Source: Simmondsia chinensis
Lineage: Eukaryota; Streptophyta; Magnoliopsida; Caryophyllales; Simmondsiaceae
Length of the DNA stretch: 64,000 nucleotides
Direction: 5' to 3'
Assembly: GCA_018398585.1 (NCBI GenBank)
Contig: JAGTTD010000015.1
Span: 29,841,478 to 29,905,477, forward strand
How positions within the stretch are numbered: position 1 is the stretch's first letter; every line of letters begins with the position of its first letter. Positions 1 through 64,000 of this stretch are shown here, in pieces. Made by a program: the position numbers and the translations under genes. The notes beneath the pieces were generated by a model that was given only the letters and a program-made list of their open reading frames with translations, was not told the origin of the DNA and ran no database searches.

Positions 1-479
1 TTTCTCGACCAATCCAATAAAAATTGGCCATTGCAATTATGAGAAAAATAAAAAAGGGCAAAAATCGAGGTGGCCAACAACTCGGTGGATCGAGTTAGGT
101 TAGAGGCTTTTTCACTCTTTCTCGACTCAACACAACCCATCTCATCTCACCTCTTCTATACAAAAGGATCGATTAGGTCTTGGGGGTGAACACCCATTTT
201 TGAACACACTAGAGTGGGTCAAAAAGGGCCTGTTTTGGAAATAATCTATATTATAAATTTACTTCTACTGCATATTATCATTTATAAATAAAGAAGTAAT
301 GACTTCTGTTGTGTATGATATATTATAAATGTATATGTAACATATATGATATAAAGTAAGCATGAGATCATATAGACACCTCCATTACCAAAAAGAAATC
401 CACCAATCAAAACTTACTTTATGGCCCAAAAATTTTGGAACCCGAGCCTAATATGCACCTAGACTAGTAAAAAAAAAAA
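1..479. other. AT-rich intergenic DNA, nothing recognised
   Basis: No coding potential and no element with readable ends. It lies downstream of the RPS15 3' end, the gene being on the minus strand. Confidence 0.5.
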
Positions 480-800
480 ATAGTGAAATTATCGCTTATG
501 AAGTTTGATCATTTTTCACTTAGTACTTCGACATTTCAATATATACAATGGGTATCATGAAGGTTCAAATTTTTTATCACTTAGATACCATTTTACCGAA
601 CAATAACAAGAACAATCCAGTGCCTCAAAAAAGCTCTCACAAATGCAAGATCGGCGAGGGTTAAATGTAAGCAGCTTTACCCCTAATAGGATGCTATCCT
701 TCCACTGAAATTTGATAGAGATTCAGTGAAAAATGCTAAAATAAAATATAAATATCTTCCATTAAAATTTGATGATCTTTTGCCTATAATGTTAACATGA
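480..800. repeat. Dispersed TATCACTTAG-type repeat, copy 1
   Basis: This stretch carries the phrases 'ttatcacttagatacc' and 'acatgacacatgattt' that recur around 8575, 22640, 35210, 41500, 43950, 47690 and 49085. It is interrupted at 598-712 by a LINE/SINE tail. The family has no ORF and I cannot assign it to a superfamily. Confidence 0.55.
598..712 (-). mobile_element. Degenerate SINE/LINE 3' tail
   Basis: Reads as the reverse complement of the tail shared by many elements here: 'ccagtgcctcaaa', then 'gctctcacaaatgcaag', then 'gtaagcagctttacccc'. It begins with a CAA-rich stretch, the complement of a (TTG)n tail. Heavily mutated. Confidence 0.55.
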
Positions 801-894
801 CACATGATTTCGACAAACTTACTTCAAAGAGAAAATAAAAAAAGCGCCCAATAACATCCACACTATAATCCCACACAAAAAGATATTCAGGTCG

Positions 895-1600
895 TTTCGA
901 GCTCGAATTCGGAGGCTCACAAGGCCAATTTTGCTTGAAAGCTCATTGAGTTGGGATTAAGCTCAATTAAGATGTAAATGAGTTGAGTCAAACCGAGCAC
1001 CTGCTTGTTCGAACTTGGGATCCATAAAGGGTTATCGAACTCTGCTTAGAGCCAATCTCATATCAAGCTTTCAAACCTTTATTCAAGTCCAGCTCGATAA
1101 TCGATTCACCTGGCCTCGCTTGGCTTGTTATCCAATCAAGCCGATTCGAGTCTTTTATTGAGTCGAGCTGAGTTGAGCCAAGTTTGCTACTAAATTGAGC
1201 TATTCAAGTTACTATCAACCCATTGTCAAACATTTTCAAGCCAATACCGATTATTAACAAGTTTATAACGAGTTTTTATCGAACCCTTAACATGCCCTAG
1301 TCAAATTGTTCAATGTTAGCAAAACAAGGAATCCATTATTCGAACTCGACTTATCAAACTTCGCGAACTTGTTCAAATCCGGTTATCAAGCCTCCTTGAC
1401 AAGCAAGAAGCAATAATCGATTCAAACACGAATAATTCATCAAATATTCAGTTCACTTACCCAAAGTTCGATAAAGGCGAGCAAGCTCGAGCATGAGATC
1501 ACCGAACTCAACCAGCTTTCAATCCAAACAAAATATTGACGAGTTGGGCCTTAGGCCAAACTCAAGCGCAAGCTTGACTTGACTCGTTTACACCCAACCT
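895..1600. mobile_element. hAT-like CGAGCTC-rich non-autonomous element, ends unclear
   Basis: A dense run of gagct/agctc/tcgag words like those in the better preserved hAT-type MITEs at 2233, 10103, 27158, 39263 and 42859. The right part ends near 'gactcgtttacaccc', resembling the family end, but no terminal inverted repeat or 8-bp duplication is clear. Confidence 0.45.
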
Positions 1601-1848
1601 ACCCGTGCTAGGTTTGGAAAAATAAAAATAAATAAAAAACCACGAAACTCGAAGGCATAACAATAAGAGATAATCATAGTTTTTTAAAAAATAAAACACA
1701 CAGATCCAGTAACACAGCACTTCAAAACAAAATAAAATCTCTTCTCTAGTAGTTTCCTCTCAATCCAGTCATCAATATTCCAAAAGGCCTAACCATATTC
1801 GCATAAGAAGATAAAAAAAGAACTGAACTGAACGAACCGATAACAATA

Positions 1849-4800
1849 TCACTTGAGAGGAATGAACCGGGAAGAGTGGGTGGCACCGATACCTGGCCTT
1901 CCGTGCTTCACTGGTTTGTAAGAGATTGAGAATTCGGCCAAATAATGGCCGATCATCTCGGGTCTGATCTCGACTTGGTTGAATGTCTTCCCATTGTATA
2001 CTCCGATGATGCTTCCGATCATTTCGGGTACTATTATCATGTTTCTTAGATGTGTTCTCACTGGCTCCGGCTTCTCCCCTGGCGGCGCCTCTCTTTTCTG
2101 TTTAGCAGTGTGTCAAAATTAGGAAGAGAAAAGATAGAAAAGACAACTTAAATATAAGAGTTGTTAACCTGCTATATAGGAAGTGAATAGATAAGGTACA
2201 GGTCAGAGTCCTAGAAGTAATAGGACTAGAATTGGGGGTGTAAGTGAGCCCAGGCAGCTCGTGAGCCCTCAGGAGCCGGCTCATCATAAAGCTCGAAAAC
2301 CTCGGTTAGTGCCAAGCTAGAGCTGATCCGAGCCCGAGACTAAAAAAGTTCGAGCTTGTAAGCAAGCAAGCCTAAGCAAGCCTTATCTTAATATAATTTA
2401 GTAGCTTAAATATGTCAAATTGAGACAAGTTTGAGCCTTAACAAGCCGAGCCCGATATGAAATGAACCTAGATTGAGCTTGAATGAGCCACAAAATTGAA
2501 TGTTTTGTTTGAAGCTCACCGAACTGAATTTGAGCTCAACCAAGTCAGGCCCGAGCCCGAGCCTTTGACGAGCCAAGCTCCAGCTTGAAGTCTCCGAGTT
2601 CAGCAAGCTTGAAGTGGAGCCTCAAGCCTGACGAAATTGGACTCGGCTCGGCTCAAATGCACCCTAACTAGAATAATACGTACTTATATTTACTAATAAG
2701 CAACATCAAACCAAATGATTTAGAGCCCGATTGGTTCAATAGGAAATCGTTCTTCACAAAGTATTTTCAATTGAAAATAATTTTTCCGATCATGAATCAA
2801 CTGAAACAAGGCAGCTACACGGAACAACCATAGACCATACACAGCAAGAATGTTGTTATCTGCTACACAATGAGCCAAACCCTAAATTGAATACATCAAC
2901 CCAATCTTCTATATGAGAATCAATGGCCCCAAGCTCAATTAATCATTCACATCACAAGACCATGTAAATAAACATAACAAAATACATTACAATAATAAGG
3001 TATATTAAGACTAGTAGAAGCTCACTGAGGTTGGAAACTTCAAGCTCAAACTCGAAGGTTGGGCTTGGGTCATTTTAGTTAAGCTCGAACCCAACTCATC
3101 GAGTTTCAAGCTATACTCACCTTATATAATATCATTTAAGCTTAATTTAAGCTCATTTGGGCTTATGGAAGCTCAAGCTCAGCTCATTCACGCTTGAATT
3201 CAGCTCGACTAGATGTATATGGCCTAATAAGGTGGATGAAGATAGGCTTATTTACACACGTTTAGGCTTGGAAGCCTATGAGCCTGAGCTTCACTATATT
3301 GAAGCGTGGCTCATTAATGAGATGGGCTCCACTCGAGCTTGAAATGATTGCATCCTAACCCAATAAAATAACGTACCGCCTTGCGCAGTTTCTTGATTGA
3401 ATTAAGTTTGCATTGATTGAATTAGCACAGCAACAATTGCATCCTAACCCAATATTGTATACAATAATCAACGGCACCCAAATACAACTGATCATTACCC
3501 AAATACAACTGATCATTCACAGCACAAGAATGAGCAAATAGACACAACAAAATACCTTACAATTAAAGCAAAGGAAGATAAATAGGAATAAAATAACATA
3601 CCGCCTTGCGTAGTTTTTTTATCAAAGCCATCGGCTTACGCTTCAAACCACGAGAAAACCTATCATTTTACAAGAATACACAAATCAGCGCTAAGTAAAC
3701 TAAAACCTATCATTTTACAAGAATACACGAATCAGCGCTAAATAAACTAAGGCGTTGTTCAATGGAAGTTCTTTTCTACTACATTTCTATATCTTGAATC
3801 TCGGTTAGTAAAAAAAATGCGTATAATACACATTTTAGATACGTATGCATGCTTTCACATTTTAGAAACAACATTTACGTATAATTAGCAATAACACAAT
3901 ATAATACGCGTTCTCTTGGTAATATCCTTATAAATCACGCATTATAACACATATCCAAATTTTTCTCATTGAAAAAATAAATGATAGCTGAAAATAATCA
4001 ATAGCTACACCAAAATTAAATATTCATAATCTATATTTTGATAGAAGTGACCAACGAGGGCACCAACACGCCGTCACCGGATCCCATTAGAACTCCGAAG
4101 TTAAGCGTGCTTGGGCGAGAGCAGTACCAGGATGGGTGACCACCTGGGAAGTCCTCACCCTCAGGTTGGGGACACTGGGAAACAGCCTCTCTTCGGGTTA
4201 ACACCCTAAAGGGGGAAGGCTGCGTACATCCACCCCCCCCAGACCCTGCATAGGTGGAACTCCTGAGACACTGGGTATGTTCCTTTATATTTTGATAGAA
4301 CTGCCACTTTAGCTCTCAAAATATTGATTATACCCAATCATTTATTGTGTGTTATACTTCTACAACCGCTATTATAACTGACATTATCCTTTACTTTTTA
4401 TAAGTGAACAAACTTTCAATCGAAATTTTCATGTATACAGCAAAATAAATGGCAATAGATGCCAAGGAGAAAATATTTTCCGACAACGAGGAGGAGATGA
4501 CGTCCTCCCGAAAAAGGGAAATGGATTTTCCCTTACAAGAAGTAAATCCAATTTCTGTTTCATTCTTACATCCTCTCCTTCACGTCAACTTCTAGGACCA
4601 AATACGAACCATATAAGAATTTATATGACAAAAATGATTTCCAAAACTCAGATACAAGAAAATTTTGGAACAAATCGGTTCGAATTTTCTTTAGGAAGAA
4701 ATATATCCCCGAAGAAAATAATCTTCCCTTCAACCAACCAGAGCTCTACTAGAATCAGAATTTCGAGAGAAGCATGCACCTTCTGCGAACACGTGCAGGG

Positions 4801-7625
4801 AAGAGCATAACAAGCTCATCAGTAGACATATCCAATAAATTATCCAAATCAACACCTCTGTAACTGAACTTCTTAAACGTTCTCTTCTTCGGTTGCCCAG
4901 CCGCAACATCTCCCCCCACATCCGCCTGTTATAGGGAGAAAGAAAGAGTCAAATCGAACGTTTCACTGTATATAATAATTCCAATTCTTCACCAAACGTA
5001 AACTTTTGTGGCAATTAGTTCTTAGACATGATATCTATTAAATTATAAAACCGTTAAAACTTTCAAATAATTGGTTTACTAACATCGTACTAAAGCTTTA
5101 TTGATAGAGTGATCATAAGTTCAATTCCCACCAACCCCAGCTCTCAACATTGATATAATTTATGCTCAATATTTGATGTAGCCTATGTATTATCCACGCT
5201 TCAAGTACAATGGGGCATTCGCGAGAAGACTGTATTAAACTAAAAACCATGCTTATCTATCTGCTTAAACTTTTGGGATAGTTGATTCTTTAACGATATT
5301 GAAGCAAGATTGTGAAATCTCAAATTCTATGCTACACAAGTGAAAATATTAGTGTATAAAATCATTCATATGCCTTTTTTTTTTTTTTTTTTTTTTGGTG
5401 CAAGAGTTCAAGATTATAATTACAGTGAAGATAAAAATCTTCAACAGTATAACAGCATTCCCAATTTTCCACCCAACAGCATAAATTTTTTCAAAACAGT
5501 TAGTTTCTAGGTACAGTATCAGAGCAATATTGAGAGGTGTCAAATTCAAGTCCATAAAACCCCACTATATAAACACACTGATTAATATAACTGAAGAATA
5601 AAATACCAAGTGAATCGATACATTATCTAAACTTAAAAGTCACTCACATAAAGGAACACATTAAAGTACAAAATCATTTATCTTACGACTTTTTTACAAC
5701 ATTAGTCCTCGATGTTTTTAACTTCGTTCAAATTGGTCCCCCGTCTTTTTTTTTTTTTGTTCAAAATGGTCCCTAATGTTTGTAATCTATTCAAAGTAGT
5801 CCTTCATCTTTTCCTTGGTCCAAAATGATCCCTAATGTTTTATTTTACGACAAAATTAGTCCCTCACTTGACAACTAAAACTAATAAAATTTAAAAGACG
5901 AGTGATCAATTTTGTGATAAATAAAAACATTAGGTATCATTTTGAACAAAATAGGATGAGGGACTAATTTGAACAAATTTAAAAACAATACGAATTAACG
6001 ATGTAAATAACTCTTCATCTGCCAAGTTATTTATACCATTAGTCCAGATATTTTTAACATTGTTCAAATTAGTTCCTCGTCGTTTTTTGTTCAAAATGGC
6101 CCCTAATGTTTTATTTTATGACGAAATTAGTCCCTCACTTGGCGACTAAAACTAGGTAAATTTTAAAAGACGAGGGATGATGTAAATTAAACATTAAGAA
6201 CCATTTTGAACTTAAAAAAAAAAAAGATGAGAGGCAAATTTGAACAAATTTAAATAACAGTTCAAGATTATTGTTAAATTTCACCAGGCTTTTAGACCCA
6301 ACCCACAAAGTTGGCATACATGAGATTCACATATAAGTCCAAGTGACTCAATAGAATTTCATCAATCCTTTTTTCTATCGTTCTTAAGGTGAAGAATTAA
6401 GCCAAGCACAAAAATTTCTACAATAACAATAAAAAGGGTAGGTCACTAGTATAATTCCCTATTCACAATTTTGCTATTTACTGGAATGATATTCCTTTAC
6501 TGGGGTTCCATCTTACCAATTGCATTAGGTCGAGAAATCCACTAGGCTTATATATAGATATCTAATAAGAGTGCAGAAAAACATGTAACTACAGTCATTA
6601 TCAAACAAGGACATAAAACTTGCTATTCAAACGACTAACCGTCTATCATCCCTAAACAACAAGTCTACTCCTCCATTGGAGTCTCACAAACAAGAAATAA
6701 AATGACAATAAAGAAAGAAAAACTCAGAGATATCCTCCCCCTTCGATAGATGATGCCATGATCCCCTCTTCGATCCTCATCTCCTCTCTCTCTCCCACAA
6801 CTCCAATGTAAATCTTTTACGAGACTCAATGTGGAGTCCTTGACAATTACTATGTGTTATGTTTCTCCTACCACTATTATGACTAACATTGTCCTTTACT
6901 TTGTAACTCGATGAACTTTTGTCATGATTTTGTCAATATCCGATCAGTCAAATGTATCCGAACGATCAGATCAGCCTATGCGTAGTTTCTTTCAGTATCT
7001 ACTTGATCGGATATCTAACCCATCGATCAGATAGGCCGTAGCTAGGCGGAAAAAGCCGTTTTTACAAAATTTTTATGTTTTTCACATTTTTTATTTGTTT
7101 TTCGGTATTTTGCATTGTAAACTCAATAAATAGGGATTAGTCCTTCATTGTAATTCAATTCTTTACTTGATTAATGAAATCTCTAACTTGATATACAATT
7201 TTAACTCTCTCTCTCTAAATTTCTCCCCCAATTTTCCTTTCTTCTACTTTCTCCCTCCTTCCCTAATACTGATTCTCCCTCTAATTCTTCCTTTTCTCCC
7301 TCAATTTCTTCCCTTTTCATGATTGATATATGAATTTTTGACCTAATTACTGATTCTCCCTCAATTTCTTCTACTTTCTCCCTCCCTCCCTCCCAAATAC
7401 TGATTCTCTCCCTAATTCTTCCTTCTCTCCCTCAATTTCTTCTCTTTTCATGATTGATATATATGAGGTTTTGACCTCATTACTGATTGGACCATAACAA
7501 CTTTTGATCGAAATTTTCACGTACGTATTAGATCTCGTTTAATAATCGCAAAGTATGTTAATAACAGGACATAACACAACTAGCACTGAGGGGAGAGAGA
7601 GAGAGAGAGAGAAGGAAGTTACCAT
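1849..7625 (-). CDS. RPS15: 40S ribosomal protein S15 (uS19), four exons
   Basis: Encodes the small-subunit ribosomal protein uS19, which sits in the 40S head near the decoding site. Coding exons on the minus strand: 7623-7625 (ATG alone, followed by GTAACT), 4780-4925, 3602-3659 and 1849-2097 (stop TGA). Joined, they give 456 nt and 151 residues, close to the usual plant length of about 152. Exon 2 gives '[16 protein letters not shown]', exon 3 '[17 protein letters not shown]', exon 4 '[15 protein letters not shown]' and the C-terminal '[17 protein letters not shown]'. All introns have GT..AG ends and phases match. An intron directly after the start codon is, from memory, usual for plant RPS15. 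Introns are long and full of mobile DNA, including a hAT MITE, a 5S-headed SINE and SMART remnants. A partial second copy of exon 3 lies in intron 3. Promoter elements at 7677-7725 fit a ribosomal protein gene. Confidence 0.96.
2233..2666. mobile_element. hAT-type MITE in RPS15 intron 3
   Basis: Starts TGGGGGTGTAAGTGAGCC and ends GGCTCAAATGCACCCTA, an imperfect terminal inverted repeat. It is flanked by the perfect 8-bp direct repeat ACTAGAAT at 2225-2232 and 2667-2674. The interior is built of gagct/agctc words. Length 434 bp, no ORF. The 8-bp duplication and TAGGG-type end place it with hAT elements. Confidence 0.85.
2870..3020. repeat. Upstream part of a segment duplicated within RPS15 intron 3
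   Basis: The text around 'aatcattcacatcacaaga' and 'acataacaaaatac' recurs in altered form at 3440-3560. Together with 3351-3402 this is one copy of a duplication that includes the end of exon 3. An inserted hAT-like fragment splits the copy. Confidence 0.6.
3020..3350. mobile_element. hAT-like fragment splitting the RPS15 duplication
   Basis: Rich in agctc/gagct words as in the hAT MITEs. The terminal repeats are degraded; the right end reads 'gcatccta', like the family end 'gcacccta'. It sits between 2870-3020 and 3351-3402. Confidence 0.5.
3375..3402 (-). pseudogene. Duplicated 3' end of RPS15 exon 3 with its donor
   Basis: On the minus strand this reads ATCAAGAAACTGCGCAAGGC then G|GTACG, encoding IKKLRKA followed by a splice donor. 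It copies the end of true exon 3 (3602-3620) with its donor. Only about 7 codons survive, and no acceptor in the right place is seen upstream, so it is probably a non-functional exon fragment. Confidence 0.7.
4047..4285 (+). mobile_element. 5S rRNA-headed SINE, complete insertion
   Basis: Flanked by a perfect 15-bp direct repeat TATATTTTGATAGAA at 4032-4046 and 4286-4300, so this is a complete insertion. The first ~110 nt are 5S rRNA: 'caccggatcccattagaac', box A region 'aagttaagcgtgcttgggc', box C region 'ggatgggtgaccacctggg', ending 'aagtcctc'. From about 4160 the sequence becomes the tail shared with LINE relics here: 'gggaaacagcctctctt', 'aaggctgcgtacatcc', 'cagaccctgc', 'gacactgggtatgtt'. 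It lies antisense in RPS15 intron 2. 5S-derived SINEs are well known in vertebrates; in plants 5S sequence is known in Cassandra LTRs. It is not a functional 5S gene: the 3' end of 5S and a T-run terminator are missing. Confidence 0.88.
4967..5330 (+). mobile_element. Degenerate SMART-type small LTR element cluster, RPS15 intron 1
   Basis: Matches, with many mutations, the two clean SMART copies at 59948 and 60645. LTR-like segments lie at about 4967-5027, 5035-5087 and 5231-5297, the last with 'cttaaacttttgggatag'. Between them is the internal part, including 'ataatttatgctca' and 'tatccacgcttcaag'. A PBS-like word follows the second LTR. Three LTR-like blocks suggest a tandem or recombined copy. 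Confidence 0.6.
5443..5560 (+). mobile_element. SMART-type LTR plus PBS fragment
   Basis: A degenerate ~72-bp LTR-like block is followed at 5517 by 'gtatcagagc', the initiator-tRNA-Met primer-binding word used by these elements, and by 'gaggtgtcaaattcaagtcc', which resembles the SMART internal start. The downstream LTR is not seen. Confidence 0.5.
5690..6265. repeat. Two adjacent inverted-repeat elements (GTCCCTAATGTTT type)
   Basis: Each unit (about 5690-5990 and 6035-6265) opens with 'attagtcc', 'ttcaaatt' and 'aaaatggtccctaatg' and closes with the reverse complement ('attttgaac', 'gactaatttgaacaaat'). They fold back almost end to end. Related copies lie at 21495-22030. They look like MITEs with long terminal inverted repeats. 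Confidence 0.6.
7200..7490. repeat. Tandemly duplicated pyrimidine-rich tract, RPS15 intron 1
   Basis: Two consecutive ~125-bp units, near 7238-7365 and 7367-7490, each carry 'ctccctcaatttcttc', 'catgattgatatat' and 'attactgattc'. On the RPS15 strand the tract is purine-rich. A (GA)n run follows at 7590-7613, directly next to the exon 1 donor. Confidence 0.65.
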
Positions 7626-7676
7626 TGTTGAATCGAAGGCCGAAGCTTGAGTATCGCAGGCGATGAGAATACGAAG

Positions 7677-7725
7677 CTAGGGTTTTTCTGTAAACCACAT
7701 ATAACTGGCGGATCCTTATATAAAG
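7677..7725 (-). promoter_or_regulatory. RPS15 core promoter: TATA box and telo-box
   Basis: On the minus strand CTTTATATAA (7716-7725) is a TATA box, and AAACCCTAG (7677-7685) about 35 nt downstream is a telo-box at the expected transcription start. Telo-boxes near the start are a known hallmark of plant ribosomal-protein genes. TGGGCC-type words (site II-like) lie further upstream near 7803-7812, inside a GC-rich repeat. Distance from the telo-box to the ATG is about 50 nt. Confidence 0.75.
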
Positions 7726-7727
7726 TG

Positions 7728-8160
7728 GAGGCCACGGGCCGGGTCGGGCCCGGGCCTGGAGGGCTCCAGGGCCGGGCCCGCTACAGTGCGGGCTGGGTCA
7801 GGCGGGCCCAGGTTGGCCTTTTTTTATCAATTTAAAAAAAAATGCAAAATTTAAAAAATACAAAGTCGTTTTATACTAAAATTATTATAATTTATTGATA
7901 AATAATATGAGATATAAATACATTTTATCCCAAGCACTAATAATACTAAATATATGTAATGAAATAAAATATATAATATGTAATAGTAAATAATGATACA
8001 TAAATAACGTAACAAGTACAAATACAATGCAGTTAGAGCCTAATATTTAAAAGTACAAATTTGTTTATCAAAAAATATATAAAGTAAAAGTAATATAAAT
8101 TTTTTTTTTTTAATTAGGAGGACTCCCCGGCCCGGGCCCAACAAAAATTATTATGAACAT
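7728..8160. repeat. GGGCCC-rich ended element upstream of RPS15
   Basis: Starts with a very GC-rich stretch ('cgggccgggtcgggcccggg') and ends near 8126-8142 with 'ccggcccgggccca', with AT-rich DNA between. The inverted GC-rich ends suggest a hAT-like MITE, but I see no clean duplication. It may supply the GGGCCC/TGGGCC words in the RPS15 promoter. Confidence 0.4.
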
Positions 8161-8210
8161 TATTATTATTAGTTTTCTTTTTCCCTAAAAATCACTTCAA
8201 TTTTATGTAC

Positions 8211-8342
8211 AACAACAATAACAACAACAACAACAAACCCAGTGCCTACAAAGGGCTCCTGCAAAAGCACGGTCTGGAGTGTAGATGTACGCAGCCTTCC
8301 CCCTTCAGGGGATACCTTGAAGAGAGGTTGTTTCTGAGGACC
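8211..8342 (-). mobile_element. SINE/LINE 3' tail with (TTG)n
   Basis: Reverse complement of the shared tail: a CAA run at the left, 'cccagtgcctacaaagggct', 'gtagatgtacgcagcctt', 'gagaggttgtttctgagga'. The 5' part is missing, consistent with 5' truncation. Confidence 0.75.
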
Positions 8343-8574
8343 TAAATTTACATATAAAATAATCTAATAACATTAAAAATGTATTTTTAATATTTAAACA
8401 TTTGCAAATATATAAAAATAAATTTATATTTTAAAATTATTTTTTAAATGCCACGTCAAGAAAAATAATGGGATGTTAATACCGTTAATATTAAGGTATG
8501 ACATTGAAAATTTTGATAAAATTAAATGGTTTTTAAAATATTATAAAAATTTAGGTGATTTTAGTCAAGAACCA

Positions 8575-8990
8575 ATTATTATAAAAGGAAATTATTATTT
8601 AACTATTTAAAATTTAAACATCTATTACCTAAATATTTTGATATTTTAGTAAATCTAATAAATTACCTTGAAGTTTAAAATTTATCAATTAAATATCATG
8701 TTCCTAACTATGGTGAATTTTTGTCAAAAACTAGACAATTTTCAACCAAAAAAAAAAAAAAAATTTTGAATTAATGCATAATTACGATAGTATATATGAG
8801 TTATATTGATATTTTCAACTAAATATTTGTAGAAAAATTTCATAATATTTGATGAAATATAGTCATATGTCGTTTAAATTACGTGTCATATCAACATTTT
8901 TTGCAAAACAAATAACAAATTTTAATAGAAAAACTAAAATTACCTATAGACTTGAAACTTGTTCCTACGTGACCCGATCAATTCGATCAG
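8575..8990. repeat. Dispersed TATCACTTAG-type repeat, copy 2
   Basis: Contains 'taccttgaagtttaaaat', 'gtgaatttttgtcaaaaact' and 'agtcatatgtcg', the same order as the other copies. No coding. Confidence 0.5.
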
Positions 8991-9157
8991 GAACTCGCTA
9001 TCTATTTTCTTTGTTCAACTCTTTGACAATACGAAAAAACCATCGTTCAACTGTTTAACAATCCTATATCAGTATTTTTGAAGAAAAATTCTGTATTATT
9101 TATTTTAAGATTACTTTTTTTACACTATATTTTATTTTGCTAGATGCTTTAATTCAA

Positions 9158-9249
9158 CATCCACCCCCCCGGAAGGAGGAAGGATGCGTACATCTACCCC
9201 CCAGACCCCGCTTTCGCGGGAGCCTTTTGCACTGGGACTGTTGTTGTTA
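9158..9249 (+). mobile_element. SINE/LINE 3' tail, truncated
   Basis: Contains 'gatgcgtacatctacccccc', 'agaccccgctttcgcgggag' and 'gcactgggactgttgttgtt': the end of the shared tail with a short (TTG)n run. Confidence 0.75.
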
Positions 9250-9372
9250 TTTTGCTTTAATTGAACATCATACTTATAGCATGTAAAAATATATTTATTT
9301 GTAATATTTCATCTTAATTTTCTCTTAATTTATTCCCCTGCACTAGATAAACATCTTCTTTCTGAACTCTTA

Positions 9373-9915
9373 AGGTACGTTCGGTTTAGCTTATCTTTTC
9401 TCGATTTATCTATTTTAATAACATCTATTCATTTAAGATCTATATTTTTTTTTTATAGTGAAGTGTTTCATTGTGTAGTAAACAAAGATTTTTTTTTTTT
9501 TTTTTTTTACAGAATAAAGTGTTTGGATGCGAGTTTTACAAAAAAAAAGTTATCAATTATAATCGCAAAATATAGCTTAATAATATAAATCGATTTTATA
9601 AGAATGGGTAGGAGACGATCATATAATAATAGTTGGTTATAGTAGGTGAAAGTAGTGATAACAAGTAAAAGTAGGTCATAGTAGTGAAAATTTAATGTTA
9701 ATATAGTATTTTGAAAGCAATTTTCTGAAATAAGCAGATAAAAAGATCTAATTTTGCATCTTTTTTCCTCAGTTACAAAGCAACTTTTTTATCTTTCTAT
9801 TTAAGCTGTGAAAAATATGTAAAAAAATCTTTTTTGTCAACCAAACGCAAACTTTACAGTCAACTAAATCTTTTTCACAGTTTTAAGCTATTAAAAAGAT
9901 GAACTGAACGTAGCC
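9373..9915. mobile_element. PIF/Harbinger-like MITE
   Basis: Left end AGGTACGTTCGGTTTAGC and right end GAACTGAACGTAGCC are imperfect inverted repeats, with TTA on both sides (9370-9372 and 9916-9918). The 3-bp TTA duplication suggests a Tourist-like element. No ORF. Confidence 0.55.
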
Positions 9916-10102
9916 TTACTTTATGTAAACTTAACGATGAACCTTAGGGGCAAGGGCGAAAGTCGAAATGAGAAACATATTCCCACTTTTTGATTGTTTG
10001 GTACACGTTTTTAAAAGTGAGAATGAAATGTCTTTATTTCCACGTTTTTATGTTTACGAGGCCAAGTACGAGCGGGTGCAAAGAATTGGCAGCTCTTAGC
10101 GC

Positions 10103-10538
10103 TAGAGGTGTAGATGAGCCGAGCCGACTTATAAGCCCTCGCAAGCTGACTCGTCATAAAGCTCAAAAAACTTGGCTTGCTTTGAACTCCAGCCAAGCCA
10201 AGCCGACTTGTTTAGCTTATTAAGCCAAGCTCAAGCCCAACGAAACTCAAGCTCATAGGCTGAGCCTAAGCGAGTCTTTTTTAGTATAATATATTTGCTT
10301 AAATATTGCTCAACGAAGCCATATTGAAATATAAATGAGCTGAACCCGAGCTTAAACAAGCTCCAATGAGCCTATATTATGCTTAAAATGAGCCGAAATA
10401 TTGCAAGTTTAATTCAAAGCTCGCCAAGTTTAGATCAAGCCGGGCTCAGGGAGCTTCGAACCAAGCCCGAGCCAAGCTTAATGCTAGCGAGCCAAACCTC
10501 GAGCTTGGTAGGCTCGAGTTCGGCTCAAAACACCCCTA
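10103..10538. mobile_element. hAT-type MITE
   Basis: Starts TAGAGGTGTAGATGAGCCGA, ends GGCTCAAAACACCCCTA, with the perfect 8-bp duplication CTTAGCGC at 10095-10102 and 10539-10546. Length 436 bp, agctc/gagcc-rich, non-coding. Confidence 0.88.
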
Positions 10539-10559
10539 CTTAGCGCCTCTCTCTCGCTC

Positions 10560-11190
10560 ATGTATATTTGCATCCCCACCTAATGGATACCAAATAGGCA
10601 AATGTATATTTGAACCTCATTCTCATCTCTATAGCACACATATACCAAACAGGGGAAGTGAAAATGATTGGGTCATTCTCATTCCCCTACTCTCACTCTC
10701 ACCAATCATATCAAATAACCCCCTAAAACTTTGGTCGTTGACCCGGTTTGGCAAGCTTTAAGGCTCATTTAGCCTCATTTAGACTTGTTTTTTGACACAA
10801 CTGAGGCCAAACTGAAATAAATACTCCATAAAATCAAGGTTCAGAAGAACAATAGGTCGTACTTGCTACGGAAATCCATACCCACCACCAGTAACGTTAC
10901 ACGAACCTGCTCCATTGCTCGTAGGTGTCCAACAAGTCTCCATTTCTTACCATGTGCCCATCTGTACTCACCCATACCCAACCCCCCCAACATAAGGCGA
11001 TTATTCATAATCGTTCATGTATAATCAATACTGTCACATTACCCAATCAATATTGCTAACAGTCACATTTATACCCATACCTACCCTCATATGAAACAGA
11101 TACATGTGTTTCACATCCCGATTCCATATACAAATTGCAAGAGGTCAAAACTTTGCTCCTATAACATTGGCTCATATAGAGTTGTTTCAA
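10560..11190. other. Intergenic, nothing firm
   Basis: Includes a possible MITE right arm around 10560-10720 ('ggataccaaataggc', 'aaacaggggaag') into which the hAT element at 10103 may have inserted. Otherwise unstructured. Confidence 0.35.
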
Positions 11191-11196
11191 AGTGTT

Positions 11197-11407
11197 AGCT
11201 AGCTCAACTGGCAAAGTTACGGGGGGGTGGTACACGAGATGGGTTTGTGGACTGTTGCTCCCTCGTGCAACCTAGTTCGACTTCTTACCATTTACAAAAG
11301 GCTAGTGCCTCACAGAGGCTCCCATCATGACAAAATTTGGGAGTAAATTGTACGCATCCTTACTCATATAAGTTACTACCATGTAGAAAGATTGTTTCCA
11401 AATGGCC
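11197..11407. mobile_element. tRNA-like SINE head next to a minus-strand tail
   Basis: 'gttagctagctcaactggca' resembles a tRNA box A and 'ctagttcgacttc' a box B (11197-11290, plus strand). At 11297-11407 a degenerate shared tail lies on the minus strand, with 'gtgcctcacagaggctccca' and 'tgtacgcatccttac'. The two opposed parts are probably separate insertions. Confidence 0.45.
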
Positions 11408-11428
11408 CCAAGCTTAAAATAAAGAACA

Positions 11429-11603
11429 ACAACAAAAAACTCAGTGCCTGCAAGGGCTCCCGCAAAAGCAAGGTTTGGGGGGGTAGATGTACGCAGTCTT
11501 CCCCCTTCAGGGTGCTACCCTGAAAAGAGGCTGTTTCCGAGGACCCCCAACCTGAGAAGCTAGTCCGCAGCATAGAGCATGTGACCTGACAGCAGGAGAG
11601 TAA
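11429..11603 (-). mobile_element. SINE/LINE-tail insertion with 20-bp target duplication
   Basis: The 20-bp direct repeat CAAGCTTAAAATAAAGAACA at 11409-11428 and 11604-11623 frames a minus-strand copy of the shared tail ('cagtgcctgcaagggctccc', 'gatgtacgcagtcttccccc', 'gaggctgtttccgaggaccc'). The head (11555-11603) is neither 5S nor clearly tRNA and resembles LINE 3' UTR, so this is either a SINE or a strongly 5'-truncated LINE. Confidence 0.82.
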
Positions 11604-11623
11604 CAAGCTTAAAATAAAGAACA

Positions 11624-12291
11624 TATTTACAAAACTTCAAGCAAAATAAAGCAATATCAGACATGCATACAACTATAAATCAGTAACAATAACACACATG
11701 CAAGCCTAGGGGCACTGTAAACTAGTATCAGTATGCTCCTATTTCCTAACAACTGTGTCGAAGTAGATGTACTTGAGGTTGATGATTAAACTATTTTTTT
11801 GATCAACTGATTACACTAAAATTATATAAGAAAATTACTGTGTCCTTCCTGTTCACTTGCGTCAGCAATGGAGATCTGAAGATCAAAAAAATATTGTGTA
11901 CAAAAGAAAAAAAGCCCACTGCAAAAATACTTTAAAACGATATTATATTAGGAAAAATGAATTAAGCATCGGGCGATATGTTTCTAGAAAAATTACAAGA
12001 ACATTGATGTGATAACTGGTTGCTAACAAAATAGTCGGAGCTCACAACGATGACATGATGCCAAAAAGCAAAGTCACCGTGTAAGGATCGATAGGCTCCA
12101 TCTCATTTTTTCCGAATTTTGGTAAGCTTTTAACCAAATAGTGTAACGTCAATGCTCTTCTTGTTCTTTCTTCTTTTCCGAAACATATTGCTCACTTCGT
12201 AAACGTGGTGGTTTTTTTTTCATAATGCAATACCCTATTAAAGTAGCAAGCACTCACCGATTTGACACCAAAGAATAAAAGACAAAAACTT
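11624..12291. other. Intergenic, downstream of the pfkB kinase
   Basis: No ORF and no element with readable ends. Confidence 0.4.
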
Positions 12292-12530
12292 AAGGCCTTG
12301 TGTGGTATCGTTTCCTCTTTACAGTTCTTGGTTTTTCCTAGAAACTAAAATCTAGATTTTAGAAACAGCTTTTTTTTGGTTTTTGGTCTTTTTTTCACTT
12401 TTTTTTTTTAATTTGAGTAAAAATTGATAACCAAAAAACCAAAAATAAAAAGAAAACTGTTTTCGAAACCCTGTTTTCAGTATTGAAAAAGACCAAAGAC
12501 CACGAACAGAAAAACGACACCAAACATGCC
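12292..12530. mobile_element. MITE abutting the kinase stop codon
   Basis: Left end 'ggccttgtgtggtatcgttt' and right end 'aaaacgacaccaaacatgcc' are inverted repeats. The interior is made of 'ggtttttgg' and 'aaccaaaaa' words. Its right edge touches the TAA of the kinase gene (12531-12533), so the kinase 3' UTR begins in the element. Related sequences lie at 15250-15330, 15490-15640, 24540-24770 and 40205-40455. Confidence 0.7.
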
Positions 12531-15500
12531 TTACAATGAGACTTTCGTGATTTCCCGCGATTCAAGCCTATTAATCAACTCAGGGACAATCCTTGTCAAA
12601 CTTAAAGAACTAAGTTTACCCTCACCTCGGCCTAACGGTAGCGATTTCGATACCAATGTGATATCTTCGTCACATGATGAATTTTCTTCTAGAAGCTTCT
12701 TCCAGAACTCGACATCCTCATTTAGATCACCGGTCTTGATGATATTTATGGCTTGTTCGAAAGTCGCTACGTTCCGGCCAGCACCGGAACCCATGGCAGT
12801 GGCGGCACCAACCGCATTAGCTATAGTAAGTGTGTGGGACATGGGCAGTTTGTGCACGAACCCATATGCGATTGCTGCTACGAAACTATCTCCACATCCA
12901 ACTGTGTCCATTACCTTCACCTGTATGATTTAAACCACTTCTCATATTTGAGTTGTGAATGAGAAGAGATCAATACCTAAGCCTAATGGGTTACTTCACC
13001 TAACGTCTAAAGCCTGGTGTAATTTCACAAAGAGCCTTTCATATTATGTAGCTAAACAAAGAGAGTGAAAATCGTAGTTTTTAACATAGTAAATTACAGT
13101 ACGGGAACTAAACAAGATTAATAGGGCATGTTTTGCATGCTATGAAAAAACTGCTTTTTCAGAAACAGTTTTGTAAAAATGCTTTAAATAGGGGTATTTT
13201 TGTCTAAAGTATATTCAATATTTACTCCTGATTCAGCATTAAAAGAGAAGCATTATTTTTCTACTTCTACTTCTACTTCTATTATAATACAATTTTCTTC
13301 TCAAGCAAAACACCCTCAAATCCTAAAAAGAAAGCGTTTTTTCCCTTAAAAAGAAAAGCTGCATTATGTCAATACAGTCATTTTAATGTTCAAGTTTCAA
13401 TTCACAACGACAAGAAGCACAATATAGTTTCATATTTTCAGTTTATAGTTCTTCCTAAAAAGAAAGCGTTTTTTTTTTTTTTTAAAACTTCTTCCTCTAA
13501 ATGCAAGAATCAATAAGGGGAAAAAATTGAAAAATATTACCTTAAATGATGGGGCACAAGATATTCTGGACAAAGAAATTAGAATGGAACCCCTGGAGCC
13601 AACTTTGACAATCACCCATTTAGTCCTTACTGATCTTCTGAGCAATTCTTGTCCGGCTAAAATTGGATTTCCAATCCCAGTTAACCATTCAGCCTAGTAA
13701 ACAAAAACCGAACAATCGTCAGATAAATACATCATTCAAATATCCTAAGATTTCAGCATTTTAGAACCAATCATGCAGGTTAGGGAAAAAGATTGGATAA
13801 AAAAAGTAAATTATCGTCTTTCGGATAACGCTTCAGGTAAATGAGGTCCCAAATTATTGAATAAGTTGAAAAGCTAAACATCTTCGGGAGTTAATAGAAG
13901 AACATCGCAACCCCCCAAAAACTCACTTAAAGCTATTTGCTCTTTTGGTGTTCCTGAAGTGCAAATGGCTCTTAGGTTTTGTTTGGCACTTAGAATTGAA
14001 ATTGGATTACAGAATTGCAATTCAGTTCCAATTCTAATGCGGTCGGAATTAAAACAGAATTGAAATCCCGTAATTTGGAGAATAAAAGAAATTAGAAGTT
14101 GGAATTATAATTCTAGACCCCAATCTTAGGCTTAGCTTCAATTAAAGGCTCTAATTTCTTGTGCCAAACAGCACCTAAGAGATTTTGAAGATAAAGGCAT
14201 CACCACAGCCAAGAAAAGAACTCAAACACAACTCATTAACTCGTAGAGGAGCGATTACAAAAATTGAGAAAGTTAAGAGATAAACCTCCTCAGAAGTTAG
14301 AAGAAGAACAACGGACATCTTCAAAAGCTCTCTCAGAGCCATTTGCTCTTCCGGGGTTCCGGAAGACAGAGATCTTCCCCGCGGTCCAGGATCAAAGAAA
14401 ACCGCTGTTCCAACTTTTACAGCATACTTTAGTGCAGATACTATCAAGCTCGGGGGCAGTTCATCGAAGCCATAGCCGTTAACAACTAAAATCTTTGACT
14501 TTTTTATTGCTGCCTTTACATCTGCTGTTAGTTGGGTCATCCAATTAAATGCAGGCTCGTCACTAAAATCCGCTCGACTGATAAACAAAAAAGATAATTA
14601 AGCGTGTAGCAATGACCAGAGTACACAAATAAAACAACGGATTCGCGATTTCATTCGTAGAAAATCAGGAAAAAGAAAACAAATCTGTAGAGGAAAAGAA
14701 AAGTTGACTCACGTAACTGGGAATGTATATAAGCGAGCCAAGCCCGAGATCGTCAGGCTCAAGGCTGAGCTCGGCTGCTTTTAGCTCAGCTGCGGCTTGC
14801 CTAGAACCTTGGTGAGCTTGGAAGCTTCAAGCTTGAGTTAGTCTCATTATAGGCTAGGGCTTGACTATTCTCAATTGAGGTTGGACCCAACTCGATGAGT
14901 ACTAAACTAAACATGTCTTATTTAGGTTCATGAGCTTAAGGCTCGTCTAGGCTCAAATTAAGCTCAATTGGGCATACGTAATAAATTGAACTAAGTTAGG
15001 CTCATGAACCTACGAGCCGGAGCTTCATTACTCAAGCATGAAACAAGTAACGCCTTTCAAGCTTTATAACGAGCCAGCTCAGAAGGACTTGCAAGCTGGC
15101 TCGGCTCATTTAATCCCCTAAACATAGACAATTCTAGGCCGTGAAATATGTTTGATTCGCAGGCCAGGTTTCAGAGAACTTCACTCTTTAAAAATGTGAT
15201 CAAGTACCTAAGTTCAAAACCAAGCGCAACAGGCTCAAAAAATCAGAAAAAACTGTTTCTAAAATGTGGTTTTAATTTCTAAAAAACCAAAAACAACAAA
15301 AAAGCAGAAAAGAGATACCAAACAAGCCCTGAGTAATCTAACTGATTTCGCACACCCCAAACTAATCCCACTATGACTGCAAAAGTATTTTCACCTGAAA
15401 AACATAGAAGAAAAATCATGAAAATTAACAAATAAAATCATCTAGCACATACCTGCAAAACCATGTTTTGCAAATGATTTTTTCTAGTTCATGATTTTGG

Positions 15501-18500
15501 TTTTCTATGTCTGTCAAACTGAGAAAAACTGGAAAAAAAAAAAAATTAGAAAACATCGTTTCCAACTATGGTTTTAGTTTCTAGAAGCCAAAAACTGCAA
15601 GAAAAACGATACCAAACAAGCCCTAAATAATCGAAACTGATTTCACACACCCCAAACTTATCCCACTGTTCCCCCGTGCAGTACTCTAAAAAAAAATTTC
15701 ATCATCATTCTTCAAGGAAAAAATAGAAGAAAAACCACAATAATGTAACAATTAGAATCAACTAGCACATACCTGCAAAAACCATGTCTTTGCAAAGGGT
15801 CTACCAGAACCCAACACAACAGTGTTTCACGAGCTGCACTTGCACTGCTAACAGTATTGAGATCCTCACTCATTCCAACCACACCGATACCTTCGTCTTG
15901 TAGCACATCTAAAAGAAAATTCCCATAAATTTCATTACCCACGTGGCCAATTGCTATACATCGAAGTCCCAGTCGAGCTGCTGCAATGGCAGTGTTGCAA
16001 TGGCCACCGGCTTCCCAATATTGCTATAGGCAAAACGCAACAGTCAAGGTCTAATAACGGAATCATCAAGCACAAGGTGATAACGGAAATTTTTTCTTCA
16101 CAAATATTCCATTTTTGAATACTTTTTCTTAAAAGTTTTTGTCTGTCTAGCCACAGAACATTGTTTCATTTTATAAATTTGCATGAGGTTCGCGTTTAGC
16201 TAAGTTGAAGTTAGAAGTGGAGCACGTGAAGTCTACTTAAACATAGATATACATATCATGCACACTTAGAATCTCTCACTCAAGCATCAACCATCATCCG
16301 TGTGCAAACTCAACTCTAATGATATAACCCTATTATAACATTTTATAGAGCTTTGCCAATCCCATCTCTTGGGCCCAAGCTTCAGCAATTAAAAAATGTA
16401 GACGCTAAGTTCCTAAATCCAATGGCCAACAATTTTCCCCTTACAGTCACCTGATGATATACCCCGCCATTGCTCTCTTGTCCGTCTTAAAAACATCAAA
16501 ATTGACTTCCACAACAATTACCTTTCGGTTTTACACTATTCCTAGTATCCATAGTTTCCTCAAAATTTTCCCTGTTTATCGATTCCAGATACAAAAAATT
16601 TTGCAACATTCAGAATGCGATTAGAGGCAATAGCTTCAGTTTTCAAACCCTTACCATTTCTCACGATCCAAATACTCCAAACAAGGATAAAAACTTAGGC
16701 TAAGTCATCCTTATTCCGCAAATTTCTACTGCGGTGCAATATATGGACCTAGTTACTTAAGTTGGTTCTTGGGGGAGAGAGATGAATCCAGTTACATTGT
16801 TGGGCTAAATTCTAAACTCATGTTACAGTTTGGCTGTGAAGGAAAAGATGATCTAGTGTTCTAGTTCAAACTCATAGCAAGGGTCATCCTTAGAGGCGAG
16901 GTATTAATGGAAAGTTTCCACCAAAATATATCGATCTCGGGCAAGATGTTTCATATTCCAGATTAACTTAGGCTTTGTTTCCACCAAGCTCGCTCCAGCC
17001 CAACTATAGATGCTCGCTCCAGCCCATCAGTTCCAAGCCCCTTCAATTGCAACTCATATTTTTTTCAGTCTTTTCATTTGCAGCCCTAAGTTTTCTCGAA
17101 AACTTTTCTTTCTTGTGTTTTCTTGACATCCAAACAAGGGGGAAAAAGTCATGTTTTCCTTATATTCTTTCCCTTGAACCCTTTTTCCTCTCAATTTTCT
17201 TTGCTCCAAATTTTCTCAATTCCAAATAGAGCCTTATGGTTCCAAGAATTTCTTTCATCCCAAATGAGATTGTGGGCTAACCACAACACGTACTATAGAG
17301 AAATGACATTTGGAGATACATAATTCATCTTTCATTTCTTGCTTTAAGGATAGAAATGCTATTAATGATTTCAATAAACTATTGCTTGGAATGCTTATCT
17401 GTTCTAGTTTTCACAAACGATGAACTCTACCACCTTTAAATCCGAACTCCTATCCTTCCTACTTCCAATTTTCCATCTCAAAACTTTAATCAATAGAAGA
17501 TCTTCTTCCACAACCATGAGTTAGCAGCCTCAGTTTCATAGTTAAAGAACTTATGCGTGCCCAAATTAGGTATATGGGCTTAAAGTAATATGATAATCTA
17601 ATAAGAAGTAAAGTGAGCCTAGTCTGGGGAGAGAGAGTAGCATTGCATGATTTGTAATACAATTGGCTACCTTTATATATATATATATAGAGTTTGCGCA
17701 GCTCTTCAGGCTAGGCCTACTTTACTCTTATTGGACTATCTTATTACTCTAGGCCCATATGCCTAATTTACCCGTACAATGACGTATAAAACATCTCCGT
17801 ATTTTTCCATTTTAAAAAGGGCATTTCTGTGTTATTGCCAATAATATGGTAAATACAGCTCTTCCATGTAAGCTAGCTCCTTTAGTACCGTCATTTGGAC
17901 TAGTTTATTAAATACATGTAACTATTTGATTAAAAGGCAATTTCACAAAATTTGCGCACTAAAAAGTTAATATATCAAACATCAAGATACTAATACACAA
18001 TTTACCCAACTTAAAAACACGATAGACCAGCAGTGTAAATAACTCAGAGAAAAAAACAAAAGAAAAACAAAATAAAAAAGACAAGGGACTAATTTCAACA
18101 AAATAAAAGATTAATGACATGCACCCTAATTAGGTATTTGAGTATATAGTATTACGATAGCCCAATAGATTAGTGGGTCCCGCCTAGGAAGGGGGTTATT
18201 GTTATTCTATAAATAGGGCAGCGGTGTATTACAATGAATCAATTAAATCAAATGTCATCTTTTATGTTTTCTCTCTTATCACTTTATATTTAGTATTTTA
18301 CTATATTTCTTTAGTTTCAATATATTTTCCAATTTAAATTGTATCAACAAAGAACCAATTTTAACAAACTTACAAACATTTGGGATCAATTTAAACAAAT
18401 TTACAAATATTAGGAACGAACAGTGTAAATAACTCAGAGAAAAAGGGAAAAGATACCAACTTTATGAGGAGGAGAAGAAGCTAACTCCTCCATGTAAGCT

Positions 18501-18811
18501 TTTCTCTCATGTAATCCATTAGGAGGAAGCTGCGGCACATTGAGTACAATGTCGACACACAGATTCCCTAGCGTCGCAACATCGACGTTCTTCACCGCAA
18601 TCTCTTCCAATTTCTCTCTCGGACTACACACGTTCGCCGAATTCACCGTACTGGAAGAGCAACATAATTCGATTCGTTTGCAATTTGAGATCGAATTTGA
18701 GATTGAATTTGAATTATGATGAGAATTGGAGACGAACGGGAGATAATTAGGGCTAGGGTTTGGAGGAAAGAGAGAGATTGTTGAGTTCGGAGGTGCGATT
18801 AGGAGATTCAT
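12531..18811 (-). CDS. pfkB-type carbohydrate kinase, probably plastid-targeted, five exons
   Basis: A ribokinase/fructokinase-family ATP-dependent sugar kinase; the substrate cannot be read from sequence. Coding exons (minus): 18461-18811, 15773-16023, 14286-14577, 13541-13693, 12531-12920. Joined: 1437 nt, 478 residues, all GT..AG, phases consistent. Residues 1-60 are Ser/Asn/Pro-rich without acidic residues until about 48, like a plastid transit peptide. The kinase domain opens at about 78 with VATLGNLCVDIVL, then YWEAGG (119-124) and GLRCIAIGHVG. The anionic-hole and catalytic-base motif DTVGCGDSF is in exon 5, with D360 the expected catalytic Asp. It resembles, from memory, an Arabidopsis pfkB-like protein of unassigned substrate. 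Introns hold a hAT MITE, an L1-type LINE relic and two partial exon duplications. The stop codon touches a MITE, so the last residues may differ from the ancestral C-terminus. Confidence 0.92.
13862..13968 (-). pseudogene. Duplicated 3' half of kinase exon 3
   Basis: On the minus strand this translates as TSGTPKEQIALSEFLGG and then DVLLLTPEDV before a stop; true exon 3 has SSGTPEEQMALRELL and VVLLLTSEEV. It keeps a GT at the copied donor position but adds an in-frame stop if read through. It lies downstream of its parent exon, in intron 3. Confidence 0.8.
13969..14181. mobile_element. MITE-like inverted repeat in kinase intron 3
   Basis: Left arm CTCTTAGGTTTTGTTTGGCA and right arm TGCCAAACAGCACCTAAGAG are inverted repeats with two differences. 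It separates the pseudo-exon at 13862-13968 from exon 3. No unambiguous direct duplication. Confidence 0.6.
14718..15120. mobile_element. hAT-type MITE in kinase intron 2
   Basis: Left end TGGGAATGTATATAAGCGAG, right end GGCTCGGCTCATTTAATCCC followed by CTA; interior of agctc/gagcc words. The flanking 8-mers do not match, so the duplication has decayed or the left end is misplaced. Confidence 0.65.
15288..15480 (-). pseudogene. Duplicated end of kinase exon 2 with donor and intron flank
   Basis: The plus-strand text 'tctagcacatacctgcaaaa' at 15441-15460, followed by 'ccatgttttgcaaatg', repeats 'actagcacatacctgcaaaa' at 15761-15780 and 'accatgtctttgcaaaggg', which is the end of exon 2 with its donor. 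Upstream text ('accaaacaagccct', 'cacaccccaaact') is repeated too, so the unit is about 150-190 bp. Confidence 0.75.
16290..17560 (-). mobile_element. L1-type LINE relic (zf-RVT and RNase H region) in kinase intron 1
   Basis: On the minus strand, interrupted frames read like the C-terminal part of plant L1 ORF2: a stretch with WWKLSI resembling the zinc-binding RT-associated domain, then VWSIWIVRNG-like text and a GKIVGHW-like RNase H segment. Many stops and frameshifts. Split by the MITE at 16971-17233. Assignment rests on remembered family patterns. Confidence 0.5.
16971..17233. mobile_element. Tourist-like MITE nested in the LINE relic
   Basis: Starts GGCTTTGTTTCC, ends CCAAATAGAGCC, with TTA on both sides (16968-16970 and 17234-17236), the usual PIF/Harbinger target duplication. 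263 bp, non-coding. Confidence 0.7.
17545..17790. repeat. Inverted pair of LTR-like ends
   Basis: 'attaggtatatgggct', 'agtaatatgataatct' and 'aagtaaagtgagcctag' (left) face their reverse complement at 17705-17785 ('taggcctactttactct', 'ggcccatatgcctaattta'), ending 'cccgtaca', the complement of a TGTACGGG start. A (TA)n run sits between the arms. A related single arm lies at 18121-18240, and both may be copia LTR fragments. Confidence 0.5.
18121..18340 (+). mobile_element. LTR-like fragment
   Basis: 'ctaattaggtatttgagtat', 'gatagcccaatagattagtg' and 'ctataaatagggcag' resemble the arms at 17545-17790, and the last looks like an LTR TATA region. No ends found. Confidence 0.4.
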
Positions 18812-18890
18812 TGATAGAGAGAGAGAGAGAGGAAGAGAAGAAGAAATTTGGCTCCAGTTTCTTCGTTGAACTTTATTTATTACGACAAAA
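18812..18890 (-). promoter_or_regulatory. Kinase 5' UTR CT tract and TATA-like element
   Basis: Directly upstream of the kinase ATG the plus strand has (ga)n at 18812-18833, i.e. a CT-rich leader (Y-patch-like). An AATAAATAAAG element lies near 18872-18884. Upstream space is short: a MULE-type MITE begins at 18938. Confidence 0.5.
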
Positions 18891-18937
18891 TTATCACTTA
18901 AATAAGTTTAAATATTTTAAAATTTATATATTTTTTT

Positions 18938-19371
18938 GAGTAAATTACAAAAATTTTTCCTATTTTTTACTTTAAAAATAGAAAACCCTCCTCACAAATA
19001 AAAGCACTCACAAAACCTCCTCACTTATAAAAATTTATCACTTAACATCTATGCAGCCTATTTTTGACCATTTTGCCCTTAAATGTTTAATTTTGTTTTT
19101 AGAAAAGGATTTTATATTATTAGTTAAAAATTAAAAATTTTATATTTTATATAAGTTCAGAAAATAAAAAGTATTTTTAAAATTTTTAAAAAAAATATTA
19201 TGAGATAAAATATAATTTTTTTTTTGTTGAGGGGCAAAATGGTCAAAAAAAGTTATTTGGGGGCAAAGTGAAAAATTTTCAAAAATTAGGGGGTTTAGTG
19301 AGTAATTTTATTAGTGAGGGGGGTTTTTTATTATTGAAGCACAAGTTAGGGAGGTTTTCTACAATTTACCC
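18938..19371. mobile_element. MULE-type MITE in the kinase promoter
   Basis: Ends GAGTAAATTAC and CTACAATTTACCC, inverted over about 150 bp ('aaaaccctcctcac' versus 'gtgaggggggttttt'), with a 9-bp duplication TATTTTTTT at 18929-18937 and 19372-19380. Same family as 51002-51678 and 61390-62045. Confidence 0.8.
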
Positions 19372-19479
19372 TATTTTTTTATCTAGATACTCTAATTACG
19401 GAGTTCTTCAGCTGTCAATGACATGACCTGAGTTTAATTCCCACAAGGCTCAAAGTGATGTTCTCTAATACCTTGTTTG

Positions 19480-19850
19480 GCAACAGGGTAAAGAAGAGTA
19501 AAGAGAAAAATGATAACATAATATTATATATTTGTTTAAATATGTCAAATTAAAAGGGGTAAATAAGTTACAATTGTTTGACAATTGAGTAGAGGGACAA
19601 GAGTAAAAAAAATTATAGTTAAAATACGAATAAAATTGTTCAAAATATTTTAAATTTTATCGTACCCTCCTTTACCCCCAAATTGAGGGTTTAAGAATAT
19701 AGGCAAGGGGGATAAAAGGAAGGTAACGGGGAGTAAGTTTTTACCTTTCATTATTTTTAAAAATTTGTCAAATAAGATTAAAAATTTTCCTTCATTACTT
19801 TTACCCTCGTTTACCCTGTCGTAAAATAGGGGGTAAGGATAATTTCTGGA
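19480..19850. repeat. MITE-like element (TTGTTTGG..GGGTAAA type)
   Basis: Opens 'taccttgtttggcaacaggg' and closes with 'tttaccctgtcgtaaaatag', partial inverted repeats. The interior has 'gggtaaataag' and 'taccctcctttaccccc'. Similar text at 33225-33425 and 59340-59560. Confidence 0.5.
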
Positions 19851-19877
19851 GTTTATCTCCCTTCCCCCAAGACATTA

Positions 19878-20071
19878 AAGCAACATTCTCAGTGTCCTAA
19901 GAGCTCCCGCGTAAGTAGGGTCGAGGCTGTTTTCGAGAAACCTTAACCTGAGGGGTGCAATACGAAAACTTCCCAAGAGATCATCCATTTTAGTATTACT
20001 TTTGCCCAAGCATGCTTAACTTCAGAGTTCTAATGGGATCCAGCGCTTGTGTATTGGTACCCTCTTAGTTA
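19878..20071 (-). mobile_element. 5S rRNA-headed SINE, second copy
   Basis: On the minus strand: 'ctggatcccattagaactct', 'gaagttaagcatgcttggg', 'aaatggatgatctcttggga', then the junction 'cccctcaggttaa', the tail words 'aaaacagcctcgaccctact', 'gcgggagctc' and 'gacactgagaatgtt'. The flanks CCTTCCCCCAAGACATTA (19860-19877) and CTTTCCCCCAAGGCATTA (20072-20089) are an 18-bp duplication with two differences. It has lost the middle part of the tail and is older than the copy at 4047. Confidence 0.85.
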
Positions 20072-20099
20072 CTTTCCCCCAAGGCATTACTATTGTTAC

Positions 20100-20105
<6 letters not shown>

Positions 20106-20134
<29 letters not shown>
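20106..20134. repeat. (GA)n microsatellite
   Basis: An uninterrupted ga run of about 14 units. No gene is adjacent. Confidence 0.95.
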
Positions 20135-20137
<3 letters not shown>

Positions 20138-21490
20138 ACTAATCAAATATACTAATAATATTTTAATACATTTAATCTTTGTTGAATTATATTCTAGATT
20201 CTCTATATTTTGAACTGGAACTCACATAATTCGTACGCTACATAAAATTAATGGTAAATCATATTAAATTGCTTTCAGATTCGATCATTTTATTTTTTAA
20301 TTCATTCATTAAAGTAAAATAATATTTTAGCCGAAAAACACGTTGTTGGATAGCCGACCCAAACAAGACCAAGGACTAGCACATATAATGGCTCAGACTA
20401 GTATGTCGAACAAGACTAGCTTTTTCAATCAATGATCGAATGGAATTGATTGCTCAATCTCAATATTTGGAACAAATCGATCTTTGGTCAAATCCAGTCC
20501 AAAGCCGAAAAAACGACGATCAAACCAAAGATTGATCTAACTCCAAAAATAATGTAAAATCATAGGAAAATTACATCAAAAATTGATTATTAAAAAAGAC
20601 GACATCTCTCTTTCTTAATGCACTGCTTTCATAAAAGATTGAATGACCACAAAGAGTTCCAAATGATTGAGCTGACAATTTTTTCCAAGAAAACCAATTA
20701 CGATCAATAGTTTTAAAATTGATACAATACCGGTTCAATCGGTCTTGTGTTATGTTTAAGCACTCTTGTTTAATTTGATCCAGTCTTCAGCCTTTTAAGC
20801 GCTCAAGCCGAGCCTAATGTTGTCAAGTTGAGCCAAATGTCATTTGAGTCGAGCTAATGATGCAATTTGTAACGGCCAAATCACGTCAGACGCAAGTGAC
20901 CTAATCAAAACCGCTCGACTGAATTCAAATCCACTCGTGACTTGACCATTAATAACTTTGCCAACAATTTAGCACCACTTTCACTCTAGGACTAAACTAA
21001 CAAGATGTAAATCATATAAAGTCGAAATTACTATAACAAAGACTAAGCTAACACGAAAAATAAAATACAGAAACCTATAACATAAATACCAAAAAAAAAA
21101 AATCACCGTTCATTATTTGAACATAAAGTTAGCAATATGCCAAACCTGGGGTCACGGGTTCGAGAAGCTTTGTGACCTACGACCTTACCAACATAAAAAG
21201 AAAATATCAACAACGATACGAAAAAAATTTAGTTGACATAATAACTGATACAGTCTCAAAACGAGAAAAAAAAAAGTGACAATATAAAGCTTCAAATTCA
21301 TGTTATTTTTCTTATTCTTTTTTCAAAATATATCACCTCTCTACCATAATCGAATACAAGATACACTATGGATCTTTTCATCCCTTTTCTCAAACATAAT
21401 GTCCGTACAGCACAGATAAAGAGCTATTCGGTAACTCAATCCAATAAAGTGCATCCACAAAGATGCAAAGAAAAACATGCTTACCTCCAA
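20135..21490. other. Intergenic, no gene seen
   Basis: Only short hints: 'aacctggggtcacgggttcgag' words near 21145-21165 carry a tRNA box B-like sequence, possibly a SINE remnant. Nothing else. Confidence 0.4.
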
Positions 21491-21494
21491 ACTC

Positions 21495-22030
21495 GCTTTT
21501 CATTTACACTGTTAGTCCCTAATATTTGTAAGCTCGTCCAAATTTGGTCCCTCATTTGTTTTGTTTAAAAGGATCCTTAATGTTCTTGTTCTTGCTTAAA
21601 ATAGTCTCTTCACGTGTTATTTTGTGACAAAATAACTCTGTCATCTTCCAAGTTTTACCCAATGTTGTCAGCAGACAGGGAATCAATTTTGTCACAAAAT
21701 AAAACATACATAACTATTTTAAACAAGAAAAAAAAGTAATAGACACATTTTAACAAACTTGTAAAATCAATAATTTTATAAGTTCGTCCAAATTGATCGT
21801 TTATCTTCTCCGATGTTTTAAACAACTTACACGTTTTATTTTAAGACAAATCAGCCCTTCATCTTTTAATTTTTACCTAGTGTCGTTACTAGATAAGAGA
21901 TCGATTTCGTCACAAAATAGAACATATGTAACTATTTTAAATAAGAAAAAGGAATGGATCAATTTAAACACAATTATAAACATTAGAGACTATTTTAAAC
22001 AAGGGGAAAAATGACGAACCAATTTGAATG
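21495..22030. repeat. Inverted-repeat elements (GTCCCTAATATTT type), pair
   Basis: 'gttagtccctaatatttg', 'ccaaatttggtccctc' and reversed counterparts such as 'aattttgtcacaaaataaaa' and 'aatttaaacaca'. The same kind as 5690-6265. Ends within 100 bp of the INDH stop codon. Confidence 0.5.
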
Positions 22031-22119
22031 AACTTACAAACATTAAAGACCGATACAGAGCAAAATATGACATTCCCAAAATCAAATCCGAATGGGACCC
22101 GTTTAACATGAACTTTGCA

Positions 22120-25100
22120 TCAAAGCGAAATCTTGGGGCGAAACTGTTGCTTTGCAATGTGTTCGAGTCGAGTAAGTACCTTCCGAGCCACGTCAGCGTA
22201 CACAATGGCAGTATGAGAATCAGGCGCGGATATTACTACAGGGACGCCCTCGTCGGAGCCACTTCTAATGTTCACTTCCAGTGGTATCTGCAACAAGAAA
22301 CATGGTAGAAGCCAAGTATTTAGTGTACCAGTCGAAGCCGCTCTCCTGATAACAATGAACATAGTTACTTCGACGTCAAATTCAGGGTTATTCACGCTAG
22401 GGATGTATCAGGCTCGAGGCTCAGCTTTTCAGCAGCTAGCCCGGCTCAGGTCTGGTTAGAAGCTTGCCGAGTTTGCAAACTTCAAGTCAGAGCGGAGCTT
22501 GGCCCGACACAATGAGCTCGAACCAAGCTTGAGATTCATTTAAGCTCAATAGGGAAGAATGTAAAGGACATATTCAAAAGTTGCTAAAATATTCTTAGTG
22601 CATCGAAAAGAGTATTCGGGTCGGACTACGCATTATGCCGAAGCGAATTTATCACTTAGGTACCTTTATATTTAGATATTTATCACCTAGTACCTCCAGC
22701 TGGAGCCTAGTGAATTTTCAACAAATCAGCCAATTTTCACCCAAAATGCCGATGAAGTACATGATTACTGCAACATAAATGAGCTATGTCTCTGCAAAAT
22801 TATGAGAAAGATCACTAAAATCTGTCAAAAGATACTCATATTTTACCGAAATAATGTATCATATCAGCAATTTTCAACCAAAAGATCATCAAATTATGAT
22901 AGAGGACACCTATATGTTGTTCAAGTATTGTTCAAGGTCAACAATTTTCAATGAAAATCCATTGAATTTTTGCAAAGTATACCTGATTAATAAAAATCTT
23001 AAACATAGGGTAACTGAGCAACAAATTTTTTAAACCTCGGGTTATCGCATTATATAAATTAAAAATGTCAAAAACAATTAGATGATAAATGCTCAAATCT
23101 CATGACACCAAGGTGATAAATTCCCTATGTCAAACTATAAACACATAAATCATATATTTTCAAACGGAAACAAAAATGGTGCATCGCACGGGCAAAATCT
23201 AGTGCATTGCAAAGAAGAGTCGAGTCACTTACGCCACCGAGATATTCGAGTGACATGTCATCAGCTGTCCTCTGCGCTCCGCCTTCGCCGAAGATGTGTG
23301 AAGGTTCACCGCAATGAGGACACTTAAAGCAGCTCATATTTTCTATGATGCCCAAAATCTGCATAATTCACCACAAAACCATTTTGAATTTTAGTGATCA
23401 GAACCAGGGCACCAATTCTACCTTTATTTCTTTATTTTCTGGGTTATTTACGCCCAAGTGTTCTTGTAAGTTGCACGTTGTGTCAATTTAGTCATTTTAC
23501 TTATTTCTACCAATTTAGTCATTGTGTCATAGCGCCTCTAGGTTTGTATGTTTGTTGCTCTTGCCTATTTGCATGCTTGCGCGTCTGTCTAGTATTGCTA
23601 TATTTAACTTGACTTTGACTTGATTTTATAATTATTTTCATTATAGTTATAATTATTGTCTTGTTCTTACTTTTTTAGGACAGGGAGCCCTCGGACATAG
23701 CCTCCCTACAGGGTGGCATCCTGTAGGGATAAAGCTGCGTAAATTTTACACTCCCTAGAGCCTGCCTTGGAGGAAACCTTTCAGATATTGGGTTTGTCGT
23801 TGTTGTTGTACTTTTAACTGTATCAATTTAGTCGCAGTAAAATTTATACCGTGTCAATTTAATCCTAAGGTGAAATTGAAGTTAAATCGAGGGAGGATGC
23901 CTTGCGGCAGATGTGTGGACACACAAGGAAGGATATGCTCAAAAATGACATAATAAGAAGCAAATTGGGGCCCCGATAAAGGATAAATTGAGGGAGCAAT
24001 GTTTGCAATGGTTTGGGCATATTAGGAGGAGACCGACCATTGCCCCTGTCAGGAGATATGAACAATTCTATTCTACGCTCGGGAAGAGAGGGAGAGGCAG
24101 GCCAAAGAAGAGATAGATGGAGACAATTCAACACGACCTCACTCACCTAAACCTAAATGAGATGACCTTAGACAAGGCTGAGTGGAGAGCTAGCATAGGT
24201 GTAACCAATGTAACGGTTTAGAATAGCAGAGCGTATCTAGGCTAGGCTTAGCGGCCCTAGGCTTTTTTTTGTCGCGCTACTTGTTGCTTTATCACCTTAC
24301 TACGTATTGCTCTATGGCTTTATTCATTATTGTTGCTTTATGTTCTCTTTATGCTATTGCTATTGCTATCACTATATGCTTACAGGTTTCAGGTTGGGGG
24401 TGCTCGAACATAGCCTCTCTTTGGGGTGGCACCCTGGAGGGATAAGGCTGCGTACATCTCACTCCCCAAGACCCTACATTAGCGGAAGCCTTTGAGGCAC
24501 TGGCTTTGTGGTGGTGGTGGTTGGTGAAATTGAATTTAAAGGTCATGTTTGTATTGGTTTCTATTAGCAATTTTTAATGTTTGGGACATAGAAAAATCAA
24601 GTTTTGAAAACAGTTTTTTCTTGTTTTAGTTTTTTGTTTTCAAATTTTGCTCAAACTAGAAAAAAAATTGAAAACTAGAAAGAAAAATCATTACTAGAAT
24701 ATGCTTTTAATTTCTAAGAAACCAAAAACTCTGAACTAAAAACAACGCCAAACAAGTACTAAGTTAGTGACGTAATTTAACAGTCTGGTCATGTCAAATA
24801 CAAGTGACACAATATAAACGCACCCGTGACTCAGCCATTAAAAATTCCACCACCAATGTAATGCTAATTTAACTATAGGACGAGCAAACAAACAACAAAC
24901 AACAACAAATCGAGTGCCTCAAAAGCTTCTGCCAAAGGCAGGGTCCCGCACCGGGGGGGGGGGGGGGGGGTTTACCCCTCTAGGGTACTACTCTAAAGGG
25001 AAGTTGTGTCCAAGGACCCCCAAACTGAACAGCAAAACAATAGCAGCACATAGAGAGCCTAAAGCAAAAAGCAGTACACCGCACGAGCAGTAAGCAACAA

Positions 25101-28100
25101 GTAACAAGCACCAAGCTTATTACAGGACTGAATCGACATAATGTAAATTGTACAAGGGTTAGATTGACAACATTAAAAGTAAAAGAAGTACTTCACTGAC
25201 ACAGTAGATAAAGCACATGAACTTATGACGTAAATAACACCTATGTTGGGAAAGGCAACAAAATATTAAGACATTAAAGATTAGGCGTCGATTGACTAAA
25301 AACAAGGTAGAAAGACCAACGAAAATGCCTATTTCACCGAATCTTCCCACAAATAACATACGAAATGACCCAACAAACATTTTATCTGCAAGCATCTATA
25401 CACAGGTATGAAATCGCCATAAGATTTTGAGCAGACTATTATATGATTAGCCATTATGTAATGATACTCTATGTAATGGGCTTCATACTGTATTTATATT
25501 GTATTTTATTCATTAAAACATATTGATAATTATACCTAAAGGTTAAAAACTATCAAAGAGAGATAAAAATTAATAATTGTACGGATATCCATCTAAATTG
25601 TTTGATCTGATTCCATTATATTAGGTCCGGTCCAGTTATATTACTTCAAATATGAATACGAACATGATTATATATGAAAATATGCATACTGGAACGTCAA
25701 CTTTAGAGAACATTTGGGCTCCTCTTCGAGCATCCATTAATGCAATATCTTGAGGAGTGGAAACAATTACTGCACCTACAAATACGACAAAAAGAAAATC
25801 AAAATTCTAAAATGATCCTCATGCTAGGAGACGAGTTCAAGCAAATCCTAAATTGGATATCAAATATTCAATCGATCATACGAGGTGGAGGGTCATATAT
25901 AGATGTAATGAAGGCGGCAAAAATACTTCATATCGAGCATATCTCTGGAAAAAGAATCAAGAAGAACATAATGTTTATTATATATACAAGGACAATATGG
26001 TTTGGAAAATGACCAAAAACGGCAAATGTGTTTTGAAAAAGGATCAAGAAGGGGATCAGCTACACCATAGGTGACTAGATTGATGATGTGGTAATTGGAA
26101 ATATACTGCAAAGGATGACGTGGCAACTATTAATCAAATCAATATCCTTCATGCCCTTTTTCCAAAACATATTGCCCTTCTTGACCTTTTCCCAAAAACT
26201 ATTGCCCTCCTTGATACTTTTCCTGAACAATATACCACTTTGACGTATTTTCGCAAAACAAAATGTAGTTTGGAAGCCAAAAATGATAATGGGGATGGAA
26301 ATTTCCTTTATCCTCGATTTATATCCTTTATTGATTTATATCCTTTAAGGGCAAATTATAAGCATGAAAACAAATAAAGCCGTTACATATATATTTTGGC
26401 AATTACATGATCAGCTGTTACCTAATAATACTTTTGTAATAGCCACCAAAACACATATATTGAGCTTTATTTATAGGTGCATTTACCTATTGAAAACTAT
26501 CAAAGACTATATATTGACGATTGTATATCTATTCTCTCACAACAATAACAACAAACCCAGTGCCTCAAGGGCTCCCGCACATGCAGGGTTGGGGGGAGTG
26601 GGATGTATGCAGCCTTACCCCCTCGGTTGCTACCCTAAAGGGAGGCTGTGTCAGAGGTATATCTTCTCTCAAATTTTTGCAATCAAGAGTTTGATAGCAA
26701 CCATGACCCATTATCTAATGTCACCGACACCACGAACTGCAATTTGATTATGGGCTACCTGATAATTGAAGCCGCTGAGAAATAGTCAACTGCGCATCCC
26801 CCGTTCCAGGTGGCATGTCGACCACGAGAATGTCAAGTTTTCCCCAGTCAACCCCTTTGGCCATTTTCTCCAGTGCACTCATTACCTGCAAAAGAACATG
26901 TTAGCCCAAGATTAAACGAAAAGGATATCTGCATCAAGCGTTATACTATACAAGCATCATATCGCCTAAAGCAAAAATGAAAATAGAAAATCTTACAAGG
27001 GTAATATGCTCCAAAAAAAAAATAAACATTTACTATACACATAGCAAAGGCAACAACTCTGAAAAATGAACAGAAGGCTAACATGTTTGGAATAAGAGTA
27101 TGTTTTGGAGATTTATGCTGACCTTTCTTGTTCTTTTTTCACCTCAAAACATGTTAACAGGGGTGTAATATCACTGGGCTCAAGGCCTGTCTCATTTACA
27201 TTTAGCTTGACATGGAATCTTCAAGCTTGAGCTCAGCTTGGCTCGTCATAGACTCGGGTTTGGCTTGGCTCAGCTCAATCAACCTCGAATCTAGCTCGGC
27301 AAGGTCCGAGCAAAGCTCGCCTTATTTAGGCTCGTTTTGCCTCGTTCGAGTTCGATTTTGTCTCATTTAGGCTAAACTTGGCTTGATCGGGCACAATTAG
27401 CCAAGTAAATTGTGTTAAGATAGGCTTAGTTCGACTCATTTAGGCTCACAATCTTCACTTAGCTCGGGCTCGGCTCATTAAGCTAAACAAGCCATCTCGG
27501 CTTGGCTAGAGCTTGAAACAAGTCAAGCCTTTCGAGCCCTCATGAGCCTGTTTCGCTCATTACACCCCTACATGGTACCTTATTCTTTTTCCTCCTTTTC
27601 TCAAACATAATTCAGGGTTGCCAATCACCAAAATAAGTATACATACCATAGGACCTCTCCACACAATTGGGGCATCCTTCTCAACGAGAAATCCCATTGA
27701 CATACACTTGACAGCATAGTTTTCCTTTGGAATCATCTTCATATCTGCATAGGATAAGAACTTATTGCTACGTCGATGAGGTTGACTCTAAACATTGGAA
27801 GAGAAAAGGATGCAAAAACATCTGGCATTCAATCTGCTTTCAAAGTAGTTAACTTACAACATTCCATGGAAAGGGTTTTGTTTGATACAAGGAATCCTTG
27901 AGGTAATGGAAAAATTGAAAAATGACATACACTGATGTAGCACGGAAGAAGAGATTTAATGATTATAGAAGGTATTTTTTATTAGATTTTGTTAAACTAT
28001 TTGATGGAATTAATATAATATATCTTTTTTAGCGAATAGGATATCTATTTTATCTTTATTTTAGTTAATAGGATATTTTGTTATTTTTATCTTAGATAAG

Positions 28101-31100
28101 TAGTTTCCTAATTAACTTAGTATTTAGTCATCCAATAGGGATTAGTTTTTGCCTAAAATATAGCTTTGTAAATCATTACGTTTAGTTTTGAAGAAATGAG
28201 ATTCAGTTTAGTTTTTCAAGAAGTAAGCTGTGCTACATCAACTAGTTTGAAAGATACAACCAAGCAAGTTGTAAAGACACTTGGACCTGGTGCCTGCTAA
28301 AACATCAGGTTTGAGGTTCAATTACTACCATTAAGTACAAATAATTTCTCCAGGCTTGGACATAGGAAAATGCTTATATGAGCATCGCCGAGCAACCGAG
28401 AGGATATACTCAAGGTGCAGTTAAACTGGCTTGGACACCCCAGATACAAAAAACATTTAGAAATAGAAACAGCCTGTGTCGGTTAAAACAAGTTGGGCAT
28501 TCCATAGATGTGTATGAAAAAAGCCAACAATAGAAGGATACAAAAATAACAACAAACAACCTAGTGGCACAAGGCTTCCACCAAGCAATAGAAGCATAGA
28601 ACATCAAATTAAAAAAAGGTCACTTAGGGATCAATACATAGATAAATCTCCACAAAGTCTAAAGAAAAAAAACATTGGCGCGAACAAAAAGCACCACCTT
28701 TACTCACATCTGGCTTTCCATGAAGCTTCATCATGGTGGGGATGGAAGGACCATAAACATCGGCATCAAGCAAGCCAACCTTAAGTTGACATCTATTAGC
28801 GAGGGCAACTGCCAAATTTACTGCAAATACATGAAAAGCACATCAATGGGAGAAGAAAGAAGGTGTTAGCTAACTCACCTCGTAAAGTCTTTAGCAGGTG
28901 GTGCCCAAGACCGAGAATTGAATCCCAAATTCATCATATGGGGAGAGGGTTTAAAAGGGATTTGGGGAGGGATGCCCCCTTGTGCAACCGATGAAGCTTT
29001 CTTACTATTGTAAAAGAGACCTTGCCATTAGTTATTCCTAGGCTAAACAATTTCGAGGTAAGTAAGAAGGCTCAAAAACCTATTGTCCTATAGCCTCTGC
29101 AGTGTGTTCTTACAACCATTGTTAAGTACAGTACAACAACAATACAATGCCTCAAAGAGGTTCCCACCAAGACAGGGTCCAAGGTGGGTAACATATATGC
29201 AGTGTTACCCCTGTAGGGTGTTAGGTTGTTTTTGAAGGACTCCTAACTCTAAAAAAAACCCTAGTCAAGTCAAAAGAAAACTGAAATTCAAAAATTCATA
29301 AAACAGAATGATACGAACCAAATCAATCCAACCAATTAATCCCAAAGATCAACAATCAAACATTTAATCCACTCCAAATAATAGAATCTGTAAAGTATAT
29401 TTTATATATTCAATATAACTGTAGAGTATATGAAGATTTACGAGTATAAGATATGATTTGTATAATAAGAGGAAAGGGATGGGGAAGCTAGAGAGAGACG
29501 GGGAGAGAAGCTTAACACGTTTTCTACACTCCTCCACATAGGTGATCACAAAAATCAGAAACCGTAAAAACTGAACCGAAACTGAGAAAATTGAACCGAA
29601 AATTTTGGTTATTGAGCTAGAAAAAGCGGTTCGGTTACCAAATAGGTAAAAATCCGGTAAATTTGGGCAGTTACAATTCGTGGGTTTCACTAAATTGGTT
29701 AACCGATTAAACCGATTATTATGCTTATGAGAGCATTATGATTGTGCATTACAAGCTATAGCCTAATGGATTAGCACTCATACTTGGTTTTACCATCATG
29801 AGGTTGATTCCATCCACTTGTAATTTTTTACCTAAATCCTCATTTCCTCTTTTCTTACTCCACGCCTTAATTTCTTTTTGGTTAAATTAATTTAAAAAGC
29901 TTCCATTATCATACCGAACCCCAAGCACCATTTGATATTTCGGACATTAGAAATTTTATTTAGTTCACTGTCTTTTGGAGCACATCAAAGTAGCAAATTT
30001 TAGAGCTTAATGGGTGAAAAATTACTTCAATTTCTTTTTCAATAAGTGGTTAACTGATTAACCGATAACGAAAATCCTGATTAACCGATTTTTAAACGGG
30101 CAGTAATGGTTATTGAAGTTTCATTAATTTCTTAAATGGTTACCAAACCGATATGATAAACAGTACAGCTAATAGATAATGAACACCAAGGCCCCTATTC
30201 GTAGGGTTAGGGAAGGGGTATAGTTGAAACAAAGGATTTAACCCATTTATTCATACCTAAACTATTACTAACTTAACTATTACATTTTGGATTGTATCAC
30301 ACAAACTAAAAAAAAAGGGGGCAAAATATAGTAAGACCCCCTGAACTTTGCAATTAATCACAACACACCCTCTGTACTTTTAATTTTGAAAAATAGCCCC
30401 TTAAACTTTGCAATTAAACACAATACACCCCTTGCACTTTCAATTTTATGACAAAATATAGGAAGACCCCCTGAACTTTGCAATTAATCACAATACATCT
30501 CCTATACTTTTAATTTTGAAAAAAAGCCTCCTAAACTTTGCAATTAAATACAACACACTCCCTGCACTTTCAATTTTAAAAAATAACCCCCTGAACTTTG
30601 CAAATTAACACAATACACCCCCTGCACTTTCAATTTTATAAAATAGGCCCCTGAACTTTGTTATTACACACAACTCACCCCCCGGACTTTGTCAATAAAC
30701 ATAGCATACCACTTAGACATTTACAAATTTCAAAATAAAAAAGTATGCAATTAAAAATTTTGAAAGATTTTATTTTGGAAAAAGTATGAAAAATATAATA
30801 ATAATTTTAAAAAAAATATTTTTTTAGCATTTATTTTCACATTTTAATTTTGTTTAATTTTTTAATTTAAAATTTTTAATCTAATTCTAGAATTTATTTT
30901 TTCAAAAATTATTATAGTTTTTCTTATAGTATTTTTTATAGAAATTAAAAAAATATTTTAATATCATCTAAATTTATAATATTTTTACTATATTAATTAA
31001 AACAATTATTTTTTGTAAATATTAAAAAATCTTCTTATTTTTTATCTTCAAATATAAAGCCCATACCTTTTATCTAAAAATATAATTTCCTATCTTTTAT

Positions 31101-31867
31101 ATAAAACTAAAAAAATCTTTTTTTTTTTAATTTGATACAAAGCTCTTATTTTTTATCTAAAAACTTAAATTCCTATATTTTGTATAAAACTAAAAAATCC
31201 CTTATTTTTAATTTGATAGAATTTTTTTATTTTAAATTTATTATTCTAATTTTTATTAAAGTTAAAAAATATTATTATATTTTTTCAGAATTTTTCCAAT
31301 TTTTTTTCATAATTTGTTTTAAATTTTTAATATTCATATATTTTTTAAATTTTAAATTTATTAATGTCCAAGGGATAAGTTATATTTAATAATAAAGTTC
31401 GGGGTTGAGTTGTGTGTAATAACAAAGCTTAAGAGGTTATTTTATTAAATTAAAAATACAGGAGGTATGTTGTGATTAATTGTAAAGTTTGGGGGGGTCT
31501 TACTATATTTTGTCCAAAAAAAAAAATCGATACTTTGATCGACGCAGAGAGAGATTACCGGCGGTGGTGGACTTGCCGACGCCGCCTTTACCAGAAGCAA
31601 CCGCGATGATGTCTCTAACTCCATCAATCTCAAGTCCTTTGCTCTTCTCCCTCGCTGCAACTGCAAATCCCCTAATCCCTCCGAATTTCTGCATCACACA
31701 ATCCGAATCATATCATATCTATCTATATAGATAGAGAGAGAGAGAGAGAGATTCAAAAATCAAGAGCAGAAATCGAAAATCTGAAGCAAAAAGGCGTCAA
31801 TTTGAAACGACGGGCTAGGGTTTCTTACCAAGTAGGTGAAGGCGCGGTTTCTCAACGAGCTCTTCAT
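22120..31867 (-). CDS. INDH: INDH/NUBPL-type mitochondrial P-loop Fe-S protein, eight exons
   Basis: Member of the Mrp/NBP35 P-loop ATPases; the family protein delivers Fe-S clusters for assembly of respiratory complex I in mitochondria. Coding exons (minus): 31829-31867, 31559-31688, 28698-28820, 27647-27744, 26759-26885, 25690-25775, 23233-23358, 22120-22287. Joined: 897 nt, 298 residues, all GT..AG, phases consistent; from memory the Arabidopsis protein is about 313. The N-terminus [10 protein letters not shown] is basic, fitting a mitochondrial presequence. Walker motif GKGGVGKST is at 46-54, then [10 protein letters not shown] (73-82), [23 protein letters not shown] (151-160) and the Fe-S motif C214-P-H-C217 in [11 protein letters not shown]. 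The C-terminal part is GSDEGVPVV. Exon 3 must end at AAAG|GTGGTG rather than the nearer GTGAGT to keep frame with exon 4. Introns are hosts to many elements. Confidence 0.95.
22398..22560. mobile_element. hAT-type MITE, left end only
   Basis: Starts TAGGGATGTATCAGGCTCGA and continues with agctc/gagct words, but breaks off near 22560 without a right end. It lies in INDH intron 7, 110 bp upstream of exon 8. Confidence 0.6.
22640..23110. repeat. Dispersed TATCACTTAG-type repeat, copy 3
   Basis: 'ttatcacttaggtacc', 'gtgaattttcaacaaatcag', 'gtacatgattactgcaac', 'gatgataaatgctcaaatc'. In INDH intron 7. Confidence 0.6.
23530..23808 (+). mobile_element. LINE 3' UTR with shared tail and (TTG)n
   Basis: 'tagcgcctctaggtttgtat' resembles the LINE 3' UTR at 24230, followed by 'ggagccctcggacatagcct', 'gataaagctgcgtaaatt' and 'attgggtttgtcgttgttgt'. 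A 5'-truncated insertion in INDH intron 6. Confidence 0.7.
23881..24522 (+). mobile_element. 5'-truncated RTE-like LINE with 12-bp duplication
   Basis: The 12-bp direct repeat GGTGAAATTGAA at 23869-23880 and 24523-24534 frames the element. Its 5' part encodes, with stops and shifts, the C-terminal RT region (text like [17 protein letters not shown] and RGRGRPKKR). It then runs through a 3' UTR into the shared tail ('catagcctctctttggggtg', 'ataaggctgcgtacatctca') and ends in (GTG)n, a derivative of (TTG)n. Confidence 0.82.
24540..24775. repeat. MITE-like element of the 12292 type
   Basis: 'tttgtattggtttctattag' at the left, 'aaacaacgccaaacaagtac' at the right, with 'aaccaaaaact' words, as at 12292-12530. 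Ends imperfect. Confidence 0.45.
24888..25105 (-). mobile_element. LINE 3' end, minus strand, with an 18-G run
   Basis: (CAA)n at the left, then 'cgagtgcctcaaaagcttct', an unbroken run of 18 G at 24953-24970 where other copies have a short C/G stretch, then 'gaagttgtgtccaaggaccc' and LINE 3' UTR text ('gcagcacatagagagcct', 'cagtaagcaacaagtaaca'). Confidence 0.7.
25106..25689. other. INDH intron 6, remaining part
   Basis: No ORF or element with clear ends. Exon 6 follows at 25690-25775. Confidence 0.4.
25776..26536. other. INDH intron 5, left part
   Basis: Contains a short direct repetition around 26145-26235 ('attgcccttcttgacctttt', 'attgccctccttgatacttt'). The open frames here carry no recognised motif. 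Confidence 0.4.
26540..26657 (-). mobile_element. SINE/LINE tail with target duplication
   Basis: CAA-rich left end, 'cccagtgcctcaagggctcc', 'gatgtatgcagccttacccc', 'aaagggaggctgtgtcagag'. Flanks TATATCTATTCTCTCA (26524-26539) and TATATCTTCTCTCA (26658-26671) are an imperfect duplication. Confidence 0.75.
27158..27570. mobile_element. hAT-type MITE in INDH intron 4
   Basis: Starts CAGGGGTGTAATATCACTGG, ends CGCTCATTACACCCCTA. Flanking 8-mers CATGTTAA (27150-27157) and CATGGTAC (27571-27578) match at 6 of 8. 413 bp. Confidence 0.8.
27935..28243. mobile_element. Probable solo LTR in INDH intron 3
   Basis: Begins TGATGTAGCACGG and ends GTGCTACATCA: inverted 11-bp termini starting TG and ending CA, about 300 bp apart. 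The inner text 'aatagggattagtttttgcc' precedes a leader-like region. No flanking 5-bp repeat is clear. Confidence 0.5.
28870..29010 (-). mobile_element. tRNA-like SINE remnant
   Basis: On the minus strand 'gggattcaattctcggtctt' resembles a box B context, preceded by 'catccctccccaaatccct'. No TSD. In INDH intron 2. Confidence 0.4.
29134..29252 (-). mobile_element. SINE/LINE 3' tail
   Basis: 'acaacaacaatacaatgcct', 'gaggttcccaccaagacagg', 'atatgcagtgttacccctgt', 'ggttgtttttgaaggactcc': a degenerate minus-strand copy of the shared tail. Confidence 0.65.
29253..30318. other. INDH intron 2, unassigned part
   Basis: Holds a possible tRNA-derived SINE at 29745-29830 ('tagcctaatggattagcact', 'gaggttgattcca') and 'aaccgattaaccgat' words near 29695-30110. 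No gene. Confidence 0.4.
30319..31515. mobile_element. Long-TIR element with internal tandem subrepeats, INDH intron 2
   Basis: Left end GGGCAAAATATAGTAAGACC, right end CTTACTATATTTTGTCC. The inverted arms run for over 150 bp. The left arm is made of about six ~55-bp units of the pattern 'ccccctgaactttgcaatta', 'cacaatacaccccctgcact'. The centre is extremely AT-rich. Flanks are A-runs, so a duplication cannot be judged. The right end is about 43 bp from the exon 2 donor. Confidence 0.75.
31732..31750. repeat. (GA)n microsatellite in INDH intron 1
   Basis: gatagagagagagagagag-type run within the short first intron. A telo-box-like AAACCCTAG word lies near 31815-31824, just after the exon 1 donor. 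Confidence 0.8.
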
Positions 31868-32110
31868 CTGAGTTTCTTGATGAGAGAGAAGGAGGGTGCT
31901 GGGACCGACTAGTAGTTATTTATGTCGTTGGCAAGACTGATAAATGTGTCGTGTTATATCGTATTTTTGTCGTGTTCATATATGTATTATGTGAGAGATT
32001 TTAGAAATGGTGTCAACCGGAACCTGTTCCTTTTATTATATAGGTATTTTTTCGTTAAATGTTAGTTTGTCAACTTAAAAATATATCAATAATACATTTA
32101 ACAATTTTTT
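31868..32110 (-). promoter_or_regulatory. INDH upstream region
   Basis: A pyrimidine-rich leader (minus strand 'accctccttctctctcatca') precedes the ATG at 31865-31867. No clear TATA box. Words like 'gtgtcgtgttatatcg' near 31945 resemble a hAT-type GTCGTGTT repeat. Confidence 0.4.
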
Positions 32111-32119
32111 TTAATAATT

Positions 32120-32525
32120 AGCGAGGAGAAACTTGCGAACAAAAGCCGACACCTCAAATAAGAGACCCGAAGAGAACATACAAAGTGTGAGAGAAAAGAG
32201 AAATAACAACGAAGCCTGCAAAAAAAAGACAAGCACAACCCCCAAAACTACATCCAAAAAGCCCAAAGAAAACACGACAGAACAAGAGAAAAGAGACCCG
32301 AAGAAAAACAACCTCCAACCCCCAGCAACAGACACGGAAAAAAAAAACAACCACCACTCACGAGCAACTTGAGATACACCAAGAGCGCCCCACCAAAGAA
32401 GATACCCAAAACGAATGCCAAGGGAAAGGACCTCAACCAAACCTTGACAGACTGCAACGAAACCAAAATGAAAGCACTCGGACAGACACTTAACGGTTCA
32501 TACTAGTAATAAATATATGGCATAT
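32120..32525 (-). repeat. Purine-rich segment, possibly LINE 3' UTR
   Basis: An A/C/G-rich plus strand, i.e. T/G-rich on the minus strand ('ggttggaggttgtttttctt'), without protein motif; its open frames on both strands are compositional. Its right end forms one arm of the inverted repeat at 32442-32612. Similar composition at 47340-47580. Confidence 0.4.
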
Positions 32526-32612
32526 TTTTAATTATTATTTATTACTCCTATGAACCATTAAGTGTATGTTCGAATGCTCTCATTTTGGTTTCATTGCAGT
32601 CTGTCAATAAAC
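32442..32612. repeat. Inverted repeat, ~75-bp arms, short loop
   Basis: Left arm 'ttgacagactgcaacgaaac' ... 'cttaacggttcata' ... 'agtaataaat' faces right arm 'atttattactcctatgaacc' ... 'ggtttcattgcagtctgtca'. The loop is about 10-15 bp. A transcript would fold into a long hairpin with scattered mismatches. Confidence 0.8.
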
Positions 32613-32718
32613 TATTAAATTAATATTATCAATTATAGTTTAAATTATTTTATGTGAGATAGGCTACAAAAAATCTATACATAATAACAATATATATCAC
32701 TTAAATACTTAACTTGTC

Positions 32719-32860
32719 GAGAATCCCCTTGGGGGACCAATTGTATTGGTCCTGGTGTGCCACACCCTTGACCATGGGTTCGATTCTCGCCTTACCCCAC
32801 TCCCCTTCTCCCCTCCCCCAGCAGCCTGTCAACCCGTGCGTCATGATCAAAAAAAAATAA
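32719..32860 (+). mobile_element. tRNA-derived SINE with poly(A) end and 16-bp duplication
   Basis: Perfect 16-bp repeat AAATACTTAACTTGTC at 32703-32718 and 32861-32876. Contains 'ccatgggttcgattctcgcc' (box B-like), and ends in an A-rich tail (aaaaaaaaataa). A different SINE family from the TTG-tailed ones. Confidence 0.85.
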
Positions 32861-33224
32861 AAATACTTAACTTGTCTACATAAATAGGTTGAGCGTATTG
32901 AAAACAGATTAAATAAGTCAAACCTAAATTCAACCCAAATACCTAAATAGGTTAAACGGTTCAATCCAAATTCAACCCGGCTTCAAAAACCCTGACCCTC
33001 ACTCGCTATCTTCGTGTTGTGTTCGTGGCGTGTTATCGTGCCGTGTCAAATTTTATAGAGTCTACTCAGACCCCAATTAAATAGGGCCATTCATATGTAA
33101 TAATATTTCTTTTAAAGTTTATTAATATTAATAATTGTTACTTTAAAAATATAACCTCTAAGATTTCGGGGCCCCAGGTGGGTGCTTGGGTCACTTGGGG
33201 TTATATCCGAGCTTGGTTGTTGGT

Positions 33225-33425
33225 AGTACTTCAAGGTATTGTTTGGTTGGTACAAAGTAAATAAAGTAAAAATTTATAACAATTAACTCCTTGTTTTAGC
33301 TACAGGATAATGAAAGGTAAAGAAGGGTAAGGGTAATATTTGATAAAACCTTACCCTCGTTTGATAAAATTTACCTCGATTACTCCCTTTACCCCACTTT
33401 ATCCATAATGGGCAAACAAGGTTGT
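33225..33425. repeat. MITE-like element (TTGTTTGG type)
   Basis: 'aggtattgtttggttggtac' at the left, 'tgggcaaacaaggttgt' at the right, interior 'taccctcgtttgataaaa'. Related to 19480-19850. Confidence 0.5.
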
Positions 33426-33599
33426 GGGCACTGAGTTAGCAGACGCCACAACTTTATCAACCGACAATTAAAAAGTATGTATGTACTGGTACCAAGAATA
33501 TAAAAATACAATATATCGAGCAAATATAAAACATATTAATGACGAGGAACGCATTTTTTCTATGCTACTAATACTTGTACTTGCTCTGCTATTTTGTCC

Positions 33600-33745
33600 A
33601 AGCCTGGCTGAGAAAGAGTTACGGAACAAAATGGGAAGTGACCCTGCAACATGATACATTTCGTGGCTTAGTGGTGAAGTACTCATATTTGCATTACTCG
33701 GAGCGGAGTTTGAATCTTGAATTCCTCGTTGTTTAGGTTTTCTTT
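33600..33745 (+). mobile_element. tRNA-like SINE remnant
   Basis: 'gtggcttagtggtgaagtac' (box A-like) and 'ggagtttgaatcttgaattc' (box B-like) about 35 bp apart. No duplication found. Confidence 0.4.
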
Positions 33746-33979
33746 TTCTTAGATACTTTCTTTTTTGTTGAACACTTCTTAAATGCATTCAATTAACCCG
33801 TAATTAATTATGTATTTTTCCCTGGTAGGTACCCTATATGTATGTGCGCGTGCACACACGTGTGTCTATAATTATATGATTATTTTTAATTAATTATGTG
33901 TTTATTCATTTTTATAAACTAAGGTAGAACTTTTTTTTTTTTTTTTATTATATTACAAATATGAACCTCGCAATGTTAC

Positions 33980-34395
33980 GTGTTCATTTTTTTCAATGTC
34001 CAACAAATATTGGTCGGCCATTTAATGGAGGGTTATGATTCGCCCTCTCACACTCTCATAAGAACGTCTGCATGTGTGTGTATGTATATATATATAGGTG
34101 ACTTTCTTATGAAAGGTTGAGACCATAAGAGGGCGAATCCTGACCCTTTATTGTAATGAACAACCAATATTTGTTGAATATTAAAAAAATAACAATTTAC
34201 GATCTATTCCTTCATGGCGCAGAAAGAAAGAAATGGTAAAAGAAGAAAATTATTTTTTTTAATACTTAATAAATCTTGACCATAAATTATTTTTTTAATG
34301 TCCAACAAATCTTGGTCGTTCATTATAATGAAGGGCCAATATTCGCCCTTCTCATACTCTCACCCTCTCATAAGAAGGTCACCATATATATATGC
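33980..34395. repeat. Inverted repeats with three related arms
   Basis: 'gattcgccctctcacactct', 'cataagaacgtc' faces 'cttatgaaaggttgagacca', 'taagagggcgaatcctgacc' across a (TA)n loop. A third arm lies at 34295-34390 ('aatattcgcccttctcatac'). Likely a MITE with an extra arm. About 350 bp upstream of the myosin-binding gene transcription region. Confidence 0.65.
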
Positions 34396-34854
34396 TAATG
34401 ATATTATTAGGGCAAAAATATTAATGACAGGACAATTTAATATTTTTAAATTAATAATTACTTTACTTTTTACCCTGGCACTAATATTTTTACACTGATA
34501 ATAAAAATTATCCATATATATATATAAAAGTTACTTAATATAATAAAATATAAAGTTAGATTTCTAGCTCATGACACAGGGCAAAAGTTTCACTTCAAAT
34601 GGAAAATAATTTCTCTTAATTCCCGTGACAAAAAAATAAAAAATAAAAAAAGAAAACAGTTGGCTTTTCTTAACGGTCAGTCGAATTCACATCCAAGGTC
34701 GTGTTCGTCATTCTCCAATTTTTTTAATTTTTTTTTTTCAATTTCAATCCATTTTTCCCCTTAATTTATCCGATCATCTCTCACCTCTAAAAATTAATTA
34801 AAAAAAGTTAAAAAATTGATCTTCTTCGATTCAATTCTCAAGCTCTATATCCAG

Positions 34855-35771
34855 GTAATTTCTGTAAAATCATGAATTCCAATTGAATTTCCATCTTATA
34901 TATTAAAAAGGAAATTATCTGTGTTAATTCTTGCCCTTTTGGGAAATTAGGGTAATGTGATTCAATGTGACATTGATCAAGACGTGATTTTTAGTCGTAA
35001 TTGTTTGATGTGATGAATCTTTTGCGGCATTGCGGAATTGGACGTTGTTTATATGTGTTCTTATGCATTTTGGGAATTAGGGTTCTTCGATTGCTTGAGT
35101 TGATGGGTGTGGGTTCATTTTGATCGCCTGATGTTTCATATTTTGTAAATTTTCTGTGCCATTTTTTATGATCTTTGTTTTTTTTTTTGAATTGAAATTT
35201 GTAGGTCATTTCTCACTTAAATATTGAGGTTTGAATATTTATTACCTAGACGTTTTAATACAGTACCTTGAGGTATAAAATTTTTATCACTTTTATATTC
35301 TAGGTAGGGATTTGGTAAATTTTTGCTATCTGGAAAATTTCACCGTAAAAGCTGTTTAACACATGATTACGACAGTATATATAAGTCGAGCTAGTGTTTT
35401 GGACAAGAATTCATTGGATAATGATAAAATTTATCGAATTCGGATGGAAGATACCTATATATTTTCAAGATCATGTGCCATACCATCATTTTCTGGCAAA
35501 AAGTTACCAAACATATAGCCGCATTTTTGGTCTGCTTCGGTATCTTCCAATAAGAATTTGTCAAGTTCCGGCAGAGAATACTTGATTGATGGAACTTTTA
35601 GACCTTAAGATACCTGAAACTTATTAAAACTTACGATATATCATTCTATATATTGAAATGTTAGAGAACCTGGGTAATAAAGAGACCCAAACTCGAGGTA
35701 TTTAAGTGATAAATTCTCAAATTTTTACGAGCTGCTTATGAACTTGTTTGACAGATCATTATTGGTTGCAG
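34855..35771 (+). other. 5' UTR intron of the myosin-binding gene
   Basis: Donor ATCCAG|GTAATTTCTG at 34855 and acceptor TTGGTTGCAG|GGCTG at 35771. It holds a copy of the dispersed TATCACTTAG-type repeat at about 35210-35730. Inferred from splice consensus only, without transcript evidence. Confidence 0.6.
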
Positions 35772-35785
35772 GGCTGAATTTTGGG

Positions 35786-35887
35786 ATGGGAAAATCAATT
35801 TTGGTAAGGAGAAATTGGAGTTTGTGTCTTTCTAGTCAATCACATTGTACTTTGATTTACCCAACTGGGATCCCTGTGTGCTTGTGA
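35786..35887 (+). CDS. Upstream ORF (33 codons) in the 5' leader
   Basis: ATG at 35786, stop TGA at 35885-35887, 20 nt before the main ATG. Begins MGKSILVRRNW and ends GIPVCL. It lies in the leader after the inferred 5' UTR intron, so scanning ribosomes would meet it first. No conserved uORF peptide family is recognised; it may only tune translation. Confidence 0.45.
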   Translation: MGKSILVRRNWSLCLSSQSHCTLIYPTGIPVCL

Positions 35888-35907
35888 GAGAGATATTTTA
35901 AGTAAAA

Positions 35908-38520
35908 ATGGTTGCAAGAAGGACGTTTCGCTCTAGAACAAGAGCAAACACCAATTTAGAAGGGCTCGTGATTGTGTTAAAATCAGCCGTTTGTGAATGG
36001 ATTTTGCTCTTTTTCTTGATTCTAGACGCAGCATTTTCGTATTTGCTAACAAAGTTTGCTCAATATTGTGAGCTCCCACTACCTTGCATATTATGCTCGA
36101 GGCTTGATCATGTTCTTGGCAAAGAAAAACCTGAATTCTATAGGAATTTGCTTTGCAATGATCATAAATCAGAGATTTCGAGTTTAGTTTCTTGTCAAAT
36201 TCATGGTAGACTCTCCAAAGTTCATGGAATGTGTGAGGAATGTCTCTTATCATTTGTTGGGAAGAACAATTTAAACGAAGAAACGTTCAAACTCTTGTTG
36301 GGTAAACTGGGTTTGGATCATACCCAGAAAGATCCGAGGTCTTGTTCTTGTTGCAATAAAAAGTGGAGATCTAGACCAAACGTACAAAAATTGTTTCAAT
36401 CAAGACCGGTTGTGCCTTTAGCAACAAAACCTGATATTCCCCTTCCGAGATCACCTGGACGTCGATGCTTAAATCGCCAAGAAGGGTTGAAAAAGAGGAA
36501 AGACAGGTTTTCGGTTTCAACTACACCTCTCATCTTGGGATCCAGAGGTTACGATACCTTGTCTCACATTGGATATACCGAGTTGAAGATCAGTTCTGAT
36601 CCAGACTCCGATTTTCCCTTATCAGATGACAATGAAATGACCACTTTGCTTCTCGACAAGTCAGATTTCAATGATGGACTGACATCTCAACCGGGCTTAA
36701 GTTTCTTACCCAAAAAATCATATCACGATTCACTATTAATGGAGCATACCCAGTTGCCCTCGGTTTCTGGGGGTGATCTCATTGATGCATATATTAAGCC
36801 TGATGTGAGCAAAGATAGTAACCGTGAACATGTGGCGTCTAATGGTGACATTGGGTTTGGTCTCCGGGAAATTAACTGGCAAATGGCTCACCAAAATCCA
36901 GGTTCTACTTCGTTATCTGAGCGTACTTTGTCTGATGCTTCGAAGATTGGGACTAAAGCTTCATTGGTTGTGTCGACAGATGAGGCTAAAGAGAAACTTA
37001 CTCCATCAAAGAAGCTTGGTGCTTCCGGTTGGCCGGATCCGATCTTTAGAAACAATGTAGCTTCTTCCATGAACAATGTGGCAATTCCGGTTAAAGCTTC
37101 TCCAGGTAAGTGCAAGCTCACACTACTCTCTCTCTAGCTCTGTTTGATTCAATAGAAAATATTTTTCTTATGGAAAATTTTTTCCCGCAAAATGATTTTC
37201 ATTTAAACTATTTTTTCTGTAAAACAATTTGTTTTCTAATTCTTGTCAGAAAATGACTTAATTAATTTATATGAATGAAGTTCACGCTTCGCCAAGTTGA
37301 GGTTAGAGTGAAGCATATGACATGAGACATGACATTGCAATTGAACAAGTTAGCCCCTCCATGAAGGAAAATATTTTCCATATTTGTGGCTGTTACTATG
37401 AAGTTATGCAAAGAAATAATAGAATTGAGATAGAAAAGATTTTCTGTTAGAACAAACGGAAGCCTGTGTATGTACACCAGTTTGTATACAACATGGAATC
37501 AAATAAAGTCCAATACGTGGATGGAGATTGAACGAGACATCGTGCAATTCACCCCTTAGACAGTGTTACTTTTGTAATAGTCCATAATAGATGGATTGTA
37601 TTGTTCAATTAAAACGCATTTATTAATGTATTTACATTAGCATAAAGGATACAGAAACTAATAATTACTTGGCTATTCAATCAATTTTTTGAAAAATGTT
37701 GCTTAAGAACTACACCCAGCTTCTGTAATTTTAATACTAATGTGAACTACAATTTGATTCCATGGTGTAGTACAGTTGCGTATATGCAAGTAATGCATCT
37801 TTTTTCTTTGCGTTTCGATTCATCTTACATGATCCACCCCTCCCCAACATCACGACAGATGTTAAGGAAAACGGAGACATTCAACATCCTACAGCAACAG
37901 CACCGAGCTTGGAGACTAATTCAGAGAAGATAAACACTCCATCAGCGCCTAATCACGTTGATCAAAACGCAAAAGAGAAAGAAGCAAATGTTTCTAATGG
38001 TGATATCGAACCAGAGGACTTGAAAGTAGCTGACACTTCAAGTTCAACCGAGTCCCAACCACTCACAAACCCACCCTCAATGGAGAGCTCTCCGTCTGTC
38101 CAATCCTTAGACACTGAAACCGTTATACAACAGTTAAAACAACAAGTCGAGAACGACAAGACCCGGATCAACAATCTCTATAAGGAGCTAGAAGAGGAGA
38201 GAAACGCAGCTGCAATAGCAGCTAATCAAGCAATGGCGATGATAACGAAATTGCAAGAGGAAAAGTCTGCACTTCACATGGAGGCTTTGCAGTATTTGAG
38301 AATGATGGAGGAGCAAGCAGAGTATGATGTGGATGAGCTTGAGAAAGCGAACGATCTTTTAGCAGAAAAAGAGAAGGTGATTCAGGACTTGGAAGCTGAG
38401 TTGGAGTATTATCGGATTAAATACCCGGAAGAGTTTCTGAATGAAGTTTATGATGGTGTTGCAAGGATGGAATTTGGTGAAAATTCAAATATCGATGTCG
38501 GTAGATTGAAGGATTTATAG
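35908..38520 (+). CDS. Myosin-binding (MyoB-like) protein with GTD-binding domain, two coding exons
   Basis: Member of the plant DUF593/zein-binding family, whose proteins anchor class XI myosin tails to vesicle membranes; the maize member is FLOURY1. Coding exons 35908-37105 and 37859-38520 join in phase 1 (GCTTCTCCAG|GTAAGT; CACGACAG|ATGTT) to give 619 residues, stop TAG. A single membrane segment, about residues 26-50 (WILLFFLILDAAFSYLL), is followed by the family Cys signature PCILCSRLDH and HGMCEECLLSF. A long, low-complexity, probably disordered middle follows. The GTD-binding coiled coil is at about 486-585, from ETVIQQLKQQVENDK through EALQYLRMMEEQAEYD to DLEAELEYYRIKYP. Membrane anchor plus coiled coil is the family layout. 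The specific orthologue is not assigned. Confidence 0.92.
37106..37858. other. Intron of the myosin-binding gene
   Basis: GT..AG intron of 753 bp. The first part (37140-37260) has 'gaaaatatttttcttatgg' MITE-like text; otherwise nothing recognised. Confidence 0.7.
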
Positions 38521-38689
38521 AAGTTGTTCATATACAAGTGCAACGAGATGGGATGCAAATATTTTTGGAAAGTTTTAGAGGTATGTGTTCTCTCCTCCTT
38601 TGTCTATGAAGTTTTCTTGATCTGGTATGTTTTATTTCTGGTATGACTTTGACTGAACCTGACTTCATAAATGTTGATCCGTTTTGCTT

Positions 38690-38832
38690 TCTAGGGTCGA
38701 GGGCCCTTCAAACACCGCCTTTTTTCATTATAGCACCCTGTAGGGATAAGGCTGCATATATTTCACCCCCCAGACACTGCCTCGGCCGGAGCCTCTCAGG
38801 CACTGGGTTGCTGTTATTGTTGTTGTTGTTAT
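38690..38832 (+). mobile_element. SINE/LINE 3' tail with (TTG)n
   Basis: 'gataaggctgcatatatttc', 'cagacactgcctcggccgga', 'caggcactgggttgctgtta', followed by ttg repeats. It lies about 170 bp after the myosin-binding gene stop. Confidence 0.75.
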
Positions 38833-39262
38833 TTATGCTCGAATCAATTATCCTAATTGTTGGGATTGGTAATTGGTTTTTTGAATTTCTAGGAGTTACA
38901 CTGCGTATAATGTTCTATTAAAAAACAGAAAAAATTGATAGGAAAGATCAAGGAGAATGCTCTAACTTGAATGCATATTTTCCAGTTCTTTGTATTGGAA
39001 AATTGCTATTGATTTTCTAGTCCTAAATGTGTTGTTCAAATGGAAAATAAAAAAGGAAAATTGGAAATGAAAAGAAAAATCGGAATGAACGATAGAAAAT
39101 GCTTTTTATTTCTAAACAGACCCTAAAGTTTCTAATACCTGAAATGGATTTAGCACTGTAAATTGGCAAAAGAAAAGGGAAAGAAAAACCGTTGGACCTT
39201 GGGCAAATAAATTCTCGTCAATTTGTGGATTATGTTAGCACATCTGTGTATTTGGTCTCAAT

Positions 39263-39706
39263 TAAGTGTGTATTTGAGCTGAACTGAGCCCGAGCTTGCC
39301 TTGCTCAAGGCTGGGCTCGTGCACATTAGGCTCGGATCGGGCTCGGCTGGAAGCTTGTTGAGCTTGGAAAGTTCAAGCTCGAGCTCAGCTTATCAACTCA
39401 GGCTGGGCTCCTGCTCGATCTAAGCTTAGGGAACTTCAAATTAAGCTTGCAATATTTCGGCCCCATTTAAGCTTAGTCTAGACTCGTTTGAGCTTGTTTA
39501 AGCTCGGGCTCAGCTCATTTACGCTCAAATTTGGCTTCATTGGGTATATTTAAGCAAACATATTATATCAAGAAAGGCTCGTTTAGGCTCGCCAGCTTAC
39601 GAGCTTGAGCATCACTAGGCTTGGGCTTAGCTCGATAAGCTGAACGAGCCCAAGCTAGAGCCAAGCCTTTCAAGCATTGCAAGGGCTCGGCTCATTTATA
39701 CCCCTA
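39263..39706. mobile_element. hAT-type MITE
   Basis: Starts TAAGTGTGTATTTGAGC, ends GGCTCATTTATACCCCTA; perfect 8-bp duplication GTCTCAAT at 39255-39262 and 39707-39714. 444 bp. Confidence 0.88.
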
Positions 39707-39879
39707 GTCTCAATTCGTGTCCCCGGTGTAGCTGGTTCCTTAGGACCACCCACTAGGTCTATGGGCCTCAACTTACCTTGTTGCATGAAGGGAAACTTTC
39801 GAACAAAGGTTTGTATAACTTGAGGACTAATCGAGGTGCACGTAAACTAACACATGTATACATCTTGGTAGTCAAAGCT

Positions 39880-40455
39880 TCTTGAGTTGACTTGGTGGTT
39901 AAATCTTCGCTTCCTTTCGGATAGGTTCGAGATCGAAGTTCAGCAACGCCTTTTCTTCATGTTGTTACCTGTTTAAGTCTCAAAGTTATAGACTTGAAAG
40001 AGGATACAAAGGATTTTTTTTTTTTTTTTTGTTATTGTGATTTCAAATGAAGTTTTAGGATTTCATGACTTATTAGGCTTGAACTGTGAATTATAGACTC
40101 CCATCTCATACCTTATGCTTATATTATATTACTGAGAATAGTGGGGGCTATTACGATTTGAACTCGATGCCTATCACAAACCAACCGTCCCGAAACTTAG
40201 GCCCTATTTTGTCTTGTTCTTTGCTTGTGGTTGTTTAGTATTTGAGAAACTTAAAAATATATTTCGGAACCGATTCTTTCTTATTTTCAGTCTTATATGT
40301 TCAGTATTTGCTTAGTTTGAGTGAAAATTGAAAACAAACTACCATAGACAAGAAAACCTCATTTTTAAAATCTGGTTTATAGTTTCTCAAAAACCAAAAA
40401 TTATAATCTCAAAAACCAAAATTTATAAACAAGAAACAATATCGAACACGCCCTT
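39880..40455. repeat. Cluster of fragments: tRNA-like SINE, SMART, MITE
   Basis: 39880-39990 has box A/B-like words ('gacttggtggttaaatc', 'ataggttcgagatcga'). 40065-40195, minus strand, matches SMART internal sequence ('gggggctattacgatttgaa' corresponds to the PBS-proximal part). 40205-40455 resembles the 12292-type MITE ('ccctattttgtcttgttctt' and 'acaatatcgaacacgccc'). Confidence 0.45.
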
Positions 40456-41500
40456 AACCCATTGGAGGAATGTATAGGAATGGTTGCATACTATCAGAAT
40501 GAGAATTATTCATATCCATGTTTGTTCTTCACTAGAAACTCAACCAGATACTTAAACTGTGTATATAAAGTATTTTCCGTCCTAAAAGCAGGCTTGAGTG
40601 GAGAAAGGGGAGGCCACGACACTTTTTTCGCTGCTACCTGAGACAATGACATCACTACACCAGAGTCACCTTGTATAGGTATCGTACTCGTAACTGATAT
40701 ACATGACAAAAGATTATTTAACATTATTTTTTGACGATCTAATTATTTTCTGTCATGTATATTTGTCATTCAAATTTGGTATTTGCTCTTGTGAGTTTTC
40801 GTAAATTTTTTTCCTTTTTTTTCGTTTTCCATGTAAGTTTGGACCGACAGTAGTTTGTAGTGTTTAGAGGTGTGAATGAACCAAATGTTTAATAAACTAC
40901 TCGTGTTTAAAAACAGTTGTAGATTGTTTGTGTTCATTTTTGGGGGCTCAACGAGTAACTAAACTGGGTTTGAGAGGACTTGACGAACTCTGGAATCGGG
41001 GTGCCTGATTTTATGAGTGACAATTAGAATCGGACCCGTTGAGTATCCATCCAATCTAACCAATTTATGATAGATTTGGATGTTAAAGGTACCCGAATTG
41101 ATAATCGAAGTTTCACATACTGGACATACTCGAACCTGTCATTTCCTGATCTCTTGTCCTAATTGTTCGAACCACGTTATGATTGGATTACTAGGTTTTT
41201 GGATGGACGTGTATTATTTATACCAATAAATTTTTAGTCAGAAATGAGAAAAACTGGATCATTTGAACGAATTTTTCAGTTTTCTATATCGAAAAATTGT
41301 TATTGTTTTGCATTATTGTAAATAAGAAATTTGAAAAGATTATTAAAATAAAATGAAACTAAAAATAAAAGATAAATTAATTTTTTTTATTTTTGTAAGT
41401 GTTATTCTAAGACTAGTACGTGTTGGGCTAGAAATTCCAAAACCATACATTTGGAGTTTACACTTATCATGCAAACTGATTCACATTATATACAGGTATG
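40456..41500. other. Intergenic, nothing recognised
   Basis: No credible ORF and no clear element ends. Confidence 0.4.
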
Positions 41501-42010
41501 ATCATTTATCACCTAGATAACTTAAAATTTATTATATATAATGAGGTATTTTGAGGTTTAAATATTGTATCACTTAAGTATCCTGAAATTTTTTTTATTT
41601 CATTAATCAGATATCTTTTGTCAAAATTCAATAGATTTTTGTTAGAAAATGATAAAATGGAACATAATTTTGGTACTATATTAGTATTTTTATTATTTGA
41701 TGATGATTTTCAAAAAATGCTAATATGACGCATGAATTCAACAATATTTAGGTAGTTTGTATGAACATTTGGTGATTCTCTTTACAGTAATTTATTGAAT
41801 TTTTGCTGAAAAATTAACTTGACTTGTATATATTATTCTAATCATGTATCACACCAACATTTTTCCTAGGAAATTCCATAGATTCTTACAGAAATTTATC
41901 AAATTCGATATAGGGTATCTAAATGATAAAATATTTAAATATCAAGGTATTTTATTATACGTATAATAGAAATATCAGGATATCTAAATGATAAATGCTA
42001 ATTTCAATTT
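41500..42010. repeat. Dispersed TATCACTTAG-type repeat, copy 5
   Basis: 'tttatcacctagataactta', 'tatcacttaagtatcctgaa', 'atcatgtatcacaccaac', 'aatatcaaggtatttta'. Non-coding. Confidence 0.6.
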
Positions 42011-42200
42011 AAATCTGAATTGGATCAAACCACATCAAAGATACTTATATATGAAAAATAAGTAATCCTATCATTTCATATATACAATAAGATACTGTTA
42101 GGTATTAAAATCTTATCCCTGATTTATTATTTGTCAGAATTTAAAACATTTTTGTTGGAAATTTGATAACGTTTTGTTGAAAAATACAAATATAGAATAT

Positions 42201-42740
42201 AGGGTTATTTATATTTTAGTACCCCGATATTTTTGAAAATAATAAAAAAGGCCATGACCTTTTTAAATTATTAAAAATGCCCATAAGTTTTTATAGCATT
42301 AATAAAAAGGCCCATAAGTTTTTGTAGCATTAATAAAAAGGCTTCTCTATGACGTGATGATGTCATTTTTAGTCGACATAGCTGTAGTGACTGCTGTGTT
42401 TTTATTAATGTTACAGTAATATAACAAAAATATCCTTTAATAACCATATTTTGAAACAAATTAAGTAAAAATAGATAACTTCTACATAGCACAACATCTT
42501 GAATTTTGTGCATATAAAGTAATAATAAGGGAGTTGAAGCGTGCTTTAGGTCATTTTATTGTAACATTAATAAAAAGTTATTACCATGCTAGCTCTGTCT
42601 ATGAAAATGACGTCATCACGCTTGAGAGGGGTCTTTTTATTGATACGATAAAAACGTAAGGGCCTTTTTAATAATTCAAAAAGGTCATGATCATTTTTAT
42701 TATATCCAAAAGTATCGAAGTACTAAAATGTAAATAACTC
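42201..42740. mobile_element. MULE-type MITE, 9-bp duplication
   Basis: Ends GGGTTATTTATATTTTAGTA and TACTAAAATGTAAATAACTC are inverted over about 80 bp. The perfect 9-bp repeat TAGAATATA is at 42192-42200 and 42741-42749. The interior has repeated 'cccataagtttttatagcat' blocks. Confidence 0.85.
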
Positions 42741-42858
42741 TAGAATATAACTACGAATAAAAAAGTGTCGTGTCAGCATTTTCAGCAAGATATCTATATA
42801 TTGCAAGGATCATGTGTAATATGAACATTTTCCTGTTGGTGGAGCATTCCTTTGTTGG

Positions 42859-43451
42859 TAGAGCTGCAAATGAGCCGAGCCGAGCCGAGCCACAGCTTGC
42901 TCGGCTTGGCTCGTTAACTAAATAAGACCCACTTGGTATCGATATCATTTATGTAATCAAGCCGCATATCTGTGCTCAGCTCGGCTCGTTTACTAAATGA
43001 GACCGGCTAGGTATCAGTATCATTTAGGCTTGATTATTTGGCGAGTTGGCTCGTTAAAAATTTTCGACTCATCGGGCACATTTACTGTGCTTATTAAGCT
43101 CATTTATTAGGCTTGTTAAACTCATTTATGGTTAGTTACTTGGATTGCTATAAAATGATAATAAAATAAATCATGAATGAAAATTGAAAAAAAAAAAAAA
43201 AAACTGCAGTTCAATTCCACTATCTAAACATGCGAGCCAATAATCGAGCCAGCTCAGAAGCCCATAAAAAGGCCGGTTCGTGAGCCTTTCGAGCCGAGTC
43301 GGCCTCGATTTGATTTGGCTCGTTTATTTAAATGATTTGCCCTTAGACGAGCCAAGCCGACTCTCGAGTTAGTTTAGACGAATTCATGCCGAGCCTTTAA
43401 CAAGACGAGTCAAGCCGGCTGGCGAGCTAGATTGGCTCATTTGCGGCCCTA
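42859..43451. mobile_element. hAT-type MITE, longer subtype
   Basis: Starts TAGAGCTGCAAATGAGCCGA, ends TTGGCTCATTTGCGGCCCTA. 8-mers TTTGTTGG (42851-42858) and TTTGTTAG (43452-43459) differ at one base. The host is a dispersed TATCACTTAG repeat, and the uninterrupted paralogous site is seen near 43990-44010 ('cctttgttgaaaacatattc'). 593 bp. Confidence 0.85.
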
Positions 43452-43636
43452 TTTGTTAGAAACACACTCCAATTTTTTAACAAAATTTATTTGAATTTTA
43501 TTTAAAAGTATCTAAATAATAAAATTTTTAAACTTCAAATACTTTATTAAATAGGTACATTGTGATAAATATACGGTCCACGAATACCAAACTATGTTAC
43601 GAACTAGTGACTTTTGAGGCAATCCAAAAATAGACT

Positions 43637-43947
43637 TAGGCCTCGTTTGGTGGATACGGGAATTGAATTCTTACAAGAAGTTGTATTTTTTGTGAATTTA
43701 ATTTTTACGTCAACTTTTCAGAAAATAAATAAAACATATTTGTTTGCTAGGGTGGAAAATAGAACTTCATTTAGGAGGTTAGATAAAAACGAAGGAATTA
43801 GCACTTATCCAGGGAAGGCTAGGTAAGTTACTTTCTGTATTTTCAAGGAATTGCAAATTGCTTAGTAATTTCCACTTCCTGCGACCCAAACAAGAGCTTG
43901 AATCGCATTTCCCTTAAAATTCTATTTCTGACGTCCAAATGAGGCAT
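43637..43947. mobile_element. Tourist-like MITE
   Basis: 'taggcctcgtttggtgga' at the left and 'gtccaaatgaggcataag' at the right are inverted repeats. TTA/ATAA flanks are compatible with a PIF/Harbinger target. No ORF motif. Confidence 0.55.
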
Positions 43948-43949
43948 AA

Positions 43950-44150
43950 GATTATGTGTAATATCGATATTTTCCGGCTAGCGAAGGATACCTTTGTTGA
44001 AAACATATTCCAAGTTAGTTTTTCTTTGACAAAAATTCGATAAATTCTGACTAAGGTTATACAAGTAATAGAATTTTCAAACTTCCAGAACTTTATAATG
44101 TATAAGCCCCATGATATATTTATTATCCACGGTAATCAAATTATATGTAT
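43950..44150. repeat. Dispersed TATCACTTAG-type repeat, copy 6
   Basis: 'gtgtaatatcgatattttcc', 'acctttgttgaaaacatatt', 'aatagaattttcaaacttcc'. Paralogous to the DNA flanking the hAT element at 42859. Confidence 0.55.
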
Positions 44151-44212
44151 TTAATATAATAATCAATAAGGGAAATAAATTTCGTGTACTAATCCCCCTA
44201 TTCTACTATGAG

Positions 44213-44781
44213 TAGGGGTGGACGGACCGGACCAGCCATTTCGGTTAAGGACCGGATCAGATCGGACCGACCATATATTGATCCGGTCTTCGGTCCTAGT
44301 ATATGGGGTTAATCGGTCTTCAATCTAGCCCGATTCAAGATCAAAAAACGCAAAGACCGGACCGAAAACCGATCAATATCAATTATGCATTAAATATTTT
44401 GGGAAAGTAATTTTAATATATAATATATATATCTGAAAATATTAAATATTAGAAAATTAAATATTTATTTTTTTTACTATGAAATAATTATATAAATATC
44501 TCGTATAATTATCCTTAAATTATATATATATATTGTGTAAATTATACTATTATCATTATTTTCTAATTTTTAACTTTCGTATGAAAACGTTTTTGTTTTT
44601 ATAATTGTAATTGTTAGATAAAATATTGATTCAAATCAGTCTAGTCCGGACCGGTTTCTAATTGGTCTTGGACGGGACCGACCCAGTTATAATCAGTCTG
44701 GTCTTTGGTCTCATGATTTAACATACTTTGATCTTTGATTTGGTCTAGTTCGGTTCAGTCTTGAACCGATGTGCACCCCAA
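44213..44781. mobile_element. hAT-type MITE, ACCGGTCC subtype
   Basis: Starts TAGGGGTGGACGGACCGGAC, ends CCGATGTGCACCCCAA; perfect 8-bp duplication ACTATGAG at 44205-44212 and 44782-44789. 569 bp, with ggaccgg-rich ends and an AT-rich centre. Same subtype as 59691-60474. Confidence 0.85.
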
Positions 44782-44900
44782 ACTATGAGCACCTAATGCC
44801 TTTACTAGTGAAGAACTTAATGCTATAGCTAATAAGGACAGTACAAAATAAAGTACAAAGTATTGGACTAATTTAGCATATTATCACAATTGAAAAAAAA

Positions 44901-45932
44901 AACTGGAACTGTGGAGAGGGGTTCTAGAGTCGAAGGGCTTGCGACTAAGCAGAGCCAAGACCGAGTACATGGAACTCAAGTTCGATCCATCTACCACGCC
45001 TAGCCGAGAATAAGTCAAGATTGGACACGAGGCCATTTCGAAGACGGAAAGATTCAGGTATTTAGGGTCCACGATACAACACAATGGCGAAGTGGACGAG
45101 GATGTCAGCTACAGGATCAAATCGGGTTGGCACAAGTGGAGGATGGCCTCTGCGGTACTTTGTGATAGAAAATTCCCCTTGAAGCTAAAGGGAAGATACT
45201 ATAAGACGGTGGTGCGGCCAGCCATGGCGTATGGGGCGGAGTGCAGGGTGATGAAACAATAGCACACTCAGAAGATGAAGATGGCGGAGATGCGAATGCT
45301 GAGTGGATGTGCGGACACACAAGGAAGGATAGGATTAGAAACGACATCATAAGAGGTAAATTGGGCGTAGCTCCCATTGAAGATAAATTAAGGGAGCATC
45401 GTTTGAGGTGGTTCGGACATGTCAGGATGAGACCGGAAGAAGCTCCAGTCAGAAGATGCGAACAGCCTATTACTACATTAGGCAGAAGAGGCAGAGGCAG
45501 ACCGAAGAAGAGATGGCTTGAGATGATTCGACAAGACCTCACCCACCTAAACCTTCGGGAGGAGATGGTCTTAGATAGAGCCCAATGGAGGGCTAGCATA
45601 GGGGTATTAGATGACCCGGTTGGAGTAGGATAGTCTTTAGCTCTATCTGTCTATCCCTTTCTATCTTTCTATCCCTATCTCATCCTCTCTCTCGTACTCT
45701 TTCCGTTTCTCATCTACCTTTTTCTTTTTTTTGGTGTGGCCCATACTTATGCTCTCTGATGTTTGCCAAGTCTTTTGGCTGATGGATGCAAGACCATCAT
45801 CTTAGGCTGGGGGTCCTAGGAAACAGCCTCTCTTTAGGGTAGCCCCCTAAAGGGGGAAGACTGCGTACATCTACCCTCCCTAGACCCTGCTTTTGGCGGG
45901 AGCCCTTGGTGGCACTGGGATTGTTGTTGTTG
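44901..45932 (+). mobile_element. 5'-truncated RTE-like LINE with 19-bp duplication
   Basis: The 19-bp direct repeat TATCACAATTGAAAAAAAA at 44882-44900 and 45933-45951 frames the insertion. 44901-45240 encodes the RT C-terminal half (text like RFRYLGSTIQHNGEVDEDV, KGRYYKTVVRPAMAYGAEC). A one-frame shift leads to 45241-45633 with [35 protein letters not shown] and [11 protein letters not shown] 3' UTR follows, ending with the shared tail (45805-45925) and (TTG)n. Stops and frameshifts make it inactive. Confidence 0.9.
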
Positions 45933-46009
45933 TATCACAATTGAAAAAAAATTTCAGCAAAATATCATAACTTTGAAAATATTTAGCAAACTATCACATT
46001 TTACTGTAG

Positions 46010-46112
46010 CACATTGGGTGCACGACATACGGAAAGGCGTGCACCCACTGTTGCACGACGTCCCGTGCGTGTTGCACGCCGTCCCGTACGGCATGCAACA
46101 GTGTGCTAAAAT
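46010..46112. repeat. GC-rich island with GTTGCACG-CGTCCCG repeats
   Basis: 'gttgcacgacgtcccgtgcg' and 'gttgcacgccgtcccgtacg' are tandem. An inverted pair 'actgttgca'...'tgcaacagt' encloses them, and 'gggtgcacg'...'cgtgcaccc' lies at the left. It stands out in an AT-rich background. Confidence 0.6.
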
Positions 46113-46247
46113 AAGTTTTTTTTTTTTTTAAGTTTCACATCTTTAAAATTTAAAAAAAATTAATAAATTTTTTTTTCATTTAAATTATTTTTATTTTTAA
46201 TTTTATAATTTGAATCACTAAATGCGTATATTTTTATTTTTAATTAC

Positions 46248-46360
46248 GGGTCTGGGAAGTCCTCACCCTCAGGTTGGGGGTACTGGGAAACAGCCTCTCT
46301 TCAGGTTAACACCCTGAAGGGAGGAGGCTGCGTACATCCGCCCCCCAAACCCTGCGTAAA
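46248..46360 (+). mobile_element. 5S rRNA-headed SINE, 5'-truncated copy
   Basis: Begins within the last part of the 5S head ('tctgggaagtcctcaccctc'), then 'aggttgggggtactgggaaa', 'cagcctctcttcaggttaac', 'aggctgcgtacatccgcccc'. It preserves the exact head-tail junction of the copy at 4047. Confidence 0.8.
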
Positions 46361-47690
46361 CAATCATTTCATATTGTTCAAATTACATATGAATTTTTAA
46401 AATATATTTGAGGCGCAGGACATCTGCCCCCCAGAGTCTCTTTTATTTGAGGTGCAGGCTATTGAATTGTGAGTTTATCCTTACTAATTATCGAAAAAAT
46501 AATAAACGTTAAAATTACAATCTCTAATTTAAAATTCTCTCTATTTTTAATCTTTATTTCTTCTTCTCTCTTTATCTATTTTTCTTTTGCAAAAAAGAAA
46601 GATAAATTACATATTAATACTTTTTTTTTCTTGAACATTATATTAATACTCTAAGTTTGGCATACTAATTTTTTAATTTATAAATTTTATGAAATAATAT
46701 TTTAATCTAAAAGTCACATATATTCAATACAATAGTCTAAACAATAAAGTGTAGCAGTGCAAAACGCAGTTACTTAGGCGGTTTAAACCACAATGTTATT
46801 GTAGCACTGCTAATGCATAAGAGTTTGACGAGACACCAGCATTACATACTGTAGTTTGGATTATGTTATTCAACGTATATAACTTTTTGACTAAAAGAAA
46901 AAAAAATTAATATATCAAACTTTAGAGTACTAGTATCTAATTTACACAAGAAAGACCTAAATTACAAAAAATAATGTTACTACGAGAGCAAAATTATTGC
47001 TATTAGAAAAAAAATTATATTATAACTCTTATCATTTAAAAATAATATTATTCTTCTAACAATAATAATTTTTGTGCGGATCCCATTATAAATTGTCTTC
47101 TTTTGAGCCAAGAAAAACATGATCAGGTTTTGGCTTTTACCCAAAGTGATAACATAAAATAACTGGGTGAACCGACGTGTCACTTATGGAAATATTTAAT
47201 TTATATATTTAATAATATAATAAAAAATTATTAAACTGTAAAAATAATATTAAGTTAAGTATTTTTATAAGTTAATAATCTCTTACAATTATTTTAAATA
47301 ATTGGTAGGACACATATAAACTATATAAGAGTGTAAGGAAAAACAGAGTAAAGAAAACTAGATGAAAACAAAACGGAGCTGTCCTAATGATAGAAACTGG
47401 TCACAGTCAAGAGAGGCCAAAACACCTAAGATATCCCACAGTGAAAAAACGACTAACAAAAGCACGAGACCAAAACAGAAACGAAAAGTACGCAAAACAA
47501 TGGATACCTGACCTAGAGGACCTGAAACACTACAACAAAAGGATAAACCAGTACAATGAATAGACTCACACACTATGCTCCCTCCAGGGATCGGGATGCA
47601 AAATGCGTTTGACTTTTTTTATTTAACTTGGCTAACTCCTTACTGTATTGTATCAAAATCACTTTTGTAGAATGTATTGTATCAAAATCA
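46361..47690. other. Intergenic, AT-rich
   Basis: 46735-46860 has a second 'gtagcagtgcaaaacgcagt' island, partly inverted with 'attgtagcactgctaatgca'. 47340-47580 is purine-rich like 32120-32525 and may be LINE UTR. No gene. Confidence 0.4.
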
Positions 47691-48100
47691 CTTTTGTAGA
47701 TTTGCACATTTATTATTTAAGTATTCAACATTCCAATATAATAAGGTATCTTGAAGTTTAAACATTTTTCGATCACACCTTGAAGTCTAAAAATTTCATC
47801 AATCAAGTACTCTTTCCCGAAAGTTGATATCGGCTCATAATTTCAATAATATATATGTAGAATCTGATGGTCTTTCCAGAAAATTGCTGATATGACACAT
47901 TATTTTGATAATATATATGGATTCCTTTCGCTAGAAATCGGTAACTTTTTTTTTATTGCAGTGTATTGAATTTTCCTTGGAAACATTAATGTAACTTTTA
48001 TATTTGTCAGAATCGTGTAACATCAATAAGCGCAATTTAAATTAGCCAGATTTTGATACGAAATTCAGTAGATTCTACAATAGATACCTTTAAACATCAA
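47690..48100. repeat. Dispersed TATCACTTAG-type repeat, copy 7
   Basis: 'aaggtatcttgaagtttaaa', 'gatatgacacattattttga', 'tagaaatcggtaac'. Continues in the tandem block at 48105-48525. Confidence 0.55.
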
Positions 48101-48104
48101 GATA

Positions 48105-48525
48105 ACAAATCCGTTGTCTCAAAGAACTCTCGCAGACGTAGCATCTGGGGGGATGAGATGTACGTAGTCTGACCTTTATAGGAGGCTACCTTGGAGAGGA
48201 GGCTGTTTCCGAAGGCCTCCCAACCCTCAAAGGTATTAACATACTTTATTACATATATTAAATTATCAGAATATCTAGATGATAAATGTTCAAATTTTAA
48301 GCTATCTCGATGGTAAGTTTCTTACAAAAAGCTCCTACAAAGACAGGGTTTGGGGAAGGCGAGATGTATACAGCCTGACCTTTACTGGGGGCTATCTTGA
48401 AAGGGAGGTTGTTTCTGAAGGTCTCTCAACTCTAAAAGGTATTAACATACTTTATTGTATATATTAAATTATCAGAATATTTAAATGATAAATGTTTAAA
48501 TTTTAAGATATCTAGACTGTAAGTC
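48105..48525 (-). repeat. Tandem duplication containing two SINE-tail copies
   Basis: Two ~205-bp units (about 48105-48312 and 48313-48525). Each has a minus-strand shared tail ('gatgtacgtagtctgacctt' / 'gatgtatacagcctgacctt') and the same following text 'ggtattaacatactttatt', 'attatcagaatat'. The tail inserted first and was then duplicated with flank. It lies 40-460 bp upstream of the protease-inhibitor TATA box. Confidence 0.75.
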
Positions 48526-48563
48526 TGTTATTAAATATTTATTTTGAATATTGTGATGGAGGC

Positions 48564-48572
48564 TATATAAAT
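48564..48572 (+). promoter_or_regulatory. TATA box of the protease inhibitor gene
   Basis: TATATAAAT within 'ggctatataaatgag', about 45 nt upstream of the ATG at 48616, leaving a leader of roughly 15-25 nt. Confidence 0.65.
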
Positions 48573-48615
48573 GAGACTTTGAATTGAATTTTCACAAAGG
48601 ACTCACCAAGCAAAT

Positions 48616-50689
48616 ATGGAAAATAGCATGGCTATAACATGTCCTGGTAAGCCTTTATATTCAATGTATTTTCTTTAATTTTTTTTTTACCATTAAATTT
48701 CAAATAATTATTATTAGAAATATAAAATAAATTTTAAATATAAATATTTTCTTGATAATTAGCAACAAACTCGTAATACAAAGCATAAAACTTGTACAAA
48801 CGAGTCCTCAGTCAACCTCTATGAAGATGGGGATCAAAAGTGACAAGTACAAAACAACTCTAACTGAGAAAACAAGATTACAAACAGAAAATAGGTGAAA
48901 CTAACATACACTAAAGTCTCAATTACCACTGGAGAGAACTGGTAGGAAGGAACAAACCAGAAGATAGAAAAAAAAAAAAAAACAACTAAGATATTTAATA
49001 GCTTAAACTTTTAAAACAGTTGGTTTTTTTGATACAGTTTAAGAACCTCTATTGATCCATCATCGCCCAACTCCTTCTATTAGAAAAATTTATCAGTAAG
49101 GTATTTTGAGATTTGAGCATTTATCACTTAGATGCCGTTACCTTATTAAATGGAAAACGGAGTACCATAAAGTTTGAAAATTTTATCACTTGCGGACGCT
49201 AAAATGGAATCTAGTGAATTTTTGTCAAAATCTGGCTAACTTTCACCAAAAAAATGCTGATGTGCTTTCAGCACAAATTCAGTAGATTATGAAATAAATC
49301 CATTCGATTCTATCAAAAGGTATAAGATTGATAAAGTTTTGACAAAAGGTATGAAATGATTAAAGCTATGAATTTGTTGGAATCAAATTCCATGACAATA
49401 GGCAAAAGGTATATGATTGATGAAATTTTAAAATTTTAGGCTCGAGGTACTTTAGTGAAAATGTTTTTAAGCCTCATAGTATCTCATTTTATATATTAAA
49501 ACGTCAGAATGCTTAAATAATAAAGATGTATATGGCGTTTTTTTTCCAAAAAAAATGCTTTTATATAGAAGCAAAAGTTACTTTTCTTTTTTAAGCAGAA
49601 TCAGATATGTCGTGCTTTTACTTTAAACCAGAAGTTGAAGCAAAAAATACAAATGTTTAGGCAAAAATACCCTTATGGAAATTTCTCATGACGACTGGAT
49701 TTTCAGGATGGGGGTCCTCGGCAATAGCATCTCTTCCACCCGGAAGGGGGAAGGCTGCGTACATCCACCCCCAGACCCCGCTTCGTTCGGGAGCCCCAGT
49801 GGCACGGGGTGTTGTTGTCGTTGTTGTTGTTGTACCCTTATGGAAATGATATTTTTTTCCCTTACAAAAGTGCTTCTAAACAAGCGGTTTTTTCACAATT
49901 TGGTCGAACATAAATTGAGGGAGCAACGTTTGCAGTGGTTTGGACATGTTAGGAGGAGACCGACCACTGCCCCTTTCAGGAGATGCGAGCAACTCCATAC
50001 TACGCATGGGAGAAGAGTGAGAGGCAGGCCAAAGACGAGCTGAATGGAGACGATTCGTCACGACCTCACCACCTAAACCTAAATGAGAAGATGGCCTTAG
50101 ATAGAGCTGAGTGGAGAGTTAGCATAGGTATAGCCAGTATAGCAATTTAAAATAGAGGAGTACATCTAGGCTAGTTATAGCGCCCTTAGGCTTATATGTG
50201 ATTTGCTGCTTGTTGCTTTATTGTTTTATTGCTTATTACTGCAGTACGCTCTTTCTGTGCTATTGTTGTTGTTATGCTTTTTAAGTTGAGGGTCCTCAGA
50301 TGTAGCCTCCCTTTAGGGGTAAGGCTATGTACAGCTCACTCTCTCAAACCCTGCATTGATGGGAGCCCTTGAGGCACTGGGTTTATTGTTGTTTGTTGTC
50401 GTCCAATTTATTCCCTAACAACTTAAACTTTTGGAGTGGGTGGTTCCGGGACAATTACGAATAGCATAAAATAAATTTGAATTTCACAGGAAAGAACTCA
50501 TGGCCGGAGCTGGTTGGGACTTTAGGTAGGACAGCAGCGGCAAGGGTGGAAAGAGAGAACAAACGTGTCCGTGCCATTGTTCTGAAGGTTGGTACTCCGA
50601 CGACCAGAGATTTCAGGTGTGATCGGGTTTGGGTTTGGGTTTGGGTTAACAATCAAGGGGTGGTGGTCCAAGCCCCTCGTGTTGGTTAG
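48616..50689 (+). CDS. Potato type I serine protease inhibitor (MEROPS I13), two exons
   Basis: A small canonical inhibitor of trypsin/chymotrypsin-like or subtilisin-like proteases, usually a wound or defence protein. Exon 1 48616-48646 ([10 protein letters not shown] and a split Gly codon; donor CCTG|GTAAGC); exon 2 50490-50689 (acceptor TTTCACAG|GAAAG). Total 76 residues, no signal peptide. Family signature [12 protein letters not shown], then [12 protein letters not shown] and the binding loop [13 protein letters not shown]. By alignment to eglin/CI-2 the P1-P1' bond is R50-D51, suggesting trypsin-type specificity. C9 and C54 match the disulfide of the buckwheat inhibitor. After DRV the chain reads WVWVWVNN where relatives read RVWVN: a TGGGTT hexamer repeat (50626-50648) adds two residues and replaces an Arg. 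The 1.84-kb intron is filled with a dispersed repeat, a SINE and a LINE fragment. Confidence 0.9.
48647..49084. other. Protease inhibitor intron, left part
   Basis: Contains a purine-rich segment (48770-48960), perhaps LINE UTR, and an A-run at 48967-48982. No motif. Confidence 0.4.
49085..49530. repeat. Dispersed TATCACTTAG-type repeat, copy 8
   Basis: 'tttatcacttagatgccgtt', 'gtgaatttttgtcaaaatct', 'ggctcgaggtactttagtg', 'tattaaaacgtcagaatg'. In the protease-inhibitor intron. Confidence 0.6.
49683..49832 (+). mobile_element. Short SINE/LINE-tail insertion with 15-bp duplication
   Basis: Perfect repeat TACCCTTATGGAAAT at 49668-49682 and 49833-49847. 150 bp: short head 'ttctcatgacgactgg', then 'gggggtcctcggcaatagca', 'aaggctgcgtacatccaccc', 'cagaccccgcttcgttcggg', ending in (TTG)n. 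Either a very short SINE or an extremely truncated LINE. Confidence 0.88.
49908..50398 (+). mobile_element. 5'-truncated RTE-like LINE
   Basis: Encodes text like [17 protein letters not shown] and [11 protein letters not shown], then a 3' UTR ('gagtggagagttagcatagg') and the shared tail ('ggtcctcagatgtagcctcc', 'gaggcactgggtttattgtt'). Ends within 95 bp of exon 2. Flanks hint at a CAATTT-based duplication, not convincing. Confidence 0.8.
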
Positions 50690-51001
50690 CCATACCTATT
50701 TAAAACTATAGTTAAAATAAAGTTCGGGTGGCGTTACGGGGCATCTTTTATAGAAGTCAAGTATATAGGCGTCGTAAAATTTACGTCAGTAATAAAAATT
50801 GTCCTCGATTTAACACCACCCTGTAGCTATCACTGTGTTTATTATCGATAAATAATAGCCGTGTTACATCTATCGATGAAAATGTTATGTTGTCGAGAAA
50901 AATAGTTGAGTTCGTGGTAACATTTTTTTTTATAGAATTGTTGTTGAAAGTGTTATTAGATGTAAAAATAATAATTTGGGACATCAACTTAATAATATTT
51001 A

Positions 51002-51678
51002 TTGTAAATTATAGAAAATTTTCTTGTTTTTTGCTTTAAAAATAGAAAATCCCCCTCACAAGAAAAAATACTTACAAAACTCCCTTACTTTTAAAAATTT
51101 ATCACTTAACCCCCCTGTAATTTTTTTTGACCATTTTGCCCCTGAAGAGTAAGGGGGTTATATGTTTAATTATATTTTTAAAGGGGGTTTTATATTATTA
51201 GACAAAAATTAAAAAAAAAATTTATGTTTTTTGCAATAGAATTAAGAGAATTTTATATATTTATAAAAAAATATAATTGTTGTAATTAAATATAGTAATG
51301 ATATTATAAGTTTAGAAGATAAAAAATATTTTTAAATTTTCATAAACGGTATTATAAGATAGAATATAATATTTTTATTAATATTATAACATCACTACTA
51401 TATAATTAATTAAAATAATAACTTTTATATATATAGAAAACCCATTCTTTTGTAAATATAAAAAAAAAATTCTTATTTTTCCTCAAAACATAAAATCCTA
51501 CCTAAAAATAAAATCAAATACTTAATTATTTTATTTTGAAGGGCAAAATGGTCAAAAAAAGTTATTTGGGAGCAAAATGATAATTTTTTAAAATTGAGGG
51601 GGTTTAATGAGTGATTTTATTTGTAAGGGGGGTTTTCTGTTTTCAAAACAAAAGTCAGAGGTTTTTTGTAATTTACCA
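51002..51678. mobile_element. MULE-type MITE, 9-bp duplication
   Basis: Perfect 9-bp repeat TAATATTTA at 50993-51001 and 51679-51687. Arms start TTGTAAATTATAGAAAATTT and end with 'tttttgtaatttacca', with 'gaccattttgcccctg' and its complement 'gggcaaaatggtcaaa' inside. 677 bp. Confidence 0.88.
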
Positions 51679-51689
51679 TAATATTTAAT

Positions 51690-51960
51690 TATATATTTTT
51701 CTTATTTTGTTGCATGGTTATGTTATAATGCATATATAACTTATTCCAATTATTTCTAATAATTTAATATCAATTAAAAATTAATTTAATGATTTATTGA
51801 AAATTATTTTTAAAATAATTTTATTTAAATTAGTACATTACCAATGTATGTTTTTTAGGTTAAATACGTTTAAAATTATAAGCAAATTTTTATTCATAAT
51901 ATTAAGAACAATTAAAATTATTTAATTAAAAATTATGAATTATCTCTAATATCAGAAAGG
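51690..51960. other. AT-rich spacer
   Basis: Nothing recognised. Confidence 0.4.
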
Positions 51961-53400
51961 TGGGACGGAAATCCAATTGAGATTTATCATATATTTACAG
52001 ATGCAGTTGCCAATGAGATTCTAAATAAGAAAGAATCTAAACCCTAGACAATCGATGAATGTCGACATATAATTGATTGACCAAAATGAAAAGATGCAAT
52101 GCATCACGAATTGAACTCGTCAACCAAAATAGGAGTGTTTGAACTAGTAGTCGAGACACTCGAAAATGCTAAACCATTTGGTTATTAATGGGTATTTATG
52201 CGCAAGTGTAATGAACTCAATAAAATTATAGGATATAATGTATGACTTGTATCATAACGTTTCTCATATAGACTGTAACATTGATTGTCATGAGACATAC
52301 TCTTACGTGATGGATAACACTACAGTCAAATTTGTGATCAGTTTGGTAGTTTTAACCACTGGATAATGGCATTATATATGAAAATTCCTAAAGGATTGAA
52401 AATGCTGCAAGCATTTAGCTCAACAGCTCGATATTTATACTACCTAACTATGAAAATCCTTGCACGCATGGCTCGAAAGAATATGGATGCATGTGGTGTT
52501 ATCGCCTTAGTGAAGACTTAATAAAAGAAGGATATCGAAATAATCTTATTTACCCATGCGTATTTATTAAGAACGGAGGATTTGGATTCACCATAATTAC
52601 AGTATATGTTGATGATTTGAACAATATTATTGGATAGAAGAGATCTCAAAAATTGCTGACTATTTGAAGGGGAAATATAATACAGGATCATGAAAAAGTG
52701 AAATTTCAACTTAGTATCCAAATTGAGCATATAACGAATGGGATCCTTATTCGTCAATCATCATGCATGGAGAAAATATTGTCATAATTCCATATGAATA
52801 ACGATTATCTTCACTTAATGTGAATAAAGATCTTTTTTACAGCGTGAAAAAAGAAATCCTCATAGTACATCCTATATGAGACTATTCTATTCAAAGCTGT
52901 CCAAAAGAAAGTTGATTGGATACGTGGATGGTGGATATCTTTTTGATCTATACAAAGCGATAATTCAGACCGATTTTTTTTTTCCGATAATTAGACAGCG
53001 CACCCACGAAAGTGGAGTTCGAGAAAGCCCACAAGAGCAACGCAGACTGATTACATTTCCACTTGTGGAAACACTTTTTGATGAAGCCATCAATAGCAAC
53101 TACTTCATCAAATCATTTCGAAATTCTTGAAATTCATGAAGCAAGTTGAGAGTGCATGTGGTTATTATAGAACCGAGCATATCATATCAGAGTTCTTTCA
53201 TCCTTATGAGCTTTAGAAAAATAGTTGCATTGATGTGCCTAAGTCCCACTCAAGTTACAACATAGCAGATTTGTTTAACAATACTATTTTCAAGAAAACC
53301 TATGTGTCAACTTAAGAATTCGATGTGATTATAAGATTTTGTATCCACAAGGGAAAATTTTTATACTATGAATAATGTACTTTTTATTCCAATGGACTTT
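51960..53400 (+). mobile_element. Old Ty1/copia pol relic
   Basis: Broken frames read as copia RT and RNase H: WPKWKDAMHHELN, FELVVETLENAKPFGY, then YVDDLNN at about 52603-52622, and a C-terminal HSSYNIADLFNN near 53252-53287. Large deletions and many stops. The younger copia element at 53467 sits just downstream, in the same orientation but unrelated in its LTR. Confidence 0.75.
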
Positions 53401-53466
53401 TTTAGTAAGGTTTTTAACAAAACATGTCTGTACTATGTAAAAACGAAGCGAAATTGTTGCACATAT

Positions 53467-53938
53467 TGTTGATGTATTTTGAAAATTAGAATTGTTAATA
53501 AAGTATTTGAGATTTGTTCCGATATTATTTAAAGTGTTTTTTACATGTATGGGATGTGTGTCGACACACAATCTTACAGAACGAAAATGCAGAGTTGTGT
53601 GTTGACACACAGAGCTCGTGTGTCAACACACAATCTTACAGAAACACACGGAACAGAGCCGTGTGTCGACACACAGGGCCAGTTTTTGACAGTTTTAGTT
53701 CGCAGCTTTTCCCGGTTTTTGGCCCCCCTTTTTGGGGTGTTTCTTGGGACGTATCTCTTCGTTGTCTTCATATATATTCTCCCATTCAATCAGATTTACA
53801 CTTACTTGAATGAACTGAAAAAAGAAAGAGAGAATATTGTAAGAACTTGCGATTAAAAGTATTGAAAGTTCTTGGGCAAAACATCATTCTCATTCATCTC
53901 TTTTGTCTCTCCCTTTACACACTTTCACTTCATCGTTT
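53467..53938 (+). repeat. 5' LTR with four palindromes
   Basis: TGTGTGTCGACACACA, a perfect 16-bp palindrome, at 53555-53570; variants at 53596-53611, 53617-53632 and 53660-53675. The segment 'gaatattgtaagaacttg' lies near 53831. The end is set by the last base shared with the 3' LTR. Confidence 0.88.
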
Positions 53939-54108
53939 TGGTTGTCGTTGTATCCTCGAGACTATTTCCTACGCTGAAATAAGTCTTAAGGAAAGTGACT
54001 ACACGGCCTCGACATCTGAGATCTCTAGGATACCCATTCTTGCGAATTTTGCAAGAGTTTATTCCAACAATCTTAAGACTTATTCTTGTTTTGTGATCTT
54101 GGTTTGAT

Positions 54109-57100
54109 ATGGCTTCATCACTGAAGGAAATAATAGCGAATTTTGTGAAGTTGGACCATTTTAATGGCGGTAATTCCCGCTATTGGCAGAGGAAGATGCA
54201 CTTCCTGTTCACTACTCTGAATGTGGTATATGTTCTGAATACACCATTCCCTGCCCCCTTCTATGGCGGAGGAGGAGACTCTGGCCGAGCAACAAGCCCG
54301 GCTGAAATGGGAGAATGATGATTACATTTGTAGAGGGCACATACTGAATAGGATGGCAGATGCCCTCTTTGACATCTACTCCAACGTGCTTACCGCAAAG
54401 GAACTGTGGGACACTCTAGAGGCACGCTACATGGCGGAGGACGCCATAAGTAAGAAATTTTTAGTTAGTCAGTTTAAAAATTACAAGATGGTTGATGAAT
54501 GTTCGGTCATAGAGTAATTCCATAAAATTAAAAGAATTTTAAATAACTTTAAATAGCATAGCCCGAATATGGACGACACCATCGTTGTGTCTTCTTTAAT
54601 TGACAAACTTCCTCCTTCGTGGAGAGATATCAAGAAATCTCTCAAACATAAGAAAGAAGACATGTCAATCAAAGAGTTGGCTAACCATTTACGAATTGAG
54701 GAAGGTTACTAGTTACAAGATGACCAAAAGGAATGCCCCGATGACATTGGAAAAACCAATGTTACAAGAAGAAGGCTAATCGTGTAGAGGAACACAAAGA
54801 ATCGGACATTCCTAAAAGAAACGAAACAAGAAGAAGGCCAAAATGGTTTGTTGGGAGTATTAGAAGTGTAGTTACCTAAAGAGGGACTATTTTCGCCTAA
54901 AGAACAAGAAAGGCAAGGGGCTTGATCATCACAACAAAAAGTCGAACAATAGATTCGTGGCGATGATATCGGAGATCAACCTAGTCGAGAGTGATGACTC
55001 TTGGTGGGTTGACTCGGGGGCCATAAAACATGTTTGTGAAGACGAGGATTTCTTTAAAGATTTAAAACCCATAAATGGAACTGTATTGTTTATGGGCAAT
55101 GGAGCAAGTGTACCGGTTAAGGGCAAGGGAAAAATTGACTTACCTTTCACTTCCGAAAAAACCCTTATCCTAACCAATGTATGCTACGGCCCGGATATTA
55201 GGAAAAACCTAGTCTCTGGTGGCCTACTGAATATGTTCAGGTTCAGGCTGGTCTTCGAGGTCGACAAGGTTGTTTTGTCGAAGGGGGGTATCTTTGTGGG
55301 CAAGGGATACCTGTGTAATGGAATATTTAAGTTAAATGTTGATAATAAAATTGATAGTTCAGTTTATATGCTTGACTCTTCTTATTTATGGCATCAAAGA
55401 TTAGGACATGTGAATTTTCGTAGGATGCATGAAATGGTTAATTCGTCGTTGATACCACATATTGGTAAAGTGATGATAAATGCAAAACATATATGTTAAA
55501 GAAATAAAGAAATTACCATTTCCATCAGTTCAAAGAGAAACGAATTTACTTGATTTAGTACATAGCAATCTATGTAAGTTTAAAAGCACTCCAACCATAG
55601 AAGGAAAAAGATATTTTATAACATTCATTGATGATTCCATGAGATTTTGCTATGTGTATTTAATTAATCATAAAAATGAGTCACTAGAGAGGTTTAAGGC
55701 ATATAAAGTGGAAACTGAACTACGCTGTGAGACCTTCATCAAACGACTCAGATCAGACCGTGGTGGAGAATACTATGATCCCAAGTATTTTGAAACCACT
55801 GGTATGGTGCATGAAATCACAGCACCTTACACGCCACAACAAAATGGTGTGCTAAGAGGAAAAACGGGACTCTAACTGAAATGATCAACTCAACGTTGTC
55901 CTACTCCGGTCTCAGCGATGGGTTTTGAGGTGTCAGCGACGGGTTTTGGGGTGAGGCTATGTTAACATCCTATCATATTTTAAATTGAGTTCCAAACAAG
56001 AAAAGTAAAATAACCCCATATGAACATTGGAACGGTCGACCCCCGAAGTTGAGTTATCTTAAAGTGTGGGGGTGTAAGGCAGTCGTTAAAGTCCCTGAAC
56101 CCAAACATAAAAAGTTAGGTGAGGGAGACATTAATACTATATTTGTTGCATATGTTCCACATAGTAAGGCGTATGGATTCTAGGTAATTGAGCCAAATGA
56201 TTGTATCAATATTAATATCATAATAGAATCGAGAGATGTCATTTTTGATGAGAATCGGTTTACCTCTGCTCCTAGACGAAGGGATTATGTACCGGTTGAG
56301 ATTGACACTCCAGTGTTGTATGATGATGTTGATCATCATAAGAGGGAACAAGTCCCTAAGAATGCTCTAGAACTCCGAACGAGTAAGAGAGCGAGGAAAG
56401 AGAAATCTTTCTGATCGAACTTCTACACATTTTTGGCAAAAGGTTCGAGTAATGATATAGACATCGTGACTCCATATTGTTGTGTCATGTAGGCTAACCC
56501 CATGACGTTTTCATCATGGGCAACAATACCTAGGTATTGGTGGATCTTCCATGAGGTAGCAAGCCTATCGGGTATAAATGGATCTTTAAGAAGAAGATGA
56601 AAATCGATGGAACTATAGATAAGTTCAAAGCCCGATTGGTAGCTAAAGGGTTTACCCAAAAACATGGGTTAGACTACTTTGATACATATGCCCGGGTGGC
56701 GAGAATATCGACTATAAGTGTCTTAATCGCTCTTGCCTCTATTTATAAACTAGTGATTCCACAAATGAATGTCAAAACGGCTTTGCCGAATGGTGAACTA
56801 GAGGAGGAGGTGTATATGACATAGTCGTAAAGTTTTGTTGTTCCGGGTCAAGAAAGAAAGGTATGTAAACTCATACGCTCTCTGTGTGGGCTAAAGCAAG
56901 CCCAGAAGTAATGGCACCAAAAATTTGATCAAGTTGTTCTAAACAATGGATTCATTTTAAATGAATCAGATAAGTGTGTCTATAGCAAGTTCGAGAATGG
57001 AAAAGGTGTCGTGATTTGTTTATATGTCGATGATAGGTTGATTTTCGATACTAATTTGGAACTAGTAGAGAAAACTGAACAATTTCTCTTAGTGAACTTT

Positions 57101-57983
57101 GCTATGAAAGACATGGGTGACGCTGATGTGATCCTCGGTATAAGGATTGTAAGGAACAGTGGTGCAATATCCTTGACACCGTCTCACTACATTGAAATTG
57201 TGTTTAATAGATTCAACTATGGTGCATGTACACCGATGTCCACTCCAATAGATCCTAGTGTGAAACTAGTACTAAATGTGGGCACTCCTATATCACAGTT
57301 GGAGTATGCTCGAGTCATTGGATGTTTCATGTATGCCATGACTAGTACTAGGCCTGATATAGCCTATGATGTGGGAAAGCTAAGTAGATATACTAGTAGT
57401 CCGAGTAACTATATTGGCATGCGGTGTATAGAGTACTGAAGTACCTTAAGCGTACCATGAATTATGGTATTTCTTATGTAGGGTATTCTCCCACTTTGGA
57501 AGGATACTCTGCTACCAGTTGGATCTCCGTTGTGGAAGATCATGCATCTACAAGCCGATGGGAATTCTGCTTGGTAGGGGTGTGGTTTCTTGGGGTTCCA
57601 AGAAACAGACTTGTATATCTGATTCGACAATGGCGGCAGAGTTCATAGCTCCTGCTTCTGCAGCTAAAGAAGCCGAGTGGTTAAAGGATCTCTTGTATGA
57701 GATTCCTTTGTGGCCTAAGTCGATCTTACCAATATCTATACTCTATGATAGTCAGGCTACGCTTTCAAAAGTGTATAGTAAGGTGTACAATGGAAAGTCC
57801 GGGCACATTGGTGTAAGGCATAGTATTGTGAGACAACTTGTTCGAGAAGATATTATCACTGTGGACTTTGTGAGAACGAGTCAGAATCTAGCGGATTTGT
57901 TGACAAAAGACCTAGCTAGAGACTTGGTTCTGAAAACTAGTGATGGGATGGGGTTGAAACTTATCATTGTCAGTCACTCATGA
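54109..57983 (+). pseudogene. copia gag-pol, interrupted
   Basis: Order gag, protease, integrase, RT, RNase H, as in Ty1/copia. Gag: MASSLKEIIANFVKLDHFNG, then RGHILNRMADALFDIYSN after a +/-1 shift near 54260. Protease WWVDSGA at about 55002. GAG-pre-integrase LWHQRLGHVNFRRM (near 55387). Integrase has FIDDSMRFCYVYL and RSDRGGEYY; the usual first catalytic Asp region reads HSNLC, and the text after PYTPQQNGV is shifted, so the catalytic triad is damaged. RT has KARLVAKGFTQKHGLDYFDT and YVDDRLIF (57025). RNase H ends LADLLTKDLARDLV. At least five stops or shifts. Non-functional. Confidence 0.88.
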
Positions 57984-58546
57984 TAGGCCCTTAACTCGAT
58001 GCCTAGTATGACGTCAGGTCTCGTGTTCAATGCTTGAGACTTATCATCCGTGTGGTTGTAAGCACTAAAAGAAAATTTTCCATCCTGTGTGAAAAATGCT
58101 TGGTTACCTGCGTCAGAGAATCTGAGAGGATGAGCGTATGCTCTTAATGGGCCCTGTGTTATATTAATACGAGTCGCAGGGACATGATTAGTGGGGTCCA
58201 CCTCAGTGAGTGTGAAGTTTGGCCACTTCAAGGGGTGAGTTTTGACAAAGGATTTGGCCTTGAAACACTCGTGAAGGGTCCAGGACACAAGGCTTCATAT
58301 GTGTCGATCAGGGAGTCGTAGGGTGTATACGGGGAGTACGCTTTGTACGTGATTAGATAGTGAGTTAGTCAAATGGGTTGTATGGCTCAAAGCTTGGTCT
58401 ACCATTTTCGATCTGATTAACTGTAACAATCTTTTCACTAACCGGGGATTCAATCAAGAGACACCCTCGTTGATGCAGAATAAGGCCTCCTTTAATTTAG
58501 AAATATTGTTTGTGAGAATAGTTGTATTTCGAAAATGATGGGGGAT

Positions 58547-59018
58547 TGTTGATGTATTTTCAAAATGAGAATTATTAATGAAGTGTTTGAGATTTGTCAA
58601 AATGTTATTTAAAGTATTTTTTACAAGTATGGGATGTGTGTCGACACACAAATCTCGCATGTCAACACACAATCTTACAGAACGAAAATGCAGAGTTGTG
58701 TGTCGACACACAATCTAACAGAAACACATAGAATAGAGCTATGTGTCGATGCACAGGGCCAATTTTTGGCAGTTTCGGTTCGCGGCTTTTCGTGGTTTTT
58801 GGCACCCCTTTTTGGGGTGTTTCTTGGGTCGTAACTTTTTGTTGTTTTCATATATTTTCTCCTCTTTGATCAGATTTATACTTACTTGAATGAATTGTAA
58901 AAAGAAAGAGAAAATATTGTAAGAACTTGTGATTAAAAGTGTTGAAAGTTCTTAGACAAAATATAATTCTTATTCATCTCTTTTATCTCTTCCTTTACAC
59001 ACTTTCACTTCATCGTTT
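58547..59018 (+). repeat. 3' LTR with four palindromes, different order
   Basis: Palindromes at 58635-58650, 58656-58671 (tcaa core), 58697-58712 and a decayed one near 58740-58755. Relative to the 5' LTR the second and third units are exchanged or converted. Confidence 0.88.
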
Positions 59019-59690
59019 GCACTTTTGCAATCATAAGTTTGTTTTTTTTTTTTTTATAGTTCAATAATTTTTAAAAATACCATGTGACTAAATTTAATGC
59101 CTAGGATAGCGACATGAACGGCCAAGATTTAAGAATGAAAATTCTTTGTCCGTTTGTAAATAAAATCCTTCATTTTATGTGAAAACGGGACAATGTTAGT
59201 ATTTAAATATATTTTAAAAAAATATTAGAATATAAAAAATAGGGTTATTTACGACAAACGTTCCTATACTTTGTCAATTTTATTAATTTAGTCCTTGTAC
59301 TTTTAACTAATAATTAGATCCCACATTAAATATACCTTCTTACCTCCCAGTACTCCACTTTAGCCTCGTTTTATTTAGCTCCCAAATTGAGGGTAAAGAG
59401 GGGGGCCGTAACTTTTTGAAATATTTTAGACAATTTTACTCTTATTTTAACTGTAACTCTTTAAATTTTTACCCAATTGCCCAAGTGTCAAATGAGGATA
59501 ACTTATTTACTTTTCGTTATTTTTAACCCTCTTTATTAAGCATATCCACATACGAGTAGAATAATACTTTATTTTTATTCATTTACTTTTCTTTATTTTG
59601 CAATTATAACTTTGTTTTTTATAGTTCAATAATTTTTCAAAATGACATGTGACTAAATTTAAATCTTAAAGGATAAGGGATATCGAGATT
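59019..59690. other. Spacer with a short dispersed duplication
   Basis: 'tatagttcaataattttt', 'catgtgactaaatttaa' occurs at 59055-59095 and again at 59620-59662. Between them lies a 19480-type MITE fragment (59330-59560). Confidence 0.5.
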
Positions 59691-60474
59691 TAGAGGTGAA
59701 CAAAAATTGGTCTGGATTGATCATATATCGATCAGGTTTTCAGTTCGGTCCGGTCCAAAATTGAAAAATTCGAAGACCGGACCGAAGACCGATCAACATC
59801 AATTACGCATTAAATATTTTGGGTAATAATTTTAATATATAATGTATGTATCTAAATGTGTTAAATCTTAAAAAATTAAATATTTATTTTTTTACTGTTT
59901 AATAATTCTATAAATATCCTGTATAACTAACTTTAAATTATATATATTATTAGAGTATAAAACTAATCCTGGAACTTCACCCATCAGTTTAAGCTTTTGG
60001 GATAGATGGTTCCTCGATATGGTATCAGAGCCTGGATGACCAAGAGGTCAGAAGTTCGAATCTCAAGAGCCCTCACTTTCAAAGCACAAGGTAAGAGGTG
60101 GGCCTGTACATTATCTACGCTTCAAGCCCAAACGGGCATTTGCATGAGAGGGCATATTAGAGTATAAAACCAATCCTGAACCTTCACCCATCAACTTAAG
60201 CTTTTGGGATAGATAGTTCCTTGACATATATATTGTGTAAATTATACTAATATCTTTATTCTCTAATTTTTAACTTTTGTATAAAAACGTTTTTCTTCTT
60301 ATAACTGCAATTGATAGATAAAAATCGGTCCAGTCCGGTCTGGTTCAGTCCGGACCAGTTTCTAACCGGTCTTGGATTGGACCGACCTGGTTTTAATCAG
60401 TCCGGTCCTCGGTCTCATGATTTGACGTACTTCGATCTTCGGTCCGGTCCGGTTTGGACCGATGTGCACCCCAA
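59691..60474. mobile_element. hAT-type MITE, ACCGGTCC subtype, with nested SMART
   Basis: Starts TAGAGGTGAACAAAAATTGG, ends GACCGATGTGCACCCCAA. 8-mers TCGAGATT (59683-59690) and TCGAGATG (60475-60482) differ at one base. Homologous along its length to 44213-44781 except for the 279-bp insertion at 59948-60226. Confidence 0.85.
59948..60226 (+). mobile_element. SMART-type small LTR retrotransposon, nested
   Basis: Two 72-bp LTRs (59948-60019, 60155-60226) surround 135 bp that begins with the primer-binding word TGGTATCAGAGCC and ends in purine-rich 'gcatgagagggca'. 5-bp duplication TATAT (59943-59947, 60227-60231). The empty site is preserved in the paralogous hAT element near 44520. No coding capacity; relies on other elements. 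Confidence 0.88.
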
Positions 60475-60644
60475 TCGAGATGAATGGCCAAAATTTGGGC
60501 CACATGTGAATTTGTACCCGATCTGGTGGGTGTAGATATTCATTTTAGATCACGACGTGTTAAAGACTTCATATGTGAGTGTCTAGTTGAATTCTGTAAA
60601 AGAATTGTAAGAGAGAAAATACAATATATAAGTATAGTGTATTA

Positions 60645-60937
60645 TGTTAGAATATAAAATCAATCATGAGCCTTCATCCATCAGCTTAGGCTTTTAAGAA
60701 AGTCGATTCCTTGACATGGTATCTGAGCTTTGTGACTAAGAGGTCACAACTTCGAATTCTAGGAGCCCCCACTTCAATAGTAATATAATTTAAGCACAAG
60801 GTAAGAGGTGCGCTTGTACAGTATCTACGCTTCAAGCCCAAAATGAGCATTTGCATGAGAGGGTATGTTAGTGTATAAAACCAATCTTGAGCCTTCATCC
60901 ATCAGCTTAAGCTTTTGAAAAAGTCGGGCCCTTGATA
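60645..60937 (+). mobile_element. SMART-type small LTR retrotransposon, complete
   Basis: 72-bp LTRs (60645-60716 starting TGTTAGAATATAAAATCAAT and ending TTGACA; 60866-60937) and a 149-bp interior with TGGTATCTGAGC at 60717. Flanks TATTA and GATTA differ at one base. 293 bp, the size known for SMART elements. Confidence 0.88.
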
Positions 60938-61389
60938 GATTACTCTACTTAATGCCAATTAGTTTTAGAATGAAACTCCACTTGGGCTTAAATGTGGATA
61001 TTATAAATGCCAACTCTGTGAGACGGGCCTAAATGCCCGGTGACTTTTAACATGATGAGTATGGTATATGGGTATAAAATTATTACGAGCACCTCCCTAA
61101 TCTCCAGCTCTCCCGTTCCATTGCCATCCCTAGTTACAGTCAACAAGTAATGGAACGTTATTTCTCAATTTAATTATAGCCGGGAGCATGTTTGGGCTAT
61201 TTGGCGTTCGACATAGGTATGTTTGATGGACTACTCTGTAAACAGGATGGATCAAGGTAAATTTTAATAAGTCAAAAGTGTTCCTGTAGTGGTTTGTCTT
61301 CTAAATTTCCAAGTTAGATGTATTGAGTTCAAAACTTGGCACACCCATCCCCAAGTATTAGACAAACGGGTTTTACAAAATTTAAAAAA
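60938..61389. other. Spacer, nothing recognised
   Basis: No ORF or element ends. Confidence 0.4.
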
Positions 61390-62045
61390 GGTTAAATTAT
61401 AGAAAATCCCTTATCTTTTGCTTCAAAAATAGAAAACCCTCCTCACAAATAAAAACATTCACAAAACCTCCTCATTTGTAAAAATTTATCACTTAACCCT
61501 TTGCAACTTATTTTTGACCATTTTGCTTTTAATGTTTAATTTTATTTTTAGAAAGGGGTTTTTTATTATTAGACAAAAATTAGAAAATTTATTTTTTATA
61601 GCAAAAGAATTAAGTGAATTTTCTATATTTATAAAAATATAATTTTTGTAATTAATTATATTAATTTTATTATAAGTTCATAAGATAAAAAGTATTTTTA
61701 AAATTTTTATAAAAAATATTATGAGATAACATATAATACTTTTTTTTTTTAATGTTATGATGTCACTACTATAATTAATTAAAATAATAATTCTTATAAA
61801 TAAAGAAAAACCCCCTTTTAAAAAATATAAAAAAAATCCTTATTTTTCTTTAAAATATAAAACCCTACTCAAAAATAAAACCAAACACTTAACTATTTTA
61901 TTTTGAGTGGCAAAATGATCAAAAAAATATTGTTTGGGAGCAAAGCAAAAAATTTTCAAAAGTGAGGGGATTTAGTGAGTGGTTTTATTTGTGAGGGGAT
62001 TTTCTATAATTGAAGAAAATTCAGGGAATTTTTTATAATTTATCC
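61390..62045. mobile_element. MULE-type MITE, third copy
   Basis: Left GGTTAAATTATAGAAAATCC, right 'ttttttataatttatcc'; arms as in 18938 and 51002 ('aaaaccctcctcacaaat', 'tttgtgaggggattttc'). The 9-bp flanks match only partly (TTTAAAAAA-type versus TATAAGAAT). Confidence 0.75.
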
Positions 62046-62231
62046 TATAAGAATATGATTATTTTTAACCATTTTTACTTTTTATTCTAAAAACTACAGA
62101 TACTCGTTATAAAATGTGTATTATATGATTAACAAAAAGTACACATGTTTTACTGTATTATCAGCAAGTATTGTAAAAAAAAAAAAAAAACAAATTTCCC
62201 TCACACAAATGTCCATTGGGCTTGAAAAATT

Positions 62232-62400
62232 GTACAGGTCCACGCTCATATTTTGTACTTAAATTATGTTAATATTGAAAGTAGGGGGTTGTTGGGATTC
62301 AAACTCGTGGGAGCTGTTGGTCAATAAGGCTTTGATACTATGTTAATAAATCAACTTTCTTAAAAGCTTAACTTGATTGGTGAAGACCGCTATGTAAATG
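62232..62400 (-). mobile_element. SMART-type fragment, minus strand
   Basis: 'gggattcaaactcgtgggag', 'ggctttgatactatgttaat' and 'ttcttaaaagcttaacttga' are the reverse complement of PBS-proximal interior and LTR. The other LTR is lost. Confidence 0.65.
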
Positions 62401-62682
62401 CTTTTTTGAAACAGAAAAATCATTATATATATTTTTGATGCGTCAATTATACATGTACTGGCCAACAAGGAGCCTCTTTGTATTACGATTTTATCGTTAA
62501 TTATCGGAAAAAAATTATATATATATTATACCAACTATGGTTGAGCTTGAGACAAAAAAAAAAAAATAATAATAATAATAAAGAACATGCATTCCAATAA
62601 AACAAAGTAATTTACACCACTCATATCTGTCATCTTTTTATATTTATTCAAATTATATATATATTGTACCAAAAAAAAACAA
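62401..62682. other. Spacer
   Basis: Nothing recognised apart from an (AAT)n run at about 62566-62581. Confidence 0.4.
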
Positions 62683-62930
62683 ATTCAGTACCTCAAAGGC
62701 TCCCATCTAAGCAAGATTTGGGAAGATGGGATATACATAGCCTTACCTCTCTGGGGTGTTATCCTAACTGGAGGCTGTTTGTAGGGACCCCCGACTTGAG
62801 AAGCACAAAAGCATAAGCATAAAGACATGTAAGTGTCTAAACATAAGAGCATAGGAGCAAAAACAATGACACAGAGCAAGCGATAGAAAGAAAAAAGCAT
62901 CAAGGAGCATTAGAGCAGCTCCTGCCATAT
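62683..62930 (-). mobile_element. LINE 3' end, minus strand
   Basis: 'cagtacctcaaaggctccca', 'atacatagccttacctctct', 'ggaggctgtttgtagggacc' (tail), then 3' UTR text ('agcacaaaagcataagcata'). Confidence 0.7.
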
Positions 62931-63069
62931 CGAATCAATTAGACAGGCATAATATAAGTTTAAGGTTGCTAGTGTTAGCTAAATAATGCTTTTCAATACT
63001 AAAACGCCACATCAGCTATCTTTATGTTAGTCCTTCAAAAATATAAGGACCAACGATGGAAATAATTTC

Positions 63070-63340
63070 AAGGGTTATTTACACCAAAGGTCCCTACATT
63101 TTACCTATTATGTCAATTTAGTCCCGATACTACTCATATTGTATCGATTATAGTATAACTTATGTTAAAATTTTAGTGAAATTTTGAATGATTCGGTCAT
63201 GGATTCTGTTAAATTGAATCAATTGGGGGATTTATAGTGAGTTACTTGCATCTAATGTGATTGTGTCATTAAAAATTGCTTCAATAACTTAACTGAAATT
63301 TAACCAAGGAACTAAATTGACACAATATGATGAGCCTGTT
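63070..63340. repeat. Inverted-repeat element (GGTTATTTACACC type), partial
   Basis: 'gggttatttacaccaaaggt', 'tcaatttagtcccgatac' at the left and 'ggaactaaattgacacaat' at the right. Similar to the family at 5690 and 59240. Confidence 0.45.
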
Positions 63341-63764
63341 TGGGATTGCTTATTCTGGATAAATAAGTGTTTTTTTTTATTTTATAGAAAAAAGTACTTT
63401 TCTAGAATTTGGAGGGTGCTTGACAAACATCTAAAAGCACTTTTTATTAAAAGTTGAAGCAATTTTTTTGATTATAAGTAGAAGCAGAAGTTTGATACTT
63501 CTAATTATAAGTAGAAGCAAAATCAAAAACTTAAAATTTTTAGAACAAAAATTTAGGACTATAATAAGCATTTATTTTTAGAACAAAATCAAAAACTTAA
63601 AATGATTAGGACCTTTACTATAATTTATATCTATGTTCCAACTCAAAACCCAGTACCTGTAATATTCCAATGAACACATGATAGAAAGACCCCTGAAATA
63701 ATATCAAAAGAAAAAAAAAATTTTAAAATTATTTCTTAAAATGATTTTTTTGTTAAAAAATAAA

Positions 63765-63852
63765 TGGGTCGGGTTCGGGTTGACGCCATTTCTAGGACCC
63801 TTTGTATAACACGAACACAAACATGACACAACACGTCACGTTTGCCACCCTA
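63765..63852. mobile_element. hAT-like end (GTCGTGTT/ACACGAAC subtype)
   Basis: 'gggtcgggttcgggttgacg' and 'gtcacgtttgccaccctag' match a known plant element pattern ending ..TTTGCCACCCTAG. The rest of the element is not identified. Followed by the palindrome GTGTCGACAC at 63853-63862. Confidence 0.45.
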
Positions 63853-64000
63853 GTGTCGACACACAGACGCAGGCTATGGGTTCTGTAAAACGTCATAGTC
63901 ATACTAATTGATAATTGATGTCGTTTGAAACGATAGTGACTTGCATGATTGCAATTTGCAATGCTCATCCGTCAAATAATCTCTTTGAATTTCAAACTTT

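Follow-up and report, generated by a model that had tools for sequence, protein, structure and literature searches.

The window, i.e., the whole stretch of 64,000 nucleotides of Simmondsia chinensis DNA that was analysed, contains three copies of a SINE with a head derived from 5S rRNA, together with several LINE-type 3' ends. Apart from these elements, a gene for a myosin-binding protein is present (frames within 35902-38520, joined by hand); its top named matches belong to Caryophyllales (Spinacia, Ancistrocladus, Gypsophila, Saponaria, Amaranthus, Chenopodium, Silene, Beta, Nepenthes) with 46-48% identity, while the best match overall, outside these named ones, reaches 52%. On the reverse strand, frame pieces spread over several kilobases (12531-18907) resemble by translation a PfkB-type sugar kinase gene. 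On the forward strand, the broken frames at 54864-57983 look, by their translation and its motifs, like a Copia-type LTR retrotransposon, and a long imperfect hairpin lies at 32469-32582 (28.3 bits with the microRNA model vs. a cut-off of 100; perhaps a small inverted-repeat element). The SINE and LINE features of the window are as follows.

4032-4049 (+), 5' target-site duplication of SINE copy 1
4050-4285 (+), SINE copy 1, full length, 8-nt-deletion subfamily (RF00001, E 1.8e-13; genome copies)
4050-4159 (+), head of copy 1, derived from 5S rRNA, with the 5S internal promoter region (RF00001; consensus comparison)
4160-4285 (+), tail of copy 1, RTE-like LINE 3' end (LINE similarity from CTCAGG onward)
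4286-4303 (+), 3' target-site duplication of copy 1
11439-11556 (-), LINE-type 3' end, insertion with a 20-bp duplication
19862-19877 (-), 3' target-site duplication of SINE copy 2
19878-20073 (-), SINE copy 2, from an older subfamily with a short tail (internal deletion); its 5S 3' end is complete (RF00001, E 1.6e-7)
20074-20089 (-), 5' target-site duplication of copy 2 (a T-run lies 10 nt upstream)
24389-24509 (+), LINE-type 3' end
44901-45932 (+), RTE-like LINE, 5'-truncated, which ends in (GTT)n and carries the same 3' tail at 45801-45890, 19-bp duplication 44882-44900 / 45933-45951
45205-45633 (+), C-terminal part of the LINE protein (homologues)
46250-46359 (+), SINE copy 3, cut at both ends, deletion joint kept (tail match; profile match)

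The Rfam model of 5S rRNA (RF00001, gathering score 38) matches positions 4050-4167 of the forward strand with 72.8 bits (E 1.8e-13) and positions 20064-19952 of the reverse strand with 50.3 bits (E 1.6e-7), i.e., copies 1 and 2 both exceed the threshold. For copy 1, this agrees with the earlier note on this DNA, which had read a 5S head of ~110 nt with box A and box C regions at 4047..4285. Copy 1 is flanked by a duplication of 18 bp with 1 mismatch (4032-4049 / 4286-4303) instead of the perfect 15-bp repeat described before, which puts its start near 4050; the score of this duplication was equalled at 0.26% of 5,000 random places. Its identity to a consensus built from 39 genome copies is 94.1%. 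Furthermore, the proposal that its tail is at the same time the 3' end of LINEs in the window proved correct: positions 4155-4285 have 12 further matches there (E ≤1e-3), copy 3 and several LINE 3' ends included, and a profile made from the three copies detects 19 window places (E ≤0.002), including the SINE copies themselves. The RNA fold of copy 1 is no better than that of shuffled sequences (z 0.01) and covariation in the tail alignment indicates a weak 7-pair hairpin; neither result supports a recognised RNA structure.

Copy 2 is, as had been noted, a minus-strand element with a 5S head and its own duplication, but it extends from 20073 to 19878 and the duplication comprises 16 bp with 1 mismatch (score reached at 0.64% of 5,000 random places). 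Compared with a typical 5S rRNA, 17 of its 21 differences are C>T or G>A, and at least 3 of these 17 equal the state of the plant's own 5S genes. Copy 3 was rightly described as a 5'-truncated element that keeps the joint, but it covers 46250-46359 and its 3' end is missing too; no convincing duplication was found around it, since 27% of random places equal its best score. Between the 600-bp flanks of the window's SINE copies, only weak short matches exist (best E 4e-5, 46 nt, 78%).

The assembly to which the window belongs, with 35 contigs and 831 Mb, was used for the genome search. A joint pattern of 26 bases, which counts joints of the 8-nt-deletion type only, was found with up to 3 mismatches at 11,472 places (5,712 forward, 5,760 reverse), compared with 0 matches for the reversed pattern used as control, so that the check for further copies with the shared junction, proposed in the earlier note, has a clear outcome. 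Taken all as full length, these joints would correspond to ~0.3% of the genome, which overestimates their share, given that part of the copies are truncated. With the query 4047-4285, 6,660 first-look candidates were obtained, and the best 40 that were scored are all nearly whole-length (40/40), 92-100% identical and located on many contigs; 37 of them fit the deletion-joint expression and 3 fall outside it. The family is thus a short unit (consensus 237 nt, from 39 copies) dispersed on both strands. Note that one of the 40 best copies (L037) was dropped as a duplicate of another (L036), leaving n=39; L036 on contig C33 and L037 on C32 carry the same SINE copy, duplication and upstream flank, which is a recent duplication or an assembly duplicate. 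Among the 39 copies, no pair is more than 97.5% identical, a result that does not speak for current activity of the family.

A second, less selected sample consisted of the first 40 of 100 listed joint sites; since all 40 have the exact joint and all are on contig C1, it leans toward younger copies. If full length is defined as a start at consensus base ≤6 and an end at ≥230, 29 of these 40 copies are full length; of the others, 10 lack part of the 5' end and 1 lacks part of the 3' end, 5' truncation being expected because copying would begin at the 3' end. The 29 full-length copies are on average 92.3% identical to the consensus (84.0-97.4). In the whole C1 sample, C>T and G>A together account for 345 of the 511 differences; C>T was seen at 35 of 368 CG sites vs. 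142 of 2,265 other C sites, a pattern that fits the decay of methylated DNA. Outside this genome, the joint, head and tail patterns had no match in viral contigs, and the joint pattern had none in the genome-contig collection; as the tail-only pattern is also absent from viral contigs, this is uninformative on rarity in plants. When protein frames spanning the joint were searched for, 9 matches were obtained; all 9 resemble 5S-type frames, and the LINE tail is absent from them.

Duplications at individual genome copies, as the mobile-element reading of the earlier note demands, are readily found. A duplication score of ≥13 is reached by 25/39 best copies and by 25/40 copies of the C1 sample vs. 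0/456 and 1/467 mispaired flanks, respectively (score ≥10: 28/39 best copies vs. 14/456 mispaired flanks); the score is below 13 in 14/39 and 15/40 copies, and some duplications scoring ≥13 are AT simple repeats (L064, L075, L084). The duplications are mostly 13-25 bp long and lie directly at the ends of the ~237-nt unit, and the element starts at query base 3-6, near ACCAA, in 18 of the 27 copies with a clear duplication. A T-run is present 7-14 nt upstream of the duplication in 17/27 SINE insertions vs. a background of 20% (P 1.6e-6) and in 18/28 insertions of the C1 sample. In the window, 6 of 7 LINE and SINE insertions have such a T-run (P 5.8e-4, with the duplication start set by hand for 3 of the 7, at 11556, 24389 and 49703), copy 1 being the exception. 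Duplications open with TA in 11/27 (best copies) and 6/28 cases (C1 sample), and with T of any kind in 18/27 and 13/28, respectively. According to PMC13295347, plant RTE LINEs and their SINEs leave a 'Tn-TA' signature, in which a T-run lies ~10 nt upstream and the duplication opens with T followed by A. The insertion sites of the SINE match this signature in part.

The plant's own 5S genes are clustered: 46 of the 47 scored are found in two clusters on contig C8, and 1 on C29. From CACCGG to GTCC, the SINE consensus has 3 differences to the main own 5S types (L041, L051); before this segment the divergence is strong, the element beginning with ACCAAAGAGGG. As in SINE3, the 5' module is a promoter region derived from 5S rRNA, and the consensus is by inspection free of TTTT. 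The motif ATTAG in the head, at a place where a typical 5S rRNA has ATCAG, was considered as a SINE-specific feature and rejected, as the plant's own 5S genes carry ATTAG.

The original joint can be seen in L006, L140 and copy 2 of the window, all of them older copies, where the complete 5S 3' end (TTGCACCCC) is followed by TCAGG or TTAGA of the tail; L140 is an older copy that has the full tail. In copy 1 with its large subfamily, and likewise in copy 3, the 5S 3' end is shorter by 8 nt. The joint 'aagtcctc-accctcagg', previously regarded as that of the family, is indeed common to copies 1 and 3, but copy 2 keeps the 8 nt that they lack, and as judged from these alignments the joint is a derived deletion. 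Furthermore, copy 2 and a copy in L002 (L002:1994-2087, +, with a perfect 16-bp duplication) have a common internal tail deletion of ~50 nt, which removes GGCTGCGTACA; its breakpoints in the two copies agree to about 2 nt. The motif GGCTGCGTACA is one of the Angio-SINE group (37-bp Angio-domain in the 3' end), to which the family may be related. The gap in copy 2, formerly interpreted as loss of part of the tail in an older copy, does exist, but it is likely a trait of a subfamily rather than of this copy: because the L002 copy has the same gap, the short tail looks like a subfamily feature, on two copies. This deletion is a natural test of the part of the tail that is needed.

A further element, in L124, differs in its joint, ends in a GTT-type sequence and is, by reading, more 5S-like at the 5' end. 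This older, separate combination of 5S and LINE tail is present in two copies 6,265 bp apart, at 1800-2040 (-) and ~8065-8305 (-), and the pair sits in what seems to be a block duplication, in which LINE and SINE copies are found as well. Note that L006, L002 and L124 were found by a scan of 294 kb, which is not a genome-wide count.

The presumed partner of the SINE is represented in the window by the truncated LINE at 44901-45932. Its frame 45205-45633 has 873 homologues; among the best 120 of the 873, the named organisms are plants and some of the proteins are annotated as reverse transcriptase. With Pfam, this C-terminal fragment had no match. In the plant's own genome, the frame gave 17,421 first-look candidates, of which 150 were scored. 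The SINE tail has 42 matches in 38 LINE loci with a mean identity of 83%; none of them adjoins a recognised SINE head, and one is window copy 3. The similarity between LINE and SINE starts at tail position 6-11 in 35/42 matches and at position 6-8 in 27/42 (position 7 corresponds to 4160), and in 33/42 its end lies immediately ahead of the (GTT)n repeat. Two of the tail-bearing LINE loci (L122 and L123) contain frames of 831 and 762 amino acids with an RVT_1 domain (E 4.1e-34 and 2.3e-33), i.e., the SINE has its 3' end in common with a LINE that possesses a reverse transcriptase domain. The (GTT)n end and the upstream T-run of this LINE fit plant RTE elements; its placement in RTE is tentative and based on these features.

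Taken together, the copies very probably represent an abundant SINE family that combines a 5S head with an RTE-like LINE tail, is presumably mobilised by the LINE and has spread in its 8-nt-deletion version to more than 11,000 sites. The founder would have been a 5S rRNA fused to a LINE tail at the exact 5S 3' end, i.e., with the joint seen in the older copies, and this fusion may have occurred through template switching from LINE (or SINE) RNA to 5S RNA. The 5S internal promoter in the head would enable RNA polymerase III to transcribe the SINE from inside the element; both this transcription and its start point are predicted from the sequence. The tail of the resulting RNA would be recognised by the LINE endonuclease-reverse transcriptase, and this putative enzyme would nick the DNA and copy the SINE RNA from its 3' end (target-primed reverse transcription), LINE-driven insertion then leaving duplications such as those observed, mostly of 13-25 bp. 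Later source genes probably lost 8 nt at the joint, and it is the deletion version that spread thereafter to more than 11,000 sites.

The source of the tail allows another interpretation. An Au-like (Angio-type) SINE may have existed beforehand and had its tRNA head exchanged for the 5S head, in which case the tail comes from this SINE and not directly from a LINE. Indeed, the 3' end of our element is T-rich (TATGTTCCTT and repeats) where the LINE has (GTT)n, and its end segment GCGTAGGCGGGAGCC appears to resemble that of Au. Au-like SINEs terminate in short T stretches (PMC3747384 Table 2), and a precedent may exist in moths, since the authors of HaSE3 regard this element as a chimaera of 5S rRNA and a tRNA-derived SINE (PMC3272025). 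However, the similarity to the LINE extends up to the 5S joint, with AGG(T/C)TGGGGG included, and the older element in L124 has a LINE-like GTTGTT end. We therefore regard such an exchange of heads as possible, if somewhat doubtful.

5S RNA can retrotranspose singly, any one copy alone could be a chimaera, and one might see in all of them independent 5S pseudogenes or chance chimaeras without a mobile family. This is highly improbable and already contradicted: one joint with a specific 8-nt deletion occurs at 11,472 places, and the copies have changes of the head in common in comparison with the plant's own 5S genes, and have duplications of their own. The view of the earlier note that three insertions mean a mobile family rather than a chance fusion is borne out by these joints, by the individual duplications, by the tail shared with LINEs and by the 5S genes being clustered elsewhere. 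Practically negligible is the idea that the copies are fragments of Cassandra, which carries 5S sequence in plants (PMC10853983) in its LTR, or of a 5S gene array, the two cases that the same note had named as refuting its reading: duplications of mostly 13-25 bp adjoin the ~237-nt unit directly, the three copies in the window have nothing but weak short matches in common in their 600-bp flanks, and two clusters on C8 account for 46/47 scored 5S genes.

For the 5S-headed family, a bolder and in our estimation unlikely extension would be that plants have SINE3 elements that arose repeatedly, an RTE LINE having captured 5S more than once (the L124 type being separate), and that the short subfamily spread without GGCTGCGTACA, which would make this conserved block dispensable for mobilisation. 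The subfamilies are natural deletion variants for testing the RNA needs of a plant RTE enzyme.

For land plants, three SINE/LINE pairs are tabulated, all of them tRNA-headed (PMC3747384 Table 1), and a 2022 review describes plant SINEs as tRNA-derived, its table having tRNA only (PMC9033089). No plant 5S SINE was present among the matches listed in our literature search, which covered titles and abstract openings (SINEBase and Repbase were outside its scope), in line with the previous suggestion that the family may be new or little described. As far as the literature searched goes, a 5S head with an RTE tail is already known in springhare and moths, and the plant case is apparently unreported. 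A SINE with a 5S head and more than 11,000 joints in one plant genome breaks the working rule of a tRNA origin of plant SINEs (PMC9033089). AnnoSINE excludes candidates nearly identical to known RNAs (PMC8825457), and annotation tools may overlook families of this kind.

Among the known systems, HaSE3 of moths is similar in having a 5S head, most similar in the promoter region, and a 3' tail common to an RTE LINE (PMC3272025). Besides occurring in a moth, it differs in the body that it shares with a tRNA SINE and in the TGA repeats at the end of its LINE partner. Ped-1 of the springhare likewise combines a 5S promoter with a Bov-B tail (PMC3747384 Table 1), Bov-B belonging to the RTE clade according to PMC13295347; this is a mammalian element, and its origin is presumably independent of that of the plant SINE. 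Of the plant SINEs, TS has a tail common to a plant RTE LINE (PMC3747384), but its head is tRNA-derived and not 5S-derived; the likeness of Au is in its short T-rich 3' end (PMC3747384). Cassandra is, like the family described here, a plant retroelement with a 5S-derived promoter, but it is an LTR element with another integration mechanism, in contrast to the short unit bounded by long duplications. A 5S-type SINE element was proposed as the source of the 5S sequence of Cassandra (PMC10886601), while another route is favoured in PMC10853983. With no link of descent to Cassandra in our data, the family is a plant example of the type of source so proposed.
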